Of a stretch of DNA of 64,000 nt, positions 1 to 64,000 are shown piece after piece. Source of the stretch: Opitutaceae bacterium (GTDB taxonomy: Bacteria; Verrucomicrobiota; Verrucomicrobiia; Opitutales; Opitutaceae). Below the pieces are notes generated by a model. It made no database searches and was not told the origin of the DNA. It saw only the letters and a program-made list of their open reading frames with translations. The stretch is taken from the NCBI GenBank assembly GCA_023269585.1, contig JAHFTC010000004.1, forward strand, positions 27,100 through 91,099, read 5' to 3'. The position numbers were made by a program, and so were the translations under genes. Position 1 is the first letter of the stretch. Every line of letters begins with the position of its first letter.

Positions 1-2684
1 GTGAGCAGGCGGCGCAGTTCGTCGACCGGGATCTCCTTCTTGCAGATCGTGCGGGCCATCTTGAAGACGACGCGCGGCGCCTCGGAGCCGGGCTTGGTGA
101 CGTAGTAGGTGTCGCTCGTCTGCAGAATCTCGGCACCGCCGTGCACCTCGCTCTTGCCGAGCGACACGGCGCCGGTGAGGTCGACGGGCGCCTTCGGCGC
201 GCGACCCTTCTTGCCGCCTTCGCCCTCGGCGCGCGGCTTGCGCGGCGGGAACTCGAAACGGATGCGGCGGCCGGGGTTCTCCTCCTTCGGGTCGAGCGTG
301 AGGAAGGCGGAAAACGGGCGGTTGAAGCGGGAGATGAAGTCCTCGAAGAGGTCGGTCTTGCCGGCCTCGGCGATCTTCACGATCTGCTCGCGCGGGAGCT
401 CCTTGCGGCAGAGCAGGCGGCCGACACGGAAGACCTCCTCGTAGCCGCCGGTCTCGACCTTTTTGCGACAGATGAAGTGCGTGGCGGTTTCGCAGAGTTC
501 GTTGCCGGTGGCCTCGGACTTCCAGACGGGCACGAGGTCGGCGATCTCGACCTTGTTGCCGAGGTCGATCGAGGCCTTCCATTTGCCGGTCTCCTCGTCC
601 TTCGTGAGGACGACTTTGGCGGTGAAACGCTTGCCGGTTTTCTCGGAGACGAAGTCGTCGAACGGCCCGATCTCCTTGTTGGCGATGAGCGCCTTCGCCT
701 CATCGAAGGAGAAGCGGCGGTTGTTCATCGTCTTGTAGACGCGGAAATTCTCATCCTGCGACTGCCACCAGCGGCCAAACTCAAGGAGCGGCTGGTTGTC
801 GGTGGGCGAAACGACGTCGGTTGGCGCGCCGGTCTCCTCGTGGTCCTTGATGTTGGAGACGATCTTCTTGGTGAGATCGGTGATGCTCTCCATGAACGTC
901 TCGCGGGAGAGCTTGGCCTGCTCGACCTTGCGGAGGCGGAACTCCCATTCGCCGGTGAGGGCGGGGGAGGTGAGTTCGTCGCACTTGGTCAGTCCGAGGA
1001 AATCGAGGACGGTCTCGGCCTTGGTGGTCGGGATGAGCTCGCGGCCTTCGCGGGAGATGTAGTTCTCGCCGATGAGATGCTCGATCGTGGCGGCGCGGGT
1101 GGCGGGCGTGCCGAGGCCGCGCTCGCTCATGGCGTCGGCGAGGTCCTCGTCATCGACGAACTTGCCGGCGTTCTCCATCGCGGAGAGCAGCGTGGCTTCG
1201 TTGTAGCGCGCCGGCGGCTTGGTGGCCTCGTCGGTCACTTCGACCTTCGTCACCGCAGCGTGTGGCGGCTGACCATCGGGCTTGGTGAGGGCGGGGAGGC
1301 TCTTGGCGCCGTCCTCGAAACCAGTCTTGCCGGCGACGGCGAGGTAGCCGGCCTCGACGAGGACCTTGCCCTCGCTCTTGAAGGTGTGCGGGCCCACGCG
1401 GCTGGTGCGCGTGGTCACGTCGATCTGCGCCGGTGGGAAGAAGATGCCGACGAAACGGCGTGCGATGAGATCGAAGATCTTGGCCTCGTCGCCATCGAGG
1501 TGGCCGTGTTCTTCGGCGGTCGGGATGATCGCAAAGTGGTCCGTGACCTCGGCGTTGTTGAAGATGCGCTTGTTCGGGCGTACCCAGCCGTTTTGGACGA
1601 CGGTCGCGGCGTGCGTCGCGAGGTCGCCGTGGAGGCGGGCGAGGGTGGCGGTCACCGTGGGCACGTAATCCTCGGGCAGGGCGCGCGAGTCGGTACGCGG
1701 GTAGGTGATCATCTTGTGCTTCTCGTAGAGGCTCTGCGCGATCTGGAGCGTGCGGCGCGCGGAGAACGAGAAGCGGTTGTTGGCGTCGCGCTGGAGCGAG
1801 GTGAGATCGTAGAGGCGCGGCGAGATCTGGGAGGTGCGCTTGCTCTCGTCGGACACGGCGGCCTTGGCGCCCGGGCGGGTCGCGGCGGCGACGGCTTCGG
1901 CGGCGGCGCGCTGCCAGAGGCGTTCGGCGCGGTCGTGCTCGTCGGTGCCTTTCCTGAAGTCCGGTTTCTCGTAGGTGCCTTCGTACTCGCCCTCGGTGAT
2001 CTTGAAGGTGGCGACGACGCGGTGGAAAGCGCGCGACTTGAAGGCGCGAATCTCGCGCTCGCGCTGCATCACGATCGCCAGCGTCGGCGTCTGCACGCGG
2101 CCGACGGTGGCCATGGAGCCCTTGCGGGACCCGAAGAGGCGCTTGGTGACGGCGCGGGTGCCGTTGAGGCCGATGAGCCAGTCCGCTTCGGAGCGGCAGC
2201 GCGCGGCATCCTGCAGCGGCTGCATCTCGGCGCCGGTGCGCAGCTTGGTGAACGCGGTGCGGATGCCGTCGTTGGTCATCGACGACATCCAGAGGCGTTT
2301 CACAGGCTTCTTGGATTTCGCGGCCTGGAGGATGTAACCGAAGATGAGCTCGCCCTCGCGGCCGGCGTCGCAGGCGTTGAGGACGGTCGTGATGTCCTCG
2401 CGGGCGATGAGCTTCTTGAGGAGCTGGAACCGCTCCTTGGTCTTCTCGATCGGTTTCACGCCGAACTTGCCCGGAATGATCGGCAACGTCTCGAGGCGCC
2501 AGAACCGGTATTTCTTCTCGTCGATGTCCTCGGGCATCTCGAGTTCGACGAGGTGGCCGACGGCGGAACTGATCACGTACTCCTCGTTCTCGAAAACCTC
2601 GCCTTTCTTCGGGACCTTGCCCAAGGCGCGGGCAATGTCGGCGGCGACGCTAGGTTTCTCGGCGATGACGAGGGTCTTGGACAT
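1..2684 (-). CDS. topB: DNA topoisomerase III (type IA), 3' end truncated by window edge
   Basis: Minus-strand reading from CAT at 2682-2684 is open to base 1: MSKTLVIAEKPSVAADIARALGKVPKKGEVFENEEYVISSAVGHLVE...; TOPRIM and the SMATVGRVQTPTLAIV...Y...ITYPRTDSR active-site region are present. Missing from the ORF list because it has no stop in the window. Confidence 0.93.
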   Translation of the reverse strand, partial: MSKTLVIAEKPSVAADIARALGKVPKKGEVFENEEYVISSAVGHLVELEMPEDIDEKKYRFWRLETLPIIPGKFGVKPIEKTKERFQLLKKLIAREDITTVLNACDAGREGELIFGYILQAAKSKKPVKRLWMSSMTNDGIRTAFTKLRTGAEMQPLQDAARCRSEADWLIGLNGTRAVTKRLFGSRKGSMATVGRVQTPTLAIVMQREREIRAFKSRAFHRVVATFKITEGEYEGTYEKPDFRKGTDEHDRAERLWQRAAAEAVAAATRPGAKAAVSDESKRTSQISPRLYDLTSLQRDANNRFSFSARRTLQIAQSLYEKHKMITYPRTDSRALPEDYVPTVTATLARLHGDLATHAATVVQNGWVRPNKRIFNNAEVTDHFAIIPTAEEHGHLDGDEAKIFDLIARRFVGIFFPPAQIDVTTRTSRVGPHTFKSEGKVLVEAGYLAVAGKTGFEDGAKSLPALTKPDGQPPHAAVTKVEVTDEATKPPARYNEATLLSAMENAGKFVDDEDLADAMSERGLGTPATRAATIEHLIGENYISREGRELIPTTKAETVLDFLGLTKCDELTSPALTGEWEFRLRKVEQAKLSRETFMESITDLTKKIVSNIKDHEETGAPTDVVSPTDNQPLLEFGRWWQSQDENFRVYKTMNNRRFSFDEAKALIANKEIGPFDDFVSEKTGKRFTAKVVLTKDEETGKWKASIDLGNKVEIADLVPVWKSEATGNELCETATHFICRKKVETGGYEEVFRVGRLLCRKELPREQIVKIAEAGKTDLFEDFISRFNRPFSAFLTLDPKEENPGRRIRFEFPPRKPRAEGEGGKKGRAPKAPVDLTGAVSLGKSEVHGGAEILQTSDTYYVTKPGSEAPRVVFKMARTICKKEIPVDELRRLL

Positions 2685-3018
2685 GAAGGGTTGTTCGCTA
2701 GGCTCGCGGCGGAATTTTTCAAGCCCGCGTTTTGGCGGACCCATCCCTCGCGTGTGCACACGCGCACGGTTGCCGAAGGCAACGGAGGGATTCAAGCGAC
2801 AATTACAAACAGCAGGCGAAGCGGATGGCCGAATGAACGTTTCCGGGGACGGGGCGCGGGAGTCGGGTGGTGGATGGCGGGCCTCTTCCGGCGTTGCCGG
2901 GGGCAGAATGCGCCAGCGGGCGCGCTGGTGGGGCGAGGGAGGCAAAGCCGCTGCGTACCGGCGGCGGCGGAAGCCGGGCGTTCGCCGCCCGTGCGATCGC
3001 CCTTAGATTCCCGGAGTT

Positions 3019-3732
3019 GTGATGAACGGGTTGCTGAATCACTGGGCGACGGGCATGGGACCCGCGTCGGAACGCTGCGACGAGCGCGCGGCGATGGTGG
3101 CGAAGCAGCTCGTCGCGCGGGACATCTGCGACCGGCGGGTGCTGGCGGCGATGGGCACGGTGCCACGGCATCGTTTCACGCCTGCCGCCGTCTGCGCCGC
3201 CGCGTATGCCGATAAGCCGCTGCCGATCGGCGCGGGGCAGACCATTTCCCAGCCGTACATCGTGGCGTTGATGACGCAATTGCTCGCGCTCGGCGCAGGG
3301 GATCGCGTGCTCGAGATCGGCACGGGCTGCGGGTATCAGACGGCGGTGCTGGGGGCGCTCGTGGGCGAAGTCTGCTCGGTCGAGATCCTGCCGGAGTTGT
3401 CGCGACGCGCGCGGCGCACGTTGGACGAACTGGGCGTTCCAAATGTCGAGATGCGGGTCGGTGACGGCCGGACGGGCTGGCCGGAGCGGGCGCCGTTCAC
3501 AGGGGTGATCGTGACAGCCGCCCCCAGGGCGCTCGCACCTGCGTGGGTGGAACAATTGGCGGAGGGCGGGCGCTTGGTGGTGCCGGTGGGGGACCGCCAT
3601 GAGCAAACGCTGCATCGGTTTACCAAGGACGGCGGGCGCTTGCGCGACGACTTCGTGCTGGCCGTGCGCTTCGTGCCGCTGGTGGCGGAGGGGCAAGTTG
3701 AGCGGCGCGGCGCGGACGGAGATCCCGCCTGA
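3019..3732 (+). CDS. pcm: protein-L-isoaspartate O-methyltransferase
   Basis: Typical PCMT motifs: VPRHRF, LPIGAGQTISQPYIVALMTQLL, VLEIGTGCGYQTAVL. Confidence 0.92.
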   Translation: MMNGLLNHWATGMGPASERCDERAAMVAKQLVARDICDRRVLAAMGTVPRHRFTPAAVCAAAYADKPLPIGAGQTISQPYIVALMTQLLALGAGDRVLEIGTGCGYQTAVLGALVGEVCSVEILPELSRRARRTLDELGVPNVEMRVGDGRTGWPERAPFTGVIVTAAPRALAPAWVEQLAEGGRLVVPVGDRHEQTLHRFTKDGGRLRDDFVLAVRFVPLVAEGQVERRGADGDPA

Positions 3733-3780
3733 TCCGAAGCCCGCGCTCTCCCGGGCGCCCGCGGCTTGCCGCCGTCCGGC

Positions 3781-4716
3781 TCAGGGCTTGGCGGCGCCGG
3801 GGCCGTCGCGCCAGGGCATGCGTTCGAGCATATCGGTGCCGAGGTTGCGCGCGGCCTTGGCCCAGTCGAGATCCCAACGGAAACGGGAGGTGATGCGGTG
3901 TTCGATCTCGTCGCCGAAGAAAATCGCCTCGTAGCCGGCGCCGACGACCAGCCGGCCGGGCAGTCGGGGCACCCAGCGGGAGGGCACCTCGAAGCTCACC
4001 GCGGGAAGGACGCTGAAGTATTCGCGCCCGTCGCCATCCAGGGCGGTCGTGCGCAGCGATGTCGCCACGGTGTAATGCCACGGCGCGCGGTGCAGGACGA
4101 GCCCGGGCGTGACGATGAGGTTGTCGCGGACGGGGCGATAGCGGGGAAGGCGGGTCGGGTCGGGATCGGAGTCGAAGATTTCGTAGCCGATGTTCAGGTA
4201 TGCTCCGAGGCCGCGGGCGGACTTCAGGTCGCGGGAGAAGGCCACGTAGGGCGTGAGGCGCGCGGTGCCGATCGAGAGTTGCGCGGGCGCGCCGGGAGCG
4301 GGGATCGTTGCGGTCGCGCCGAACGCGGTGTCGACATAGGGATGGAAGAGGGCGGGCCAGGCGAGCTTGGTGCCCAGTCGGTATTCCGCGATCCCGAGTC
4401 CGCCGGTGCCGCGACCGCCGAAGTTGTCGAAATAGGGCACGACCTCGGCGTTGACCTCGACGTGCTTGGTGGGCGCGTAACGCCAGCCGGCACGAATCCG
4501 GACGTAATCCTTGCGGGCGAAATCACCGAGCATCGGGTTGAGGGTGAACCGCAACGACTCTGGCATGATGATCTTCGGCAGTTGGAAGTCGAAGATGCCA
4601 CGGATGCTGATGGCGTCCTGGTCGTCGACGGTGCTGCCCGAGGCGGTGCGTTCGATGTCGGCGCGGGCGGGAGCGAAAGAACAGGCGAGAAGGCAGAGGG
4701 CGAGGGTGCGGCGCAT
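3781..4716 (-). CDS. putative outer-membrane beta-barrel/hypothetical secreted protein
   Basis: Signal peptide MRRTLALCLLACSFAPARA followed by alternating amphipathic strands; start chosen at the signal peptide inside ORF 3781..4818. Confidence 0.6.
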   Translation of the reverse strand: MRRTLALCLLACSFAPARADIERTASGSTVDDQDAISIRGIFDFQLPKIIMPESLRFTLNPMLGDFARKDYVRIRAGWRYAPTKHVEVNAEVVPYFDNFGGRGTGGLGIAEYRLGTKLAWPALFHPYVDTAFGATATIPAPGAPAQLSIGTARLTPYVAFSRDLKSARGLGAYLNIGYEIFDSDPDPTRLPRYRPVRDNLIVTPGLVLHRAPWHYTVATSLRTTALDGDGREYFSVLPAVSFEVPSRWVPRLPGRLVVGAGYEAIFFGDEIEHRITSRFRWDLDWAKAARNLGTDMLERMPWRDGPGAAKP

Positions 4717-4907
4717 GGGCGGAGGGTTGGTAGTGTAGTGCATCGACCGCTCGCGGCGAGCTTGGTTGCATCGGATTGGGGCGCACGGCGGCCCGGGCGA
4801 GCCGGTGCCGGTTTCCAATGCGTCCTGAGGAATCTTTCCCTCGACTTCAGGGGGGGGAATCTCCTCGCATTGTGGCGCAGTGTCAGTGCAAGCCCCGCAA
4901 GCCCCAC

Positions 4908-5231
4908 ATGAACGTCCTACCTGAACTCACTCCGGAGACCTACTCGCTGTTTCAGTTCACCCTCACCTCGCGCGATGAGGGTGCCGCTGCCCAGAAATCC
5001 CATTGCTGGGGGGAAAACTTCAGCATCGAGGAGGCCTTCAATGCGGCCAAGGCGCTCGTCACCCGCGACTATGAGGCGATGCGCACGCTGCTTCGGCAGA
5101 AGGGCGACAAGGATCCCGCGCTCAATCTCCAGATCAACGATACGGAGTTCGGCTACGATCTGCGCCACAACTATCTCGTGGTCTCGCGCTATTGGATCCA
5201 CGCCAAGCCCTCGCTCAAGAAGGCGGTCTGA
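4908..5231 (+). CDS. conserved hypothetical protein (about 107 aa)
   Basis: ORF MNVLPELTPETYSLFQFTLTSRDEGAAAQKSHCWGENFSIEEAFNAAK...; normal composition, not antisense to another gene. Confidence 0.6.
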   Translation: MNVLPELTPETYSLFQFTLTSRDEGAAAQKSHCWGENFSIEEAFNAAKALVTRDYEAMRTLLRQKGDKDPALNLQINDTEFGYDLRHNYLVVSRYWIHAKPSLKKAV

Positions 5232-5315
5232 CCGCGGGCGCGGTTTGTTTCTTCGGTCGCGGAGAAATCGCTTGCCGGTGGCGCGGTCGCTGTCCACCGT
5301 CCGCCTCTCCCTGAT

Positions 5316-5402
5316 GCCGAGGTGGCGGAATTGGCAGACGCACTAGATTCAGGGTCTAGCGCCCGCAAGGGCGTAGGGGTTCGACTCCCCTCCTCGGCAC
5401 CA
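5316..5402 (+). tRNA. tRNA-Leu (anticodon CAG)
   Basis: GCCGAGG...CCTCGGC acceptor stem, anticodon arm CTAGA-TTCAGGG-TCTAG, long variable arm CGCCCGCAAGGGCG, T arm GGGGTTCGACTCCCC, encoded CCA. Confidence 0.96.
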
Positions 5403-5537
5403 TACTCCGGCCCGCCCTTGGCGGCGGGCGGAGTTGACCTTGAGAAGCGAGCACACATTCTCTCGACCCTCGGGTTTCGACGGCGGCGCGAGCAGCGCCC
5501 CGGCCCGGGTTCAAGTTACCACGACAGTCTACCTCCC

Positions 5538-5834
5538 ATGAAATCCCTCCGTGTTCTGATCATTTTCTCCGCGCTCGCCCTCAGCGCGGGCGTCGCCTCG
5601 GCCGACTGCGGCACCTGCGAAAAGAAGGACCAGTGCGACAAGCCCAAGTGCGAGCAGCCCGCCAAGAGCGAGTGCTGCCAGAAGGCCTGCACCGAAGCCG
5701 ACAAGGCCAAGTGCGACAAGGCCAAGTGCGACAAGGAGCAGAAGTGCTGCGAGCAGAAGACGATGGCCTGCTGCGACGAGGCCGCGAAGGCCGGCAAGAC
5801 GTGCGAGAAGTGCAATCCGCCGGAGAAGAAGTGA
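5538..5834 (+). CDS. small secreted cysteine-rich protein (15 Cys), possible metal binder
   Basis: MKSLRVLIIFSALALSAGVASA signal peptide, then C/K/D/E-rich repeats (DKAKCDKAKCDKEQKCCEQK); followed directly by a terminator hairpin. Confidence 0.75.
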   Translation: MKSLRVLIIFSALALSAGVASADCGTCEKKDQCDKPKCEQPAKSECCQKACTEADKAKCDKAKCDKEQKCCEQKTMACCDEAAKAGKTCEKCNPPEKK

Positions 5835-5857
5835 TTCTTCCGAGCGTTCCGTTTTTG

Positions 5858-5886
5858 GCCGCTGCCCTCCGGGGTAGCGGCTTTTT
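5858..5886 (+). terminator. Rho-independent terminator
   Basis: gccgctgccc-tccg-gggtagcggc (10-bp stem with one G-T pair) followed by ttttt, just downstream of the Cys-rich gene. Confidence 0.85.
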
Positions 5887-5903
5887 GGTGTCAGGAGGGG
5901 GCG

Positions 5904-7022
5904 TCAGAGGGCGCCGCGGGCGCGGCGGCGTGGAGCGGCGTGGTGGATCAGGCGCACGGCGTCGTCGATCCGCGCCACGTCGCAGACGCCGATGAGACGG
6001 TCGAAGGAGTAGACCGGGAAGAGGCGTTGGCGGCTGCGCCGGAGACCGGCGACGACCGGGCCGAGCGTCCATTCGGCCTGGAGGACCGCGAAATCGTGCT
6101 CGGCGTGGGCGGCGAGCGGTTCCTGTTCCCGGCCCGCGCGCAGCGCCGCGGCGACGCGGGATCGTGGCACGACGCCGATCGGGCCGCTTGCCCCGATGAG
6201 GAGGAGATCCTGCGACACGGAGCGCCGGAGCGCTTCGAACGCCGTCGCGATGCTCGTTTCGGGTGGGAACCCGAGGAAGTCGCGGCGGGTGACGTTGGCG
6301 ACGATCAGGCCGGCGTAGAACTCGCGGTCGCGCACGAAGCGGTATTCGGACTCGGCGCCGTAGGCGATGAACAGAAAGAGGGCGGAGAGCAGCCAGAGGT
6401 TGTCGCCGTCGAAATACGAGCCGTAGGCGGCCCAAGTCGCGATCGTGAGAGCGATCACCTGTCCTGAGCGCGCGGCCCAACGGGTGGCGACCAGGTAGTC
6501 CAGCCGCATCGCCAGCAACGAGCGTAGCACGCGGCCGCCGTCCATCGGGAAAGCGGGCAGGAGATTGAAGACGCCCATGATGAGGTTCACGCCGAGCAAT
6601 GCGTGCGGGATCTCGCGCAGGCTGGTGGGCGGCCCGACCTCCGCCAGCGATGGCGGCCAGCCGAAACCGAGGACGAGGAGCGCGATCATCAGGTAATTCA
6701 CGGCCGGCCCCGCGAGCGCGATCGCCAGCTCCCGTCGTGGCTGCCGGGGGAGGGAGTCGAACTCCGCCATGCCGCCGACGGGCAGGAGCAGGATGCGGTT
6801 GGTGCGAATACCGTAGCGGCGGGCGGCGAGGCAGTGACCGAGTTCATGAAGCACAACGACCGCGAACATCAGCACCACGAACGCGAGCGACCACAGGAGT
6901 CCGCGCCAACCGTCGTCTTGCGCACCAAGCCAGCCGGCATAGGCCAGAAGCAGCACGAAGGTGGCGTGCACTTCGAGGCGAATGCCGAAGACCCGGAACA
7001 AGGCGATTGACCAACGGAGCAT
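5904..7022 (-). CDS. site-2 protease family (M50) zinc metalloprotease
   Basis: HELGH motif ([17 protein letters not shown]), [19 protein letters not shown], multiple TM segments. Confidence 0.85.
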
Positions 7023-7081
7023 TTGAACGGAAAAAATCCATTTGGCCGCGGCGTTGTCGCCGTTGTCAATCAACGCCTCCG

Positions 7082-8590
7082 ATGACTGCCGATTCCGCCG
7101 CACCGAAAACGCCCACGATCCTCATCATCGACGATGACGAGGAGATTCGTTATTCCCTCGGTCGCGTGCTCGGGGCGCGCCAGTACCGCATCGTGGAGGC
7201 CGGCAGCGGCGAGGAGGGCATCGCTCTCGCCAAGAAGGGCGCGCCCGATCTCGTGTTCCTCGACATCCGCATGGGCGGCATGAGCGGCATCGAGACGCTC
7301 CAGCATCTGCGCGCGTTGCACCCGCACCTGCTCGTGGTGCTCATGACGGCGTTCGGCACCGCGCAGACGGCGATCGAGGCGATGAAGTTCGGTGCGTTCG
7401 ACTACGTGATGAAGCCGTTCGACGCCGACAAGGTCCTCGCCATCGCGGAGAACGCGCTCAAGACCAAGGCCGACCTCCAGACCGCCGCCGGCTACAAGCC
7501 CAAGGTGAAGAGCGAGGACTACAAGGAGGGCATCGTCGGCTCCTCGCCCGCGATGCAGGAGGTCTTCAAGGTCATCGGCCAGGTGACCGCCAGCGACGTG
7601 ACCGTGCTGATCTCCGGCGAGAGCGGCACCGGCAAGGAACTCGTCGCCCGCTGCATCTACCAGCACAGCCACCGCTCCTCGAAGGCGTTCATGGCCGTCA
7701 ATTGTGCCGCGATTCCGGAGAACCTCATCGAGAGCGAGCTCTTCGGCCACGAGCGCGGCTCCTTCACCGGCGCCACCGGCCAGCGCAGCGGCAAGTTCGA
7801 GCTCTGCGACGGCGGCACGCTTTTCCTCGACGAGATCGGCGACATGTCGCTCGCCACGCAGACGAAGATCCTGCGCGTCCTCCAGGAGGGCGAGATCCAG
7901 CGGGTCGGCGGTACTGAGACCATCAACGTCGATGTGCGCGTGATCGCCGCGACCAACCGCGACCTCGAACAGATGGTGAAGGCGAAGACCTTCCGCGAAG
8001 ATCTGTATTATCGGCTCAACGTCGTGCGCCTGCGCCTGCCAGGCCTGCGCGAGCGCACCGGCGACATCCCCCAGATTGTCGACTTCATGCTCCAGATGCT
8101 GGAGAAGACGAAGAAGACCCGCGTGCGCAAGGTTGCGCCCGAGGCGATGGATGTGCTCGTGCGGTACTGCTGGCCGGGCAACGTGCGCGAGCTCGAGAAC
8201 GCGATCTACCGCAGCGCCGTGATCGCGCAGGGCGACACGATCCTCGTGAAGGATCTGCCGGTGGAATTGCGCGAGGCGGTGAATGCCGCCAGCGGCGTCG
8301 CCGCTCCGGCGGCCGCGGCCCCCACGCCCGTGGTGGTCACTGCGCCGGCTCCCGCGCCGGCCGCCCCCGCGGTTCCGGCCGACCTGGACGGGGCGCTCGA
8401 CTTCATCTACCAGCGGCTCAGTGCCGACAAAGCGGAGACGATCCTCGAACGCCTGGAGCGCGAGATGATCGTCCGCGCGATCAAGGAGTTCGGCGGCAAC
8501 CAGGTGCGCGCCTCGGAGCGCCTTGGCATCACCCGCGCCACGTTGCGCAAACGGCTGGACGTGCTCCGCGGCGAAGCGAGCGCGGAGTAG
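7082..8590 (+). CDS. sigma-54-dependent response regulator, NtrC family
   Basis: Receiver domain ([15 protein letters not shown]...[11 protein letters not shown]), AAA+ domain with [12 protein letters not shown] and GSFTGA (GAFTGA-like), C-terminal Fis-type HTH ([18 protein letters not shown]). Confidence 0.93.
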
Positions 8591-8655
8591 GGCGCGAGGC
8601 GGGACCAGCCGGTCCAGTCGGCGAGCCCGGCGGGACCGGTGCGGCGAAAACGGTA

Positions 8656-11541
8656 CTACTGCACCGCGGGTTCGGCGGGTTGCGCTTGGGCCGGCGGCGT
8701 CGCGGGCATGGGGACCGGCAGGACGATGTAGCTCACCAGCCGCTCCGGCCGCAGGTATTCGGTGGCGAGGGCGTTGATCTCCTCGCGGGTGATGGCGGTG
8801 ATGTCGGCGGTGCGGTTGCGGGCCCACTCGAACCGTTGGGGCAGTTCGCGACAGCCGCCGAGCACGTTGGCCAGCCAGTACGAGTTGGTGCGGGCGCTCT
8901 CGAGGATGCCGGTGAGGATGGGCTGCTTCATCCGCACAAGTTCGTCGTCGGTGATGCCGCTGGTGCGGAGCGACTCGCCAATCTCGCGCACGGTGTCGCG
9001 AATCGCTGCGGCCTGCGCGGGATCGACGCCGACCTGGACGGACAGGATGCCGTAGCCCGGGAAGGTGAGGCTGCCGTCGTTGCTGGCATTGGGGCTGTAG
9101 GCGCCGCCGAGGCCCTCGCGGATCTTTACCCGCAGGCGATCCTCGATCGTGGAGGCGAGGAGGTTGAGCCGGCGGTTGCGGCGCACGTCGAACGCGTCAT
9201 TGCTCGGCCAGAACACGAAGACGGTTCCGCGTGGGATCTCGGTCTGGACCGTGCGCTCGGCCGCGAACCCGGCGGCCGGGTAGGCAACCTGGCGCTCGCT
9301 CCCGTAGGCCGGTTTGGCGCTGCGGGGCGGCAGGGTGCCGAAGGTCTGGGCCGCGAGGGCGATCGTCGCCTCGAGGTCGATGTCGCCCACGATGCTCAGT
9401 TCCAACGGGCCCTTCGGGAGCTCCGGTTCGAGCCAGGCGCGGACGTCGGCCATGGAGTAACCGGCGAGTGTATCCATCGGCGGGAGGCCGAAGCGGGGGT
9501 CGTCGGAGGCGAGCTTCCGATTGATCTCGAGCGGGTAGACGCCCTCGGGGGTGTGTTGGAGCTGGTTGTAGTATTGCGCCATGCCGCGGCGGAGGAGGCG
9601 CTCGCCTTCGGGCCGGTATCCAGGATCGGCGATGGTGGCGGCGAGGAGCTGGAACTGGAGTTCGAGATCTTTTGGGGTGGTCTGGCCGGTGACGAAGAAG
9701 GCGTCATTTTCGACGAAGAAGCCGGCGCTCACGGAGCGCCCGGCGAGGATGCGGCGAAGCTCGTCGGCGCTGTGTTTGCCCAGCCCCATCAGGCCGGCGG
9801 CACTACGGGCGAAGACATCGAGCCCGGGTTTGGTCGCGGGCAGCGTGAGCACGCCGCCGCCGAAACGGGCGGAGACGAGGATTGTGGCGGCTTGGAAGTC
9901 AGTCTTCTTGAGGTTGAGCTTCACGCCGTTGGCGAAGTCGACCTGCACGATGCCCAGGTCGGAAATCTCGTGGCGGGCGACGATCGTGCCGGCGGGGCCG
10001 AAGTCGGCGTAACCCCACGTCTGGTCCGCAATCGCGGCCGGGGCGGCGACGGTCGCCGTGCGGCTCTCGGCGAACGCGCCCTCGACGGTGGCTGCGTCGA
10101 GCTCGGCGGGCAGGTTTCCGGAGGCAAAGATCAGTCGACCGGGGGCGGCCCACGCCTCCCGCAACGCCGCGAGGCAGTCGGCGACGGTCACGCGGGCGAG
10201 CGCGGGCTGGTACAGGTCGCGGACGGCGACGGGGTGGGAGAAAACGTTGTGTCCATGGATGGTGGAGATCAGGCCCGCGGCGAGGCCGGACGAGCGGCGG
10301 GTGGGGGCCTGTTTTACGGCGTCGTCGAGGGCGTTGGCCATGTTGGCGGTGGCCTCGCGGAGTTCGGCGGGCTGGAAACCGTGTTCGAGGGCGCGGCGCA
10401 GCTCCTGCTCGGCCACGGCGAGAGCGGGGCGCCACTGCTCGGGCTTGGTCGTGGCGACGTCCAGCGAGCTGTTGGACACGAAGTCGAGCATCTCGCTGGT
10501 GTGGGCGCTGGCGCTGGTGAAGGGCGCGCCCTCCTGTTTGGCGAGCTCCTCGAAACGCCGGTTGAGCATCGTGTACGCGAGCTGGCGCGGGAGGTACTTG
10601 AGGCGGCTGGCGGCGGTGTCGGGTTCGTAGGCGTAGGGTGCCACGGTCTGGATACTGACGCTGATGCGTGGCAGTTCGGGGTCGCGGTGCACCTGCGCGC
10701 GCACGCCCTCGGGCATCACGACCGAGCCGAGCTCGGGTTCGGGACGGGCCGGGGCGCGGGGTTGCATGTCGGCGAAGGCCGCGGCGATGAGCGGCGCGAC
10801 AGCGGCGGGCTCGACCTGACCGACGACCACCAGGGCCATGCGTTCCGGCCGGTACCAAGTGTCGTAGTAGTCGACGAATTCGTCGCGGGGCGCGGAGCGG
10901 ATGACCTCCTCGGTGCCGATCGGGAAGCGCCGCGGCAGCAACGTCTGCGGGAGGGCGAAGCCGAACTCGGCCAGCATGGCGCGGAAGTCGGCGGAGTCGC
11001 GTTCGCGTTTCTCGGCGAGAATGACACCGCGCTCCTGCTCGATTTCCTCGGGGAGAAAGAGCACGCCGTCGGCATAATCACGCAGGGCCTTGAAGGCCTC
11101 GCGCAGGGAGTCGGCGTCGTTCTTCGGCAGTTCCACCTGGTACTGGGTGCGGTCGAATCCGGTGGAGGCGTTGGTGTCGGGGCCGAAGGCCATGCCGAGG
11201 CGCTGGAAGTACTCGACGAGCTGGCCGGGCGGGAAGTTGCGGGTGCCGTTGAACCCCATGTGCTCGATGAAATGGGCGAGGCCGCGCTGGGCGTCGGTCT
11301 CCATGAGTGCGCCGGTGGCGACGAGCAGGCGCACGCTGACGCGGTCGCGGGGCTCGGCGTTGGGCAGGATCGCATAGCGCAGGCCGTTGTCGAGGCGGCC
11401 CCAGGTGATCGCGGGGTCGACGGGGACGTCGCTGGTGGTGTGCGGCCACTCGGTGGTCGGGGCGCGCAGCGGGACGGCGGAGAGGGACGCCGCGACGAGC
11501 AGCAGGCCGAGCGTGAGGAGCGGCAGGGTGCGGAGCTTCAT
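8656..11541 (-). CDS. M16 family zinc peptidase (two-domain insulinase-like)
   Basis: HFIEHMGFNGTRNFP (HxxEH), signal peptide MKLRTLPLLTLGLLLVAASLSA, second M16 domain. Confidence 0.88.
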   Translation of the reverse strand: MKLRTLPLLTLGLLLVAASLSAVPLRAPTTEWPHTTSDVPVDPAITWGRLDNGLRYAILPNAEPRDRVSVRLLVATGALMETDAQRGLAHFIEHMGFNGTRNFPPGQLVEYFQRLGMAFGPDTNASTGFDRTQYQVELPKNDADSLREAFKALRDYADGVLFLPEEIEQERGVILAEKRERDSADFRAMLAEFGFALPQTLLPRRFPIGTEEVIRSAPRDEFVDYYDTWYRPERMALVVVGQVEPAAVAPLIAAAFADMQPRAPARPEPELGSVVMPEGVRAQVHRDPELPRISVSIQTVAPYAYEPDTAASRLKYLPRQLAYTMLNRRFEELAKQEGAPFTSASAHTSEMLDFVSNSSLDVATTKPEQWRPALAVAEQELRRALEHGFQPAELREATANMANALDDAVKQAPTRRSSGLAAGLISTIHGHNVFSHPVAVRDLYQPALARVTVADCLAALREAWAAPGRLIFASGNLPAELDAATVEGAFAESRTATVAAPAAIADQTWGYADFGPAGTIVARHEISDLGIVQVDFANGVKLNLKKTDFQAATILVSARFGGGVLTLPATKPGLDVFARSAAGLMGLGKHSADELRRILAGRSVSAGFFVENDAFFVTGQTTPKDLELQFQLLAATIADPGYRPEGERLLRRGMAQYYNQLQHTPEGVYPLEINRKLASDDPRFGLPPMDTLAGYSMADVRAWLEPELPKGPLELSIVGDIDLEATIALAAQTFGTLPPRSAKPAYGSERQVAYPAAGFAAERTVQTEIPRGTVFVFWPSNDAFDVRRNRRLNLLASTIEDRLRVKIREGLGGAYSPNASNDGSLTFPGYGILSVQVGVDPAQAAAIRDTVREIGESLRTSGITDDELVRMKQPILTGILESARTNSYWLANVLGGCRELPQRFEWARNRTADITAITREEINALATEYLRPERLVSYIVLPVPMPATPPAQAQPAEPAVQ

Positions 11542-11690
11542 GCGAGAGGGAGTGAGATGCACTTGTGGCGCGGGGACAAGCCGCCGGTGGCGAACGGTCG
11601 GGCGGGGGGTGGGGCGGGCGCGGCGGCGGATGAAACCTGAGCTTGAGCCCGTGCGCGGGGACGGCGATTTTCGCGGCACCGCCTTCCCGC

Positions 11691-12971
11691 ATGCTCTGGT
11701 TCTACCGCCTGTTCTTCCTGCCCGTGATCCTGCTCGCGGCGCCGTTCTATCTGCGCCGCATGTGGAAACGCGGCGGCTATCGCGCGGGCTTTGGGCAGCG
11801 GTTCGGCGCTGTCCCGCCGCTGCCGGCGAAGCGTCGCGGCGTGACCAGAGTCTGGTTGCAGGCCGTGAGCGTGGGCGAGGTGCTGGCGATGGCACCGCTG
11901 CTCAAGCGTCTCGTGGCGGATGGCCGGGCCGAAGTGTACCTCACGACGACGACGAGCACCGGCTACGCCCTGGCGCGGGAGAAGTTCGCGGGCTTGGCGG
12001 TGGGCGTGGGCTATTTCCCGCTCGATTGGTGGCTGTTCAGCCGGCGCACCTGGCGGTGGGTGCAGCCCGATCTGGTGCTGTTGGCCGAGAGCGAACTCTG
12101 GCCCGAGCACCTCGCGCAGGCGGCGAGGCGCAAGGTCCCGGTGGTGCTCGTCAATGCGCGGCTGTCGGATCGCAGCTTCCGGCGGCTGTCCGCGGTGCGC
12201 ACTTGGGCCGGCCGGTTGTATCGGAAGATCGAGTGCGTCTTGCCCTCGTCGGAGCAGGATGCGGAGCGCTTCCGCGCGCTCGGCGTGCCGGCGGAGCGGC
12301 TGGTCACGACCGGCAATCTGAAGTTCGATGTGGCGATCCAGCCGCTCGACACGTGGGAGCGCGCGATGCTGCGCCGCGAACTCGGTTTCGCCGACACTCA
12401 GCTGGTGATCCTCGGCTCCTCGACCTGGCCCGGCGAGGAACTGGCGATGTTGCGCCTGCTCGAACGCGCCCGGCGCGACGGCATTGTCTGCCAGCTGCTG
12501 CTGGTGCCGCGGCACGCGGAGCGTCGCGCGGAGATCGAGACGCTGCTCGGCACGCGGCCGCTCAACTGGCACCGGCGGTCGCGCGGGCAGGCGCTCGGGC
12601 AGGTCGACGTGTGCGTGGCCGACACCACCGGGGAGCTCCAGAAGCTCACCCAGGTGGCCGATGTCGTGTTTGTGGGCAAGAGCCTGCCGCCGAACGAGGG
12701 CGGGCAGACGCCGATCGAAGCCGCGTTGCTGGAGAAGCCGCTGCTGTTCGGTCCGGCGATGAGCAATTTCCGCGCGGCGGCCGCCTCGCTCACCGCGTGC
12801 GGCGCGGCGTTGTGCGTGAGCGACGAAGTCGAACTCGTCGACCAGGGGCTGGCGCTGCTGCGGGACGCGAAGCGTCGCGAACAGATGGCGACAGCGGCGA
12901 GTGCGTGGCACAAGGCCAACCAGGGCGCGATGGAGCGCACCCTGCGCGAGATCGAACGCTTCCGGCGCTGA
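11691..12971 (+). CDS. waaA: 3-deoxy-D-manno-octulosonic acid (Kdo) transferase
   Basis: WLQAVSVGEVLA, LTTTTSTGYALA, VLVNARLSDRSFRR, VFVGKSLPPNEGGQTPIEAALLEKPLLFGP. Confidence 0.88.
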   Translation: MLWFYRLFFLPVILLAAPFYLRRMWKRGGYRAGFGQRFGAVPPLPAKRRGVTRVWLQAVSVGEVLAMAPLLKRLVADGRAEVYLTTTTSTGYALAREKFAGLAVGVGYFPLDWWLFSRRTWRWVQPDLVLLAESELWPEHLAQAARRKVPVVLVNARLSDRSFRRLSAVRTWAGRLYRKIECVLPSSEQDAERFRALGVPAERLVTTGNLKFDVAIQPLDTWERAMLRRELGFADTQLVILGSSTWPGEELAMLRLLERARRDGIVCQLLLVPRHAERRAEIETLLGTRPLNWHRRSRGQALGQVDVCVADTTGELQKLTQVADVVFVGKSLPPNEGGQTPIEAALLEKPLLFGPAMSNFRAAAASLTACGAALCVSDEVELVDQGLALLRDAKRREQMATAASAWHKANQGAMERTLREIERFRR

Positions 12972-13108
12972 GGAGCAGCGGTGGGCGGGCGCGAGGCAGG
13001 CCCTGTGCCGGTGGCGGAGGTCGAGGCGAAGCCGGTTCGGCTGCGCGCGGCGACGAAAAAGCCGCCGAGACGAATCCCGGCGGCCGGAGCGATCGGGGAA
13101 GGGGGCGT

Positions 13109-13876
13109 TCAGTTCCGGCGACGGAACTTCAGCGCGACGAGCACCAGCAGGGCCGCACCGGCCACAGCGCCGGTCGTGCCCGCCTCGGGGACTGCGCCGC
13201 CGGTGGAAGCGAGCACCCGGTAGGCGGCGTCGTAGGCCCCGGGGCTCGTGATGGTGGCACCGAACCCGGCAGAGGGATTGATCATCATGGCATTCACACC
13301 ACCCGGAAGGCCCCATGGCGCGGAGTTCACGAGCGCAACGCCGACCTGGCCGCCGGGCGAGTAGTCGAGCAAGGAGCTGACCCCGAGGAAATACGTGCCG
13401 GATCCGCCCACGGCGATGTTGACGGGGAGCGAGACCAGCCCCTGGAGCGACTGGCCCGCGAACGGCGTGGTCAAGGTCGTGTCGCCAGCGGAGACATACA
13501 CGCTGGCGACGTCGCCGGTGAGGTTCGCCTGGCCGGCGGCGAGCGAGCTGTAGAGATTCACCTGGTAACCTCGGATGTTGCCGAAGGATGAGAAACCGTT
13601 CCATCCCAGCAGCACCGCATCGATGCGGGTGATGGAAACCGCGCTGCTGACGCTGAAGTCGTCCACCACAGCGGAGTTGTAGGCCGAATTCGCCGGTTCG
13701 AAGATCTGCGACGCGTAGGCATTGGTGCCGAGGAAGGCGGTGCCGTCGCCGATCTGATCCATCAGGACGAGTTGAGCGTGGGCAGAGGCCGCGAGGCCGA
13801 GGGACAGGCCCGTGATTTGCAGGAGGCGTGACAACGAGGAACCCGTGGTTCCGCGGAGGATTGGGGCGGTTTTCAT
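13109..13876 (-). CDS. PEP-CTERM-like sorting-signal protein
   Basis: Signal peptide at N-terminus; C-terminus VPEAGTTGAVAGAALLVLVALKFRRRN (VPE + TM helix + Arg cluster). Confidence 0.75.
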   Translation of the reverse strand: MKTAPILRGTTGSSLSRLLQITGLSLGLAASAHAQLVLMDQIGDGTAFLGTNAYASQIFEPANSAYNSAVVDDFSVSSAVSITRIDAVLLGWNGFSSFGNIRGYQVNLYSSLAAGQANLTGDVASVYVSAGDTTLTTPFAGQSLQGLVSLPVNIAVGGSGTYFLGVSSLLDYSPGGQVGVALVNSAPWGLPGGVNAMMINPSAGFGATITSPGAYDAAYRVLASTGGAVPEAGTTGAVAGAALLVLVALKFRRRN

Positions 13877-14147
13877 AGGAGAGGTGAGGCCCGCGGCGAA
13901 CGAGAGGGGAGTCGTTCACCGCTGGCCGCAGCTTGTGTTGGGGTTGCAGGTCTTTTCTCGGAGCAACGCAGTCGGCCGGCAACCGCGATATCTCCTGCGG
14001 GCGTCCTGGGTTTGTACTCGGCGTTGAGCTGGTTGCCCGCGGTGTTGCATCCCGGCTGCGCCGGGAATGAAGCGCTCGCCCTTGCGTCGGCTGGCGTCGG
14101 GACTTCAGTGCGGCCCCCGCTCGCGAACCAGCACTCCACTGCCGCCC

Positions 14148-16331
14148 ATGGACTCTCTCCCCGGTGAAACTCCTCCCGCCCATCCTGCCAATCACTTGGA
14201 GGGGCAGCAGTCGCCGTATCTGCTCCAGCACCTGCACAACCCGGTGGACTGGTACCCGTGGGGCGACGAGGCGTTCGCGAAGGCGCGGGCCGAGAACAAG
14301 CTCCTCTTCCTCTCGGTGGGCTACTCGACCTGCCATTGGTGTCACGTGATGGAGCGCGAGTGTTTCGAGGACGAGGAAGTCGCAGCGCTGCTCAACGCGG
14401 CCTTCGTCTGCGTGAAAGTCGACCGCGAGGAACGGCCCGAGGTCGATCGGCTCTACATGAGCTTTCTGCAAGCGAGCACGGGCGGCGGCGGCTGGCCGAT
14501 GTCGGTGTGGCTCACTCCGGAATTGAAACCGTTTTTTGCGGGCACGTATTTCCCGCCCGAGGACCGCTGGGGCCGGCCGGGCTTGAAGAGTGTGGCCGCG
14601 CGAATCGTCGCGGTGTGGGAGAGTGAACCGGAGCGCATCCGGGCGCATGCCGATCAGGTGCTAACCACCCTCGCGGAGACGGGGCCGGCCGCGGCGGCGG
14701 ACACGACCCTCCAGACCGGGACGTGGCGCGACGCCGCGGTGCGCGGGCTCGAGGGCGCCTACGACCGCGAGAACGGCGGCTTCGGCGGTGCGCCGAAATT
14801 CCCCAACGTGGGCTTCCTCGCGCTGTTGTTCGACTACCAGGCACAGGGGAACGATCCCGGACTGCGCCGCACGGCGCGCGAGATGGCGCTCGGCACGTTG
14901 CGCAAGATCGTCGACAGCTCGCTGCGCGACCACATCGGCGGCGGTTTCCATCGGTACGCCGTGGACCCCCATTGGCGGCTGCCGCACTTCGAGAAGATGC
15001 TCAACGACCAGGCGCTGCTCACCGAGGCCTGCGTCGAGGCGTGGCTCATCTCCGGCGAGCCGGTCTTCCGGAGGGCGGCGGAGGAGTGTCTAAACTACTT
15101 GGACACTCAGATGCGCGACTCGGGCGGGGCGTTCCGGTCCGCCGAGGATGCCGACAGCCCGGTTGGGTCGGCTGGCGGTCCCCGCCACGAGGGCGTGTTC
15201 TATGTGTGGACCGAGGAAGAAGTGCGCGCAGCGCTTGGCGGGAAGTCCGCAGCAGTCTTTGCCCACGCCTACGGCCTCCGGCCGGAGGGCAATCTCGACG
15301 GCGATCCGACCGGCGAGTTTGCGGGGCGGAACCTGCCTTACCGTGCGCACGCGGCGGTCGAGACGGCACGGGCGCTCGGCCTCGAGCTCGCGGAAGTGCA
15401 GGCGATCCTCGATGCCGCGCTCGTGCGTCTGCGCGAGGTCCGGGCGCAGCGGCCGCCGCCGGATTGCGACGACAAGATCCTCTGCGCGTGGAACGGGCTG
15501 GCGCTCTCGGCCTTCGCGCGGGCGGCGTTTCATTTCGGCGACCGACGGTGGTACGAGGTGGCGGTGCGCCAGGCGGAGTTTCTCCGGGCCAACCTCCACG
15601 ACGAGCAGACCGGCCGGCTGTTCCGGACGTGGCGCGGCGGACGGAAGGGACCGGAAGGATACGCGGAGGACTACAGCTGCCTGATCCGGGGGCTGCTCGA
15701 CCTTTTCGAGTGCTGTCAGGAAAGCCGCTGGCTCGAATGGGCCGAGGCGTTGCAGTCCAAGCAGGATGAGTTGTTCCGCGACGAGGCGGGCGGGTATTTC
15801 GCCAGCGTGGCCGGCGACCCGCACGTGCTGGTTCGGATGAAGAGCGCCCACGACGGGGCGGAGCCCGCGGCGAGCTCGGTCGCGGTGCAGAGCAAGGCGC
15901 GGCTTGCGGGGCTGCTGCACCGTAACGAGTGGCTGGCGTCGGCACGCGGCGATGCCTTGGCGTTTGCCGGCACGCTGCAGGAATCGCCGTTGGCGCTGCC
16001 GCAGATGCTCACGTCGCTTGCGTGGCTCGAGCGGGCACCGAGGCAGGTGATCATCGTCGGCCAGCCGGGCGAGCCGACGACCGAGACGCTGGTGGCGGAG
16101 TTGCGGCAGCGGCAACGGGCCTGCCTGAGTCTGATCGTGCTGCACGACGGCAACCGGGCGTTTTTCGAACGGCGCGACGCGTTCTTCAGGAACCTGCCTG
16201 CCCGGATCATCGGGCAGCCGAAGGCGTTCCTGTGCGAGAACTTCACCTGCCAACTGCCGGTGGGCAGCGTGCCCGAGTTCGCGGCGCTGTTGGATGCGTC
16301 ATCGGTTTTTGGTGGCGGTCGAGCGGGCTGA
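14148..16331 (+). CDS. DUF255/thioredoxin-domain protein (YyaL/SSP411 family)
   Basis: [57 protein letters not shown] is diagnostic. Confidence 0.92.
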
Positions 16332-16410
16332 TCGGCGACGCGACGGTCGGCCGCCGCACCGATGGCTTGCGAGTTGCCGGACGCCCCACCCAGGGCGGGC
16401 TCGGCGGGGC

Positions 16411-17592
16411 TTACGGCTTGGTCTTGGCGGGTTGGACGAACTTCGCCATCCAACGGCCGAGCTGGCCGGAGGCCTCAAGCTTGCGGCGGAGTTCCTCCAC
16501 GTCGACGGCTCTGGTTGTGGCGGAGGGCAGCGCGTCCTCGAGCGGCAGACCGGATTCGCGGGCGAGCCATTCGCCGAGCGCGCGGGGCAGGCTGGGATCG
16601 CGGATGACGTGGGCGATGTGCGTGGGCCGACGCTTGTTCGGCTGGGTGGCGGTGTCGTCGAGGAGGTCGAGGCTGTACCAGTCGTCGTTGTCGCTGTCGG
16701 AGGATGCGGCGAGGCGCAGACGGTTGCCCTCGCAGAGGGTGCGGACGTGGCCGCGGCAGCGCCAGTCGCGGCGCAGGCGGCCGCGGGCCCAGCGCCATTC
16801 ATAACGACCGAACAGCAGGCGCCACGCGCCCCAACCGAGAAGCGCAGCAAGTGCGGTGCAGACAACCGCCGCGATCGGCTGATGGGTACCGGCGCTCCAC
16901 AACGCCGTGAGCGCGAGTGCCGCGGCGGCGAGCGCGACGAGCAGGCCGTTGCGCCGGCGGCGCGCGGGCGACTGGACCAACACCGTGCCGCCCTCCGGGA
17001 CGGCGATCTGCTCCCAGCCCTGCGGCAACGAGGCGGCGGTGAGCGTCTGAAGGTTGAGCTCGCGGCGCAGTTCGGTCTCGAGCGCGTCGAGGTCGGCCGC
17101 GGGCAAGAAGGCGGTGAGCGGAATCGGACCGCGGAGGGTGTCGGCGATCAGGCTGGGATGGAGACTGCGGCTCCGCAGGCGGTGGATTCCGCGGATCTGG
17201 TCGCGCGGAATCTCCCGGGTGCGCCGTAGCGGCGCAGCGCGCTGTTCGACGCGCAGCAGGTCGCCGCGGACCATGATCCGGTCCTCGCCCCAGAGCGTGC
17301 GGAGGAACGTCCAGAGGGCCGTGATGCCGCCGTACGTCCAAAACGTGAGCCAGAGCAGGAGGAAGCCGCCGACGGGCAGGCGCGCGGCGTCGGAGATGTT
17401 GGGGAAATCCGGATGCGGGGGCGTGCCGGTGAGCCAGGTCCAACCCGCGCCCAGCAGAATGGCCAAAACGACCGTCTCGCCGACGGCCCAGCCGCAGAGC
17501 CAGAAACCGAGAAACGCGGCGGCGAAGAAGCGGCCGAAGCCGCTCGGACGGAGACGAACCTCCCAGCCGTCGAAGGTGCGTAGGGTTTGCAT
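16411..17592 (-). CDS. hypothetical membrane protein
   Basis: ORF with start MQTLRTFDGWEVRLRPSG; several TM segments. Confidence 0.6.
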   Translation of the reverse strand: MQTLRTFDGWEVRLRPSGFGRFFAAAFLGFWLCGWAVGETVVLAILLGAGWTWLTGTPPHPDFPNISDAARLPVGGFLLLWLTFWTYGGITALWTFLRTLWGEDRIMVRGDLLRVEQRAAPLRRTREIPRDQIRGIHRLRSRSLHPSLIADTLRGPIPLTAFLPAADLDALETELRRELNLQTLTAASLPQGWEQIAVPEGGTVLVQSPARRRRNGLLVALAAAALALTALWSAGTHQPIAAVVCTALAALLGWGAWRLLFGRYEWRWARGRLRRDWRCRGHVRTLCEGNRLRLAASSDSDNDDWYSLDLLDDTATQPNKRRPTHIAHVIRDPSLPRALGEWLARESGLPLEDALPSATTRAVDVEELRRKLEASGQLGRWMAKFVQPAKTKP

Positions 17593-17669
17593 GGCGGTGT
17601 GCCGGTGACGGACGAGCGGATGCTGGGGGGCGCTCGCGCGGGAGGCGAGGCTGGAGCGGCGACGACGCG

Positions 17670-18365
17670 TTACTTCCGTGCCACGTGGAGGGCGACGATG
17701 CCGAAGGTCATCGGGCGCGCCTGCACGGCGGCGAAACCGGCGCGAAGAATCTCGGCCGACATCTCCGGGCGGGCGGGGAACTGCGCGATCGAGCCGCCGA
17801 GGTATTCGTAGGCGCCCTTGTCGCCCGTGAGGGCGGAGGCGAACCACGGCAGGATGCAGCGCAGGTAGAAATAGTAGAGCGGCGCGAACCAACGGTACGG
17901 CTGCGAGAACTCGAGGACGAAGAGCGAGCCGCCGGGCCGGAGCACGCGGCGCATTTCACCTAACGCCTTGTGGCGGTCAGCGACGTTGCGCAGGCCGAAG
18001 GAGATTGTGAGCACGTCGAACGCGGCGTCGGGCAGCGGCAAGGCCATGGCGTCGCCTTGGCGGAATTCGATCTTCGCGTAACGGGGCGAGCGCGCCTTTT
18101 TCGCCACCGCTTCGTCGAGCATGGGCTGGCAGAAATCCATGCCGGTGATCCGCACGGCCTCGGGCAAGCCGCGGGCGAGCGCGAAGGCGACATCGCCGCT
18201 CCCGGTGGCGAGATCGAGCACAGCCTGCGGCTGGCAACGCGCCACGGCGCGGCGTAGGCGCCAACGCCACCACACGTCGGTGCCGCCGCTCAGGAGGCGG
18301 TTGGCGAGATCGTAACGGCGGGCGATGCGGCCGAACATCGACTGGACTGCGGCGGGATCGGGCAC
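17670..18365 (-). CDS. ubiE: demethylmenaquinone/ubiquinone methyltransferase UbiE/MenG (GTG start proposed)
   Basis: MFGRIARRYDLANRLLSGGTDVWWR, VLDLATGSGDVAF, GMDFCQPML, ISFGLRNVADRHKALGEMRRVLRPGG. The annotated longer N-terminus is translated repeat DNA. Confidence 0.9.
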   Translation of the reverse strand: MPDPAAVQSMFGRIARRYDLANRLLSGGTDVWWRWRLRRAVARCQPQAVLDLATGSGDVAFALARGLPEAVRITGMDFCQPMLDEAVAKKARSPRYAKIEFRQGDAMALPLPDAAFDVLTISFGLRNVADRHKALGEMRRVLRPGGSLFVLEFSQPYRWFAPLYYFYLRCILPWFASALTGDKGAYEYLGGSIAQFPARPEMSAEILRAGFAAVQARPMTFGIVALHVARK

Positions 18366-18369
18366 GGGT

Positions 18370-18540
18370 GATTTTCGATTGTGGATTGCCGATTTGCGAT
18401 TGGGCGGACGGCGGGAAATTGCGGAATGCGGAATGCGGATAGCGGAATGCGGATTGCGGAGTGCGGAGTGGGCGGACGGTGGGAAACTGCGGAAGGGGGA
18501 TAGCGGAATGCGGATTGCGGATTGCGGAGTGCGGATTGGC
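18370..18540 (+). repeat. three consecutive heptamer arrays (GATTNNN-type), locus A
   Basis: Phased 7-mers: gattttc gattgtg gattgcc gatttgc gattgg; aattgcg gaatgcg gaatgcg gatagcg gaatgcg gattgcg gagtgcg gagtgg; aactgcg gaagggg gatagcg gaatgcg gattgcg gattgcg gagtgcg gattgg; the first two are followed by gcggacggYggga. Confidence 0.95.
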
Positions 18541-18578
18541 GTGGGCAGAGCAGACGCAAACCGTCGAGGGAAGGGCGA

Positions 18579-18687
18579 GCGCGGAATTGAGAGCGGTGAG
18601 GGACTGTGGCGTGAGGTTCCATCGCTGGAATCTTCAGCGGTGCTTCGCTGCGCGGAATTGAGAGCGGTGAGGAACTGTGGCGTGAGG
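18579..18687. repeat. 38-bp direct repeat, two copies 71 bp apart
   Basis: gcgcggaattgagagcggtgagggactgtggcgtgagg (18579-18616) and gcgcggaattgagagcggtgaggaactgtggcgtgagg (18650-18687), one mismatch. Confidence 0.9.
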
Positions 18688-18802
18688 GGCGCTCGGTGGA
18701 GCGTTGACCGCCGTGGCGTGGTCCTTCCCTGGGCGTCGGCGAAGTGCGCATCGTCGCGTTTGCGTCTGTGGGGCATCGGCCCGCGCGACGGGGCTCCCTC
18801 AA

Positions 18803-18827
18803 TCATGTCAACCAATAGTTGACATGA
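18803..18827. repeat. inverted repeat tcatgtcaac-caata-gttgacatga
   Basis: Perfect 10-bp arms, 5-nt loop; possible operator. Confidence 0.7.
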
Positions 18828-18905
18828 CGTTGCGCGTTCCGGGCGAAAGGGAAAGAGGGGCCCTGAGTGGCGATTCCGGTTGCTCCGGCCGGCGAACGAA
18901 CGGCA

Positions 18906-18949
18906 AAGACGCAAAACCGTGTCGCGATCGCGACACGGTTTTGCGTCTT
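18906..18949. repeat. perfect 44-bp palindrome
   Basis: aagacgcaaaaccgtgtcgcgatcgcgacacggttttgcgtctt is identical to its reverse complement. Confidence 0.95.
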
Positions 18950-19133
18950 CGGTGCCCGGTGATGGTGACGCCAGGCCGCAGATCAGCCGTGTCGACACCG
19001 CGGATGGTCGCTCGTCGAGGGACGAAAACCGGGCCGTCGCTCGCGTGATCCGGGCCGCTCGGCGGCGCGGGTTCCGCCTCGGTAGTCTGGTACGCGCCGC
19101 TCGTCCGCGTGTCGTTCGATGACTGAACACAGA

Positions 19134-20747
<1,614 letters not shown>

Positions 20748-20849
20748 GGCGGGAGAGTTTCGGCTTTCGGGTTGACGCAAAATGACGTCCAGCAATAGCT
20801 TAACGCACGTTTTTCACCGAAAGAATTTTCGCAACAGGAGATACGCACC

Positions 20850-21200
20850 ATGTCGAACAACCTCACCAAGCGCGAGATCGTTCTGGAAATCTATCAGAAG
20901 ACCGGCTTCCCGCAGAAGGAAGTGCAGCAGTCTGTCCAGATGGCCCTCGATATCATCCAGGACGCGCTCGCTTCGGGCCGTAATGTCGAGCTGCGCAACT
21001 TCGGCGTGCTCGAGGTCCAGGTGCGCAAGGCCCGCATCGGCCGCAATCCCAACAAGCCCGAGACGGAGGTCGTGATCCCGACCCGCGCCGTGGTGAAGTT
21101 CAAGTCGGGCAAGATTTTGAAGGCCAAGCTCAAGAAGCTCGAACTGAGCAAGGTGGACAAGCGCGGCATCGTGCCGCCGCCGTCCGCGCCGACCGTCTGA
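20850..21200 (+). CDS. HU/IHF family DNA-binding protein
   Basis: NLTKREIVLEIYQKTGFPQKEVQQSVQMALDIIQDALASGRNVELRNFGVLEVQVRKARIGRNPNKPETEVVIPTRAVVKFKSGK. Confidence 0.95.
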   Translation: MSNNLTKREIVLEIYQKTGFPQKEVQQSVQMALDIIQDALASGRNVELRNFGVLEVQVRKARIGRNPNKPETEVVIPTRAVVKFKSGKILKAKLKKLELSKVDKRGIVPPPSAPTV

Positions 21201-21225
21201 TCGTTGTCAGCCGCTCCGTTCCCAC

Positions 21226-22557
21226 ATGGCCCAGTTCCAGACCCTGCCGGGGTTTCGGGAGTTTTATCCCGAAGAAACCGCCCGGCGTAACTTCCTTTTT
21301 CGTCTTTGGCGGCAAGCCGCCATCGCCTCGAATTTTCTCGAGTACGACGGCCCCGTTTTGGAGCCGCTCGAGCTCTACAAGGCCAAGTCGGGCGAGGAGA
21401 TCGAGCAGCAGCTTTTCTGCTTCACCGACAAGGGAGGGCGCGACGTTTCGCTCCGCCCGGAGATGACTCCCACGCTCTGCCGCATGGTCGGTGAGCGCGC
21501 GGGCGCGATGCGGCGCCCGATCAAGTGGTTCAACATCGGCGAGCATTACCGCTACGAGCGCGCGCAGAAGGGCCGACTCCGCGCTTTCTTCCAGTTCAAC
21601 GCCGATCTGCTCGGCGAAGCCGGCCCCGAGGCCGAGGTTGAACTCATCGCGTTGCTGATCGCGTGCGTTTCCGCCACCGGGCTGACCGAGCGGGATTTCT
21701 TCATCCGCCTCAGCGACCGCAACCTCTGGTTCTTCTACCTGCAGGCCGTCGGCTACACCGAGGCGCAGGTGCCCGATGTGCTCGGGACGATCGATCGCCT
21801 CGAGAAGCAGGGCGATGACGCCTTCAAGTTCTTCGAGGAGAAACACGGTCCGCTCGCCGCCGAGAAACGCGCCGAGATCGTGTCGTTCACCAAGATCAAT
21901 TCGCTCGCCGCGCTCGAGGAACGCCTCGCGCCCGTGACCGCCGCCGGCGGTCCGGCGGCCGAGGCGCTGAATGCGCGCCTGACCGATTGGCGCACGTTGC
22001 TGGGCGGACTCGAGGCGATGGGCTACGGGGCGTTTATCCAAGTCGATCTCGGCGTGGTGCGCGGGCTCGCGTACTACACCGGATTCGTGTTCGAAGCCTT
22101 CGACCGCAGCGGGGAGTTCCGCGCGATCGCCGGCGGTGGACGCTACAACAATCTCGTCAAGAAGCTCGGTGGTCCCGATCTGCCCGCGGCTGGTTTCGCC
22201 ATCGGTGATGTCGTCATCAGTGAGATGCTGAAGTCGAAGAATCTGCTGCCGGAGATCGTGTCGGTGCCGGACATCTTCTGCATCATTGGCGGCCCGGCCG
22301 AGCGAAAGGCCGCGTTGGCCGACATCCGTGAACTGCGCGCCGCCGGCTTCCGGGTCGAGTACCCGCTCAAGGACACCGGTTTTGGCAAGCAGTTCAAGCA
22401 GGCCGACCAGCATAAGGCCCGCCTCGCGATCATCTACGGCGGCGACGAACTCGCCCGCGGTGCGGTGAAGATGAAGCTGCTCGCCGACGCCACCGAGCGT
22501 GAGATTCGCCGCGACCACCTGCTGCAGGCGGTGGGCGAGTTGCTCGGGAAGGCGTGA
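21226..22557 (+). CDS. hisS: histidine--tRNA ligase
   Basis: PGFREFYPEE, SLRPEMTPTLCRM, RGLAYYTGFVFEAF, GGGRYNNLVKKLGG, anticodon-binding C-terminal domain. Confidence 0.85.
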   Translation: MAQFQTLPGFREFYPEETARRNFLFRLWRQAAIASNFLEYDGPVLEPLELYKAKSGEEIEQQLFCFTDKGGRDVSLRPEMTPTLCRMVGERAGAMRRPIKWFNIGEHYRYERAQKGRLRAFFQFNADLLGEAGPEAEVELIALLIACVSATGLTERDFFIRLSDRNLWFFYLQAVGYTEAQVPDVLGTIDRLEKQGDDAFKFFEEKHGPLAAEKRAEIVSFTKINSLAALEERLAPVTAAGGPAAEALNARLTDWRTLLGGLEAMGYGAFIQVDLGVVRGLAYYTGFVFEAFDRSGEFRAIAGGGRYNNLVKKLGGPDLPAAGFAIGDVVISEMLKSKNLLPEIVSVPDIFCIIGGPAERKAALADIRELRAAGFRVEYPLKDTGFGKQFKQADQHKARLAIIYGGDELARGAVKMKLLADATEREIRRDHLLQAVGELLGKA

Positions 22558-22594
22558 GCACCCCGCGGTAGTCGCTGCATAGGCCCTTCGATCC

Positions 22595-23419
22595 GTGGAC
22601 GCCGCTGCACCCATCACGCCGAAGAAGCCCAGTATGTTTCGGTCGGTGGCGCGCATCGCGCTTGTTCTCGCGGTGCTCTACGCGCTCGTCTGCTGGTGGG
22701 CGCGGTGGATTTCGACCTCGATGCTCTTTCCGGCGCCGCTGCCGACCTACGGCGAAAAGCTGCCCGGGTTGGTGATGCTCCCGGGGCCGGAGGGGCGGAA
22801 ATTCGCCGCGGTCTATCGCGCGAATCCACAGGCCAAACACCTGGTCCTCTATTTTCACGGCAATGGCGAGGACCTGGGCTCGGCGACCGAGCAGATCGAG
22901 GAGCGGGTGCGGCACGGTTTCGCTGTCCTCGCGGTGGATTATCCCGGGTATGGCCTGACCGGCGGCAAGCCGAGCGAAGCGGGCTTCTACGCCAGCGCCG
23001 ACGCCGCCTATCGCCACGCGACCGAGGTGCTCGGTTGGCCGAAGGAGCGCATCATCGTGAACGGCTTTTCCCTCGGCGGCGCCGGAGCGCTGTGGCTCGC
23101 GTCGCGCGAGAAGGTGGGCGGGCTGGTTTTGCAGAATGCGTTCATGAGCGCCTATCGCGTGATGACCGGAGCGCCGGTTGTGCTGGGCGATCGGATGCCG
23201 AATCTACGCCGAATGCGGGCGGTGCGTTGCCCCGTGCTGGTGATCCACGGTTGCGAGGACGGGGTGATTGCGTGGGAGCACGGCCGCCGGCTGTTCGAGG
23301 CGGCACCTGAGCCGAAGCGCTCGTTCTGGGTGTCGAACGGCAACCACAACAACCTCCCGGAGGTCGCGGGAGAACGTTACTGGCGCGAGCTGGCTGATTT
23401 CGCCGCGACGCTGCCCTGA
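22595..23419 (+). CDS. alpha/beta hydrolase
   Basis: LYFHGNGEDLG, VNGFSLGGAGALWLA (GxSxG), Asp/His near C-terminus. Confidence 0.85.
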   Translation: MDAAAPITPKKPSMFRSVARIALVLAVLYALVCWWARWISTSMLFPAPLPTYGEKLPGLVMLPGPEGRKFAAVYRANPQAKHLVLYFHGNGEDLGSATEQIEERVRHGFAVLAVDYPGYGLTGGKPSEAGFYASADAAYRHATEVLGWPKERIIVNGFSLGGAGALWLASREKVGGLVLQNAFMSAYRVMTGAPVVLGDRMPNLRRMRAVRCPVLVIHGCEDGVIAWEHGRRLFEAAPEPKRSFWVSNGNHNNLPEVAGERYWRELADFAATLP

Positions 23420-23557
23420 GGGCGGCGTCGAGCTGATCCGCGGCGCGACCGCCGTTCGTCCATTGCCCTCGCCGGTCGTCACGGTGGGCGTCCATCGGCC
23501 CGTGGACCTTTGACACTCTGCCAGCGAACGGGCATGCACGACCCAACACACCGCGCC

Positions 23558-24955
23558 ATGTCGCCGACCGATCCTTCCCTCCGTCCCTCGTCACCCCCGA
23601 AGAAGAGCCGCAAGAAGCTCTATTGGATCATCGGAGGCGCCGTATTGTTCGTGTTGTTGTGCGTCGCCGCCGCGATCAAGGGGCGCGGCGAGCAGGCCGT
23701 CATGGTCACGACCGAAAAGGCCGTCGCCAAGACGCTCACGCAGCTGGTTTCCGCGACCGGCCGCGTGCAACCCGAGATCGAGGTGAAGATCTCCGGCGAG
23801 GTCGCCGGCGAGATCACCGACCTGCCGATCGTCGAGGGCCAGTTGGTGAAGCAGGGCGACCTGCTGGTGCGTATCAAGCCGGACTACTACAAGGCGCAGG
23901 TCGAGCAGGACCACGCCATGGTCGCCGCCGCCAAGGCCGCGGTGCTCCAGAGCGAGGCGCAGGCGGAGAAGGCCGGACTCGACTTCACCCAGGTCGACAC
24001 GCTGCGCCAGCGTGGCCTCATGTCGGACACTGAATTCAACGCCAGCCGTTCGGCGTTGCGGGTGGCGACGGCCAACGTCGAGAGCGCGCGGGCCAATCTC
24101 ATGCGGGCCGAGAGCGCGCTGCGCCAGGCCGAGGACTACCTGGCGAAGACCACCATCGTCGCCCCGCGCGACGGCACGATCAGCGTGCTCAACAGCAAGC
24201 TCGGCGAGCGCGTCGTCGCCACGGGACAGTTCACCGGCACGGAGATCCTCCGCGTGGCCGACCTCGAGAAGATGGAGGTGCGCGTGAATGTGAACGAGAA
24301 CGACGTGGTCAACGTGAAGATCGGCGACAAGGCCCGCGTGCGCGTCGACGCCTTCCAGGGCCGTGAATTCCTCGGCACCGTCCGCGAGATCGCCAACACC
24401 GCGCGCACCGCCGGCGCCGCGACGCAGGACGAGGTGACGAATTTCGAGGTGCGCATCAGCGTGCGTGAACCCGGGGTGCAACTGCGGCCCGGCATGAGCG
24501 CCACCGCCGACATCATGACCAAGACGGTGGAGAACGCCGTGGCCGTGCCGATCCAGAGTGTGACGACGCGCGTGAAGGAATCCAACCAGACGCAGGAGCA
24601 GCTCCAGGCCGAGCGCGAGAAGGAGAAGGCCGAACGTCAGGGCGAGGGCGCGGCGATCGCCGTGAGCGACGCCCAACGGCGCGAGCAGGAACGGCTCGAT
24701 CGCGAGCGGCTGCAGCGGGTGGTGTTCGTGCTCGAGGGCACGAAGGTCCGCCAGCAGACGGTGGATACCGGGATCCTTGACCACACCCACATCCAGATCG
24801 TCACCGGCCTGAAGGAAGGCGACGAGGTCGTGTCCGGCAGCTACGGCGCGATCACCCGCGAGCTGAAGGACGGGTCGAAGATCAAGATCCAGCCGCCGGC
24901 CAAGAAGACAGGGGCGGCGGACGCTGCGAAGACCGCGACCACGGAGAAGAAATGA
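23558..24955 (+). CDS. MacA/HlyD-like efflux periplasmic adaptor
   Basis: N-terminal [25 protein letters not shown] biotinyl-lipoyl-like domain, coiled coil, beta-barrel; operon with ABC genes. Confidence 0.88.
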
Positions 24956-25692
24956 GCACGCCCGCTCCCGCTCCCACCAGCGACCGCACGGTGCGACCGC
25001 CGGGGAACCTGGTGATCGACATCCGAGGCATCACCAAGCTCTACCGGATGGGCGACTCCACGATCCATGCGCTGCGCGGCGTGAACCTCCAGATCCGCCG
25101 CAACGAGTACATCGCCATCATGGGCCCGTCCGGCAGCGGCAAATCCACGATGATGAATGTTGTCGGCTGTCTCGATACGCCGACCGCGGGCGACTACTTT
25201 TTCGGCGGGCACAACGTGGCGCACATGGACGACGACGAGCTGGCCGACATCCGCAACCGCGAGATCGGCTTCGTCTTCCAGACCTTCAACCTGCTCCCGC
25301 GCAGCGATGCGTTGCGCAACGTCGAGCTGCCGTTGATCTACGCCGGCGTGCCGGCCGGCGAGCGCCGGGAGCGCGCCGCCGAGGTGCTGCGCAATGTGGG
25401 CCTGGGCGACCGGATGCACCACAAGCCCAACGAGCTTTCGGGAGGCCAGCGCCAACGCGTGGCGATCGCGCGCGCGCTCGTGAACAATCCCTCAATCATC
25501 CTGGCCGACGAACCGACCGGTAACCTCGATTCCCGCACGGGCGACGAGATCATGCAGCTCCTCGAAATTCTCTACGCCCGTGGCAACACGATCATCCTCG
25601 TCACCCACGAGGAGGACATCGCCCGCCACGCCCGCCGCATCGTGCGCCTGCGCGACGGCGTGGTGGAAAGCGACCGGGCGGCGGCGGGCTGA
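24952..25692 (+). CDS. MacB/LolD-type ABC transporter ATP-binding protein
   Basis: [18 protein letters not shown] Walker [16 protein letters not shown] signature, [12 protein letters not shown]. Confidence 0.95.
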
Positions 25693-25724
25693 TTTCCAAT
25701 TTTGGATTGCCGATTTGCGACTGG
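25691..25724 (+). repeat. left terminal inverted repeat (heptamer array)
   Basis: gatttcc aattttg gattgcc gatttgc gactgg. Confidence 0.9.
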
Positions 25725-25735
25725 AGGCAACCGCC

Positions 25736-26113
25736 ATGAACGAGACCGAATTCAAAGCCAGGACGAAGGAGTTCGCGTTGCGAGTGCTCAAACTTGTCGA
25801 CGCTTTGCCGCGTAAGCGTAGTGCGGATGTGATCGGCGGCCAACTCGGGCGCGCCGGTACCTCGGTCGGGGCGAACTATCGCGCGGCGTGTCGAGCGCGT
25901 TCCAAGGCCGAGTTCGCGGCGAAACTGGGCATCGCCGAGGAAGAGGCCGATGAATCGGCGTGGTGGCTCGAGCTGATCGGCGACCACGGGCTTCTGTCCA
26001 CCGAGCGGATCACCGATCTCCACGACGAGGCGGTCGAGATCACCAGGATGTTGGCATCGTCGCGTATCACCGTCCGCGCCAATCTTGCGGCCGAAAAGCA
26101 GTCGCTCCGCTGA
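25736..26113 (+). CDS. four helix bundle protein (23S rRNA IVS/S23-like family)
   Basis: MNETEFKARTKEFALRVLKLVDALPRKRSADVIGGQLGRAGTSVGANYRAACRARSKAEFAAKLGIAEEEADESAWWLELI...: the Q[LI]xRAGTSVGANYREA...FxxKLxIAxxEAxExxYWLEL signature of this family. Confidence 0.9.
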   Translation: MNETEFKARTKEFALRVLKLVDALPRKRSADVIGGQLGRAGTSVGANYRAACRARSKAEFAAKLGIAEEEADESAWWLELIGDHGLLSTERITDLHDEAVEITRMLASSRITVRANLAAEKQSLR

Positions 26114-26122
26114 GCGCCTGCG

Positions 26123-26156
26123 CCAATCGCAAATCGGCAATCCAAAATCGCAAATC
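26123..26156 (-). repeat. right terminal inverted repeat (heptamer array)
   Basis: On the minus strand: gatttgc gattttg gattgcc gatttgc gattgg. Confidence 0.9.
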
Positions 26157-27407
26157 GTGTCCCGTCTTCTTTTCGAGTTCACCGAGGCCATCCGGATCGC
26201 GGCGCAGCAGATCCGGGCGAACCGCATGCGCTCGTTCCTCACGGCGCTGGGCGTGATCATCGGCATCGTCGCGATCACCCTCATGGGTAGCGCGATCGGC
26301 GGCATCGACCGCGGCGTCAACGACAGCCTGGCGGTCGTGGGCGACGACATCCTCTACGTCACCAAATGGCCGTGGCGCGACATCGAGGACTGGTGGAATT
26401 TCCACAACCGCCCGAAGATCCGCACCGAGTACGCCGACCAGATCAACGCCTACGTCGCCGCGCACCCGGAAGTGCCGATCAAGCTCGCCGTGCCGGCCGA
26501 CGAGATGTTCACCAACGTCTATCGGGCCGACTACGCGGTGAACGCCGTCTACACGCTGGGCACCACCGCCGAGTTCCCGCGCATCGGCCGCGGCGACATG
26601 CTCGAGGGGCGTTTCTTCAACGAGACCGAGTCGCGCAGCGGGCGCAACGTGGTCGTGATCGGCTTCGACATCGCCGACGCGCTCTTCCCCGGCACGAGCC
26701 CGGTGGGCCAGACGGTGCGCCTCCGCGACCAGCAGTTCACGGTTGTCGGCGTGGCGGCGAAGCAGGGGACGTTCCTCGGGATGTTCAGCTGGGACACGAT
26801 GGTGATCATCCCGCTGCCGGCCTTCCGGAAGATGTTCATGCGCGCCACCGAGGGCGCGCAGATCCGCGTGCAGATCGACCGCACCCGCGCCGACGAGGCG
26901 CGGCTGGAACTGCGCGGGATCATGCGGCGGGTGCGCGGGGTGTCACCGGAGATGCCCGACAATTTCGAGATCAACACCCAGGACAGCATCAAGAAGCAGC
27001 TCGATCCGATCCGCAACGGCTTGGCGCTGGCCGGCTTCGTCATCACCGGGCTGGCGCTCTTTGTCGGCGCGATCGGCATCATGAACATCACCTACGTGAG
27101 CGTGAAGGAGCGCACGCGGGAGATCGGCACGCGCAAGGCGCTCGGGGCGCGGCGGCGCACGATCCTGCTGCAGTTCCTGATCGAAGCCGTGTCGATCAGC
27201 AGTGTGGGCGGCGCCATCGGGATCGCGTTGGCCGGCAGCCTCGCCGCGACCGTGGCGGCGCTGGCGCCCTCGCTGCCGGTTGTTTTCCCGCTGGGGTTGG
27301 TGCTCTTCGCGTTCGGCACCTCGACGTTGGTGGGCATCGTCGCCGGATTCTTCCCGGCGTTCATGGCCAGCCGTCTCGATCCGGTGGAGGCGCTGCGCTA
27401 TGAGTGA
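26157..27407 (+). CDS. MacB/FtsX-type ABC transporter permease (GTG start proposed)
   Basis: LLFEFTEAIRIAAQQIRANRMRSFLTALGVIIGIVAI...; REIGTRKALGARRRTILLQFLIEA. Upstream ORF sequence QSQIGNPKSQI is translated repeat. Confidence 0.9.
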   Translation: MSRLLFEFTEAIRIAAQQIRANRMRSFLTALGVIIGIVAITLMGSAIGGIDRGVNDSLAVVGDDILYVTKWPWRDIEDWWNFHNRPKIRTEYADQINAYVAAHPEVPIKLAVPADEMFTNVYRADYAVNAVYTLGTTAEFPRIGRGDMLEGRFFNETESRSGRNVVVIGFDIADALFPGTSPVGQTVRLRDQQFTVVGVAAKQGTFLGMFSWDTMVIIPLPAFRKMFMRATEGAQIRVQIDRTRADEARLELRGIMRRVRGVSPEMPDNFEINTQDSIKKQLDPIRNGLALAGFVITGLALFVGAIGIMNITYVSVKERTREIGTRKALGARRRTILLQFLIEAVSISSVGGAIGIALAGSLAATVAALAPSLPVVFPLGLVLFAFGTSTLVGIVAGFFPAFMASRLDPVEALRYE

Positions 27408-28659
27408 GTCCCGCAAACGACAGCTCGGTCTGCCCCTGACGGAGATCCTCCGCATGGCCTGGACGTCGGTGTGCGCGCACAAGCTGCGCTCGGCGCTCAC
27501 GATGCTCGGCATCGCCATCGGCGTGTTCACGGTGATCGGGGCGATGACGATCATCACCGCGCTCCAGCGCTCGATCGAGGAGCAGCTCAACGTGCTCGGC
27601 TCGACCAGCTTCCAGGTGAGCAAGTACCCGGCGATCCACAGCCACGGGCCGGGCAATCCGTACGCGAACCGGCGCGACATCAACATCGCGCAGGCGCAAC
27701 GGGCGAAGGAGTTGCTGGCCGACACCGGCGCCACGATCAGCCTCCAGGTGAGCGCCTGGGGGAAACAGGTGTTCTTCGAGGACAAGAAGACCAACCCCAA
27801 CAACCGCCTGATCGGGACCGACGAGGCGTTCATCACCGGTCGGTCCTACAATGTCGCCCTCGGCCGCAACGTCACGCGCGAGGACGTCGAGTTCGGGCGG
27901 GCGGTCTGCGTCATCGGATCCGATACGCGCGAGCGGGTGATCCCGGTGGGCGATCCGCTCGGCGCGGTCATCCGCCTCGACGGCCAGGGCTACCGCGTCG
28001 TGGGCGTGCTGGAGCGCAAGGGCGAGCTCTTCGGCCAGAGCCAGGACAACCTCGTGGTGATTCCGATCACCCGGTTTCTGCAGGTGTACGGCCGCGAACG
28101 CCGCTCGATCGGCGTCAACGTCCAGGCGCGGACGCAGGCCGAGATGAACGAGACGATGGATCGCACCTACGGGGCGATGCGCGTGGTGCGCGGGTTGCAG
28201 CCCGAGGACCCGAACGATTTCGAGATCTTCTCCAACGACACGCTTGTGCAGGCCTTCGACAAGATCGCGAACGTCGTCGGCGCCGGGGCGTTCGTCATCA
28301 GCTTCATCGCGTTGGTGGCCGCGGGCGTGGGCATCATGAACATCATGCTCGTGAGCGTGACGGAGCGCACCAAGGAGATCGGCATCCGCAAGTCGCTCGG
28401 CGCGCAGCGACGGGCGATCCTGCGGCAGTTCCTGATCGAGGCGGTGGTCATCGCGCAATGCGGCGGGCTGATCGGCATCGTGTTCGGCGTGGGGGGCGGA
28501 AACCTCGCCGCGAAGGCGATGGAGGCGGACGCGGTTTTCCCGGTCATGTGGACGTTGATCGGCTTCGGATTCTGTTCCGCCATCGGCATCATCTTTGGCT
28601 TCTATCCCGCGTGGAAAGCCGCGCGCCTCGACCCGATCGAAGCGCTGCGGTTCGAGTGA
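27400..28659 (+). CDS. MacB/FtsX-type ABC transporter permease (second)
   Basis: AWTSVCAHKLRSALTMLGIAIGVFTVIG; KEIGIRKSLGAQRRAILRQFLIEA; overlaps the preceding stop (ATGAGTGA). Confidence 0.92.
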   Translation: MSESRKRQLGLPLTEILRMAWTSVCAHKLRSALTMLGIAIGVFTVIGAMTIITALQRSIEEQLNVLGSTSFQVSKYPAIHSHGPGNPYANRRDINIAQAQRAKELLADTGATISLQVSAWGKQVFFEDKKTNPNNRLIGTDEAFITGRSYNVALGRNVTREDVEFGRAVCVIGSDTRERVIPVGDPLGAVIRLDGQGYRVVGVLERKGELFGQSQDNLVVIPITRFLQVYGRERRSIGVNVQARTQAEMNETMDRTYGAMRVVRGLQPEDPNDFEIFSNDTLVQAFDKIANVVGAGAFVISFIALVAAGVGIMNIMLVSVTERTKEIGIRKSLGAQRRAILRQFLIEAVVIAQCGGLIGIVFGVGGGNLAAKAMEADAVFPVMWTLIGFGFCSAIGIIFGFYPAWKAARLDPIEALRFE

Positions 28660-28786
28660 GCGGCGACGGCACGCTCACGCAAAGGGTCGGGCCGGGGGAG
28701 GGGAATGGTCCCGGCAGTCGAGCGCGTTTTCGGCGGCGGAAAAGTTCCTTGCCGGACTGCGCGGCCGGGCGTGCACTGCTCGCCGC

Positions 28787-29881
28787 ATGTTGGCCCTCAA
28801 ACGCACCCCGCTCTTCGCCTTCAATCAGCTGCACGGCGCCCGCTTCGTCGACTTCGGCGGCTGGGAGATGCCGGTGCAGTACCGGAGCATCCTCGAGGAG
28901 CATCGCGTGGTGCGCCAGCGGGCCGGGCTCTTCGACGTGAGCCATATGGGCGAGGTCGAGGTCACCGGGCCCGAGGCGGTGCGTTTTCTCGACCATCTCG
29001 TGACCAACGATGTCTCGAAGCTTTTCCCTGGCCGCGTGCTCTATTCGACGATGTGCCAGCCCGACGGCGGCGTGGTCGACGACCTCATCATCTATTGCCG
29101 CGGCGCGCAGGATTTTCTCGTCTGTGTCAACGCCTCCAACACCGACAAGGACGTCGCCTGGATCCTGCAGCACGCCGCCGGTTTCAACTGCACGGTGCGC
29201 AACCTTTCGGACGATTTCGCCCTGCTCGCCCTGCAGGGTCCCGCCTCGGTCGCGATCCTGCAGCCGCTGACCTCCACCGATCTCGGCGCGCTGAAGTACT
29301 ACCATTGCGCGTCGGGGCAAGTTGCGGGCGCCGAGTGCCTGATCGCACGCACCGGCTACACCGGGGAGAACGGCTACGAGCTGTTCTGCCGGCCGGGCGA
29401 CGCCGAAAAACTCGCCGTGACCCTCCTTGCCGCCGGCCAGCCGCACGGGCTCGAACTCGCCGGCCTCGGCGCGCGCGACAGTCTCCGCCTCGAAGCGGGA
29501 TATCCGCTCTACGGGCACGAGATCTCGGACAAGATTTCGCCGCTCCAGGCCGGTCTCGGCTGGGTGGTGAAACTCGACAAGGCGTGCGATTTCATCGGCC
29601 GCGACGCCCTGCGCGCGCAGAAGGCCGCGGGGCTGCCGAGCCGGATCGTGTTCTTCAAGACGGGCGATCGCCGGATCATCCGCGCCGGCACACCGGTGGT
29701 CGACGCCTCCGGCCCGGTGGGCGAGGTGATGTCGGGCACGCTCTCGCCGCTGTTGAACGAGGCGATCGGTTCCGCGCTCGTGAAGAGCGGCGCCGGCGAG
29801 CTCTCCGTTGACGTGCGAGGCACCGCCATCAAGCTCACGCCGGTCAAACCGCCGTTCGTCCCGCTCCCGGCGAAAAACTGA
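28787..29881 (+). CDS. gcvT: aminomethyltransferase (glycine cleavage T protein)
   Basis: [54 protein letters not shown]. Confidence 0.95.
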
Positions 29882-29893
29882 ACTTTCCCTCCC

Positions 29894-30274
29894 ATGTCCG
29901 TTCCCACCGACTGCCACTACGCGAAATCCCACGAATGGGCGAAGCGCCTGCCCGACGGCACGGTGCTCATCGGCATCACCGCCTACGCCCAGAACAGCCT
30001 CGGCGACATCACCTTCGTGCAGCTGCCGAAGGTGGGCGCCGCGCTCCAGACCGGGGAGAGCTTCGGAGTCGTGGAGAGTGTGAAGGCGGCGTCCGATCTC
30101 TACGCCCCGATCGCGGGCACGGTGCTGGCGGTCAACGAGGTGCTCAACGCCGCGCCGGAGACGGTGAACAAGGATCCGCACGGCGAGGGTTGGATGCTCA
30201 AGCTGCAGCCGGCCAACGCCGCCGATCTCGGCGGTCTCCTTGCGCCGGCCGACTACGCGCAGCTGATCGGCTAA
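29894..30274 (+). CDS. gcvH: glycine cleavage system H protein
   Basis: YAKSHEWAKRLPDG...GVVESVKAASDLYAPIAGTVLAVNE (lipoyl-lysine motif). Confidence 0.95.
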   Translation: MSVPTDCHYAKSHEWAKRLPDGTVLIGITAYAQNSLGDITFVQLPKVGAALQTGESFGVVESVKAASDLYAPIAGTVLAVNEVLNAAPETVNKDPHGEGWMLKLQPANAADLGGLLAPADYAQLIG

Positions 30275-30436
30275 GGTTTCTCCGCGCCCTGGCGGACCCG
30301 CCCCGGTGCCCGGCGCAACGGTGTCTGGTGGGTGTGCCAGTTCCTCTGACTTTGTTTGGTCCGGAGGAATCGTACCCATTGTTGTAGGACTTTGTTTGAC
30401 AGGGGCGATGGTGGGGCGCTGCGATGGGGATCGAGC

Positions 30437-32887
30437 ATGAACCCCACTCCTTTTCGGCGGATTTTGGTGACGATGGCCTTCTCCTTCCTGGCGGCAATCG
30501 ATGTCGCCGCGCAGATCGAGATACGAGCGAAACACGAAGGCGAATGGCTGCCGGTCGTCGGCTGCGACAGCGAGGAGGCCTTCGTGATGAAGGACGGCAA
30601 GCGAAAGCGGGTCTGGCGCGGCGAGATCCAGGTTCAGCCGGCCGCCGCGTTCGCGGCGGGAACGGCGTCGATCGAGAACGTGCGGATCGACCTGGACCCG
30701 ATGCGCGAAGCGACGGCGAAGGAGCGGTCGAAGCCGGGGGCAATTGCCTTCCGCTACGAGGCGGACGTCTCAAGCAAAGGGCCGCTCGACGGATGCTATG
30801 CGGTGCTGGTTTTTGTCGCGAACGGATCGGTGGGCACTCACATGGTTCCGCTCGGCGATCTGGGGCCGGGCAAGAAGCGCGCGGTGAAGGTCGAACTCAC
30901 CACGCAGGTCGACCGGGTGGCTCGCCTGCACGTGTTTTCCCGCTCCGGGGAGCTGCGTTCGAACCAAGTGACGGAAGCTTATGTGGCGCGCGAGTATTGG
31001 GACGAGTTGACCAAGACGTCGCGAGGTGTTCCGGCGCTGGAACTCTGCAAATGGGAGGAACGATACCCGATGGCGCTTTCGAACGACGGGCGAAAACTGG
31101 CGGTGGTTCGCGAGCGGGACACCCACTTCGCCATCGTGGTGTACGATCTGGTCGCGATGAAGATCCTCGCCGAGGTCCCGGCGGACAAGGAATACGAGAG
31201 CGCGAAGTACCCCACTTGGGTCTCAGATCGCGAAGTCGCATTTGTGCTTGGGGGATGGAAACTCATGTTGCTCGACTACGAGAAACGTGAGGTCAAGCAG
31301 CTGCGCGAAAACGTCTGGCGCATCCTTTTCGGCCGGGTGGACAAACCCAGTGTTGTGGTCACCCACGGTCTGGTGATGGGCCGGAGTGCCGTTTCGCAGT
31401 ACGACGTGGTGGAGCGAAAGGTTGTAGAGAAGGACCCGCTGTCGAACGGTCTCACGACTTTCGACCGGCTTGGGCGTGGGCGGCTCCGGGAGGAATACGA
31501 CGATGAAATGCGGAAGCATTATTGTCGGTTACCGGGGAGCGATCGGTGGGTTCCGATCGATTCGACCGTCAAACAGGCCGGGCTGAGGTTCTCCCGGAGT
31601 GGCGCGGACTTTCTCGATGAGGTGGCGGCTGTCATCGGTCCGGGACCGGATGACGAGTCGATCTACATCGCAGACCGGAGTGCCTCGGACACCTTCCAGT
31701 TGGCGGTCTACAATCCGGTCAAAGGGGTGATCACCCAGACGATAGCGAAACATCCGAAATATGATCTGTGGACGGACGACGAGGAGAGGAGTCTGCTCCG
31801 AGATCCGGCGACGAATGCCCCGGTCGGCGTGGTCTACCAGGGCGACCGCCCGCGCGTGGTTTGGTGGGATCCGCAATGTGCCGCCGCGCAGCGGGTGCTG
31901 GAGGGCGCTTTTGCCGGCCAGACGGTGACCCCGATCACCTGGGTGGCGGACCGCTCGACGTTTATCTTTCTCGTCGGGAGCGATCAGGACCCGGGCTCGT
32001 ATTTCTTGTATCGCGCGGCCGAAGCCAAACTGATCCCGATGTTCAAGATCGCACCGGCGTTGGCGGGGCGGACGCTGGCGCAGACGAAACCGTTGGAGTT
32101 CATGGCCCGCGATGGTGCGCCGATCCACGGTTATCTCACCCTGCCGGCGGGCGGATCGACGGGACCGGCTCCGTTGATCGTCTGGGTGCATGGTGGCCCG
32201 TTCGCTCGTGATACCTGGGGTTTTGATGCGACCAACCAGTTTCTTGCGACGCGAGGCTACGCAGTGTTGCAGGTCAATTATCGTGGCTCGTCCGGCTACG
32301 GTGCGGCCTACACGAAGGCGGGATTGCGATCCCGTTTGGATACCGTGGTGCTGGATGACATTGCCGACGGAGTGCGCCACTTGATCCAGGCCGGGACAGT
32401 CGACCCGCAGCGGGTCGCGATCGGCGGAGGGAGTTTCGGCGGGTGGGCGACCTATATGAGCTTGATCAAGTATCCCGAGCTGTATCGGGCGGGCGTGGCC
32501 GTTGCGGCGGTGTCCAATTTCCGGAGGATGCAGCAGTACAATCGGAACCGGAGCTGGGGCGACTACTACGCCTACGAGGTGTGGAAAACCGTGCTGGGTC
32601 GGTCGGATTTCGCTGCGAACGAGAAGTTCATCGATCCCTTGCTTCGCGCCGCTGAGATCAGACAACCCGTCTACATCATGCATGGCGAAGGTGACAGCGT
32701 GGTGCCGGCCACGCAGGCGCGGGAGATGTTGAAGGCGTTGCAGAAGACCAACGCGAACATCGATTCGATGAGCTTCCCCAACGCGGGGCATTCCTACTGG
32801 TCGGTCCGCGATCGGGTAAAGATGCTCAACGAGATGGAAGGATTCTTCCGCAAGCACCTTGCGCCACCAGCTGCGGTCGAACCGTGA
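30437..32887 (+). CDS. S9 family prolyl-oligopeptidase-like peptidase
   Basis: Signal peptide; APLIVWVHGGPFARDTWGF, AIGGGSFGGWATYMSL (GxSxG), GEGDSVVPATQA, AGHSYWS. Confidence 0.9.
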   Translation: MNPTPFRRILVTMAFSFLAAIDVAAQIEIRAKHEGEWLPVVGCDSEEAFVMKDGKRKRVWRGEIQVQPAAAFAAGTASIENVRIDLDPMREATAKERSKPGAIAFRYEADVSSKGPLDGCYAVLVFVANGSVGTHMVPLGDLGPGKKRAVKVELTTQVDRVARLHVFSRSGELRSNQVTEAYVAREYWDELTKTSRGVPALELCKWEERYPMALSNDGRKLAVVRERDTHFAIVVYDLVAMKILAEVPADKEYESAKYPTWVSDREVAFVLGGWKLMLLDYEKREVKQLRENVWRILFGRVDKPSVVVTHGLVMGRSAVSQYDVVERKVVEKDPLSNGLTTFDRLGRGRLREEYDDEMRKHYCRLPGSDRWVPIDSTVKQAGLRFSRSGADFLDEVAAVIGPGPDDESIYIADRSASDTFQLAVYNPVKGVITQTIAKHPKYDLWTDDEERSLLRDPATNAPVGVVYQGDRPRVVWWDPQCAAAQRVLEGAFAGQTVTPITWVADRSTFIFLVGSDQDPGSYFLYRAAEAKLIPMFKIAPALAGRTLAQTKPLEFMARDGAPIHGYLTLPAGGSTGPAPLIVWVHGGPFARDTWGFDATNQFLATRGYAVLQVNYRGSSGYGAAYTKAGLRSRLDTVVLDDIADGVRHLIQAGTVDPQRVAIGGGSFGGWATYMSLIKYPELYRAGVAVAAVSNFRRMQQYNRNRSWGDYYAYEVWKTVLGRSDFAANEKFIDPLLRAAEIRQPVYIMHGEGDSVVPATQAREMLKALQKTNANIDSMSFPNAGHSYWSVRDRVKMLNEMEGFFRKHLAPPAAVEP

Positions 32888-32947
32888 AGGATGAAGCGCT
32901 ATGCTTGAGCCGGCCTTGGGATCCGACGACCGCAGTGCGCGAAGGGA

Positions 32948-35326
32948 TCAACTCCCGAGCAGGCGGTGGACGACGGACAGCAGCTCGCTGGCGGCGTAGG
33001 GCTTGTTGATCAGCGTGAGCCCGGGATCCGGCGCGGTGCCAGGCGGCAACATCTCGGCGGTGTAGCCGCTGCAGAAGACCACCGGCATGTCCGGGTGGTG
33101 GGCCTTGATGAAGTCGTGGACTTCCCGGCCGCTGTGCTGGGGCATGAGCACGTCGAGGACGGCGAGGCGAATTTCGGCATGGCGCCGGCCGAGGAGGTCG
33201 ATGGCTTCGGCGCCGTCGGAGGCGGGAAGCACTTCGAACCCGCTGCGGCGGAGGATGCGCAGCCCGATCTCGCGGACGTGGGGATCATCCTCGGCGAGCA
33301 GGATGATGCCGTGGCCGCGGGGAAACTCTTCGATGGTCGCGATGGTGGCGGGTTCGAGCTCGGTCTGGACCAGCGGGAGCATCACGCGGAACACGCTGCC
33401 GCTGCCCACCTCGCTGTAGACCCGGATCGCGCCGCCGTGCTGGCGGACGATGCCGTACACGACGGACAGGCCGAGGCCGGTGCCCTTGCCGGGCGTCTTG
33501 GTGGTGAAGAACGGCTCGAACAGCCGTTCGCGGATCTCGGGCGGCATGCCGCTGCCGTTGTCCGTAACCTTGATCACCAGGTAGGTGCCGGGTTTCAGGT
33601 CGGAGCTATGTTCGCAGTCGGCCGCGCTGAAGGTGGTCTGGCTGAGGGCGATCTCGATGCGGCCGCGGTCCGTCATGGCGTCGCGGGCGTTGAGGCAGAG
33701 GTTGAGGAGGACCTGCTCGAGCTGGCCCTTGTCGGCGAGCGTGACCACCTGTTCAGGCAGTGGCTCGACCCGGAGCTCGATATGTTCGCCGAGAACACGG
33801 CGCAGCATCTTGGCCATCCCGTCGACGAGCGTGTTCGGATCGAGGGGTTCCGGATTCAGCGCCTGCTTGCGGCTGAAGACCAGGAGCTGGCGGGTGAGTT
33901 GGGCGGCTCGCTGGGAGGCATCCAGGATCGTCTGGATGTCCTCACGATCCCCGGCGGCCAGGGTCGGGGACTCTTGGACGAAGCCGGCGTGCCCACGGAT
34001 TACCTGGAGGATGTTGTTGAAGTCATGGGCGACCCCGCCGGCCAGACGGCCGATCGCTTCCATCTTCTGGGCCGAGCGCAGCTGCTCCTCGGCGCGTCGC
34101 AGCGCGCTTTCGGCGCGCCGCCGGCGGAGGATGTTGACGAGCAGCGCGGCGATGATGCCGCAAAGGAGCAGGAAAACGGCGCAGGCGATGAGCAGCGGGG
34201 TCCGGTGAATCTGGTAAAAACGCGTCGGCGCGTTGATCACCAGTGTGCCCGGAGGCGCCCGGTCGAGCGGGATGTCCAACCGACGGAGATGGCGGTAGTC
34301 GACCTCGAGACGTTCGGGCGAATAGCGGACCACCGGAATCGCGTCGGCGCGTTCACCGGCCAGGACGCGGAGGGCGAGCTCGCCGACCTTCGCACCGTGG
34401 GCATCGGCCACGACGAGTCCACCGCCGAGGCCGTCCCACTCGTCGACGCTCCAATCGTGGGCTCCGGGCGGACGGGAGGTGATGAAAATGGGGACGCGGG
34501 TGCGGGTGGCGAGTTCGGTGCTGAAGGCGGCGCTGTTGTAGTTGTCCGTGCCGGCGGCGTCGCGGGTGACGTCGAGGATGAGGCCGACGGTGCCGGCGGG
34601 CAGGGTCGAAACCCGGTCGATCAACTGGGCGTTGGTCCAGTCCTCGTAAAAGCCGAAAGAATACCGATCGGCATAGCGCGGGAGGACGGCCTCGAGGGCG
34701 CGGCGCTTCTCGAGGCTGCTCTCCGTCTGGTTGCCGATCACAAGAATGCGGGTGGTGTCCGGCGTGAGCGCGCGGATGAGTTCGAAGGTGCCGCTGAAGT
34801 CGGTTTCCTCCGAGACGCCGGTGATGTTGCGCTGGCCGGCGATCATCTCCGGGGTGAAACGGTTGACGCCGCCGAAGACGAGTGGCACCTCGGCCCCCAG
34901 CACCGCGCGGTGGCGCAGGGCGAAGTCGAACGCCGCGTTGTCGAGGGTGATGACAAGCCGGGGTGGACGGACGCGGATCTTCGCCACGAGGTCCTCGAGC
35001 AGGGCGCGTTCCCGGGCGGGATCGGGAAAGCGCTTGGCGTCGAGGTACTGGATGACCGGTTCGATGTCGGGATAGCGGGGCATCATCGCCCGAAGCAGGC
35101 CGGCGGTCTCATCGTCGCTCCAATCGTAGCCCGGGCCGTAGGAGTTGATGATCAGGATCTCCTCGGTCGCGGTGGGTGGCGGCTGTGCGACAAGTTTTGG
35201 GAGCGGCAGCCAGCCCAGCAGGAGAGCGAGGCCGCAGCAGAGGCGGAACGAGGCTCTCAAACCCGGGACGCTTGTCGACCGATGCGGGGGGGCATCCGGA
35301 TCCGGCCTGGTGGGGTAACACGCCAT
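32948..35326 (-). CDS. hybrid sensor histidine kinase with periplasmic ABC-substrate-binding-like sensor domain and C-terminal receiver
   Basis: N-terminal [25 protein letters not shown] sensor, [17 protein letters not shown]-box, [14 protein letters not shown]-box, [16 protein letters not shown]...[13 protein letters not shown] receiver. Confidence 0.9.
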
Positions 35327-35535
35327 GACTAGTTGGGGACGGTGTTTAGCTGGTGACGAAAGGCAACGTACCGATACGAGAAAACGGACGGGAATCTGCC
35401 CGCCGTTTGCCTTTGCTGGGGCGCCGCCTGGATCGCCGATGCCGCGGGGCGGGAACCCGGTCGCCGCGTCGCCGGGCCGGCCGTCACGGGGAATAGATGA
35501 CTCAACGCCGCGGTGCTCCGAGGGGCGCAGATCGG

Positions 35536-37494
35536 TTACGGCTGAGGGGCGGGCGGCGTGGGAGCGGCCGGCGGGCTGGCGGGGCCATTCTCCGGCTGCG
35601 GCGGCGGCGGTCCGGGATCGCGTGCGCCGAAGGTGAGGGCGAACACGGAGTCGAGGAAGGGCTGAGTGGCGTGGAAGAGCGTGTTGAACTCGGCCGAGCC
35701 GACGAGGAGCGAGGTGGCGCCGTCCCGCTCGCCGAGCAGCAGCGTCGATACCGAAGGTTGTTCGCCCTCGCCGGCGCCGCTGAGGGCGATGGAGACCTCG
35801 AGCTGGTACGCCCACGGCTTGGGCTGGCCGTCGATCTCGGGGGTGGCCGCGAAACCGTCGCGGACGAAGTTCCGGGCGCGGAGGCTGCGGAGCTCGCCGA
35901 GGAGCTGCTTCACGGCCGTCTGCACGGTGGCCGGCTCGTCCGTGAGGGCTGTATCCCAAGTCTGGTTGGCGGCGAGGGTGCGGGTGAAGACGGTGGAAGT
36001 GTCGGCGAGGCGGCGGAGGGTGAGGCCGGTGATGCTCGCGCCCGGTGGGAGTTCCCGCAGGGTGCGCAGACGGAAGTGACGGGCGGCGATGGGCAGCTCG
36101 TCGAGGACCGAGGCGCGCACGCGGTAGACAAACTGATTGTCGGCCAGGCGCGCGTAGGTGAGCGGACTGGGGGATGCCGGCTCGGTGATCCCGAGCTGCA
36201 GGCTCACGGTGGTGGCGGACGCGGGCGGTTCGGCGGCCACGGTGAGGGTGACCTCGCGTTCAGGCCGGTTGAACCCCCATTTCTCGAGGTCGGCCGGGAA
36301 GGGCGCGTCGCTGTGGAAGGCGACCGCGCGGAGCTGGCCTAGTTGCTCCACCAACCGGGCGACCACCGCGGGATCGGCCGGCTGGGGCGGCGTGGACTCG
36401 GTGCCTTGGCGGGCGAGCACCTGCCAGGCCCCGGTTTCGAGCCGTTGGAGCGAGACCTCGGGTTGGCCGGGGGCGGTGAGGGTGATGGCGGTGAGGCGGT
36501 CCGGTTCGAAGTCGAGCAGGCGGCGGTCGCGCATCTCGCTCTGCGCGTTGCGTAGCGAGTCGATCAGCACATCGGGCACATTGACGGTGAAGACGCCGGC
36601 CCGGTCCTCAAGTTTCGCGTACAACTCGATCTCGGCCCGGCTCACCCCGGGCTTGGCCTCGGCGGGCACCGGCGCGCCGAGCAGCAGGATGGCGCGGCGC
36701 TGGTTGCCTTCGACGGTCAGCCGCAGGGAGGGGTTGTCGAGTCCGGTGACGCGCGGGTCGGCCGCGTCGCGGAACGAGGCGACGCGCAGCTCGCGGATGC
36801 GGCCGAGCGCGAGCTCGACGGCGTTCTTGTCGGCGCGGGTCTGAATGGGCGACTCGAGCATCCAGCGCGGGCCGGTGCGGGCGAGGCGGACGCGGAGGTT
36901 GCCGGGCGCGGGCAGCTGGACGGCGAGGGAGCGGGCCTCGAAGACGGGGATGTCGACGAGAGCGGTGTCGCGGAGTTCGTCGGGTCCGAGGCCGAGGGCG
37001 TCGACGAGGCTGCGGCCGACGACATGGACGCGCACGCCATCGGGATCGAGGACGTAGAGGCGGTTCTGGACGCGGGTGGCGGCGCCGATCTTGAGTTCGA
37101 ACTCCTGGGTGCCGACCCCGAGCCGGAGCACGACGGCGGCGGGATCGAGGCCGTAGTCGGCGAGCTTCTGGCCGGTATCGGCGAGTTTATCGACGGCGAA
37201 GCTGGTTTCGTTCTCGAGCAGGAGCAGTTCGTTGAGCAGGCGGTCCACGGCGTTGCGGTCGGCGGGCCAGTCGTAGGGGGCGCCGAGGAACCAGGTGTCG
37301 CCGCGCTTCTCCAGCTTGAGGGCGGTCGGTGTATCGGAACGGCGGATCTCCAGGCGGTCGAGCGCGGCGATCTGGCGGGGCAGGACCTTGCGGCTGTGCT
37401 CGACGGGCTTGTCGGGCCAGATGACGAACTGGAAGATGACGTAGAAGAGCGCGACGTTCAGGAAGAGGAGAACGAGGGTGACCTTGGTGCGCAT
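35536..37494 (-). CDS. DUF4340 domain-containing protein
   Basis: MRTKVTLVLLFLNVALFYVIFQF TM start, repeated beta domain (DRLEIRRSD...LEKRGDTWFLGAPYDWPADRNAVDRLLNELLLLE); next to a gldG-like gene. Confidence 0.8.
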   Translation of the reverse strand: MRTKVTLVLLFLNVALFYVIFQFVIWPDKPVEHSRKVLPRQIAALDRLEIRRSDTPTALKLEKRGDTWFLGAPYDWPADRNAVDRLLNELLLLENETSFAVDKLADTGQKLADYGLDPAAVVLRLGVGTQEFELKIGAATRVQNRLYVLDPDGVRVHVVGRSLVDALGLGPDELRDTALVDIPVFEARSLAVQLPAPGNLRVRLARTGPRWMLESPIQTRADKNAVELALGRIRELRVASFRDAADPRVTGLDNPSLRLTVEGNQRRAILLLGAPVPAEAKPGVSRAEIELYAKLEDRAGVFTVNVPDVLIDSLRNAQSEMRDRRLLDFEPDRLTAITLTAPGQPEVSLQRLETGAWQVLARQGTESTPPQPADPAVVARLVEQLGQLRAVAFHSDAPFPADLEKWGFNRPEREVTLTVAAEPPASATTVSLQLGITEPASPSPLTYARLADNQFVYRVRASVLDELPIAARHFRLRTLRELPPGASITGLTLRRLADTSTVFTRTLAANQTWDTALTDEPATVQTAVKQLLGELRSLRARNFVRDGFAATPEIDGQPKPWAYQLEVSIALSGAGEGEQPSVSTLLLGERDGATSLLVGSAEFNTLFHATQPFLDSVFALTFGARDPGPPPPQPENGPASPPAAPTPPAPQP

Positions 37495-37506
37495 GGCGGG
37501 AATCGA

Positions 37507-37599
37507 AATTGCGGATTGCGGAATGCGGATTGCGGATTGGCCGGACGACTAGCTGCCGGACTTCACTTGAGACTTGAGCCTTGGCACTTGGAACTTGGC
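37507..37599 (+). repeat. paired heptamer arrays, locus C
   Basis: aattgcg gattgcg gaatgcg gattgcg gattgg (37507-37540), then acttgag acttgag ccttggc acttgga acttggc (37565-37599). Confidence 0.93.
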
Positions 37600-37615
37600 C
37601 CCGTCGCGGGGCTGC

Positions 37616-39100
37616 TCAGGAGCGGCGGGACCAGTAGACGAAGAGGCCGAGGAGGGCGACGGCACCGGGGACGACGAGGAGGAGGCCGAGCCGGAGCTTG
37701 GCGAGTTCGGTCTGGCTGAGGGCGAGTTGGAATTTGGCGACGGGCCGCGGCGGGATGTTGAGCTGGGCGTCGCGCTCGGTGGCCCAGTCGATGGCGTTGC
37801 GGACGAGCACGAGGTTGCCGCCGTCGAGCCGGCTGTTGCTGAAGATGTCGGCCATGCCGAAGGTGAGGAGGCGGCCGCCGCGGACGCTGAAGGGCAGGTT
37901 GGCGGCGGTGGCGCGCTCGGAGACGACGACGACGGGCAGCGACGGGGCGTTGGCCGTGCCCTTGAGGTCGGAGCCGAAGTCGTAGGTGGTGGTCGAGGCG
38001 TGGCGCCAGGTGCGCTCACCCCAGGCGTTGGGCGAGGCGCCAACGAGCGATACGATCTTGAGCGTGGCGTCGGGGGCGCGGTTGGGTTCGGGGCGCACGA
38101 CGCGCACCATGCCGGACATGATCGTGATCTGGTTCTCGACGAAGATCTTCGTGAGCGGATGGACGGCGAAGTGGCGGAAGATGATGTCGCCGCTCTCCGA
38201 GCGGTTCTGCTCGTTGGGCTCGACGAGGAGGACGTCCTCGGCGCGGACACCCCAGTCGAGCAACAGCTGGTCGAGGCCGAGGTTGGGGTTGTTGGAGGGC
38301 TCGAGCGCGAGGAGGATCCGGCCCGCCTGCGCCGCGGCAAACTCGCGGAGCCGGTCCTGCTCCTCGGGGAGGAAGGGCGTGCGCGGACCGATCGAGAGCA
38401 GGAGGGCGGTGTCGTCGGGGATGCGGCGGGCCTTGGCGAGGTCGAGGACGTCGATGTCGTAGTTGCGGGCGCGCAGCTCGTCGCGCAGCTGCGAGAGGCC
38501 GCGGTCGGCGGCGACGGAGCCGGGTTCCAGCTCGCCGTGGCCGGTGAGAAAATACAGCTTCTGCTTGGCGGCGGCGGTGACGTCGAGGATGGCGGCGGTG
38601 AAGGCGCGTTCGCCGAGGAAGGCGCGTTTCTGGCCGTCCTCGATCTGGTAGAGGTCGCCGCGCGAGACGTAGCGGCGGCGGTCGCCGGAGACGAAGACGA
38701 CGACGTTGCGGCCGGCGATGCCGAGGGCGGCGGCGCGGCGGGTGTCGCGATACACGTCGAGCTCCTCGCTGGTGATGAGCGGACGGCCGGAGGACCGGCC
38801 GGCGTAGACGTACTCGCGCACGAGGCTGGAGACGTCGCGCCGGGCCTGGGCGTCCTCCTCGTTCTCGGGCTGGGCGTCGTAGGCGACGACGATCTGCACG
38901 GGATCGCGCAGTTGGTCGAGGTAGGAGCGGGTCTCGGCGGAGAGGGAGAAGAAGCGGTTGCGGGTGAGGTCGAAGCGCCACGTGTAGCGCAGCGCGAGGA
39001 AGTTGATCCCGCCGAAGAGGGTCAGGAAGAGGATCGCCTGCAGCACCAGGTTGGCGGTGCGGAGCCGGCGGTTGGCTTGGAAGCTGTCGGGCCAGTGCAT
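37616..39100 (-). CDS. GldG-like ABC-type transport auxiliary protein
   Basis: FGGINFLALRYTWRFDLTRNRFFSLSAETRSYLDQLRDPVQIVVAYD; C-terminal TM. Confidence 0.85.
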   Translation of the reverse strand: MHWPDSFQANRRLRTANLVLQAILFLTLFGGINFLALRYTWRFDLTRNRFFSLSAETRSYLDQLRDPVQIVVAYDAQPENEEDAQARRDVSSLVREYVYAGRSSGRPLITSEELDVYRDTRRAAALGIAGRNVVVFVSGDRRRYVSRGDLYQIEDGQKRAFLGERAFTAAILDVTAAAKQKLYFLTGHGELEPGSVAADRGLSQLRDELRARNYDIDVLDLAKARRIPDDTALLLSIGPRTPFLPEEQDRLREFAAAQAGRILLALEPSNNPNLGLDQLLLDWGVRAEDVLLVEPNEQNRSESGDIIFRHFAVHPLTKIFVENQITIMSGMVRVVRPEPNRAPDATLKIVSLVGASPNAWGERTWRHASTTTYDFGSDLKGTANAPSLPVVVVSERATAANLPFSVRGGRLLTFGMADIFSNSRLDGGNLVLVRNAIDWATERDAQLNIPPRPVAKFQLALSQTELAKLRLGLLLVVPGAVALLGLFVYWSRRS

Positions 39101-39101
39101 A

Positions 39102-39863
39102 TCAGCTGCGCAGGATCTTGGCTTCGACCCCGAGGATGCTGAGGATCAGCGCGAGGGCGGTGCCGGTGAAATAGAAGACGACCTGGCGGGTGTCGACGAC
39201 GCCGCGGGTGAAATCCTCGAGGTGGCGGAAGACATCGACGGCGGCGAGGGTCTCGCGCATGCCGCCGAGGTTGTCCTGTTGGAGCAGGGCGAGGCCGCCG
39301 ATCAGGCGTACGCCGAGCGTGAGGGCGAAGATCACGGCGAACGACACGATGCCGGCCACGGCCTGTGAACGCACCAGGGCGCTGGCGAGCGTGCCGATGG
39401 CGGTGTAGAGCAGGCCGCTGACGGCGATGAACAGGTAGCCGCCGATCAGCGGGCCGGGATCGAGGAGCCGCGAGTCGCGGGCGAAATGGTGGAGGACGAA
39501 GACGAAACCGAGCGTCGAGAGCCACTGGAGGAGGTAGAGCAGGTAGGAGGCGGCGAACTTGGCGAGCACCACCTCGGCGGTGTTGACCGGCGCGGTCAGC
39601 AACGTCTCCAGAGTTCCGGAACGGCGCTCCTCCGCGAGGCTCTTCATCGTGAGCAGCGGCACCATCACCCAGACGGGCAGGAAGAACAGCCCGAAGAACG
39701 CGACGGCGGGCGAGGTGTCCTGCGGCGTGCCGGCGTAGTCCTCAAGGATGCGCATGAAGATGAACCCCATGAACCCGAGGAAGACGACGGCGGCGATGTA
39801 CGTGCTGGCGCTCAGGAAGAGCATCCGCACCTCGTGCCAGAAGAGGGTTAAGAAATGGCGCAT
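39102..39863 (-). CDS. ABC transporter permease (GldF-like)
   Basis: Six-TM protein; MKSLAEERRSGTLETLLTAPVNTAEVVLAKF. Confidence 0.88.
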   Translation of the reverse strand: MRHFLTLFWHEVRMLFLSASTYIAAVVFLGFMGFIFMRILEDYAGTPQDTSPAVAFFGLFFLPVWVMVPLLTMKSLAEERRSGTLETLLTAPVNTAEVVLAKFAASYLLYLLQWLSTLGFVFVLHHFARDSRLLDPGPLIGGYLFIAVSGLLYTAIGTLASALVRSQAVAGIVSFAVIFALTLGVRLIGGLALLQQDNLGGMRETLAAVDVFRHLEDFTRGVVDTRQVVFYFTGTALALILSILGVEAKILRS

Positions 39864-39882
39864 CGGTGACCGGTGACGGAGC

Positions 39883-39917
39883 GGTGGACGGTGGACAGTC
39901 GACGGTGGACGGAGGAG
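39883..39917 (+). repeat. heptamer array, GGTGGAC flavour
   Basis: ggtggac ggtggac agtcgac ggtggac ggaggag between permease and ATPase genes. Confidence 0.88.
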
Positions 39918-39973
39918 GGGGCTTGGGGGACGGCGCGGCGGGAAGGATTCGGGCGGTGGCCGCGGAGTCTGAC

Positions 39974-40981
39974 TCAGGTTTTCTGGCCGGGCTTCTTGTC
40001 CTCGAGGGTCGCATCCCAGGAACGGCGGGTGGCGGCGAGGAACACGTGCTCGAGCGAAGCTTCGGTGCGGGCGCAGGCCCGCAGGCGCAGACCTGGGGTC
40101 GCGGCGAGGGCGTGCACGAGCGGCTCGCCAAGGTCGTCGCTATCGGGACAGGCGACCTCGTAGGTGGTGAAACCTTGGGCGTCGGGGCCGTCGACGGTGT
40201 CGAGCGCGAGGCCCGGGCGCAGCGCGGCGAGCGCGCCGCGGAGCAGTTCGGTTTCGCCGGCCACCTCAACGCGGTAGTTGGCGCGGCCGAGGAATTCGTG
40301 GCGCAGGTCGTCGGGCGAGCCGGAGGCGACCAGGCGGCCCTGGTTGATGATGATCACGCGGTCGCAGGTCGCCTCGATCTCGGGGAGGATGTGGCTGGAG
40401 ATGATCACGCTCATCCGGCCGCGCAGGCCGATGATGAGGTCGCGGATCATGATGATCTGATGGGGGTCGAGGCCGATGGTGGGCTCGTCCATGATCAGCA
40501 GATCGGGCTCGGCGAGCACGGCCTCGGCGATGCCGACGCGTTGGCGCATGCCCTTGGAGAGCTTGCCGATGATGCGGTGGCGGATGCGCTTGAGGTCGCA
40601 GAGTTCGACGACGGTGTCGATGCGGGTGCGGAGACGCTTGCCGGACAATTCCTTCAGGCGGCCGCGGAACGCGAGGTACTCGGAGACGCGCACGTCCTCG
40701 GGCAACGGGTTGTTCTCCGGCATGTAGCCGATATGTCGTTTCACGTCCTCGGGCCGGCTCGCGACCGGCACGCCGCAGACGCTCACGAAGCCCGAGGTGG
40801 CCGGGAGGAACCCGGTGAGGATGCGCATCGTGGTGCTCTTGCCCGCGCCGTTGGGCCCGAGAAAACCGACCACTTCGCCGCGGCGCACGGTGAACGAGAT
40901 GCCGTTGACGGCGGTGACGCCGGCGTAGGCCTTGACCAGTTGCTGGACCTCAATGGTGTTTTCGGGCGCGGGGCCGCTCAT
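39974..40981 (-). CDS. ABC transporter ATP-binding protein (GldA-like)
   Basis: FLGPNGAGKSTTMRILTGFLPA, LSKGMRQRVGIAEAVLAEPDLLIMDEPTIGLDPHQ. Confidence 0.93.
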   Translation of the reverse strand: MSGPAPENTIEVQQLVKAYAGVTAVNGISFTVRRGEVVGFLGPNGAGKSTTMRILTGFLPATSGFVSVCGVPVASRPEDVKRHIGYMPENNPLPEDVRVSEYLAFRGRLKELSGKRLRTRIDTVVELCDLKRIRHRIIGKLSKGMRQRVGIAEAVLAEPDLLIMDEPTIGLDPHQIIMIRDLIIGLRGRMSVIISSHILPEIEATCDRVIIINQGRLVASGSPDDLRHEFLGRANYRVEVAGETELLRGALAALRPGLALDTVDGPDAQGFTTYEVACPDSDDLGEPLVHALAATPGLRLRACARTEASLEHVFLAATRRSWDATLEDKKPGQKT

Positions 40982-41058
40982 CGGAATGTCGGAAGTGTAC
41001 GGGGGCGAAACGCCGCGCGCCAAGGGGTTTCTGGCGGGAATGGCGTGACGCCCTTTCC

Positions 41059-42060
41059 TTACTCCTTGCGCAGGGTGACCTCGCCGGCGCGGAAACGCAG
41101 GGTGCGGCCGGCGGCGGTGCGCAACAGGAGCGCGCCCTCGTCGTCGATGCCGCGGGTGGTGCCGGTGTGCGTGTCGTTGCCCTGCACCACGGTGATCTGG
41201 CGGCCGGCGAGAAGATCGTGCCGTTTCCAGAGGTCGGCGATCTCGTCGCGCGGCGGGCGGACGATGAAGTGTGAGTAGGCGGCGAGCACACGCTCGATGA
41301 GCGCGGCCGCGGTGGTGTTGAGGTCCAGTGGTCGGCCGGCCTGGCAGGCGAGGGAAGTGGCGCGCGGCGCGATGTCCCGCGGCCAGGCGGCGGCGGGCGT
41401 GGCGACGTTGAGTCCGAGGCCGAAGACGAGTTCGCGGATCGTGTCGGCGTCGATGCGCGCCTCGGTGAGCATCCCGCCGACCTTGCGCTCGCCGAAATGG
41501 AGGTCATTGGGCCATTTGAGCTGCGGCGCGGTGCCGGTGGTGGTGGCGAGCAGCTCGCAGAGGTTGAGGCCCATCCAGAGCGTGAAGAGGTGCATGCGCT
41601 CGGGCGGGAGCCCGGGGCGGAAGGCGAACGACAGGTAGAGATTGCCGGCGCCGGCGGGGCTGTGCCACACGCGGCCGAAACGACCGCGGCCCCGCGTCTG
41701 CGCGGCGGCGAGCACGATGAACGGCGCCGCGCGGCCCGCCGTGAGCTGGCGGCCGGCCTCATCGTTGGTGCTGTCGACGCTGTCGAGAAACAACAGCGGC
41801 GGCGCCGCCGGCACGAGGGCGCGGATCAGGGCCGGGCTGGGCCCGGCGGGCCGCGCGGTGAGGCGGTAGCCGCGGCTGTGCAACGCCTCGAACGCGAAGC
41901 CCTCCGTCTCCAGACGGTGGAGGTGCGCCCAGACGGCGACCCGGCTCAGGCCGACCACCTTCGCCAGCGCGGCGCCCGAGACGCAGCCTTCGCCGGCGGC
42001 GAGGAACTCGCGCAGCAGGGCGGCTTCGATCTCGGCGGCGGGGCGGGCGGAGCGGGGCAT
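41059..42060 (-). CDS. birA: biotin--[acetyl-CoA-carboxylase] ligase
   Basis: N-terminal HTH; SVDSTNDEAGRQL, AAQTRGRGRFGRVWHSPAGAGNLYLS, LKWPNDLHFGERKVGGML. Confidence 0.93.
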   Translation of the reverse strand: MPRSARPAAEIEAALLREFLAAGEGCVSGAALAKVVGLSRVAVWAHLHRLETEGFAFEALHSRGYRLTARPAGPSPALIRALVPAAPPLLFLDSVDSTNDEAGRQLTAGRAAPFIVLAAAQTRGRGRFGRVWHSPAGAGNLYLSFAFRPGLPPERMHLFTLWMGLNLCELLATTTGTAPQLKWPNDLHFGERKVGGMLTEARIDADTIRELVFGLGLNVATPAAAWPRDIAPRATSLACQAGRPLDLNTTAAALIERVLAAYSHFIVRPPRDEIADLWKRHDLLAGRQITVVQGNDTHTGTTRGIDDEGALLLRTAAGRTLRFRAGEVTLRKE

Positions 42061-42062
42061 GC

Positions 42063-42090
42063 GGTGGACGGTGGTCGGTGGACAGTGGAC
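42063..42090 (+). repeat. heptamer array, GGTGGAC flavour
   Basis: ggtggac ggtggtc ggtggac agtggac, directly upstream of birA. Confidence 0.88.
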
Positions 42091-42142
42091 GGGCGGTGCA
42101 CCTCCCGGCGGGGGGCGGAGCGGTGCAACCGGTTTGTGGCGA

Positions 42143-43078
42143 CTACTCCCGCCAGTCGAGGCCCACGTCGATCCAGACGCTGTGGTGCACGAGCGCGCCG
42201 GTGGAGATGAAGTCGAGGCCGAGACCCGCGAGCGCGGGGAGGCTGCGGAGGTTCACGCCGCCGCTCGCCTCGGTGTAGGCGCGCTCGCCGATCAGGGCGA
42301 CGGCCTCGCGCAGCTGCGGCACGGTGAAGTTGTCGAGGAGGATGATGTCGGCGCCGGCCGCGAGCACGGGCGGAATCTGCGCGAGCGAGTCGACCTCGAC
42401 CTCGATGGGCAGCTCGGGCGAGGCGGCGCGCGCGCGGCGGACGGCGGCGGCGAGGCGCTCGCCGGCGGTGGCGCCCGCGGCGGCGAGGTGGTTGTCCTTG
42501 AGCATCACGCGGTCGAAGAGGCCGAGGCGGTGGTTGCAGGAACCGCCGCAGGCGACGGCGTACTTCTCGAGCATGCGCCAGCCGGGCGTGGTCTTGCGTG
42601 TATCGAGAAGGCGGGTGCGGGACGTGCCGAGCGCGTCGACATGGCGGCGCGTGGTCGTGGCGATGCCGGAGAGGCGCTGGAGGAAGTTGAGGAGCGGGCG
42701 CTCGGCGGGCAGCAGCACCTTCGAGGGGCCGGAGAGCGTGGCGAGCACCGTGCCGGCCGGGACCAGCGCACCGTCGCGCACCCGCGACTTCACGGTGCAA
42801 CCGCGACCGTAGGCGGCGAGCACGACGGACACGAGGCCCAGCCCGCAGACGACGAGTTCCTCGCGGGCGACGAGATCGGCCGTGCCGCGGCCGGTGAAAC
42901 GCTGGCCGAGCGTGGTGACGTCGCCGCGGCGGCGCGGCCGGCGGCGCAGCCCGGCGCCGGCGAGATCCTCGTCCCGCGCCTGGGCGGCGAGGCGGCGCAG
43001 GTAGGCCGGGTCGAGATCGGCCCAGCGCAGGCGGCGGTGCAGGTGCGTGAGGAGCTGGCGTTGGGTGAGGCGTGGCAT
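42143..43078 (-). CDS. nadC: nicotinate-nucleotide pyrophosphorylase (carboxylating)
   Basis: [75 protein letters not shown]. Confidence 0.94.
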
Positions 43079-43203
43079 CGGAGGAGCGGTCGAACCGTGG
43101 GCGCCCGGCGCAGGGCAGGCAAAAGGAAAGCGCGGGCCGGATCGCCGGGCGCGCGGGGCCAACGTGCGTTTGACCCGGGGGCGGGGCTCGGTTGGCTTGG
43201 CGC

Positions 43204-44028
43204 ATGCACTTCCACCCCCTTTGTGCCGGACGGCGTTTTCGCCCCGCGCGGCTGGCCCTTCTTTTCGCCGCCTTGCCGTGTCTGGCGTGCGCCGAAGGTC
43301 CCGCGCCGAAAGCGCCGGAGTGGGCGTATCCGGGAAACGCGACGCGGGTGCAGGTGGCGCCGCCGCCGGATTTCCGGAGAGCCACCACGACCTTCGCCAC
43401 CCCGATCGGGATCTTCGAGGGACAAGCGGACGTGGGCTCCGCCGTCGTGCCCGGCAGCGCGAGCTTCGACGCGGCGACGCAGCGCTACACGATCAACTCG
43501 GCCGGCTACAACGTGTGGTATTTCCGCGACGAGTTCCGCTTCCTCTGGAAGAAGATGTCCGGCGATGTGTCGCTGGCCGCCTCGATCGAGTATCCGGATC
43601 CCGCGGGGTTCTGGGACCGCAAGGCGCTGCTCGTCATCCGCCAGGACCTCGACGACGACGCGAAGGTGGCGCTCGTGGCGCTCCACGGGGACGGCATGAT
43701 CCATCTTGCCCAGCGGCCGGCGAAAGGCGCGCGGATGAAGGATCTCGAATACCGCATCGGCGGCCGGGGCCGGCCCGGCGGGGAGGGGCCCGACAGCCTC
43801 GTGACGGTGCACGCGCGGCGCATCGGCATCGAAAAACGAGGGAACGCCATCGCGCTGTTCGTGAGCCTTGAAGGCGAACCGATGCACCAGTTCGGCGCGC
43901 CGATCGAGTTGCCGTTTGCCGAGCCGTTCTATGTCGGCCTGGGCTTCTGCTCCCATCTGCCCGACAAGTCCGACACCGCGGTGCTGTCCGACGTCGTCCT
44001 CGAAAACGCGGCCGGGAAAGTGCGGTGA
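43204..44028 (+). CDS. DUF1349/LamG-like secreted protein
   Basis: Signal peptide; [67 protein letters not shown]. Confidence 0.65.
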
Positions 44029-44092
44029 GCGGCAGCCGGGGAGCGCGCACAGGACCCGACCTCTTCCCGCCTCCGGCAGCGAGCCCGCGGCG

Positions 44093-47000
44093 TCAGGCCG
44101 CGGGAAGCGAGAGGTAGAAGGTGGCGCCCTTGCCCGGGGCGCCTTCCGCCCAGACGCGCCCGCCATGGCGGGCGACGATGCGCTGCACATTGGCCAGCCC
44201 GATGCCGACTCCTTCGAAATCCTTGGCGCTGTGGAGGCGCTGGAAGACGCCGAAGAGCTTCTCCGCGTAGCGCGGGTCGAAGCCGGCGCCGTTGTCGCGT
44301 ATCCGGATCACATGCTCGCGCGAGTGGCCGGCCGCGGCGGACGGCGGCTCGAGGCCGACCTCGATGAGGGCCGGGGCGCGGCCGCGGGTGAACTTGAGGG
44401 CGTTGCCGAGGAGATTGGCGAAGACCTGGCGCAGGAGGGTGGGATCGCCCTGCACCACCGGGAGGGGCCCGATGCGCCACTCGACGGGGCGGTCGCCCTG
44501 GGCAGGTATGAGCTCTTCGCGGACGGCGGCCACGACTTCGGCGAGATCGCAACGGCGGTGCTGGAGTTCGGTGCGGCTGAGGCGGGAGAACTGGAGGAGG
44601 CTGTCGATGAGTTGGTCGAGGCGGCGGGCCTCGGCGGCCACGATCTCGAGCTGGCGCTTGGAGTCGGGCGCGAGCTGGGCGGCGAGGTGTTTGCGCAGGA
44701 GTTCGGCGAAGCCGCAGATGTTGCGCAGCGGGGCGCGCAGGTCGTGGGAGACCGAGTACGAGAAGGCCTCGAGCTCGCGCACGGTGGACTGGAGCCGGAC
44801 GTTGACGCCGTGGAGCTCGGAGGTGCGTTCGGCGACGAGGCTCTGGAGGGCCGCCTGGCGGCGCCGCATGCTGTGGGTGCGCTGGCGCAGGAGGGCGGCG
44901 AAGAGGCCGAGCAGCGCGGAGGCGGTGGCCGGCCAGAACCACCACCGCTGGTGCAAGCGGGGGGCGATGATCAGGCGGCAGCTGGCGCCCTGCTCGTCCC
45001 AGAGGCCGTCGTTGTTGCAGGCGATGACACGGAAGCGGTAGGCCCCCGGGGGCAGGCCACCGTAGTTGGCCTCGCGGCGCGTGCCGGCGTCGGTCCAGTC
45101 GCGGTCGAAGCCCTCCAGTTTGTACCGGAAGCGGTTGTGGACGGAGTTGGTCAGGCTGAGGGCGGTGAAGCGGAACTGGAGTTCGCCGCGACCGGGCGGC
45201 ACCCGGACTTCGGGGGATAGGGGGATCTCGCGGCGATCGGCGACGACGGCTTCGATGACGACGGGTGGGGGCAGCGTGTTGGGGCGGATCCGCTCGGTGT
45301 GGATGATGGCGATGCCGCGGGTGGTCGCCTGCCAGATGCCCTCGGTGCCCATGTCGGCGATACAGGAGGGGCTGTTGCCGTTGGGGGCGGGGCTGCGCAT
45401 GCCGTCGGCCTCGTTGTAGCTGAGGTAGGGGAGTTCGCCGGTCTGGCCGGCCCAGGCGGCCTCGAGGGCGGCGAGTTTGATCCGCACAATGCAGTTGCGC
45501 AGGCTGAACCAGGCCTCGTCCCCGCGCACAAGCATGCCGTAGCTGAGGACGCCGCCGACGGCCGGCAGGCGCAGGCGTTCGTGAGTGGTGTCGGTGAAAC
45601 GCTCGAGGATCGGGCCGTTGCGCAGGAGCCAGATGCTGCCGTCGGAGTGTTCGCGGAACACCGCCGGGTTGCTCGGCTCCTGACCGGGAAGGAGCGGGTG
45701 GTGGGTCCAGCGTCCGTTCTCCCACACGGCATGGCCGCTGTTCCAGGCCGTCCAGCAGCGGCCCCGGGAGTCGCGGAACACGCAGCGCGGCATGAGATCC
45801 TTGAATTCCGTGCTGGGGGTGAAGACGCCGTCGCGCAGCTGGTAGAAACTGTTGGGCGTGAGCGCGGTGACCCAGATTTCGCCCGGGGCGGCCTCGATGA
45901 TGGCGCTGGGGTAGCCGTGCACCTCGGGATAGCGGGTGACGGTGCCGTCGGGGGCGATGCGGTCGACGCCGCTGCCGTAGTACGCGATCCAGAAATTGCC
46001 GGCGCTGTCGCGGCAGTGCGCCATGGGGGCATCGCCGCTCAAGCCTGTCTTGGTGCCGAGGATGCGCCGCTGGTCGCCCTCGATCCGGAGCAGGCCGCCG
46101 TCGCGGGTGCTGATCCATTTCACGCCCTGCGCGTCGCGCTCGATGTTCTGGATGGAGTTGATGGGCAGGCCGTCGCGGGTGGTGAGGTTGACGACCTTGA
46201 CGTCGCGCAGGCGCAACAGGCCGGCATCGGTGCCGCACCAAAGGTTGCCCTCGCGGTCCTCGGTCATGGCGAGGATTTGGCTGAGGGTCTCGTCGCCGTT
46301 GATGAGGACGGGCTCGAGCCGGTTGTGGCGCAGGCGCAGGAGGCCGTTGGGGGTGCCGATCCAGAGGTTCTCGTCGCGATCGATATGGAGGCTGCGCACG
46401 ATGCTGATGCGCAGACCGTTCAACTCCGGAAGTCGCCGGGTGCGTTCCTTGGAGACCTCGTAGAGGCCATCGGCGGTGCCAACCCAGAGGGTGCCATCGA
46501 GGGCCTCGACGGCGTCGCGGATCTCGATGGTCGAGGGGATGCCGACGGAAACCACGGTTTGTTGCCGGACGGGGTCCTCCTTGGCCAGGCGCAGGACTGC
46601 GTTGCGGCCGATGACAAGGATGTCGCCGTTGCGGGTGCGCCGCAGGGATTTGTACGAGTAGCTGAAGCTGCCGGCGGCGATCGGCGTGAGGGTGCCGTTT
46701 TCCCAGCGGAAGACACTTTTGGTGCCGGCCACGAGCATGCCGTCGCCGTCGGGGAGCAGGCCGGAGATCGTGGTCTGGTCGAGCTCCGGGCCGAGCCGGA
46801 GCCGTTCCCAGCGGGCGTCGCGCCGCCAGGCAATGCCGGTGAAGGTGCCGACCCAAAGGCGGCCGCTGGCGTCCTCGACGAGATCGGTCGGCTCCTCCAG
46901 GCGTTCGCCGCCTTCGAGGTTGATTGTAGGGGAAAAACGGACGCCATCGAAGCGGGTGAGGCCGACCCGCGTGGCGAGCAGGAGGTAGCCGTCGGCCGGC

Positions 47001-47158
47001 TGGTACACCGTGCGCACGGCGGTGTACGGCAGTCCGTGGGTCATGTTCCACTCGGTGCTGTGGTACTGTGCCGGTGTCCGCAGCGGATCGAGGGCGCGCA
47101 GTGACGGGCCGAAGGCAGTGAGGAACAGGCCGGCGAGGCAGAGCTTGCGGAGGATCAT
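44093..47158 (-). CDS. two-component regulator-propeller sensor histidine kinase
   Basis: Repeated WxGTxxGLxRL propeller blades, Y_Y_Y domain (HNRFRYKLEGFDRDWTDAGTRREANYGGLPPGAYRFRV), HisKA SVSHDLRAPLRNICGF and HATPase. Confidence 0.92.
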   Translation of the reverse strand: MILRKLCLAGLFLTAFGPSLRALDPLRTPAQYHSTEWNMTHGLPYTAVRTVYQPADGYLLLATRVGLTRFDGVRFSPTINLEGGERLEEPTDLVEDASGRLWVGTFTGIAWRRDARWERLRLGPELDQTTISGLLPDGDGMLVAGTKSVFRWENGTLTPIAAGSFSYSYKSLRRTRNGDILVIGRNAVLRLAKEDPVRQQTVVSVGIPSTIEIRDAVEALDGTLWVGTADGLYEVSKERTRRLPELNGLRISIVRSLHIDRDENLWIGTPNGLLRLRHNRLEPVLINGDETLSQILAMTEDREGNLWCGTDAGLLRLRDVKVVNLTTRDGLPINSIQNIERDAQGVKWISTRDGGLLRIEGDQRRILGTKTGLSGDAPMAHCRDSAGNFWIAYYGSGVDRIAPDGTVTRYPEVHGYPSAIIEAAPGEIWVTALTPNSFYQLRDGVFTPSTEFKDLMPRCVFRDSRGRCWTAWNSGHAVWENGRWTHHPLLPGQEPSNPAVFREHSDGSIWLLRNGPILERFTDTTHERLRLPAVGGVLSYGMLVRGDEAWFSLRNCIVRIKLAALEAAWAGQTGELPYLSYNEADGMRSPAPNGNSPSCIADMGTEGIWQATTRGIAIIHTERIRPNTLPPPVVIEAVVADRREIPLSPEVRVPPGRGELQFRFTALSLTNSVHNRFRYKLEGFDRDWTDAGTRREANYGGLPPGAYRFRVIACNNDGLWDEQGASCRLIIAPRLHQRWWFWPATASALLGLFAALLRQRTHSMRRRQAALQSLVAERTSELHGVNVRLQSTVRELEAFSYSVSHDLRAPLRNICGFAELLRKHLAAQLAPDSKRQLEIVAAEARRLDQLIDSLLQFSRLSRTELQHRRCDLAEVVAAVREELIPAQGDRPVEWRIGPLPVVQGDPTLLRQVFANLLGNALKFTRGRAPALIEVGLEPPSAAAGHSREHVIRIRDNGAGFDPRYAEKLFGVFQRLHSAKDFEGVGIGLANVQRIVARHGGRVWAEGAPGKGATFYLSLPAA

Positions 47159-47499
47159 GACGACAGCTCGGGGCGGTGACGGGTATCTCATCGGTTCAAA
47201 GCCGGCGTTCTGAACCCGTGTTGTACCAACCGTGGGGGCGCTTCGAAGTTGGCCCAGAACGGCGATGGCCGATGCGGCCGGAAGGCTCCGCGAGATCGCC
47301 CTTCAGCCGGCGCTGGCTGGCGACGAACGCCCGATCCGCCGGGGTGCAGATCCCTTTAGGAAAAGCGTTGGTATCACAGGCGCTGTAATTCGCCGACCTG
47401 TTTTTGAACAAGAGGGAACGGAGGCTGCAAGGGATTCGTGTAGGAATAATCCTACACAGGGATTTCACCCCGGCCCTTCATTGGGGGGCGGCGGGGTCT

Positions 47500-47547
47500 G
47501 GAAACGCAGAAGGCCAGCGGTGGTTGCCGCTGGCCTTCTGCGTTTCC
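47500..47547. other. perfect 21-bp stem/6-nt loop hairpin, possible terminator or attenuator
   Basis: ggaaacgcagaaggccagcgg-tggttg-ccgctggccttctgcgtttcc; no T tract on either side. Confidence 0.7.
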
Positions 47548-47614
47548 CGATCGGGGGATCAACTGTCCCGTTTTGTGTGGGATTTGTGTGAAAACTATGC
47601 GCCACGAGGAGAAG

Positions 47615-47689
47615 TGGCGCCCTCACGGGGAATCGAACCCCGGTTTGGGCCTTGAGAGGGCCCCGTCCTAGCCGCTAGACGATGAGGGC
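47615..47689 (-). tRNA. tRNA-Glu (anticodon CTC)
   Basis: Minus strand GCCCTCATCGTCTAGCGGCTAGGACGGGGCCCTCTCAAGGCCC...GGGGTTCGATTCCCCGTGAGGGCGCCA. Confidence 0.95.
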
Positions 47690-47694
47690 TAAAA

Positions 47695-48900
47695 ATGAGA
47701 AGCGCGGATCTTCAGGCGGGGTGCCGGCAAGGCAAGCGGCTTTTTCGGGAATTTTTCCGGGGACCATTGGTCCTCGGATTTTTCGTGGCCCTGGTCGGGC
47801 TCGCGACGCCCTGCGGCGCGCAGGGCGGGGGGACCTTCCCGACCTTGGAGGTCAAGGGCGTCGTCTACCACGAGGTGAAGGTGCTTTCGATCTCGGCCAC
47901 GACGGTGACGCTCCGGCATCGCGAGGGGATCGCGCAGGTGCCGTTGCGGGCCCTCAGTCCGGAACTGCAGCAGCGTTTCGGCTACGATCCGCTGGATGAG
48001 GAACTGGATGCGCTGCTGCAGGCGAACCAACGCCAGTTGCAGGCAACCAAGCCGCCGGAGCCGAAGCGCCGCTCGGTGACGGTGAAACAGGATACGCCCG
48101 TGGGCCGGGCGTTGAGCCGCTTCGGGACGCCGGCGCGGATGGAGGCGGTCGACCTGCGTCCGCAGTTTCGGGCGCTGGAACTGGGGACGAAGAACCAGGG
48201 GTTGCGGCCGAGTTGCGCGGTGTTCGCGGTGGTGAGCGCCCTGGAGTTCCAGAACGCGGCCGCAGTGGGGCATCCGGAGAAGCTTTCGGAGGAGTACCTG
48301 ATCTGGGCGACGCGGCGCACCCTGGGCATCGGGGCGGGGGAGAAGCGGACGGTCGAGGTGGCGCAGGACGAGGAAACCGGAGAGCCGGATACGCGCGACG
48401 CGGGCTTCACGCTCCAGGAGGTGCTGGCGGCGGTGCGGGCCTACGGGGTGCCGTTGCACGAGGAGATGCCGAACACGTTCGGGTTGGCCATGGAGAAGAT
48501 CCCTGATCCGGCCGACGAAGTGCTCACCGCGGCGCGGAGCCGGCGCCAGGTTTCCACCTACGTGGTGCCCGGGGTGAACACGCAGGTGAAGATCACCAAC
48601 ATCGTTCACGCGCTCAACGAGGGCGTGCCGGTGGTGGTCGGGCTGCGCTGGCCGCACGGGCGCACGTTGATGCGGACGGCCTTGCTTAGCCAGCAGAAGC
48701 CGCTGGAGAACCGCGCCCATGCTGTCACCCTCGTGGGCTATCTATCGGAGGATGGCTCGATGGAGGGGATACGGTTCATCTTCAAGAACTCCTGGGGCAT
48801 CCGCTGGGGGACGGGCGGGTACGGTTTCGTGGAGATCGGCTACCTACAGAAGCATCTGCTCGATGCGGTGGTGGTGGAAGTGCGGCCGACGGGCGGCTGA
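47695..48900 (+). CDS. secreted C1 (papain-like) family cysteine peptidase
   Basis: NQGLRPSCAVFAVVSALEF (Q...C), HAVTLVGYL (His), FKNSWGIRWGTGGYGFVEI (Asn). Confidence 0.88.
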   Translation: MRSADLQAGCRQGKRLFREFFRGPLVLGFFVALVGLATPCGAQGGGTFPTLEVKGVVYHEVKVLSISATTVTLRHREGIAQVPLRALSPELQQRFGYDPLDEELDALLQANQRQLQATKPPEPKRRSVTVKQDTPVGRALSRFGTPARMEAVDLRPQFRALELGTKNQGLRPSCAVFAVVSALEFQNAAAVGHPEKLSEEYLIWATRRTLGIGAGEKRTVEVAQDEETGEPDTRDAGFTLQEVLAAVRAYGVPLHEEMPNTFGLAMEKIPDPADEVLTAARSRRQVSTYVVPGVNTQVKITNIVHALNEGVPVVVGLRWPHGRTLMRTALLSQQKPLENRAHAVTLVGYLSEDGSMEGIRFIFKNSWGIRWGTGGYGFVEIGYLQKHLLDAVVVEVRPTGG

Positions 48901-48924
48901 GCTCGGCGGGCGATCCTTTCCAGC

Positions 48925-50334
48925 ATGAATCTCCCGATCTTTCTCGGTGGTGAGGCGGTGGAGACCGCACAGCGGCTTGCGGTGACCTGCTCGTACGACG
49001 GCGGGAACGCGGGTTCGACGTTTCTGGCCGGGCCGGCGGAACTCGAGCGCGCGATCGAGGCGGCGCAGCAGGCGGCGCCGGCACTGAAGGCGTTGCCGGC
49101 GTGGAAGCGGCACGAGATCCTGATGGGCTCGGCGGCGCGCCTGCGGGCGAACCGCGCGGAGATGGGGCGGCTGATCGCGCTCGAGGCGTGCAAGCCGCTC
49201 CGCTACGCGCTGGGCGAGGTCGACCGGGCGTTGCAGGTGTTCGAGGTGGCGGCCGAGGAGAGCCGCCGGATGGCGGGCGAGTACCTGCGCCTCGACTGGA
49301 CGCCCGCGGGCACCGGGCGCGACGCCGTGGTGAAATGGTTTCCGGCCGGCTTGGTGGCGGGGATCAGTCCGTTCAACTTCCCGCTCAATCTTGCGGTGCA
49401 CAAGGTGGCGCCGGCGTTCGCGGCGGGGTGTCCGATCATTCTGAAGCCGTCGCGCAACACACCGCTCTCGATGCTGTGGATGGCGCGGCTGATGGCGGAG
49501 GCGGGGCTGCCGGCGGGCGCGTTGTCGGTGCTGCCGCTCGACCGCGACAGCGGCACGCAGCTCGTGACGGACCCGCGTTTCGCGGTGCTCACGTTCACCG
49601 GCTCGCCGGAGGTCGGGTGGTGGATGAAGAGCCAGGCCGGGCGCAAACGCGTGGTGCTCGAGCTCGGCGGCAACGCAGGGGTGATCATCGACCGCACCGC
49701 GGATCTGGCGGTCGCGGTGCCGCGCATCGTGACCGGGGCGTTCGCCTATGCCGGGCAGGTCTGCATTCACACGCAGCGGATCTTCGTGCACGAGGCGTTG
49801 TTCGTGGAGTTCTCGCGGCGCTTCGTCGCGGCGGCGGCGAAGCTGCGGATCGGGCCGCCGGCGGAGGCTGAGACCGACGTGACGGCGTTGATCGACGAGG
49901 ACAGCGCGAAGCGCGTGGAGGCCTGGGTGGCCGAGGCGCGAGAGGCGGGCGCGCAGGTCTTGCTCGGCGGGCGGCGCAACGCAGCGGTGTACGAACCGAC
50001 GATCCTCACCGCGACGCGACCGGAGATGCGCGTGTGCTGCGATGAGGTGTTCGGGCCGGTGGTGACGCTGGAGCCGTTCGCTGATTTCGGGGATGCGTTG
50101 CAGCGCGTGAACGCTTCGCGTTTCGGCCTGCAGGCGGGTGTGTTCACCGACTCATTGGCACACATGCAGCAGGCGTTCGACCAGCTCGACGTCGGCGGCG
50201 TGATCATCAACGACACGCCGACCTTCCGCGTCGACCACATGCCCTACGGCGGCGTGAAGGACAGCGGCCTTGGCCGCGAAGGCGTGAAATACGCCATGGC
50301 CGACTACCTGGAGATGAAGGTGCTGGTGAAGTAA
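48925..50334 (+). CDS. aldehyde dehydrogenase family protein
   Basis: GISPFNFPLNLAVHKVAPAFAAGCPIILKPS, FTGSPEVGWWMK, VLELGGNAGVII, YAGQVCIHTQRIFV. Confidence 0.93.
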   Translation: MNLPIFLGGEAVETAQRLAVTCSYDGGNAGSTFLAGPAELERAIEAAQQAAPALKALPAWKRHEILMGSAARLRANRAEMGRLIALEACKPLRYALGEVDRALQVFEVAAEESRRMAGEYLRLDWTPAGTGRDAVVKWFPAGLVAGISPFNFPLNLAVHKVAPAFAAGCPIILKPSRNTPLSMLWMARLMAEAGLPAGALSVLPLDRDSGTQLVTDPRFAVLTFTGSPEVGWWMKSQAGRKRVVLELGGNAGVIIDRTADLAVAVPRIVTGAFAYAGQVCIHTQRIFVHEALFVEFSRRFVAAAAKLRIGPPAEAETDVTALIDEDSAKRVEAWVAEAREAGAQVLLGGRRNAAVYEPTILTATRPEMRVCCDEVFGPVVTLEPFADFGDALQRVNASRFGLQAGVFTDSLAHMQQAFDQLDVGGVIINDTPTFRVDHMPYGGVKDSGLGREGVKYAMADYLEMKVLVK

Positions 50335-50567
50335 GCGGTGCCAACGCTCGTGACGCGGGCCAATTCCGACTCGGGATCAGCGGAAGAGCGCGGCAAACTG
50401 CGGTCCGAACACGAGGTTTCCAACGACGATCGCGCCGCGGGCGCACAGGAGAACGGCGCCAGCGGCATAGTCCTTGGTCCGGCCGATCAAGGGCTGGCGG
50501 CCGGTCGAGGCGGCGTCGGCGAGGAGGAGAGCTGAACGACCGGTGCCCTCGGTACATAACCGAGCGC

Positions 50568-50879
50568 CTACTTCCTGCCTGCCAAGGATCGGCGAAGGCG
50601 CTTGGGCTTTTGCCGGAGGTCGAACACCGTGACGATGGTGGTGACACACGGTCGGATGATGAAGAATACGCCGAAGTAGGTGTCGCGAACGATGGCGCGG
50701 CGAAATTGTCGGTGTTTCCGCGGGAAAAGCTCGGGATTCCACTCGATTCATTGCGCGGTTTCCCGGAATTGCGGCCGAAAGTAGGCACTGCCGTCCGCGC
50801 GCCAAGAATCGTAGAAGGCTCAGGCCTCGCGGGGGTCTGCCTCGACAATTTCCAGAGCCTCGACCGGCTGGCTTTTCAC
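50568..50879 (-). pseudogene. degenerate RelE/ParE-type toxin with two in-frame TGA stops
   Basis: Minus-frame translation VKSQPVEALEIVEADPREA*AFYDSWRADGSAYFRPQFRETAQ*IEWNPELFPRKHRQFRRAIVRDTYFGVFFIIRPCVTTIVTVFDLRQKPKRLRRSLAGRK*; stops at 50820-50822 and 50748-50750. Confidence 0.7.
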
Positions 50880-51064
50880 TGTACGTCGAGGTGGCGCTCG
50901 AGTTCGGCCAAGGTGATGGTCTTGGCTTTTCCAGAGCGGAAATCGGCCCAGCGGCGATCGAGTTTCTTTTTCTGCCGAGGTGTGACCGGGGTGTCGTCGC
51001 TGATCCCCGCCCGCCACAGCGCATCGGCCAGTTCGAGCTTCTGGCGATTCGGAAGCAGCCGCAA
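50876..51064 (-). CDS. addiction-module antitoxin-like protein, probably N-terminally truncated (TTG start)
   Basis: LRLLPNRQKLELADALWRAGISDDTPVTPRQKKKLDRRWADFRSGKAKTITLAELERHLDVQ resembles the addiction module component family; overlaps the degenerate toxin start. Confidence 0.6.
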   Translation of the reverse strand: MRLLPNRQKLELADALWRAGISDDTPVTPRQKKKLDRRWADFRSGKAKTITLAELERHLDVQ

Positions 51065-51070
51065 GGCCTC

Positions 51071-52579
51071 TCACACTGCATGCAGGGCGCTCTTGCTGAC
51101 GGCGAGGGCGGCTTCTTTCACAGCTTCGCTCATCGTGGGATGGGCGTGGATCGTGCGGGCGAGATCTTCGGCGCTGCCGCCGTAGCTCATGTGGGCAACG
51201 ACTTCGCTGATGAGCTCGCCGGCGCCGCGGCCGAGAATCTGCGCGCCGAGCAGGCGGTCGGTCTTGGCGTCGGCGATGAGCTTCACGAAGCCGTCCGCGG
51301 CGTCGGACGCGAGGGCGCGGCCGTTGGCGGCGAAGTTGAATTTTCCGACCTTCACCTCAATGCCCTTGGCCTTGGCGCCATCCTCGCCGAGACCGACGCC
51401 GGCGACTTCCGGATCGGTGTAGACGATGGCGGGCACGACGTCCCAATCGATGTGGCCGGCTTTGCCCGCGATCCATTCGGCGACGGCGACGCCATCCTCC
51501 TCGGCCTTGTGGGCTAGCATTGGCCCGGCCACGACGTCGCCGATGGCCCAGATGCCGGCGGCGCTGGTGCGGAGATGTCCGTCGACCTTGATGCGCTTCT
51601 TGTCGTCGAGTTCGACGCCGGCGGCGGCGAGGTTGAGGCCGTCGGTGAACGGCCGGCGGCCGACGGCGACGAGGACCTTGTCGGCGGGGAATTCGAGTGG
51701 CTTGCCATCCCGTTCGGCGGTGAGGATCGCGGCCGATGCGATTGCGGATTGCGGATTGCGGACTGCGGATTGGTCGGAGGAGGAGGCCGAGCTTTGGGAT
51801 TTGGAATCTGGAGTTTGGAATTTCACTCCCGTGACTTTCGCGCCGGTCTCGATCTTCAGGCCTTGCTTCTGGAGGAGGCGGGTGAAGTTGCGGACGATGT
51901 CGTCGTCGTAGGCGGCGACGATCTTCGGGAGAAACTCGAGCACGGTGACTTCGGCGCCGAGGCGGGCCCAGACGGAGCCGAGTTCGAGGCCGATGGCGCC
52001 GCCGCCGACCACGACGAGCTTTTTGGGCACGGCGGGGAAGGAGATGGCATCGTCGGAAGAGACGACGGTCTGGCCGTCGAATTTCAGGAAGGGCAATTCG
52101 ACTGGTGCGGAGCCGGTCGCGATGACGATGTGGGTCGCCGACAAGTCGGCGACGATTGCGGATTGCGGATCGCGGATTGCGGATTGTTCGGACGAAGTCG
52201 CGGTCACGCGCACAGTCTTCGGGCCGGTGAAGGCCGCCGTGCCGGTGAAGACGGTGATCTTGCGCGCCTTGGCGAGTTGGGCGATGCCGCCGGTGAGCTT
52301 GCCGACGACCGTATCCTTTTTCTTGAGCAACGCGGCGACGTCGATCTCGACGGAGCCGAGTTTGATGCCGCTCTCGGCCGCGTGGTGTTTGGCCCACGCG
52401 AAATGCTCGGTCGCGTTGAGCAACGCTTTCGACGGGATGCAGCCGACGTTGAGGCAGGTGCCGCCGAGGGCGGCGCGCTTGTCGACGAGTGCGACCTTCA
52501 GACCGAGTTGGGCGGCGCGGAACGCGCACACGTAGCCGCCGGGGCCGGCACCGAGGATGAGGACGTCGAAGGAGGACAT
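51071..52579 (-). CDS. lpdA: dihydrolipoyl dehydrogenase
   Basis: LILGAGPGGYVCAFRAAQLG, GGTCLNVGCIPSKALL, VVVGGGAIGLELGSVWARLG, HAHPTMSEAVKEAA. Contains two in-frame heptamer-array insertions. Confidence 0.95.
   Translation of the reverse strand: MSSFDVLILGAGPGGYVCAFRAAQLGLKVALVDKRAALGGTCLNVGCIPSKALLNATEHFAWAKHHAAESGIKLGSVEIDVAALLKKKDTVVGKLTGGIAQLAKARKITVFTGTAAFTGPKTVRVTATSSEQSAIRDPQSAIVADLSATHIVIATGSAPVELPFLKFDGQTVVSSDDAISFPAVPKKLVVVGGGAIGLELGSVWARLGAEVTVLEFLPKIVAAYDDDIVRNFTRLLQKQGLKIETGAKVTGVKFQTPDSKSQSSASSSDQSAVRNPQSAIASAAILTAERDGKPLEFPADKVLVAVGRRPFTDGLNLAAAGVELDDKKRIKVDGHLRTSAAGIWAIGDVVAGPMLAHKAEEDGVAVAEWIAGKAGHIDWDVVPAIVYTDPEVAGVGLGEDGAKAKGIEVKVGKFNFAANGRALASDAADGFVKLIADAKTDRLLGAQILGRGAGELISEVVAHMSYGGSAEDLARTIHAHPTMSEAVKEAALAVSKSALHAV
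51740..51820 (+). repeat. paired heptamer arrays inside lpdA, locus D
   Basis: gattgcg gattgcg gattgcg gactgcg gattgg (51740-51773), then tttggga tttggaa tctggag tttggaa (51793-51820); encodes FQTPDSKSQSSASSSDQSAVRNPQSAI. Confidence 0.93.
52154..52188 (+). repeat. heptamer array inside lpdA, locus E
   Basis: gattgcg gattgcg gatcgcg gattgcg gattgtt; encodes [12 protein letters not shown]. Confidence 0.93.
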
Positions 52580-52592
52580 GGGAGGAAGAAGT

Positions 52593-52620
52593 GAGTAGCG
52601 AGTAGCAGGTAGCGAGTAGG
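52593..52620 (+). repeat. heptamer array, GAGTAGC flavour, upstream of lpdA
   Basis: gagtagc gagtagc aggtagc gagtagg. Confidence 0.88.
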
Positions 52621-52717
52621 CGGAGGCCAACAACGAACCGGGCCGTAGCTGGAGGGCGAACTGTCTTGATGTGCGCGGTTGGCGGACGGCGGCGGAGCGC
52701 CGTCCCTACCTGGCGGA

Positions 52718-53989
52718 CTAGACGCCCAGCAGGAGGCGGGCGGGATCTTCGATGGCCTGTTTGATCTTCACGAGGAAGGTCACGGCTTCCTTGCCGTCGA
52801 CGAGGCGGTGATCGTAGCTGAGCGCCAGGTACATCATGGGGCGGATGACGACCTGGCCGTTGAGGGCGATCGGGCGGTCGTTGATGGCGTGCATGCCGAG
52901 GATGCCGCACTGCGGGGGATTGAGGATCGGCGTGGAGAGCAACGAACCGAAGGTGCCGCCGTTGGTGATCGTGAAGACGCCTCCGGTGAGATCGTCGAGG
53001 GCGATCTTGCCCTCGCGGGCCTTCACCGCGTACGCGGCGATGTCCTTTTCGATCTCGGCGAGACTCTTCGTGTCGCAGTCGCGGAGCACGGGGACCATCA
53101 GTCCGCGATCGGTGGAGACAGCGACGCCGACGTCGAAGAAGCTGTTCTGGACAATAGTGTCCCCGTCGAGGCTGGCGTTGACGGCGGGGACTTCGCGCAG
53201 CGCGTGCACGGCGGCCTTCACGAAGAGCGACATGAAACCGAGCTTCACGCCGTGGCGCTTGGTGAAGTCGTCCTGGTAGCGGGCGCGGAGGTCGCGCACG
53301 GCGGACATGTCCACCTCGTTGAACGTGGTGAGCATGGCGGTCTGGTTCTTCACCTGGACGAGGCGCTCGGCGATCTTGGCGCGCAAGGGAGTCATCTTGC
53401 GACGCGTCTGGCGGGCCGAGGATTGCGGATCGCGGATTGCGGATTGCGGATTGGACGGCGCGATCTCCGATTTTGGATTTTCGATCTTCGATTGGGCGGA
53501 CGCGGGCGCGGCGGTGGGGAGCGGAGCAGGAGCCGGTACGGCCGGCTTCTCGGCGGCGGCGAGCATGTCGCCCTTGGTGACGCGGCCGGCTTTGCCGGTG
53601 CCGGGGACGGTGGCGGGATCGATCTTGGTTTCCTCGGCGAGGCGGCGGACGGCTGGTGAAACCGGAGATGGGAGACCGGAGACCGGAGAGACGGAAGTCG
53701 GAACGGAGGTCGGCGGAGCGGCGGGAGTTTCCGGTTTCCGGTCTCCGCTTTCCGGTTTCGCGTCGATGGTGGCGACGACGGCGCCGATCTTCACCTCAGT
53801 GCCTTCGGCGATGGTGAGCGTGATCACGCCGTCGGCTTCGGCGGTGCCTTCGGAGGTGATCTTGTCGGTCTCCAACTCGAAGAGCGCCTGGCCTTTCTTC
53901 ACGGTGGCGCCGTTGGCGACGTGCCATTTCGCGAGGATGCCGGAGGCGATGGATTCACCGAGGGGCGGGATTTTGACTGGGAGAGACAT
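52718..53989 (-). CDS. sucB: 2-oxoglutarate dehydrogenase E2, dihydrolipoyl succinyltransferase
   Basis: Lipoyl domain [21 protein letters not shown]3-binding domain [28 protein letters not shown], catalytic [28 protein letters not shown]...[14 protein letters not shown]. Confidence 0.95.
53421..53496 (+). repeat. paired heptamer arrays inside sucB, locus F
   Basis: gattgcg gatcgcg gattgcg gattgcg gattgg (53421-53454) and gatctcc gattttg gattttc gatcttc gattgg (53462-53495). Confidence 0.93.
53658..53761. repeat. inverted pair of heptamer arrays inside the sucB linker
   Basis: gaaaccggagatgggagaccggagaccgg (53658-53686) matches the reverse complement of 53731-53759 at 25/29; right array gtttccg gtttccg gtctccg ctttccg gtttcgc. 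Confidence 0.88.
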
Positions 53990-54062
53990 GGAGGGAAGCC
54001 GGAGACGGGCGAGCGGAACGCGGAAAGGGGAGATGAACGGAGGCGGAGGAAAGTAGGATGGA

Positions 54063-54276
54063 ACCGCTAATGGACGCTAATCGACGCTAATGCGGAGGGG
54101 AACAGGCGGAGAGTTCGGAGTGATGAACCACTAATGCACACTAATGGACACTAATTCGGAAGGGCGGAGGCGGCGGATGAGGGGACCGCTAATGGACGCT
54201 GATCGACGCTAATTCGGAAGGAGTCGGAAACTCGGAGGAGGGAACCACTAAGGCACACTAATGAACACTAATTCGG
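54063..54276 (+). repeat. four period-10 arrays (CRCTAATGGA)3, spaced about 60 bp
   Basis: Units begin at 54063, 54127, 54185 and 54244: ACCRCTAATGNACRCTRATNGACRCTAATNCGG. Confidence 0.93.
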
Positions 54277-54350
54277 CGAGGCGCGAGGGGGCGTGTGCCT
54301 TAGCGGTCCCCATGGATCGTGGGCGGCAGTGGTGAAGTTCAGTGGTATTC

Positions 54351-54385
54351 GGAAATCGAAAATCGGAAATCCAAAATTGAGAATG
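54351..54385 (+). repeat. heptamer array, GGAAATC/GAAAATC flavour
   Basis: ggaaatc gaaaatc ggaaatc caaaatt gagaatg, abutting the sucA stop codon. Confidence 0.8.
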
Positions 54386-54386
54386 C

Positions 54387-57125
54387 TCAGAGGGTGAAGG
54401 CCTGCTGGAGGAGTGCGGCCTGCTCGAGTTTGTGGAGGGCGAGGGCGCCGACGGCGGGACTGGCGGAGGCGTCGCGGCCCGCGTAGACGGGCTTGCGGCC
54501 GAAGATCGCCTCGAGTTGCGGCGCGATGAACGTCCATGCGCCCATGTTCTGCGACTCGTCCTGGCACCAGACCAGTTTGGCTTTCGCGTACTGGGCGGCG
54601 AGCTGGACGAGGCGCTCGGTGTGGAGCGGATACAGCTGCTCGACGCGGACGATCGCGGTGCCGGTGGCGCCGCGCTTCGTGCGCTGGTCGACGAGGTCGT
54701 AGTAGACCTTGCCGGAGCAGAGGATCACGCGGTCGGCCTGCGCGGGCGCGGCCGGGTCGTCGATGATTTCCTGGAACTGGCCGGTGGTTAGCTCGTCGAG
54801 GTGGGAGATGGCGGCGGGATTGCGCAGGAGGCTCTTCGGCGACATGACGACGAGCGGCTTCCGGAAGTCGCGCTTCATCTGGCGGCGCAGGGCGTGGAAG
54901 ATCTGTGCGGGCGTGGTGAGGTTGCAGACCTGGATGTTGTTTTCGGCGCAGAGCTGGAGGAACCGTTCGAGCCGCGCGGAGGAGTGCTCGGGCCCCTGGC
55001 CTTCGTAGCCATGGGGCAGGAGCATCACGAGGCCGCTGTGGCGTTGCCACTTGGATTCGGCGGAGACGATGAACTGGTCGATGATGCTCTGGGCGCCGTT
55101 GCCGAAATCGCCGAACTGGGCCTCCCAGATGCAGAGCAGTTTCGGGAAATCGAGCGAGTAGCCGTAGTCGAAGCCGAGCACGGCCGCCTCGGAGAGCGAG
55201 GAGTTGTAGACGCAGAACTGCGCCTGGCCGGGCGCGAGGTTCTTGAGCGGCGAGAACTTCTCGTTGGTCTCGAGGTCGTTGAGCACGCAGTGGCGCTGGC
55301 TGAAGGTGCCGCGCTCGACATCCTGGCCGGAGAGGCGCACGGGAATGTTCTCGAGGAGCAAGGTGGCGAACGCCAGCGACTCGCCGGTGGCCCAGTCGAT
55401 TGGGTGGTTCTCCGTGAGGGATTTGGCGCGGGTGTCGAGCAGCCGCCGGATCTTCGGGTTCGGGCGGAAGGTCTCGGGCAGCGTGGTGAGGCCGCGCACG
55501 GCCTTTTCGAGCAGTCCGCGCGAGACGGCGGTGGGCGCCGGCGCGAACGAATAGGGCGGCTGGAAACGGCCGGTGGAGCCGGCGAGCTTGGCCTTGGCAT
55601 CGGCCTTGTCCTGCGCGGCCTTCTTGACCTTCGCGAGCGCCTCCTCGAGACCGGCGAGGTACTCGTTCTTCATCGCATCGGCCTCGGCCTGGGTGAGCAC
55701 GCCGGCGGCGACGAGTTTGCGGCTGTAGAGTTCGGAGATCGGCGGGTGCTCGGCAATCTTGCGGTAGAGCACGGGTTGGGTGAAGGCGGGCTCGTCGGCC
55801 TCGTTATGGCCGTGGCGACGGTAGCAATACATGTCGATCACCACATCGCGACCGAACTGCTGGCGGAACTCGAGGGCGAGCTCGGCGACCATGCAGACGT
55901 GTTCGGGGTGGTCGCCGTTCACGTGGAAGATCGGCGCCTCGATCATCTTGGCGATGTCGGTGCAATAGCGGCTGGAACGCGCCTCGGTCGGGTTGGTGGT
56001 GAAGCCGATCTGGTTGTTGATGACGACATGCACTGTGCCGCCGGTGCGGTAGCCGGGAAGCTGGGAGAAGTTGAGCGTCTCGGCCACGATGCCCTGGCCG
56101 GCGAAGGCGGCGTCGCCGTGGAGCAGGAGCGGGACGACCTTCTTGCGGTGCGGGATGTCGCCGAGCAGGCGCTGGCGGGCCCGGGCCTTGCCCTGCACGA
56201 CGGGATCGACGGCCTCGAGGTGCGAGGGGTTGGCGGCCAGGCGCAGGCCGACGGTGGCGCCGCCGGTGGTCGTGACCTCGGTGTCGTAACCGAGATGGTA
56301 CTTCACGTCGCCGTCGCCGGCCACGGTGTCGGGCAGATAGTTCTCGGAGAACTCCTCGAACATGAACTCGTAGCTCTTGCGGAAGATGCCGGCGAGCACG
56401 GTGAGGCGGCCGCGGTGGGCCATGCCCATGACGATCTCCTTCACGCCGAGGGCGGGGGAGAACTCCACGAGGGTGTCGAGCAGCGGGATGAGGGTCTCGC
56501 CGCCCTCGAGGGCGAAGCGTTTCTGGCCGAGGAAACGGGTGTGGAGGAAGCGCTCGAATGTCTCCGCCTTGTGGAGGCGCCGGAGGATGCGCAGCTGCTG
56601 CGCGCGCTCGAACGACGGCTGGTTGAAGACCGGCTCCATGCGCGACTGCAGCCAGCGGCGCACGTCGGTGTCCTGGATGTGGATATACTCGACGCCGACG
56701 TGGCCGCAGTACGTGCGGGCGAGGTTGGCGACGAGGTCGCGCAGCTTCATCGAGCCGCCGGAGAGGTAGTGGCCGACGTTGAACGGCCGCTCGAGGTCAT
56801 CCTCGCCAAGGCCGAACTCGGTCAACGACAGGCGCGGCGAAGGCGGCGGCGGCGGCGCCAGTGGATCGAGGTGGGCTTGGTGGTGGCCGATCGAGCGGTA
56901 GTGGAAGATGAGGCTGTCGACGCGCGCCTGCTTCTTCTCGGCGAGCGCGGCGTCGGTGTCACCCGGGGCGGCGAGGAGCGCGGCGGAGCCGCCATTGGCG
57001 GCGAGGGTGAAGCCCTCGAAGAAGGCGCGCCAGTGGGCGTCGACGGCGCCGGGATTGTCGAGCCAGCGCTGGTAGTATTCGTCGATGAGGTCGGCGTTGA
57101 ACGGGGTGGCGAACGAGGTGCTCAT
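54387..57125 (-). CDS. sucA: 2-oxoglutarate dehydrogenase E1 component
   Basis: FGMAHRGRLTVLAGIF-type MGMAHRGRLTVLAG, GDVKYHLGYDTEV, LAANPSHLEAVDPVVQGKARARQ, LLPHGYEGQGPEHSSARLERFLQL. Confidence 0.96.
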   Translation of the reverse strand: MSTSFATPFNADLIDEYYQRWLDNPGAVDAHWRAFFEGFTLAANGGSAALLAAPGDTDAALAEKKQARVDSLIFHYRSIGHHQAHLDPLAPPPPPSPRLSLTEFGLGEDDLERPFNVGHYLSGGSMKLRDLVANLARTYCGHVGVEYIHIQDTDVRRWLQSRMEPVFNQPSFERAQQLRILRRLHKAETFERFLHTRFLGQKRFALEGGETLIPLLDTLVEFSPALGVKEIVMGMAHRGRLTVLAGIFRKSYEFMFEEFSENYLPDTVAGDGDVKYHLGYDTEVTTTGGATVGLRLAANPSHLEAVDPVVQGKARARQRLLGDIPHRKKVVPLLLHGDAAFAGQGIVAETLNFSQLPGYRTGGTVHVVINNQIGFTTNPTEARSSRYCTDIAKMIEAPIFHVNGDHPEHVCMVAELALEFRQQFGRDVVIDMYCYRRHGHNEADEPAFTQPVLYRKIAEHPPISELYSRKLVAAGVLTQAEADAMKNEYLAGLEEALAKVKKAAQDKADAKAKLAGSTGRFQPPYSFAPAPTAVSRGLLEKAVRGLTTLPETFRPNPKIRRLLDTRAKSLTENHPIDWATGESLAFATLLLENIPVRLSGQDVERGTFSQRHCVLNDLETNEKFSPLKNLAPGQAQFCVYNSSLSEAAVLGFDYGYSLDFPKLLCIWEAQFGDFGNGAQSIIDQFIVSAESKWQRHSGLVMLLPHGYEGQGPEHSSARLERFLQLCAENNIQVCNLTTPAQIFHALRRQMKRDFRKPLVVMSPKSLLRNPAAISHLDELTTGQFQEIIDDPAAPAQADRVILCSGKVYYDLVDQRTKRGATGTAIVRVEQLYPLHTERLVQLAAQYAKAKLVWCQDESQNMGAWTFIAPQLEAIFGRKPVYAGRDASASPAVGALALHKLEQAALLQQAFTL

Positions 57126-57451
57126 GGTGCGGATCGCGAGACGCAGGGAATCAGGCCGCCGCCCCGTCGGCGCGGAGGGGCGCGGGGTGGGTTGGGTAGG
57201 TGGCGGCGGGGAGTTTCATGGAAGCGGGATAATCGTGGAAATCGGTCCGTTCCTCAATGGCGAGGAGGTGCGTCACCGCGTTTTGAAGTCCGGCTCATGG
57301 AGACGCGCATGGACCGGGGCGGGACTAATAGGCGGTCAGGGACGGGCTCGGCGCACGAGAAACAGCGGATCGCCCAGGCCGGTGCGCGGGCGTAAGGTGG
57401 AGCATTGGAGTTGGCAGAGCGGGACGAATCAGGATCGTGCGGGTGCGTACC

Positions 57452-57859
57452 ATGAGCAAATCCACCCGTATCGCCACCGACGGCTCCGGTTCCTCGCTGG
57501 GGCAGAATCCGTTTGGCGCACTCAGCGCGACCGGTCTCCCTCCGGGTGTCCCGTCCCCCGCGGCGCAAACGGGGAACGCGACCGGTGGGAAAGCCGCCGA
57601 GGCACCGAAGAAGAATCGCGGGCGCGTCGAGATCCGCCGCGAGACCGGCGGGCGCGGCGGCAAGACGGTGACGACCGTCTCCGGGTTCATGGGTATCGGC
57701 CTACCCGAGAAGGAGGAACTCGCGAAGAAGATCCAACGGGCCGCGGGCACCGGCGGCACGGTGAAGGACGGCCAGATCGAGATCCAAGGGGACAAGCGCG
57801 AGGTGGCGGCGAAGATTCTGCGCGAAGCCGGGTTCCAACCGGTGCTGGCGGGCGGGTAA
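57452..57859 (+). CDS. translation initiation factor SUI1/eIF1-like (YciH family)
   Basis: VEIRRETGGRGGKTVTTVSGFMGIGLPEKEELAKKIQRAAGTGGTVKDGQIEIQGDKREVAAKIL. Confidence 0.9.
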   Translation: MSKSTRIATDGSGSSLGQNPFGALSATGLPPGVPSPAAQTGNATGGKAAEAPKKNRGRVEIRRETGGRGGKTVTTVSGFMGIGLPEKEELAKKIQRAAGTGGTVKDGQIEIQGDKREVAAKILREAGFQPVLAGG

Positions 57860-57869
57860 CCGGTGGGGC

Positions 57870-57904
57870 GGTGGACGGTGGACTGTGGACGGTGGCCGGT
57901 TGAC
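57870..57904 (+). repeat. heptamer array, GGTGGAC flavour
   Basis: ggtggac ggtggac tgtggac ggtggcc ggttgac just after the SUI1 gene. Confidence 0.88.
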
Positions 57905-58066
57905 GGAGGGCGGGGCCGGCTGAGCGTCACACACTCCGCAGGGCAGTCGGCTGGGGGCGTGCCGGTGGTCTTCCGGATTCTCCCGTCTGGAGGGGAGAGG
58001 GAAATCGGCAACCGGTAAACGGAGACGAAAGACGGAAGCGAGGAAGCTTCGATGTGTGCAACCGCC

Positions 58067-59143
58067 TCAGCGGTACGCGGCCATGAAGTCCTGCGCCTGC
58101 AGCCACGCGATGAGCTCGTCGGCCATGGCGCGGGCGTCGGCGACGCGGGGATGCGGGCCGGACCAGTGGTTGAAGACGAAGTGATGAACCTTCGGATCGC
58201 CGGCCTCAAGTTGCTCGACGGCGGCAGTCCAGGCGCGTCGGAGATCTTCGTGCTTGGCGCCGCCGTGCATGCCGCCGCGCAGGATCACGATGTGGGCGGC
58301 CGGGTGGGCGGAGCGGATCGCACGCACGAGCGAAACGTAGCCGGCGGTGAACTCCGGCGCGGGAAAGGGGCGGTTGTTGACTGTCGTGAAGGACGCGTCG
58401 TTTTCGCCGAAGTTCACGCAGACGACATCAGGCGCCCACGTGGTGAGATCGGCGCGCGGCGAGGTGGCGACGGGGTAGACGCGATCCCAGGTTTGGCCGG
58501 CGAGCGGTTTCACCCAGCCGACGACGATGCCCATGCCGGAGACGGCGATGTTGCGGTAGTCGGCCGAGAAGGCGGCGGCGGTGAAGGCGGCGTAGCTGCG
58601 CGCGTTGTTGTGCGTGGAGCGGTCCGTCCACTGGTCTTCGCCCGGGTCCTCGTTGCAGGCGCCGGCGGTGATGGAATCGCCGATGAACTGGAGCTTGAGT
58701 TTGTAGTTGGGAGCGGCGGGCACCCAGGCGTGCATGCCATCGGCGATCTCGATGCCGAGGAAGCGCGCGTGGCCGGCCGACGCCTCGGAACGCTTGAAGA
58801 CCGTGAGCCGGTGGCGGCCGGGACCGAGCGGCTGGGGAAACTGGATGCGCAAGGGGCCGGCGTTGGTCACGCCGAACACGGCGGTGGTACCGTCGACCGT
58901 CACGTCGAAGAAGCTCTGGCCCTCGACTCCCTCGAAGCGCAGCCCGAGCGCGGGGCCCTCGAAGTCGATCGCAATCCGGCTGGCCTGCCAGACGACGACG
59001 GGGGCGGCGGGTCTCGTGGTGTCGAACCGGCCTTCGTAGCGGAAGCGGGAATCGTCGGCGGGGATGAGCTGCATCGTCGGGGCGGCCTGCGCGAGCAGGC
59101 CGCAGAGCGCGGTGGCGAGGAGGAAAAGGGAGCGGAGACGCAT
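58067..59143 (-). CDS. SGNH/GDSL esterase, carbohydrate esterase family 2-like
   Basis: Signal peptide, N-terminal jelly-roll, [46 protein letters not shown]. Confidence 0.82.
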
Positions 59144-59253
59144 GCGGTCCGAGCACGGTTGAAGCGGCCGCGGCGCGAGGCAAATGCGGAGTTCGCCACG
59201 GGGGTGACTCTGCTCTTGCCGGGCTGCGGCACGGGGGGCAGCGTCGCCGAATC

Positions 59254-60345
59254 ATGGGCAGCAGTTTCGGCAAACTCTTCACGATCTCGACCTGGGGCGA
59301 AAGCCACGGGGGCGGTGTCGGTGTCGTCATCGACGGCTGCCCGCCGAACCTGCCGATCACGGTGGAGGAGATTCAGGCGGAGCTGGATCGCCGCCGGCCC
59401 GGGCAGAGCGACATCGTCACGCCGCGCAAGGAGGACGACAAAGTCACCGTGTTGAGCGGGGTGTTCGAGGGCCGCACGACCGGCACGCCGTTGGCGCTGC
59501 TGGTGGGCAACACCGACCAGCGCCCCGGCGCCTACGATGAGATGCGCGACAAGTTTCGTCCCTCGCACGCGGATTTCGCCTACCAGGCCAAGTATGGCAT
59601 TCGCGACCATCGCGGTGGCGGGCGCTCCTCGGCGCGCGAGACGATCGGCCGCGTGGCGGCCGGCGCCATCGCCCGCAAGCTGTTGGCGAAAGTTGGCGAC
59701 GTGGAGATCCGGGCGTATGTGACGCGGATCCACGACATCGCGGCGCCCGAGGTGACGCAGTTGCCCACGCTGGCCGAGGTCGAGGCGACCGCGGTGCGGT
59801 GCCCGCACGCCGCGACGGCCGCGCGGATGATCGAACGCATCAAGGCCGTGCGCGCCGAGGGCGACTCGGTGGGTGGCGTGATCGAGTGCCGGATTCGAAA
59901 CGTGCCCGCGGGGCTGGGCGAGCCGGTGTTTGATCGGCTCGAGGCCGATCTCGGCAAGGCGATGCTGTCACTGCCCGCCACGAAAGGTTTCGAGATCGGC
60001 AGCGGTTTCGCCGGTTCGCTGATGCGTGGTTCGGAGCACAACGATCTGTTCGAAGCCGGGGAGGGGCGCGTCCGCACGAAGACGAACCGCTCCGGCGGGG
60101 TGCAGGGCGGAATCAGCAACGGCGAGGAGATTGTCTTCCGTGTGGCCTTCAAGCCGACGGCCACGATCCTGCAGCCCCAGGCGACCGTCGATCGCGAGGG
60201 GCATGGCACCGAACTCGTGGGCCGCGGCCGGCACGATCCCTGTGTGGTGCCGCGCGCGGTGGTGATCGTCGAGGCGATGGCGGCGCTGGTGCTGGTCGAC
60301 CATTGGATGCGTCAGCACGCGCAACGCTCGGCGCTGCGGTTCTGA
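59254..60345 (+). CDS. aroC: chorismate synthase
   Basis: [66 protein letters not shown]. Confidence 0.97.
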
Positions 60346-60377
60346 CCGAGGCGGCTCAATCCTCGAAGACTTTCGCT

Positions 60378-61130
60378 GTGGAACTCTATTTCATTCTCGG
60401 TAGCGCCGGCGCCCGGCGCCGCACTGTGTTGGCCGATCTCGTCGGCGAAGGCCTGATGCCCGGCGATCGCGCCGTGGTGTTGCTCAGCGCGGCGGAGGCG
60501 CCGGAGGTCGACGGTGACGCGGCCCTCGCGAAAAGCGGCGCGACCGTGGGCCGCTGGAACTGGGCGAAGCCGGAGCTCGAGTTCGAGACGCCCGACGACG
60601 CCAGCCACCTGTTTCTCGTCGCCGACGGGCGGAGCAACCCGGTGGACCAGGTCGAGGCGTTGCGCGAGTTGTTGCCGCTGCGGCCGGAGCTCCGATTGGC
60701 GCGGGTTATCTTCGTGGCCGATGCGGCGCTCCTGCATTCGCACCCGGAACTGCAACCGTGGTACGACGCCTGCGCGCATTATGCCGATGTGGTTCTGCTC
60801 ACGAAAGTCGAGGGACTCGACCAGAAGTGGGTGAACGGTTTTGAGAAGCGCTATCGTGACCAGTATTTCCCGTTTCTGTACGAAATCGTGCGCCGCGGCC
60901 AGTTGAAGAACCCGGCGGTCCTGCTGGTCCCCGAGGCGCGACGCGTGGCCCAAGTTTTCGACGAGGACATCCCCTTGGCCGACGAGACCGACGAGGAGAT
61001 CGAGGCGGCGATGGCGGAGAACGACAAATACTTCGCCCGGACTCGTGGCGGCACGCGCGTGGAGCAGATCCCGAATATCGGGGCACTTCTCGCAGGGCGC
61101 AGTGCCACGGACAAAGATTCGCAGTCCTGA
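60378..61130 (+). CDS. CobW/COG0523-like protein with degenerate P-loop (GTG start proposed)
   Basis: ELYFILGSAGARRRTVLADLV aligns by eye where CobW has GFLGSGKTTLL; later VIFVADAALL...CAHYADVVLLTKVEGLD resembles the CobW VVDA...A..ILLTKxD region. Confidence 0.5.
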   Translation: MELYFILGSAGARRRTVLADLVGEGLMPGDRAVVLLSAAEAPEVDGDAALAKSGATVGRWNWAKPELEFETPDDASHLFLVADGRSNPVDQVEALRELLPLRPELRLARVIFVADAALLHSHPELQPWYDACAHYADVVLLTKVEGLDQKWVNGFEKRYRDQYFPFLYEIVRRGQLKNPAVLLVPEARRVAQVFDEDIPLADETDEEIEAAMAENDKYFARTRGGTRVEQIPNIGALLAGRSATDKDSQS

Positions 61131-61185
61131 AGGGATATTGCGTAGTCCGGGATTGGGCTTAGAAACCTCCACCAAGACTCCCCCT

Positions 61186-61632
61186 ATGAACAAGATCACC
61201 GCCCTTGCCCTGTCGTTCTGTTGTATTTCCGGTTCCCTGGTCGCTGCCGATGCGCCGGCGGCCGCCGAAACCGCCCCGGCCGCTGCGGCCACGAAGCCCG
61301 CGCGGCCCACGCTCGAGCTCGGGATGACAGGGGAGCAGATTGTGGAAATAGTCGGAAAGCCGAACCGCGTGAAGAAGATCAAGCAGGACGGCCTCGACGC
61401 CGAGGTCTGGTACTACACGTTCGACAAGCCCGTTAATCGCCGGCAGGTGGCAACGAGCACGCGGGATGTACCGTACTTCGACCCGCTCTTCGACAGGATG
61501 AAGATGATGAAGGAGATGGTTTTCAGCCAGGAGACCACGTACCTCGAGGAGACAACCGAGTTGTTGATGATCAACGGAATGCTCGCGCAATCGAAGCGCT
61601 ATCGGCAGCTCAGGAAGGACCGGATCGACTGA
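61186..61632 (+). CDS. secreted hypothetical protein (SmpA/OmlA-like fold possible)
   Basis: Signal peptide MNKITALALSFCCISGSLVAA; LGMTGEQIVEIVGKPNRVKKIKQDGLDAEVWYYTF resembles the G(M/K)TxxQVxxxLGxP...WxY pattern. Confidence 0.65.
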   Translation: MNKITALALSFCCISGSLVAADAPAAAETAPAAAATKPARPTLELGMTGEQIVEIVGKPNRVKKIKQDGLDAEVWYYTFDKPVNRRQVATSTRDVPYFDPLFDRMKMMKEMVFSQETTYLEETTELLMINGMLAQSKRYRQLRKDRID

Positions 61633-61641
61633 TCCGGATCG

Positions 61642-63264
61642 CTATCTCAGGTCGAGCACGCGCAGAAGATTTGCCGCGCACTTCCGCCGCGTCGAGTCGA
61701 GCAGGGCGCGCTGCTCGGCGTTGAGGACGGGGTTCTCGCGGAAGGCGCGATCGATCTTCGCGGTCAGCGCCTTTGTCGCTTGGATACAGTCGCGGGCGTC
61801 GCGGATGCGGTTGGCGCTCTCTTCGGTCGGGTTGCTCGCCTCCGCATCAAACCGGAAACGCATTAGCTCCAGTGGACGGGCTAGCGCGTCGACGCGGTCC
61901 ATGTCGGCGGCGATGGCGCCGAGGGCCTCGATCAGCGCGCGCCGGTTCACGTTGTTCGCCGGCGCCGGTTCCGTTGCGAACTTCGCCGCGCGATCCTGCA
62001 ACGCGGCGGCGAGTTGCGGGCCGAGATCGATCAGCGCGAACTCCTGCTGTGCTTCGAAGAGCACAAGCTGGCCCTCGATGAGGAAGAGGCCGTCGGAGAG
62101 TTTCCCCGCGGCCAAGCGGGCGTCCCACACGAGTGCCTGCTCCGGCTGGTCGAGGCGGAAGACGCGCACTCGGCTGGCTCGACCGGAACCTTCCCAGTGC
62201 AGCGCGAGGCCGAGGTTCAGGTGGTCGAGGCGCACGGTGGCGTCCTGCGGGCCCCCGACGAGTTGAGGGGAGGGCGTCGGAGGCGCCTCGTGCGCCCGGG
62301 GTGGCGCGGACGGAGTCGGCTCGTTGCGCGCATTGATCGTGAGCGTCTCGTCGCCGCGTTGCACCGAGGCGATGCCGCCGTCGAACTTGGACGCGGCGTC
62401 GTAGGTCGGTGCGATGGCAAACCGGCCCTGCGTGTCGATGTAGCCCCAGCGGCCGTCGAGACGAACGGCAGCGAGACCTTCGGAGAATTCGTCGCTCTGC
62501 TCGAAGTGGAACGCCGTGATGGGGCGCCCGGTGCGATCGATGTAACCGATCTTCCCTTGCAGCACCACCGGCGCGTGGCCTTCGGCGAAACGCCCGACTT
62601 GGTCGTAGGCGGCGGCGGCGACGACGCGGCCGGTCCGCAGCTCGGCGAAGCCCCAGCGGCCGTCCTGTTGGACGGGAAGGAGGCCTTCAGCGCCGAAGCC
62701 GAGTTCGTTGCCCAACGACGCGAAATGGAACGGCGTGAGCGCGCGTCCCTGCAGGTCGGCGACGGCCCAGCCGCTCTCGTTCCGCAGTCCGAGCGCCATG
62801 TCGTGGAGCAACTGTACGGCGCGGTACGTGAGCGGAATCACCTCGCGGCCATCCGGGCCGAGCGCGCCCCATTTGTCTTCGCGGCACACGAGCACGAGCG
62901 GGCGGCGTTCGAAGTCACTGCCGAAGTCGAGCGAGGCCGGGACGATCCACGTGCCCGCACGGTCGATGTAGCCGTGTTTCCAGCCGATGCGGATGCAGGC
63001 GAGACCGTTGGCGCCGAATGGGCCTGCGGCGTCGAAGGTGAACGGCCCGTGGGCGGGGATCACGATGCGGCCCGTGGTGTCGGCGTAGCCGTATTTCCCA
63101 TCAAGCTGGACCGCGTAGCGCCCCTCGGACTCGGTTTCGATTCCGTCGCAAAGAATCAACGGCGCGCGCCGGGCGTCGGCCGCTGGAAGGCGGAACAGGT
63201 TGGTTTGCGAGAATCCGAACGGCGCGGCGCAGACGAGTCCGGCGAGGACGAATGGTTTCAGCAT
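61642..63264 (-). CDS. WG-repeat containing protein
   Basis: Repeats of DGKYGYADTTGRIVIP, WKHGYIDRAGTWIVP, DGRWGFAELRTGRVV, QGKIGYIDRTGRPI, DGRWGYIDTQGRFAI. Confidence 0.88.
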   Translation of the reverse strand: MLKPFVLAGLVCAAPFGFSQTNLFRLPAADARRAPLILCDGIETESEGRYAVQLDGKYGYADTTGRIVIPAHGPFTFDAAGPFGANGLACIRIGWKHGYIDRAGTWIVPASLDFGSDFERRPLVLVCREDKWGALGPDGREVIPLTYRAVQLLHDMALGLRNESGWAVADLQGRALTPFHFASLGNELGFGAEGLLPVQQDGRWGFAELRTGRVVAAAAYDQVGRFAEGHAPVVLQGKIGYIDRTGRPITAFHFEQSDEFSEGLAAVRLDGRWGYIDTQGRFAIAPTYDAASKFDGGIASVQRGDETLTINARNEPTPSAPPRAHEAPPTPSPQLVGGPQDATVRLDHLNLGLALHWEGSGRASRVRVFRLDQPEQALVWDARLAAGKLSDGLFLIEGQLVLFEAQQEFALIDLGPQLAAALQDRAAKFATEPAPANNVNRRALIEALGAIAADMDRVDALARPLELMRFRFDAEASNPTEESANRIRDARDCIQATKALTAKIDRAFRENPVLNAEQRALLDSTRRKCAANLLRVLDLR

Positions 63265-63438
63265 GCGAAAGGGCCGTAGAGTGCGAGGGGGCGCGTGCTC
63301 GGCAATCTGCGTGATCAGAACTACCACCGTTTGGCGAGCGGCGAGCAGGTGTCAGGTTGCCGAACTTGGCGTTGCGGGGAACGAGGGGGCGGCTTCAGGT
63401 TTGGGGGATGGCTTCCGCCCAGTTGATTATGCAGTCGG

Positions 63439-64000
63439 TCAGTTCGCGAGATCGCCGAGGATCCTCTGGATCGCCAGCCCCACGCCGGTGAGGCTTTCAC
63501 CGGCGATCACGCCCGAGGCCAGCACGATGAGAAACCGCGAGGTCCAGTGCGGCGCGATCCGCTGCAGGGCGGCTCCGCCCATCGCGCCGAGGAACATCGA
63601 GATCGTGTTGTAGGCGGGGATCACGAAGGCCAGGCCGACGCCGGCCGGGCTCGGCACCCACGGCCGCGCCTTCATCGGTAGGGTTTTTTCCAGAACGGCG
63701 AGCACGATGCCCAGCACGCCGCCCACGACCATCGCCTGGATCGCGCTGGCGGGCAGCGCGGAGAAACCTTGCATGAAGAGCTCGGCCACCGCCTTCCACG
63801 AGGCCACCGCGGGCGCGGGCCACTCGTCGGTGAGCAGTTGTTTGGCCGGATCCGGCACGAGCAGGAGGTAGCCGGCCGAACCCGCCAGCGCCCCCGAGAT
63901 CGCACCCGAGACCTGGGCGACGAACTGGTAGCCCGGGCTGGCCCCGATCATCTTGCCGGTGCGCAGGTCGTGCATGAGGTCGGCGCATTGGCTGGCCGCA
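63439..64000 (-). CDS. OPT family oligopeptide transporter, C-terminal part (truncated at window edge)
   Basis: AASQCADLMHDLRTGKMIGASPGYQFVAQVSGAISGALAG...VPSPAGVGLAFVIPAYNTISMFLGAMGG; open to window end. Confidence 0.85.
   Translation of the reverse strand, partial: AASQCADLMHDLRTGKMIGASPGYQFVAQVSGAISGALAGSAGYLLLVPDPAKQLLTDEWPAPAVASWKAVAELFMQGFSALPASAIQAMVVGGVLGIVLAVLEKTLPMKARPWVPSPAGVGLAFVIPAYNTISMFLGAMGGAALQRIAPHWTSRFLIVLASGVIAGESLTGVGLAIQRILGDLAN

Follow-up and report, generated by a model that had tools for sequence, protein, structure and literature searches.

Genes of the 23S rRNA intervening-sequence protein (IVP) family (PF05635) commonly stand between two inverted arms of about five heptads each, and one IVP gene together with its two arms constitutes the full element. 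Among approximately 190 PF05635 loci from more than 12 phyla, roughly 60% were bracketed by inverted tandem 7-mer (sometimes 8-mer) arrays, and about 40% were without clear arms on both sides. The repeat unit is common to both arms of an element, differs from one element to another and follows the IVP lineage. The DNA analysed here (the window) is a stretch of 64,000 nucleotides from an Opitutaceae bacterium, and contains one such element as well as a copy of its terminal arm beside a ubiE-type gene. With a probability of roughly 0.6, the sequence at 18370-18403 derives as a gene-less copy from the terminal arm of a family of small elements, in which an IVP pentamer would read the arms and gene-less copies would spread in trans.

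The IVP element of the window (25691-26156) occupies the whole gap between the stop codon of an ABC ATPase and the GTG start of a permease, as the neighbouring ORFs were read (Table 1). PF05635 is the sole gene between its arms, and no Y1 (HUH) transposase was found there. The gene product scored 69.3 bits against PF05635 (cut-off 33.8) and 87.7 bits against TIGR02436 (cut-off 24), and its AlphaFold model (pLDDT 97) matched 2rld, 2gsc and the retroelement protein Avd in a Foldseek search. In the RNA fold of the element both arms pair with each other (z = -5.6). The dN/dS of IVPs was about 0.1-0.3 where dS was measurable, many comparisons being near saturation, which indicates that the protein is kept by selection. 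To our knowledge, the IVP family has no catalytic domain.

The GTG start of ubiE was placed from orthologues, which begin with (A/G)TG-CCN-GAY. The arm copy next to it (+) matches the right arm of the element (26123-26156, -) at 32 of 34 positions and in the same heptamer phase, which confirmed the original prediction; a search of the window with this 34-mer at ≤3 mismatches returned the right arm (2 mismatches) as the one further match, and 100 shuffles of the window gave none. The separation, predicted as 7 kb, amounts to 7.7 kb. The copy had also been described as solitary, which is true only in part, since the 34-mer opens an array of ~170 bp (18370-18539) that adjoins the ubiE start codon and continues inward at 18404-18539. 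A partner arm was not recognisable at the ubiE site. At the same position before ubiE, a sister species carries four CAATCCG-type heptads, unlike the GATTnnn arm, and other genera carry different short repeats, or none. Rfam revealed no known structured RNA near the 34-mer copy and no rRNA within 17600-27500, and PADLOC gave no match to a defence system. The ubiE copy is best read as a solo arm of the IVP element family, now a putative leader of ubiE, and as a gene-less (MITE/REPIN-like) derivative of IVP elements. Between ubiE and a hslU/clpX-like gene lies a perfect 40-bp palindrome (gacgcaaaaccgtgtcgcgatcgcgacacggttttgcgtc, 18909-18948), possibly a terminator.

Table 1. Heptad arms, arrays and associated genes in the window (positions count from its first nucleotide).
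Feature	Position	Strand	Remark
ubiE-type methyltransferase gene	17670-18365	-	start GTG 18365-18363
Five-heptad arm copy (34-mer)	18370-18403	+	reads inward, away from ubiE; tip 4 nt from start codon
Adjoining heptamer array, GCGGAAT/GCGGATT type	18404-18539	+	includes a 68-bp tandem duplication
Left arm of IVP element	25691-25724	+	overlaps final bases of ABC ATPase stop codon (25690-25692)
IVP gene (PF05635/TIGR02436)	25736-26113	+	125 aa, four-helix bundle
Right, inverted arm of IVP element	26123-26156	-	ends directly at permease GTG start (26157)
Gene-less array, ATTGCGG type	37508-37539	+	32 nt
Gene-less array, ACTTGAG/ACTTGGA type	37565-37598	+	34 nt
Gene-less array, CGGTGGA type	39882-39928	+	
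Gene-less array, CGGTGGA type	42062-42090	+	29 nt
Gene-less array, GATTGCG type	51740-51772	+	33 nt
Gene-less array, GATTGCG type	52154-52186	+	33 nt
Gene-less array, GAGTAGC type	52587-52619	+	33 nt; unit common to relatives' IVP elements L061, L169, L183, L184
Gene-less array, GGATTGC type	53420-53453	+	34 nt
Gene-less inverted heptad hairpin, GAGACCG/GAAACCG type	53664-53759		arms of IVP element L012
Gene-less array, CGGTGGA type	57866-57913	+	

The 34-mer was then counted at ≤3 mismatches throughout the draft genome (216 contigs, 4.47 Mb). The exact 34-mer occurred at 11 places and its reversed pattern at none. The family consensus (GATTTTC-GATTTTG-GATTGCC-GATTTGC-GATTGG) occurred at 21 places, and a permuted order of these five heptamers was absent from all 116 genomes searched. 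The conserved order of the variant heptamers means that the copies are homologous and not products of low complexity; the count came out as originally anticipated, far above that of the controls. Two further genomes of the same genus contained 6 and 38 copies of the consensus. Outside the genus, it was absent from eighteen other genera of the family that were searched, with one copy each in G004 and G111. These counts mark the 34-mer as an ordered repeat that is dispersed and essentially of genus level. Chance low complexity was ruled out by the permuted-heptamer and reversed-pattern controls. That the arrays arose convergently by slippage, with no element behind them, is scarcely credible: bacteria often have heptamer arrays, with variable numbers of copies (PMC4692102), but the same controls contradict this origin for the 34-mer, arms pair in inverted orientation around IVP genes, and self-similar segments of the window are in clear excess at a lag of 7 alone (11 segments, against 2 at lag 10 and none at lags 5, 6, 8, 9 and 11 or in shuffles). 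The only other tandem period in excess in the window belongs to a 10-mer array (CACTAATGCA-like) at 54065-54276.

Most 34-mer copies adjoin genes. The outer tip lay between -3 and 14 nt from the start or stop codon of a long ORF in 17 of the 21 copies, and at 30 nt in one more. Several of the 21 form inverted pairs that enclose no IVP gene (spacers of 27-127 nt), and such pairs occupy stop-to-start gaps. At L004, L123 and L125 the first base of the arm is altered (GATTTTC to CATTTTC), and the arm may supply the start codon of the neighbouring gene (CAT being ATG in antisense). At L448 (G002:C225:15000-15955) a 34-mer hairpin unit was found tandemly amplified with its flanks, at a spacing of about 90 to 215 bp.

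The original prediction had tied the dispersed arrays to the element rather than to chance. This applies to the 34-mer copies, whose sequence is that of the arms around the resident IVP gene. It does not apply in this form to the other arrays of the window, as those of the ATTGCGG, CGGTGGA, GAGTAGC and GAGACCG types are not copies of the 34-mer; at least for the GAGACCG/GAAACCG family, a match was found to the arms of L012, a different IVP element in this genome. The six typical IVP genes of the genome have inverted heptad-like arms whose unit differs from gene to gene, and three further partial PF05635 matches are without such arms. A single element family throughout the genome was ruled out, since every IVP element has its own unit.

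Across the order, 75 loci were compared, those of this genome included. Arrays of equal period were present on both sides in 51 of them (35 heptads, 15 octads and one of six). The 5' unit agreed with the reverse complement of the 3' unit at 5.66 of 7 positions for heptads (3.56 in permutations) and at 6.47 of 8 for octads (4.45), values reached in 0 of 2000 permutations in either case. Among 80 loci from GTDB genomes, which span about a dozen phyla, 5' flanks had strong heptad or octad arrays in 52 of 79 cases and 3' flanks in 42 of 75, whereas control stretches 370-600 bp away had arrays of any period in 3 of 75 and 3 of 72 cases. Both arms were present at 52 of the GTDB loci and were inverted at 46 of these. 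In the IVP subfamily of these loci, AGT was common to many units across phyla. Arms were likewise present at many IVP loci of viral contigs. The length of the heptad arms showed a sharp peak at 30-33 nt, corresponding to four periods plus a core, i.e., five cores. Octad arms, considered as to whether copy number (five) or length is fixed, had a median of 37 nt, which fits five cores although the interval is wide (31.5-42.5, n = 30). The inward-reading strand of the arms is G-rich and C-poor.

The unit was shared by 3-4% of element pairs with IVP identity below 50%, by 40% of pairs at 50-70% and by 86% above. This correlation reflects common descent in part, as the GTTGAAA type occupies one locus in five genera (read as a branched-chain amino-acid transporter operon). 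Elements of the AGTAGCG type with 69-84% identical IVPs were found at three unrelated loci. At a shared locus downstream of a gene read as trpB, 77% identical IVPs had the same arms and a 52% identical IVP had different ones. The non-orthologous loci support mobility of arms and IVP as one unit.

The gap between ATPase and permease was compared among relatives. Intact IVP elements were present in G000, G001, G004 and G021, gene-less hairpins with other units in G007, G016, G018 and G023, and a short array in G006; the gap was short and without arms in G005, G008, G009, G011, G019 and G024. Two of the gene-less hairpins, L211 (G016) and L197 (G007), have a short open frame between the arms (25 aa in G016). 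In G002, the arms surround an IVP that lacks its middle, and the whole is tandemly duplicated. Internal deletion of a full element, which defines MITEs, was thus seen at this one site and not for the dispersed copies. The decayed IVP suggests descent from full element to solo copy, which for the ubiE copy itself is a conjecture, a sister species having a different short heptad array at that position. In related genera, the IVP also occupies other gaps of the HlyD-ATPase-permease-permease operon (window 23510-28659; L193-L206), namely the one that separates the two permeases (G003, G011, G023) and the one that follows the second (G005). At two orthologous sites compared in three species, all were occupied, both arms had switched type jointly between sister species, and no target-site duplication was readable. 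This joint switching at fixed sites suggests replacement or conversion between copies.

The position of the arrays at stop and start codons would also be expected if they were host regulatory or mRNA-structure elements at gene boundaries, forming leader or trailer hairpins for translation, termination or RNase III processing, with the IVP as a recruited RNA-binding regulator or a passenger and dispersal by ordinary recombination. The G-rich heptamers of Xanthomonas and Nostoc lie ≤50 bp from gene ends and are mostly transcribed (PMC4692102), and the TAACTGA heptamers of Beggiatoaceae are directly 5' of start codons (PMC4679880). The switching of both arms in concert at fixed sites is in line with such a role, as is the uncoupling of array density from IVP number. 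A simple proportionality of the two was not seen among the genomes compared: G006 has no PF05635 gene by profile search, yet about 40 heptad arrays per Mb (200-kb sample), and G014 and G060 have IVPs and no heptad arrays in samples of 200 and 140 kb. From arrays without IVP on the one hand and IVPs without sampled arrays on the other, it follows that mobilisation of arrays by the IVP is something we infer. We nevertheless consider a host regulatory origin unlikely, because IVP and arms occur together at unrelated loci and the ordered 34-mers are genus-specific. Moreover, empty gaps of 15-40 bp are common among relatives, so arrays are dispensable there. Given how short these gaps are, an insertion that survives in one has to lie against both codons; codon proximity follows from this and special codon targeting is needless.

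In the preferred reading, that of a mobile element family with gene-less copies, the arms would be putative recognition sites of the IVP. A Xanthomonas IVP homologue is a homopentamer (PMC4990558), and structure 2rld has five chains. The IVP homopentamer probably binds one strand of an arm, as RNA or single-stranded DNA, with one subunit per heptad; a single strand is proposed because the 7-nt pitch misfits the B-DNA repeat, and the five cores would equal the five subunits. Gene-less copies might then spread in trans as MITE/REPIN-like derivatives, to which the uncoupled array densities and the joint switching of arms at fixed sites are counter-evidence, and their spread would use a nuclease, reverse transcriptase or recombination pathway. 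Alternatively, an unrelated enzyme (RAYT/HUH transposase, reverse transcriptase or other) could move elements and arrays via their hairpins, the IVP being accessory only, as Avd is in diversity-generating retroelements (DGRs). The lack of a catalytic domain in the IVP, the REPIN-like inverted hairpins (PMC3116915), the structural homologue Avd, which works with a reverse transcriptase (PMC12875486), and again the array densities are consistent with this. It appears quite improbable, since the arm unit tracks the IVP lineage even within one locus (same arms at 77% identity, different arms with the diverged IVP) and a transposase or reverse transcriptase gene is absent between the arms of the elements examined.

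IVP genes on plasmids extend the pattern. The Azospirillum plasmid IVP L468 lies inside a bacterial LSU (23S) rRNA (Rfam RF02541, 884 bits) and has inverted heptad arms, so that this 23S intervening sequence is built like the IVP elements between protein genes. IVPs of Nostoc plasmids have the arms GGGAGTA and GGGTGTA, and Nostoc is a genus already known for heptamer repeats (PMC4692102). Cyanobacterial plasmid IVPs (L463-L467) were found in tight operon gaps (cas6/cas4, nrdB/nrdA and a secretion ABC operon), two of them opposite in strand to the operon. Tentatively, IVP elements could represent one cross-phylum minimal mobile class, whose sole protein would be a nuclease-free pentameric ring reading five heptads on a single strand, with 23S intervening sequences and many dispersed heptamers as its insertions and gene-less offspring and a heptad code for each lineage.

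The presence of heptad arms around IVP genes is the principal result. The 23S intervening sequences, the heptamer repeats and the REPIN-like logic are each known separately. In a literature search that did not extend to subscription papers and bioRxiv, no report connected IVP/S23 with dispersed heptamer arrays, which is weak evidence of absence. Two old puzzles, the role of the S23/IVP protein of rRNA intervening sequences and the origin of intergenic heptamer repeats, appear to be connected. The heptad code (unit sequence, five copies, inverted arms) provides testable candidate binding sites for a family whose sole annotation is "four helix bundle protein". It also offers a marker to find and date IVP elements in any genome.

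The published heptamer repeats of Xanthomonas and Nostoc (PMC4692102) and the TAACTGA repeats (PMC4679880) resemble the arrays of the window in their 7-nt period and their intergenic location near starts (antisense) and stops (sense). The 70-75 convergent inverted pairs per Xanthomonas genome (PMC4692102) correspond to the inverted arms. The G-quadruplex motif of the published repeats (PMC4692102) is absent from the GATTTTC units, and both reports leave IVP/S23 unmentioned and describe no mobile-element link or propose other roles. The REPIN/RAYT system (PMC3116915) likewise comprises extragenic inverted doublets that form hairpins; its singlets are viewed as remnants, the same repeats flank a resident gene, and gene and repeat co-evolve. 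The 34-mer family includes inverted, dispersed and extragenic doublets in the same way, with no second arm found for the ubiE copy. In contrast, RAYT is a Y1 transposase, a catalytic function unknown for the IVP, and REPs are palindromic whereas the IVP arms are tandem heptads. The DGR accessory protein Avd has the fold of the window IVP (TM about 0.7), although the latter gave no match to the Avd model NF033474, and reverse transcriptase and template repeat of DGRs are absent at IVP elements. The window element differs from the 23S intervening sequences in its site between protein genes, with no rRNA in 17600-27500, and in its dispersed gene-less relatives. It resembles those of Coxiella and Leptospira that contain an S23/IVP ORF (PMC4990558) in that the IVP gene is placed in the loop between terminal inverted repeats; the Coxiella sequence has a 28-bp terminal stem and GACAGAT heptamers upstream of its S23 ORF (PMC4990558), and mobility of 23S intervening sequences is an old proposal.

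Follow-up and report, generated by a model that had tools for sequence, protein, structure and literature searches.

Bounded arrays of a seven-nucleotide repeat set flush against codons in the codirectional gene spacers of an uncultured Opitutaceae bacterium

Three arrays of seven-nucleotide repeats follow one another at 18370-18540 of the window, i.e., the whole stretch of 64,000 nucleotides analyzed here. A preliminary description of this DNA took them for copies of a defined unit with a conserved recognition end, not the outcome of simple slippage, which raises the question of what such arrays are and how they come to stand where they do. The source genome (G000) is a MAG of an uncultured member of the Opitutaceae (Verrucomicrobiota), 4.47 Mb in 216 contigs.

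The arrays (locus A) occupy the spacer between a ubiE/menG-type methyltransferase gene (17670..18365, minus strand; Pfam PF01209, E 1e-55) and an AAA-family gene (19134-20747, minus strand). The GTG start codon of menG (18365-18363), placed by means of the orthologues L070-L103, stands four bases from the first heptamer element. All three arrays were present on the plus strand; the first (18370..18403), however, proved by its sequence to be a five-unit element of fixed order, GATTTTC-GATTGTG-GATTGCC-GATTTGC-GATTGG (the GATTNNN element), start-flush and antisense to menG, and not a run of GATTGCG. It is followed on the same strand by a first junction, gGCGGACGGCGGGAA / GCGGACGGCGGGAA (18402..18416), an eight-unit array of the GATTGCG family (18417..18472), a second junction, gggCGGACGGTGGGAAA (18470..18486), and a third array, again of the GATTGCG family (18487..18540), whose final GATTGGC lacks CGGACG. 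A common gcggacggYgggaa junction was confirmed after the first two arrays, at 18402-18418 and 18471-18486. The proposed duplication of whole units was borne out as well: TRF returned a tandem 68-nt unit of junction plus array (18401-18539, plus strand) in 2.0 copies, with 85% matches and 0 indels, so that array and junction were indeed duplicated together in tandem. In L070, from a 91%-identical relative, the menG locus carries an array too, short but built of the same word and likewise placed flush with the start codon; orthologue comparison showed that of the relative L071 to be without an array.

Outside the heptamer arrays, the spacer of locus A holds GCGGAATTGAGAGCGGTGAGG followed by a near-repeat of ACTGTGGCGTGAGG twice, 71 nt apart (18581-18601 and 18652-18672). 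A long palindrome-like stretch was also seen in this spacer around GCAAAGACGCAAAACCGTGTCGCGATCGCGACACGGTTTTGCGTCTTCGGTGCC (18885-18955), and a spacer of G003 is filled by GCAAAG hairpin words that resemble those in this stretch.

A 19-nt pattern, (GATTGCG)2.7, gave 196 overlapping matches in G000 at up to two mismatches and 0 when reversed, and runs of the word occur at some hundred or more sites across the genome. Within the window, GATTGCGGATTGCGG was seen 23 times against 0.42 expected (up to two mismatches). Two congeners yielded 65 and 96 repeat matches and other Opitutaceae 0 to 67; of 289 genomes sampled from the phylum, 75 had at least one match, high counts being rare, and the reversed control also scored in some of the 289, where it read as another heptamer (GTTAGGC). 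Arrays were analyzed in about 700 kb of G000 (about 16% of the genome), made up of a discovery part (the window, 20 stretches and a few short loci) and a held-out part (stretches on other contigs). Array densities are biased, because both parts were picked partly for holding arrays; placement is not obviously so. Genes were mapped with a purpose-written codon-usage caller, and gene starts rest on this simple caller.

In the sampled DNA, 77 arrays were detected. Units numbered three in 2 arrays, four in 26, five in 42 and six to ten in 6, so that 68/76 have four or five. The unit number of GATTGCG is thus bounded, with a sharp limit at five, while no such limit applies to the GGACGGT family of the same spacers, which is open-ended. 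For the GATTNNN element, a search with its last 27 nt at up to three mismatches found 21 genome copies, against 0 for the reversed control. The sharply limited array length, which is unlike slippage, the 21 fixed-order copies and the local duplication of array plus junction speak for the earlier view of a defined unit, which is thus supported in part.

In the window, GATTGGNCGGACG occurs exactly at 18398, 37535 and 53490 and in one-mismatch forms at 18466, 51768 and 52182, against a chance expectation of about 0.02 exact copies in 64 kb, both strands, as estimated from composition. At up to two mismatches 15 were seen and 14.6 expected, and the lack of enrichment confines the signal to exact, array-linked copies. 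The “array” reported at 53495 belongs, like the first element of locus A, to the GATTTTC family (53459-53502). When copies were aligned with their flanks, conservation past GATTGG was present: a relaxed edge, (A/G)N?CGGA, stands 3' of 22/76 arrays versus 22/959 control GGANTG sites outside arrays (odds ratio 17, p 3e-15), with 9/295 at intergenic controls. In the held-out sample it was found at 9/33 arrays and in two congeners at 2/23. What survives is this relaxed edge; the exact (N)CGGACG follows 3/76 arrays, which rules it out as a universal recognition end. Since the relaxed form is itself missing from 54/76 arrays and is scarce in the congeners, the CGGA edge is at best a species-level hitch-hiker and no demonstrated recognition end. 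Past the edge, conservation on the 3' side is nowhere above about 0.2 bits per position; on the 5' side a purine (A/G) precedes ATTGCGG, with no conservation farther out. The sharper boundary of the arrays is biological, i.e., a 5' edge that abuts start or stop codons.

Among 53 intergenic arrays, 51 lie in codirectional spacers, one in a convergent and one in a divergent spacer; the held-out arrays alone gave 24, 1 and 1. All period-7 segments of the discovery set, of any family, were distributed 63/3/3 over codirectional, convergent and divergent spacers, compared with 41/10/18 expected from intergenic bases. Of these 53, 40 have their 5' edge no more than 20 nt from a start codon (31 arrays) or a stop codon (9 arrays); the 3' edge comes this close in 1/53. 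Flush 5' edges were seen in 38 of the 51 codirectional arrays, where random placement within their own spacers predicts 8.1. Antisense arrays outnumber sense arrays 42 to 9 in codirectional spacers, the mRNA of the former reading (TCCGCAA)n, and 18 to 4 within coding sequence. A small check on congener arrays gave 8 codirectional, 3 convergent and 9 in coding sequence, with 8/11 intergenic arrays flush. Some arrays are paired: of the nine spacers in which a sense array is stop-flush, six have an antisense array flush with the start as well, against a background of 36/243 (p 4e-4), and inverted doublets occur in 6/39 array-bearing codirectional spacers. Convergent array pairs were also found inside some ORFs and at spacer ends, e.g., at 14307/14383 and 14761/14894 of L196.

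Elsewhere in the window, GATTNNN elements occupy two 43-nt spacers, at 25698..25724 (plus strand; spacer 25693-25735), in sense and about six bases past the stop codon, and at 26123..26149 (minus strand; spacer 26114-26156), antisense and about seven bases before the start codon. A five-unit GATTGCG array (37507..37541, plus strand) and the start codon of gene 35536-37494, on the minus strand, are 12 nt apart; the array's edge, CCGGACG, runs to 37547, and an ACTTGG-family segment (37564..37598, plus strand) shares its spacer. Two GATTGCG arrays are in-frame inserts in lpd (51071-52579, minus strand), namely 51740..51774, which encodes DQSAVRNPQSAI, and 52154..52188, which encodes 12 residues (both plus strand); both are absent from the congener G001, and in G002 these loops contain other inserts. 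In the dehydrogenase E2 gene (52718-53989, minus strand), the linker holds a further GATTGCG array (53421..53455, plus strand), encoding 12 residues, and the GATTTTC-family segment at 53459..53502 (plus strand), which ends in GATTGGGCGGACG and encodes 10; the E2 linker array is common to G000 and G001, with diverged flanks. Another GATTTTC-type segment (54343..54380, minus strand) lies 6 nt past the stop codon of the E1 gene (54387-57125), and GGACGGT-family segments were found at 39879..39921 (plus strand), 42060-42093 and 57862-57907. Rfam returned two tRNAs only for the window. The spacer adjoining the 2-oxoglutarate dehydrogenase E1 gene also contains, at 54065-54276, a higher-order tandem repeat of 59 nt with decamer arrays (CACTAATGGA / CGCTAATGGA); the congeners lack it.

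Between congeners, the spacer content of a given site is not merely mutated but exchanged for other heptamer families. In the spacer after 37494, the flanking codons could be aligned in three congeners and the heptamer content differed in each; many spacers over two further 20-kb stretches were likewise replaced, and the orthologous spacers of G001 and G002 carry other heptamer words. Clean empty sites were seen in the orthologue comparisons within lpd only and in none of the spacers. Another dispersed-looking spacer family is an intercistronic hairpin of CACAGAGGGCACAGAG ... CTCTGTGCCCTCTGTG words (L041 4131-4306 and its L212 orthologue), which is kept between G000 and G001 and replaced in G002. 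A further sequence, GCGCATTGGACTGACG, is identical at eight places in G000 (C16, C53, C92, C93, C149, C169, C188 and C205) and is likely part of another repeat or insertion sequence.

At equal stringency, G000 yielded 104 segments of period 7 versus 2, 1, 27 and 9 of periods 4, 5, 6 and 8, counts for periods above 8 being less strictly comparable because fewer positions are compared in the same span. The period-6 segments are all coding, those of period 7 intergenic in 69/104 cases, and intergenic DNA of G000 shows a lag-7 excess. The heptamer families, among them GGATTGC/GGAATGC, GGACGGT (broad in length, about 30-170 nt), GGAAACC, GGAAATC, GATTTTC and CAAGTNC, tend in mRNA sense to be C-rich and to have one TCC or ACC in each unit. 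A genome of another class (G168, 45% GC) gave 38 period-7 segments versus 0-1 for other periods, counts that are not independent because two of its stretches, L220 and L222, are near-duplicates; its heptamer words differ (CCAAGGT, AACCTTG, AATCCGC). GATTGCG arrays were also noted in G168 at several near-identical loci (L220 7418-7826, L222 7934-8342, L221 16464-16850 and L224), often inside an ORF with flanks reading YWIEGNADCGLGIAETGKEL, and these are possibly a repeated gene family with array inserts.

In mRNA sense, codirectional spacers have a C/G ratio of 1.36 (TCC 2046, GGA 800) and convergent spacers one of 0.97-0.99. The codirectional excess of C over G is strongest before starts (2.1) and amounts to 1.5-1.7 at 20-80 nt upstream, versus 1.1-1.2 in divergent spacers. 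In the last 20 nt before start codons, GGA was counted 20 times and TCC 215 times (227 codirectional spacers from sampled G000 stretches); the strong depletion of GGA, the Shine-Dalgarno core, suggests that the genus initiates mostly without SD.

When start-flush arrays were turned round in silico, the start region was predicted to fold more stably in 30/30 cases (-31.9 kcal/mol, compared with -14.7 in the native orientation), and start accessibility dropped to 0.42 from 0.61. The orientation bias is readily explained, since reversal adds, on average, 17 kcal/mol of structure to the start region. Shuffling the array instead changed little (-15.8 kcal/mol, p 0.08), so that composition, not the exact array sequence, matters for start folding; the flip test mostly restates composition. 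Paired stop-flush and start-flush arrays could, according to such models, make a stop-to-start hairpin, the predicted duplex of one pair (L041 2715-2900) reaching -51.8 kcal/mol.

We give roughly even odds, a probability of about 0.5, to the reading that each array is a copy of a small cassette that spreads by copying and by local duplication, is tolerated where it lies in operon spacers and protein loops, and is retained in whichever orientation keeps the mRNA unstructured. The cassette, dispersed through the genome, would measure about 35-45 nt and be built of four or five degenerate units of 7 nt, with GG-N-CGGA often coming next. New copies would arise by whole-cassette copying (template switching, gene conversion or the action of some element) and by local duplication, and short 7-nt slippage would add units. 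Selection would retain those least harmful to expression, between operon genes or paired with a complementary stop-flush array, and the C-rich, G-poor (TCCGCAA)n strand in the mRNA would keep the next start codon unpaired. The net role may be mostly that of tolerated spacer DNA giving an unstructured leader, and not that of a dedicated regulator. The sharp length, the 21-copy fixed-order element and the duplicated junction argue for cassette copying rather than slippage alone; copying is suggested by shape and dispersal only, as neither a transposase nor a template nor a target-site duplication came to light. A possible but doubtful alternative is simple-sequence slippage that prefers a 7-nt step and acts anywhere, becoming visible only where it is tolerated, with edges that reflect shared spacer composition. 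It would fit the preference for period 7 in both G000 and a distant verrucomicrobial genome with other words, as well as the broad lengths of the GGACGGT family, and a polymerase-slippage account of bacterial heptamers has already been proposed (cited in PMC4692102). It fits poorly, however, with arrays that stop sharply at five units, with a fixed-order element that has a different unit at each position and yet is dispersed in 21 copies, with one word common to arrays at many unrelated loci and with an edge enriched 17-fold over controls; convergent spacers, which should tolerate slippage best, hold few arrays.

Convergent gene ends, the neediest of terminators, show no excess of C over G, and Rho terminators were rejected for that reason. 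This also weighs against an operon RNA element, either a rut-like (Rho-loading) tract or a stop-start intercistronic hairpin for translational coupling, a reading that we hold to be rather unlikely in spite of the codirectional-only placement. Codirectional spacers do present, as judged from sequence, C>G tracts in untranslated RNA, and a role for Rho is possible because such tracts in mRNA sense are an accepted hallmark of rut sites (PMC9160355); the descriptors in the same paper use a YC spacing of 9-13 nt, not 7. The hairpin version draws on the excess of complementary stop-flush and start-flush arrays (p 4e-4), but cognate ends pair almost as mismatched ends do (-25.0 versus -24.3; 178 codirectional spacers of G000), and hairpins are real for a subset only. 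Arrays occur in coding sequence too, and in congeners unrelated words replace the spacers. It is quite improbable, in our estimation, that an active system in the phylum writes 7-nt-stepped DNA, in several different words, beside gene ends, whether by templated addition or by the copying of cassettes, and takes the gene boundary or the direction of transcription as its landmark, words changing between species while step, length and placement persist. The least probable account is that a transposase, a RAYT for instance, moves the arrays as a non-autonomous element of MITE or REPIN-like type. Convergent array pairs at spacer ends and inside ORFs, as in L196, resemble terminal inverted repeats, and G000 has 11 Y1_Tnp matches; at the 10 of these loci examined, however, neither an array nor a period-7 segment was present in the available DNA, and a RAYT/REP origin was rejected. 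Most arrays are single-ended and orthologue alignments revealed no target-site duplication, whereas the close relative L071 has an ORF upstream of menG that, from a reading of its sequence, appears Y1_Tnp-like.

The arrays belong to the heptameric (STRR-type) repeat class, as a distinct form with limited unit number and codon-flush placement, and are filed there because a degenerate 7-nt unit, several families per genome and an intergenic bias are held in common. Their tandem degenerate units measure exactly 7 nt, and they occur in many copies and several families, mainly between genes (196 matches; 69/104 intergenic); open-ended copy number is typical of simple-sequence repeats but no strict mark of STRRs. 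The STRR repeats of heterocystous cyanobacteria (Calothrix, Nostoc) are tandem degenerate 7-mers, with several families per genome, mostly intergenic, and degenerate heptamers form a paired stem in the trnL intron of Nostoc. They differ from the GATTGCG arrays in their words and in phylum, and we know of no description of codon-flush placement or a sharp unit number for them. Rickettsia palindromic elements are short repeats inserted in-frame in essential protein genes, as in lpd here, but the GATTGCG units are not palindromic and the arrays are mostly intergenic. ERIC/IRU intercistronic palindromes lie, as these arrays do, between ORFs of one transcript and are foldable in mRNA, whereas the arrays consist of 7-nt words and have no conserved 127-bp sequence. 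Heptamers are over-represented among bacterial SSRs, for which no detailed literature was then available (PMC4692102). The Xanthomonas GGGAATC and Nostoc GGGGA(T/C)T repeats are, like GATTGCG, 7 nt long, intergenic, enriched genome-wide and variable among close relatives, but they form G-quadruplexes from G-rich runs (PMC4692102); the GATTGCG unit has no G tracts of three, lacks the runs of at least three G per unit found in G-quadruplex heptamers, and usually places the C-rich strand in the mRNA. With REPIN and REP-RAYT systems (PMC3116915), the arrays share being short, dispersed, extragenic and sometimes in inverted pairs, but their unit is not a palindromic REP, and they are not linked to Y1_Tnp genes (10 loci examined). 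A literature search with limited terms found no paper on heptamers in Verrucomicrobia or Opitutaceae.

What is new here is the strict placement of seven-letter repeats, the class itself being loosely known in bacteria. Observations of heptameric repeats in bacteria go back decades but came with no mechanism, and the present arrays provide testable rules, i.e., a 7-nt step, a five-unit ceiling, codirectional spacers, a codon-flush edge and one mRNA strand, to which their in-frame use as linkers in 2-oxoacid dehydrogenase enzymes adds a further one. Given that a distant verrucomicrobial genome shares the 7-nt preference with other words, these findings suggest a general process that builds bacterial operon spacers.
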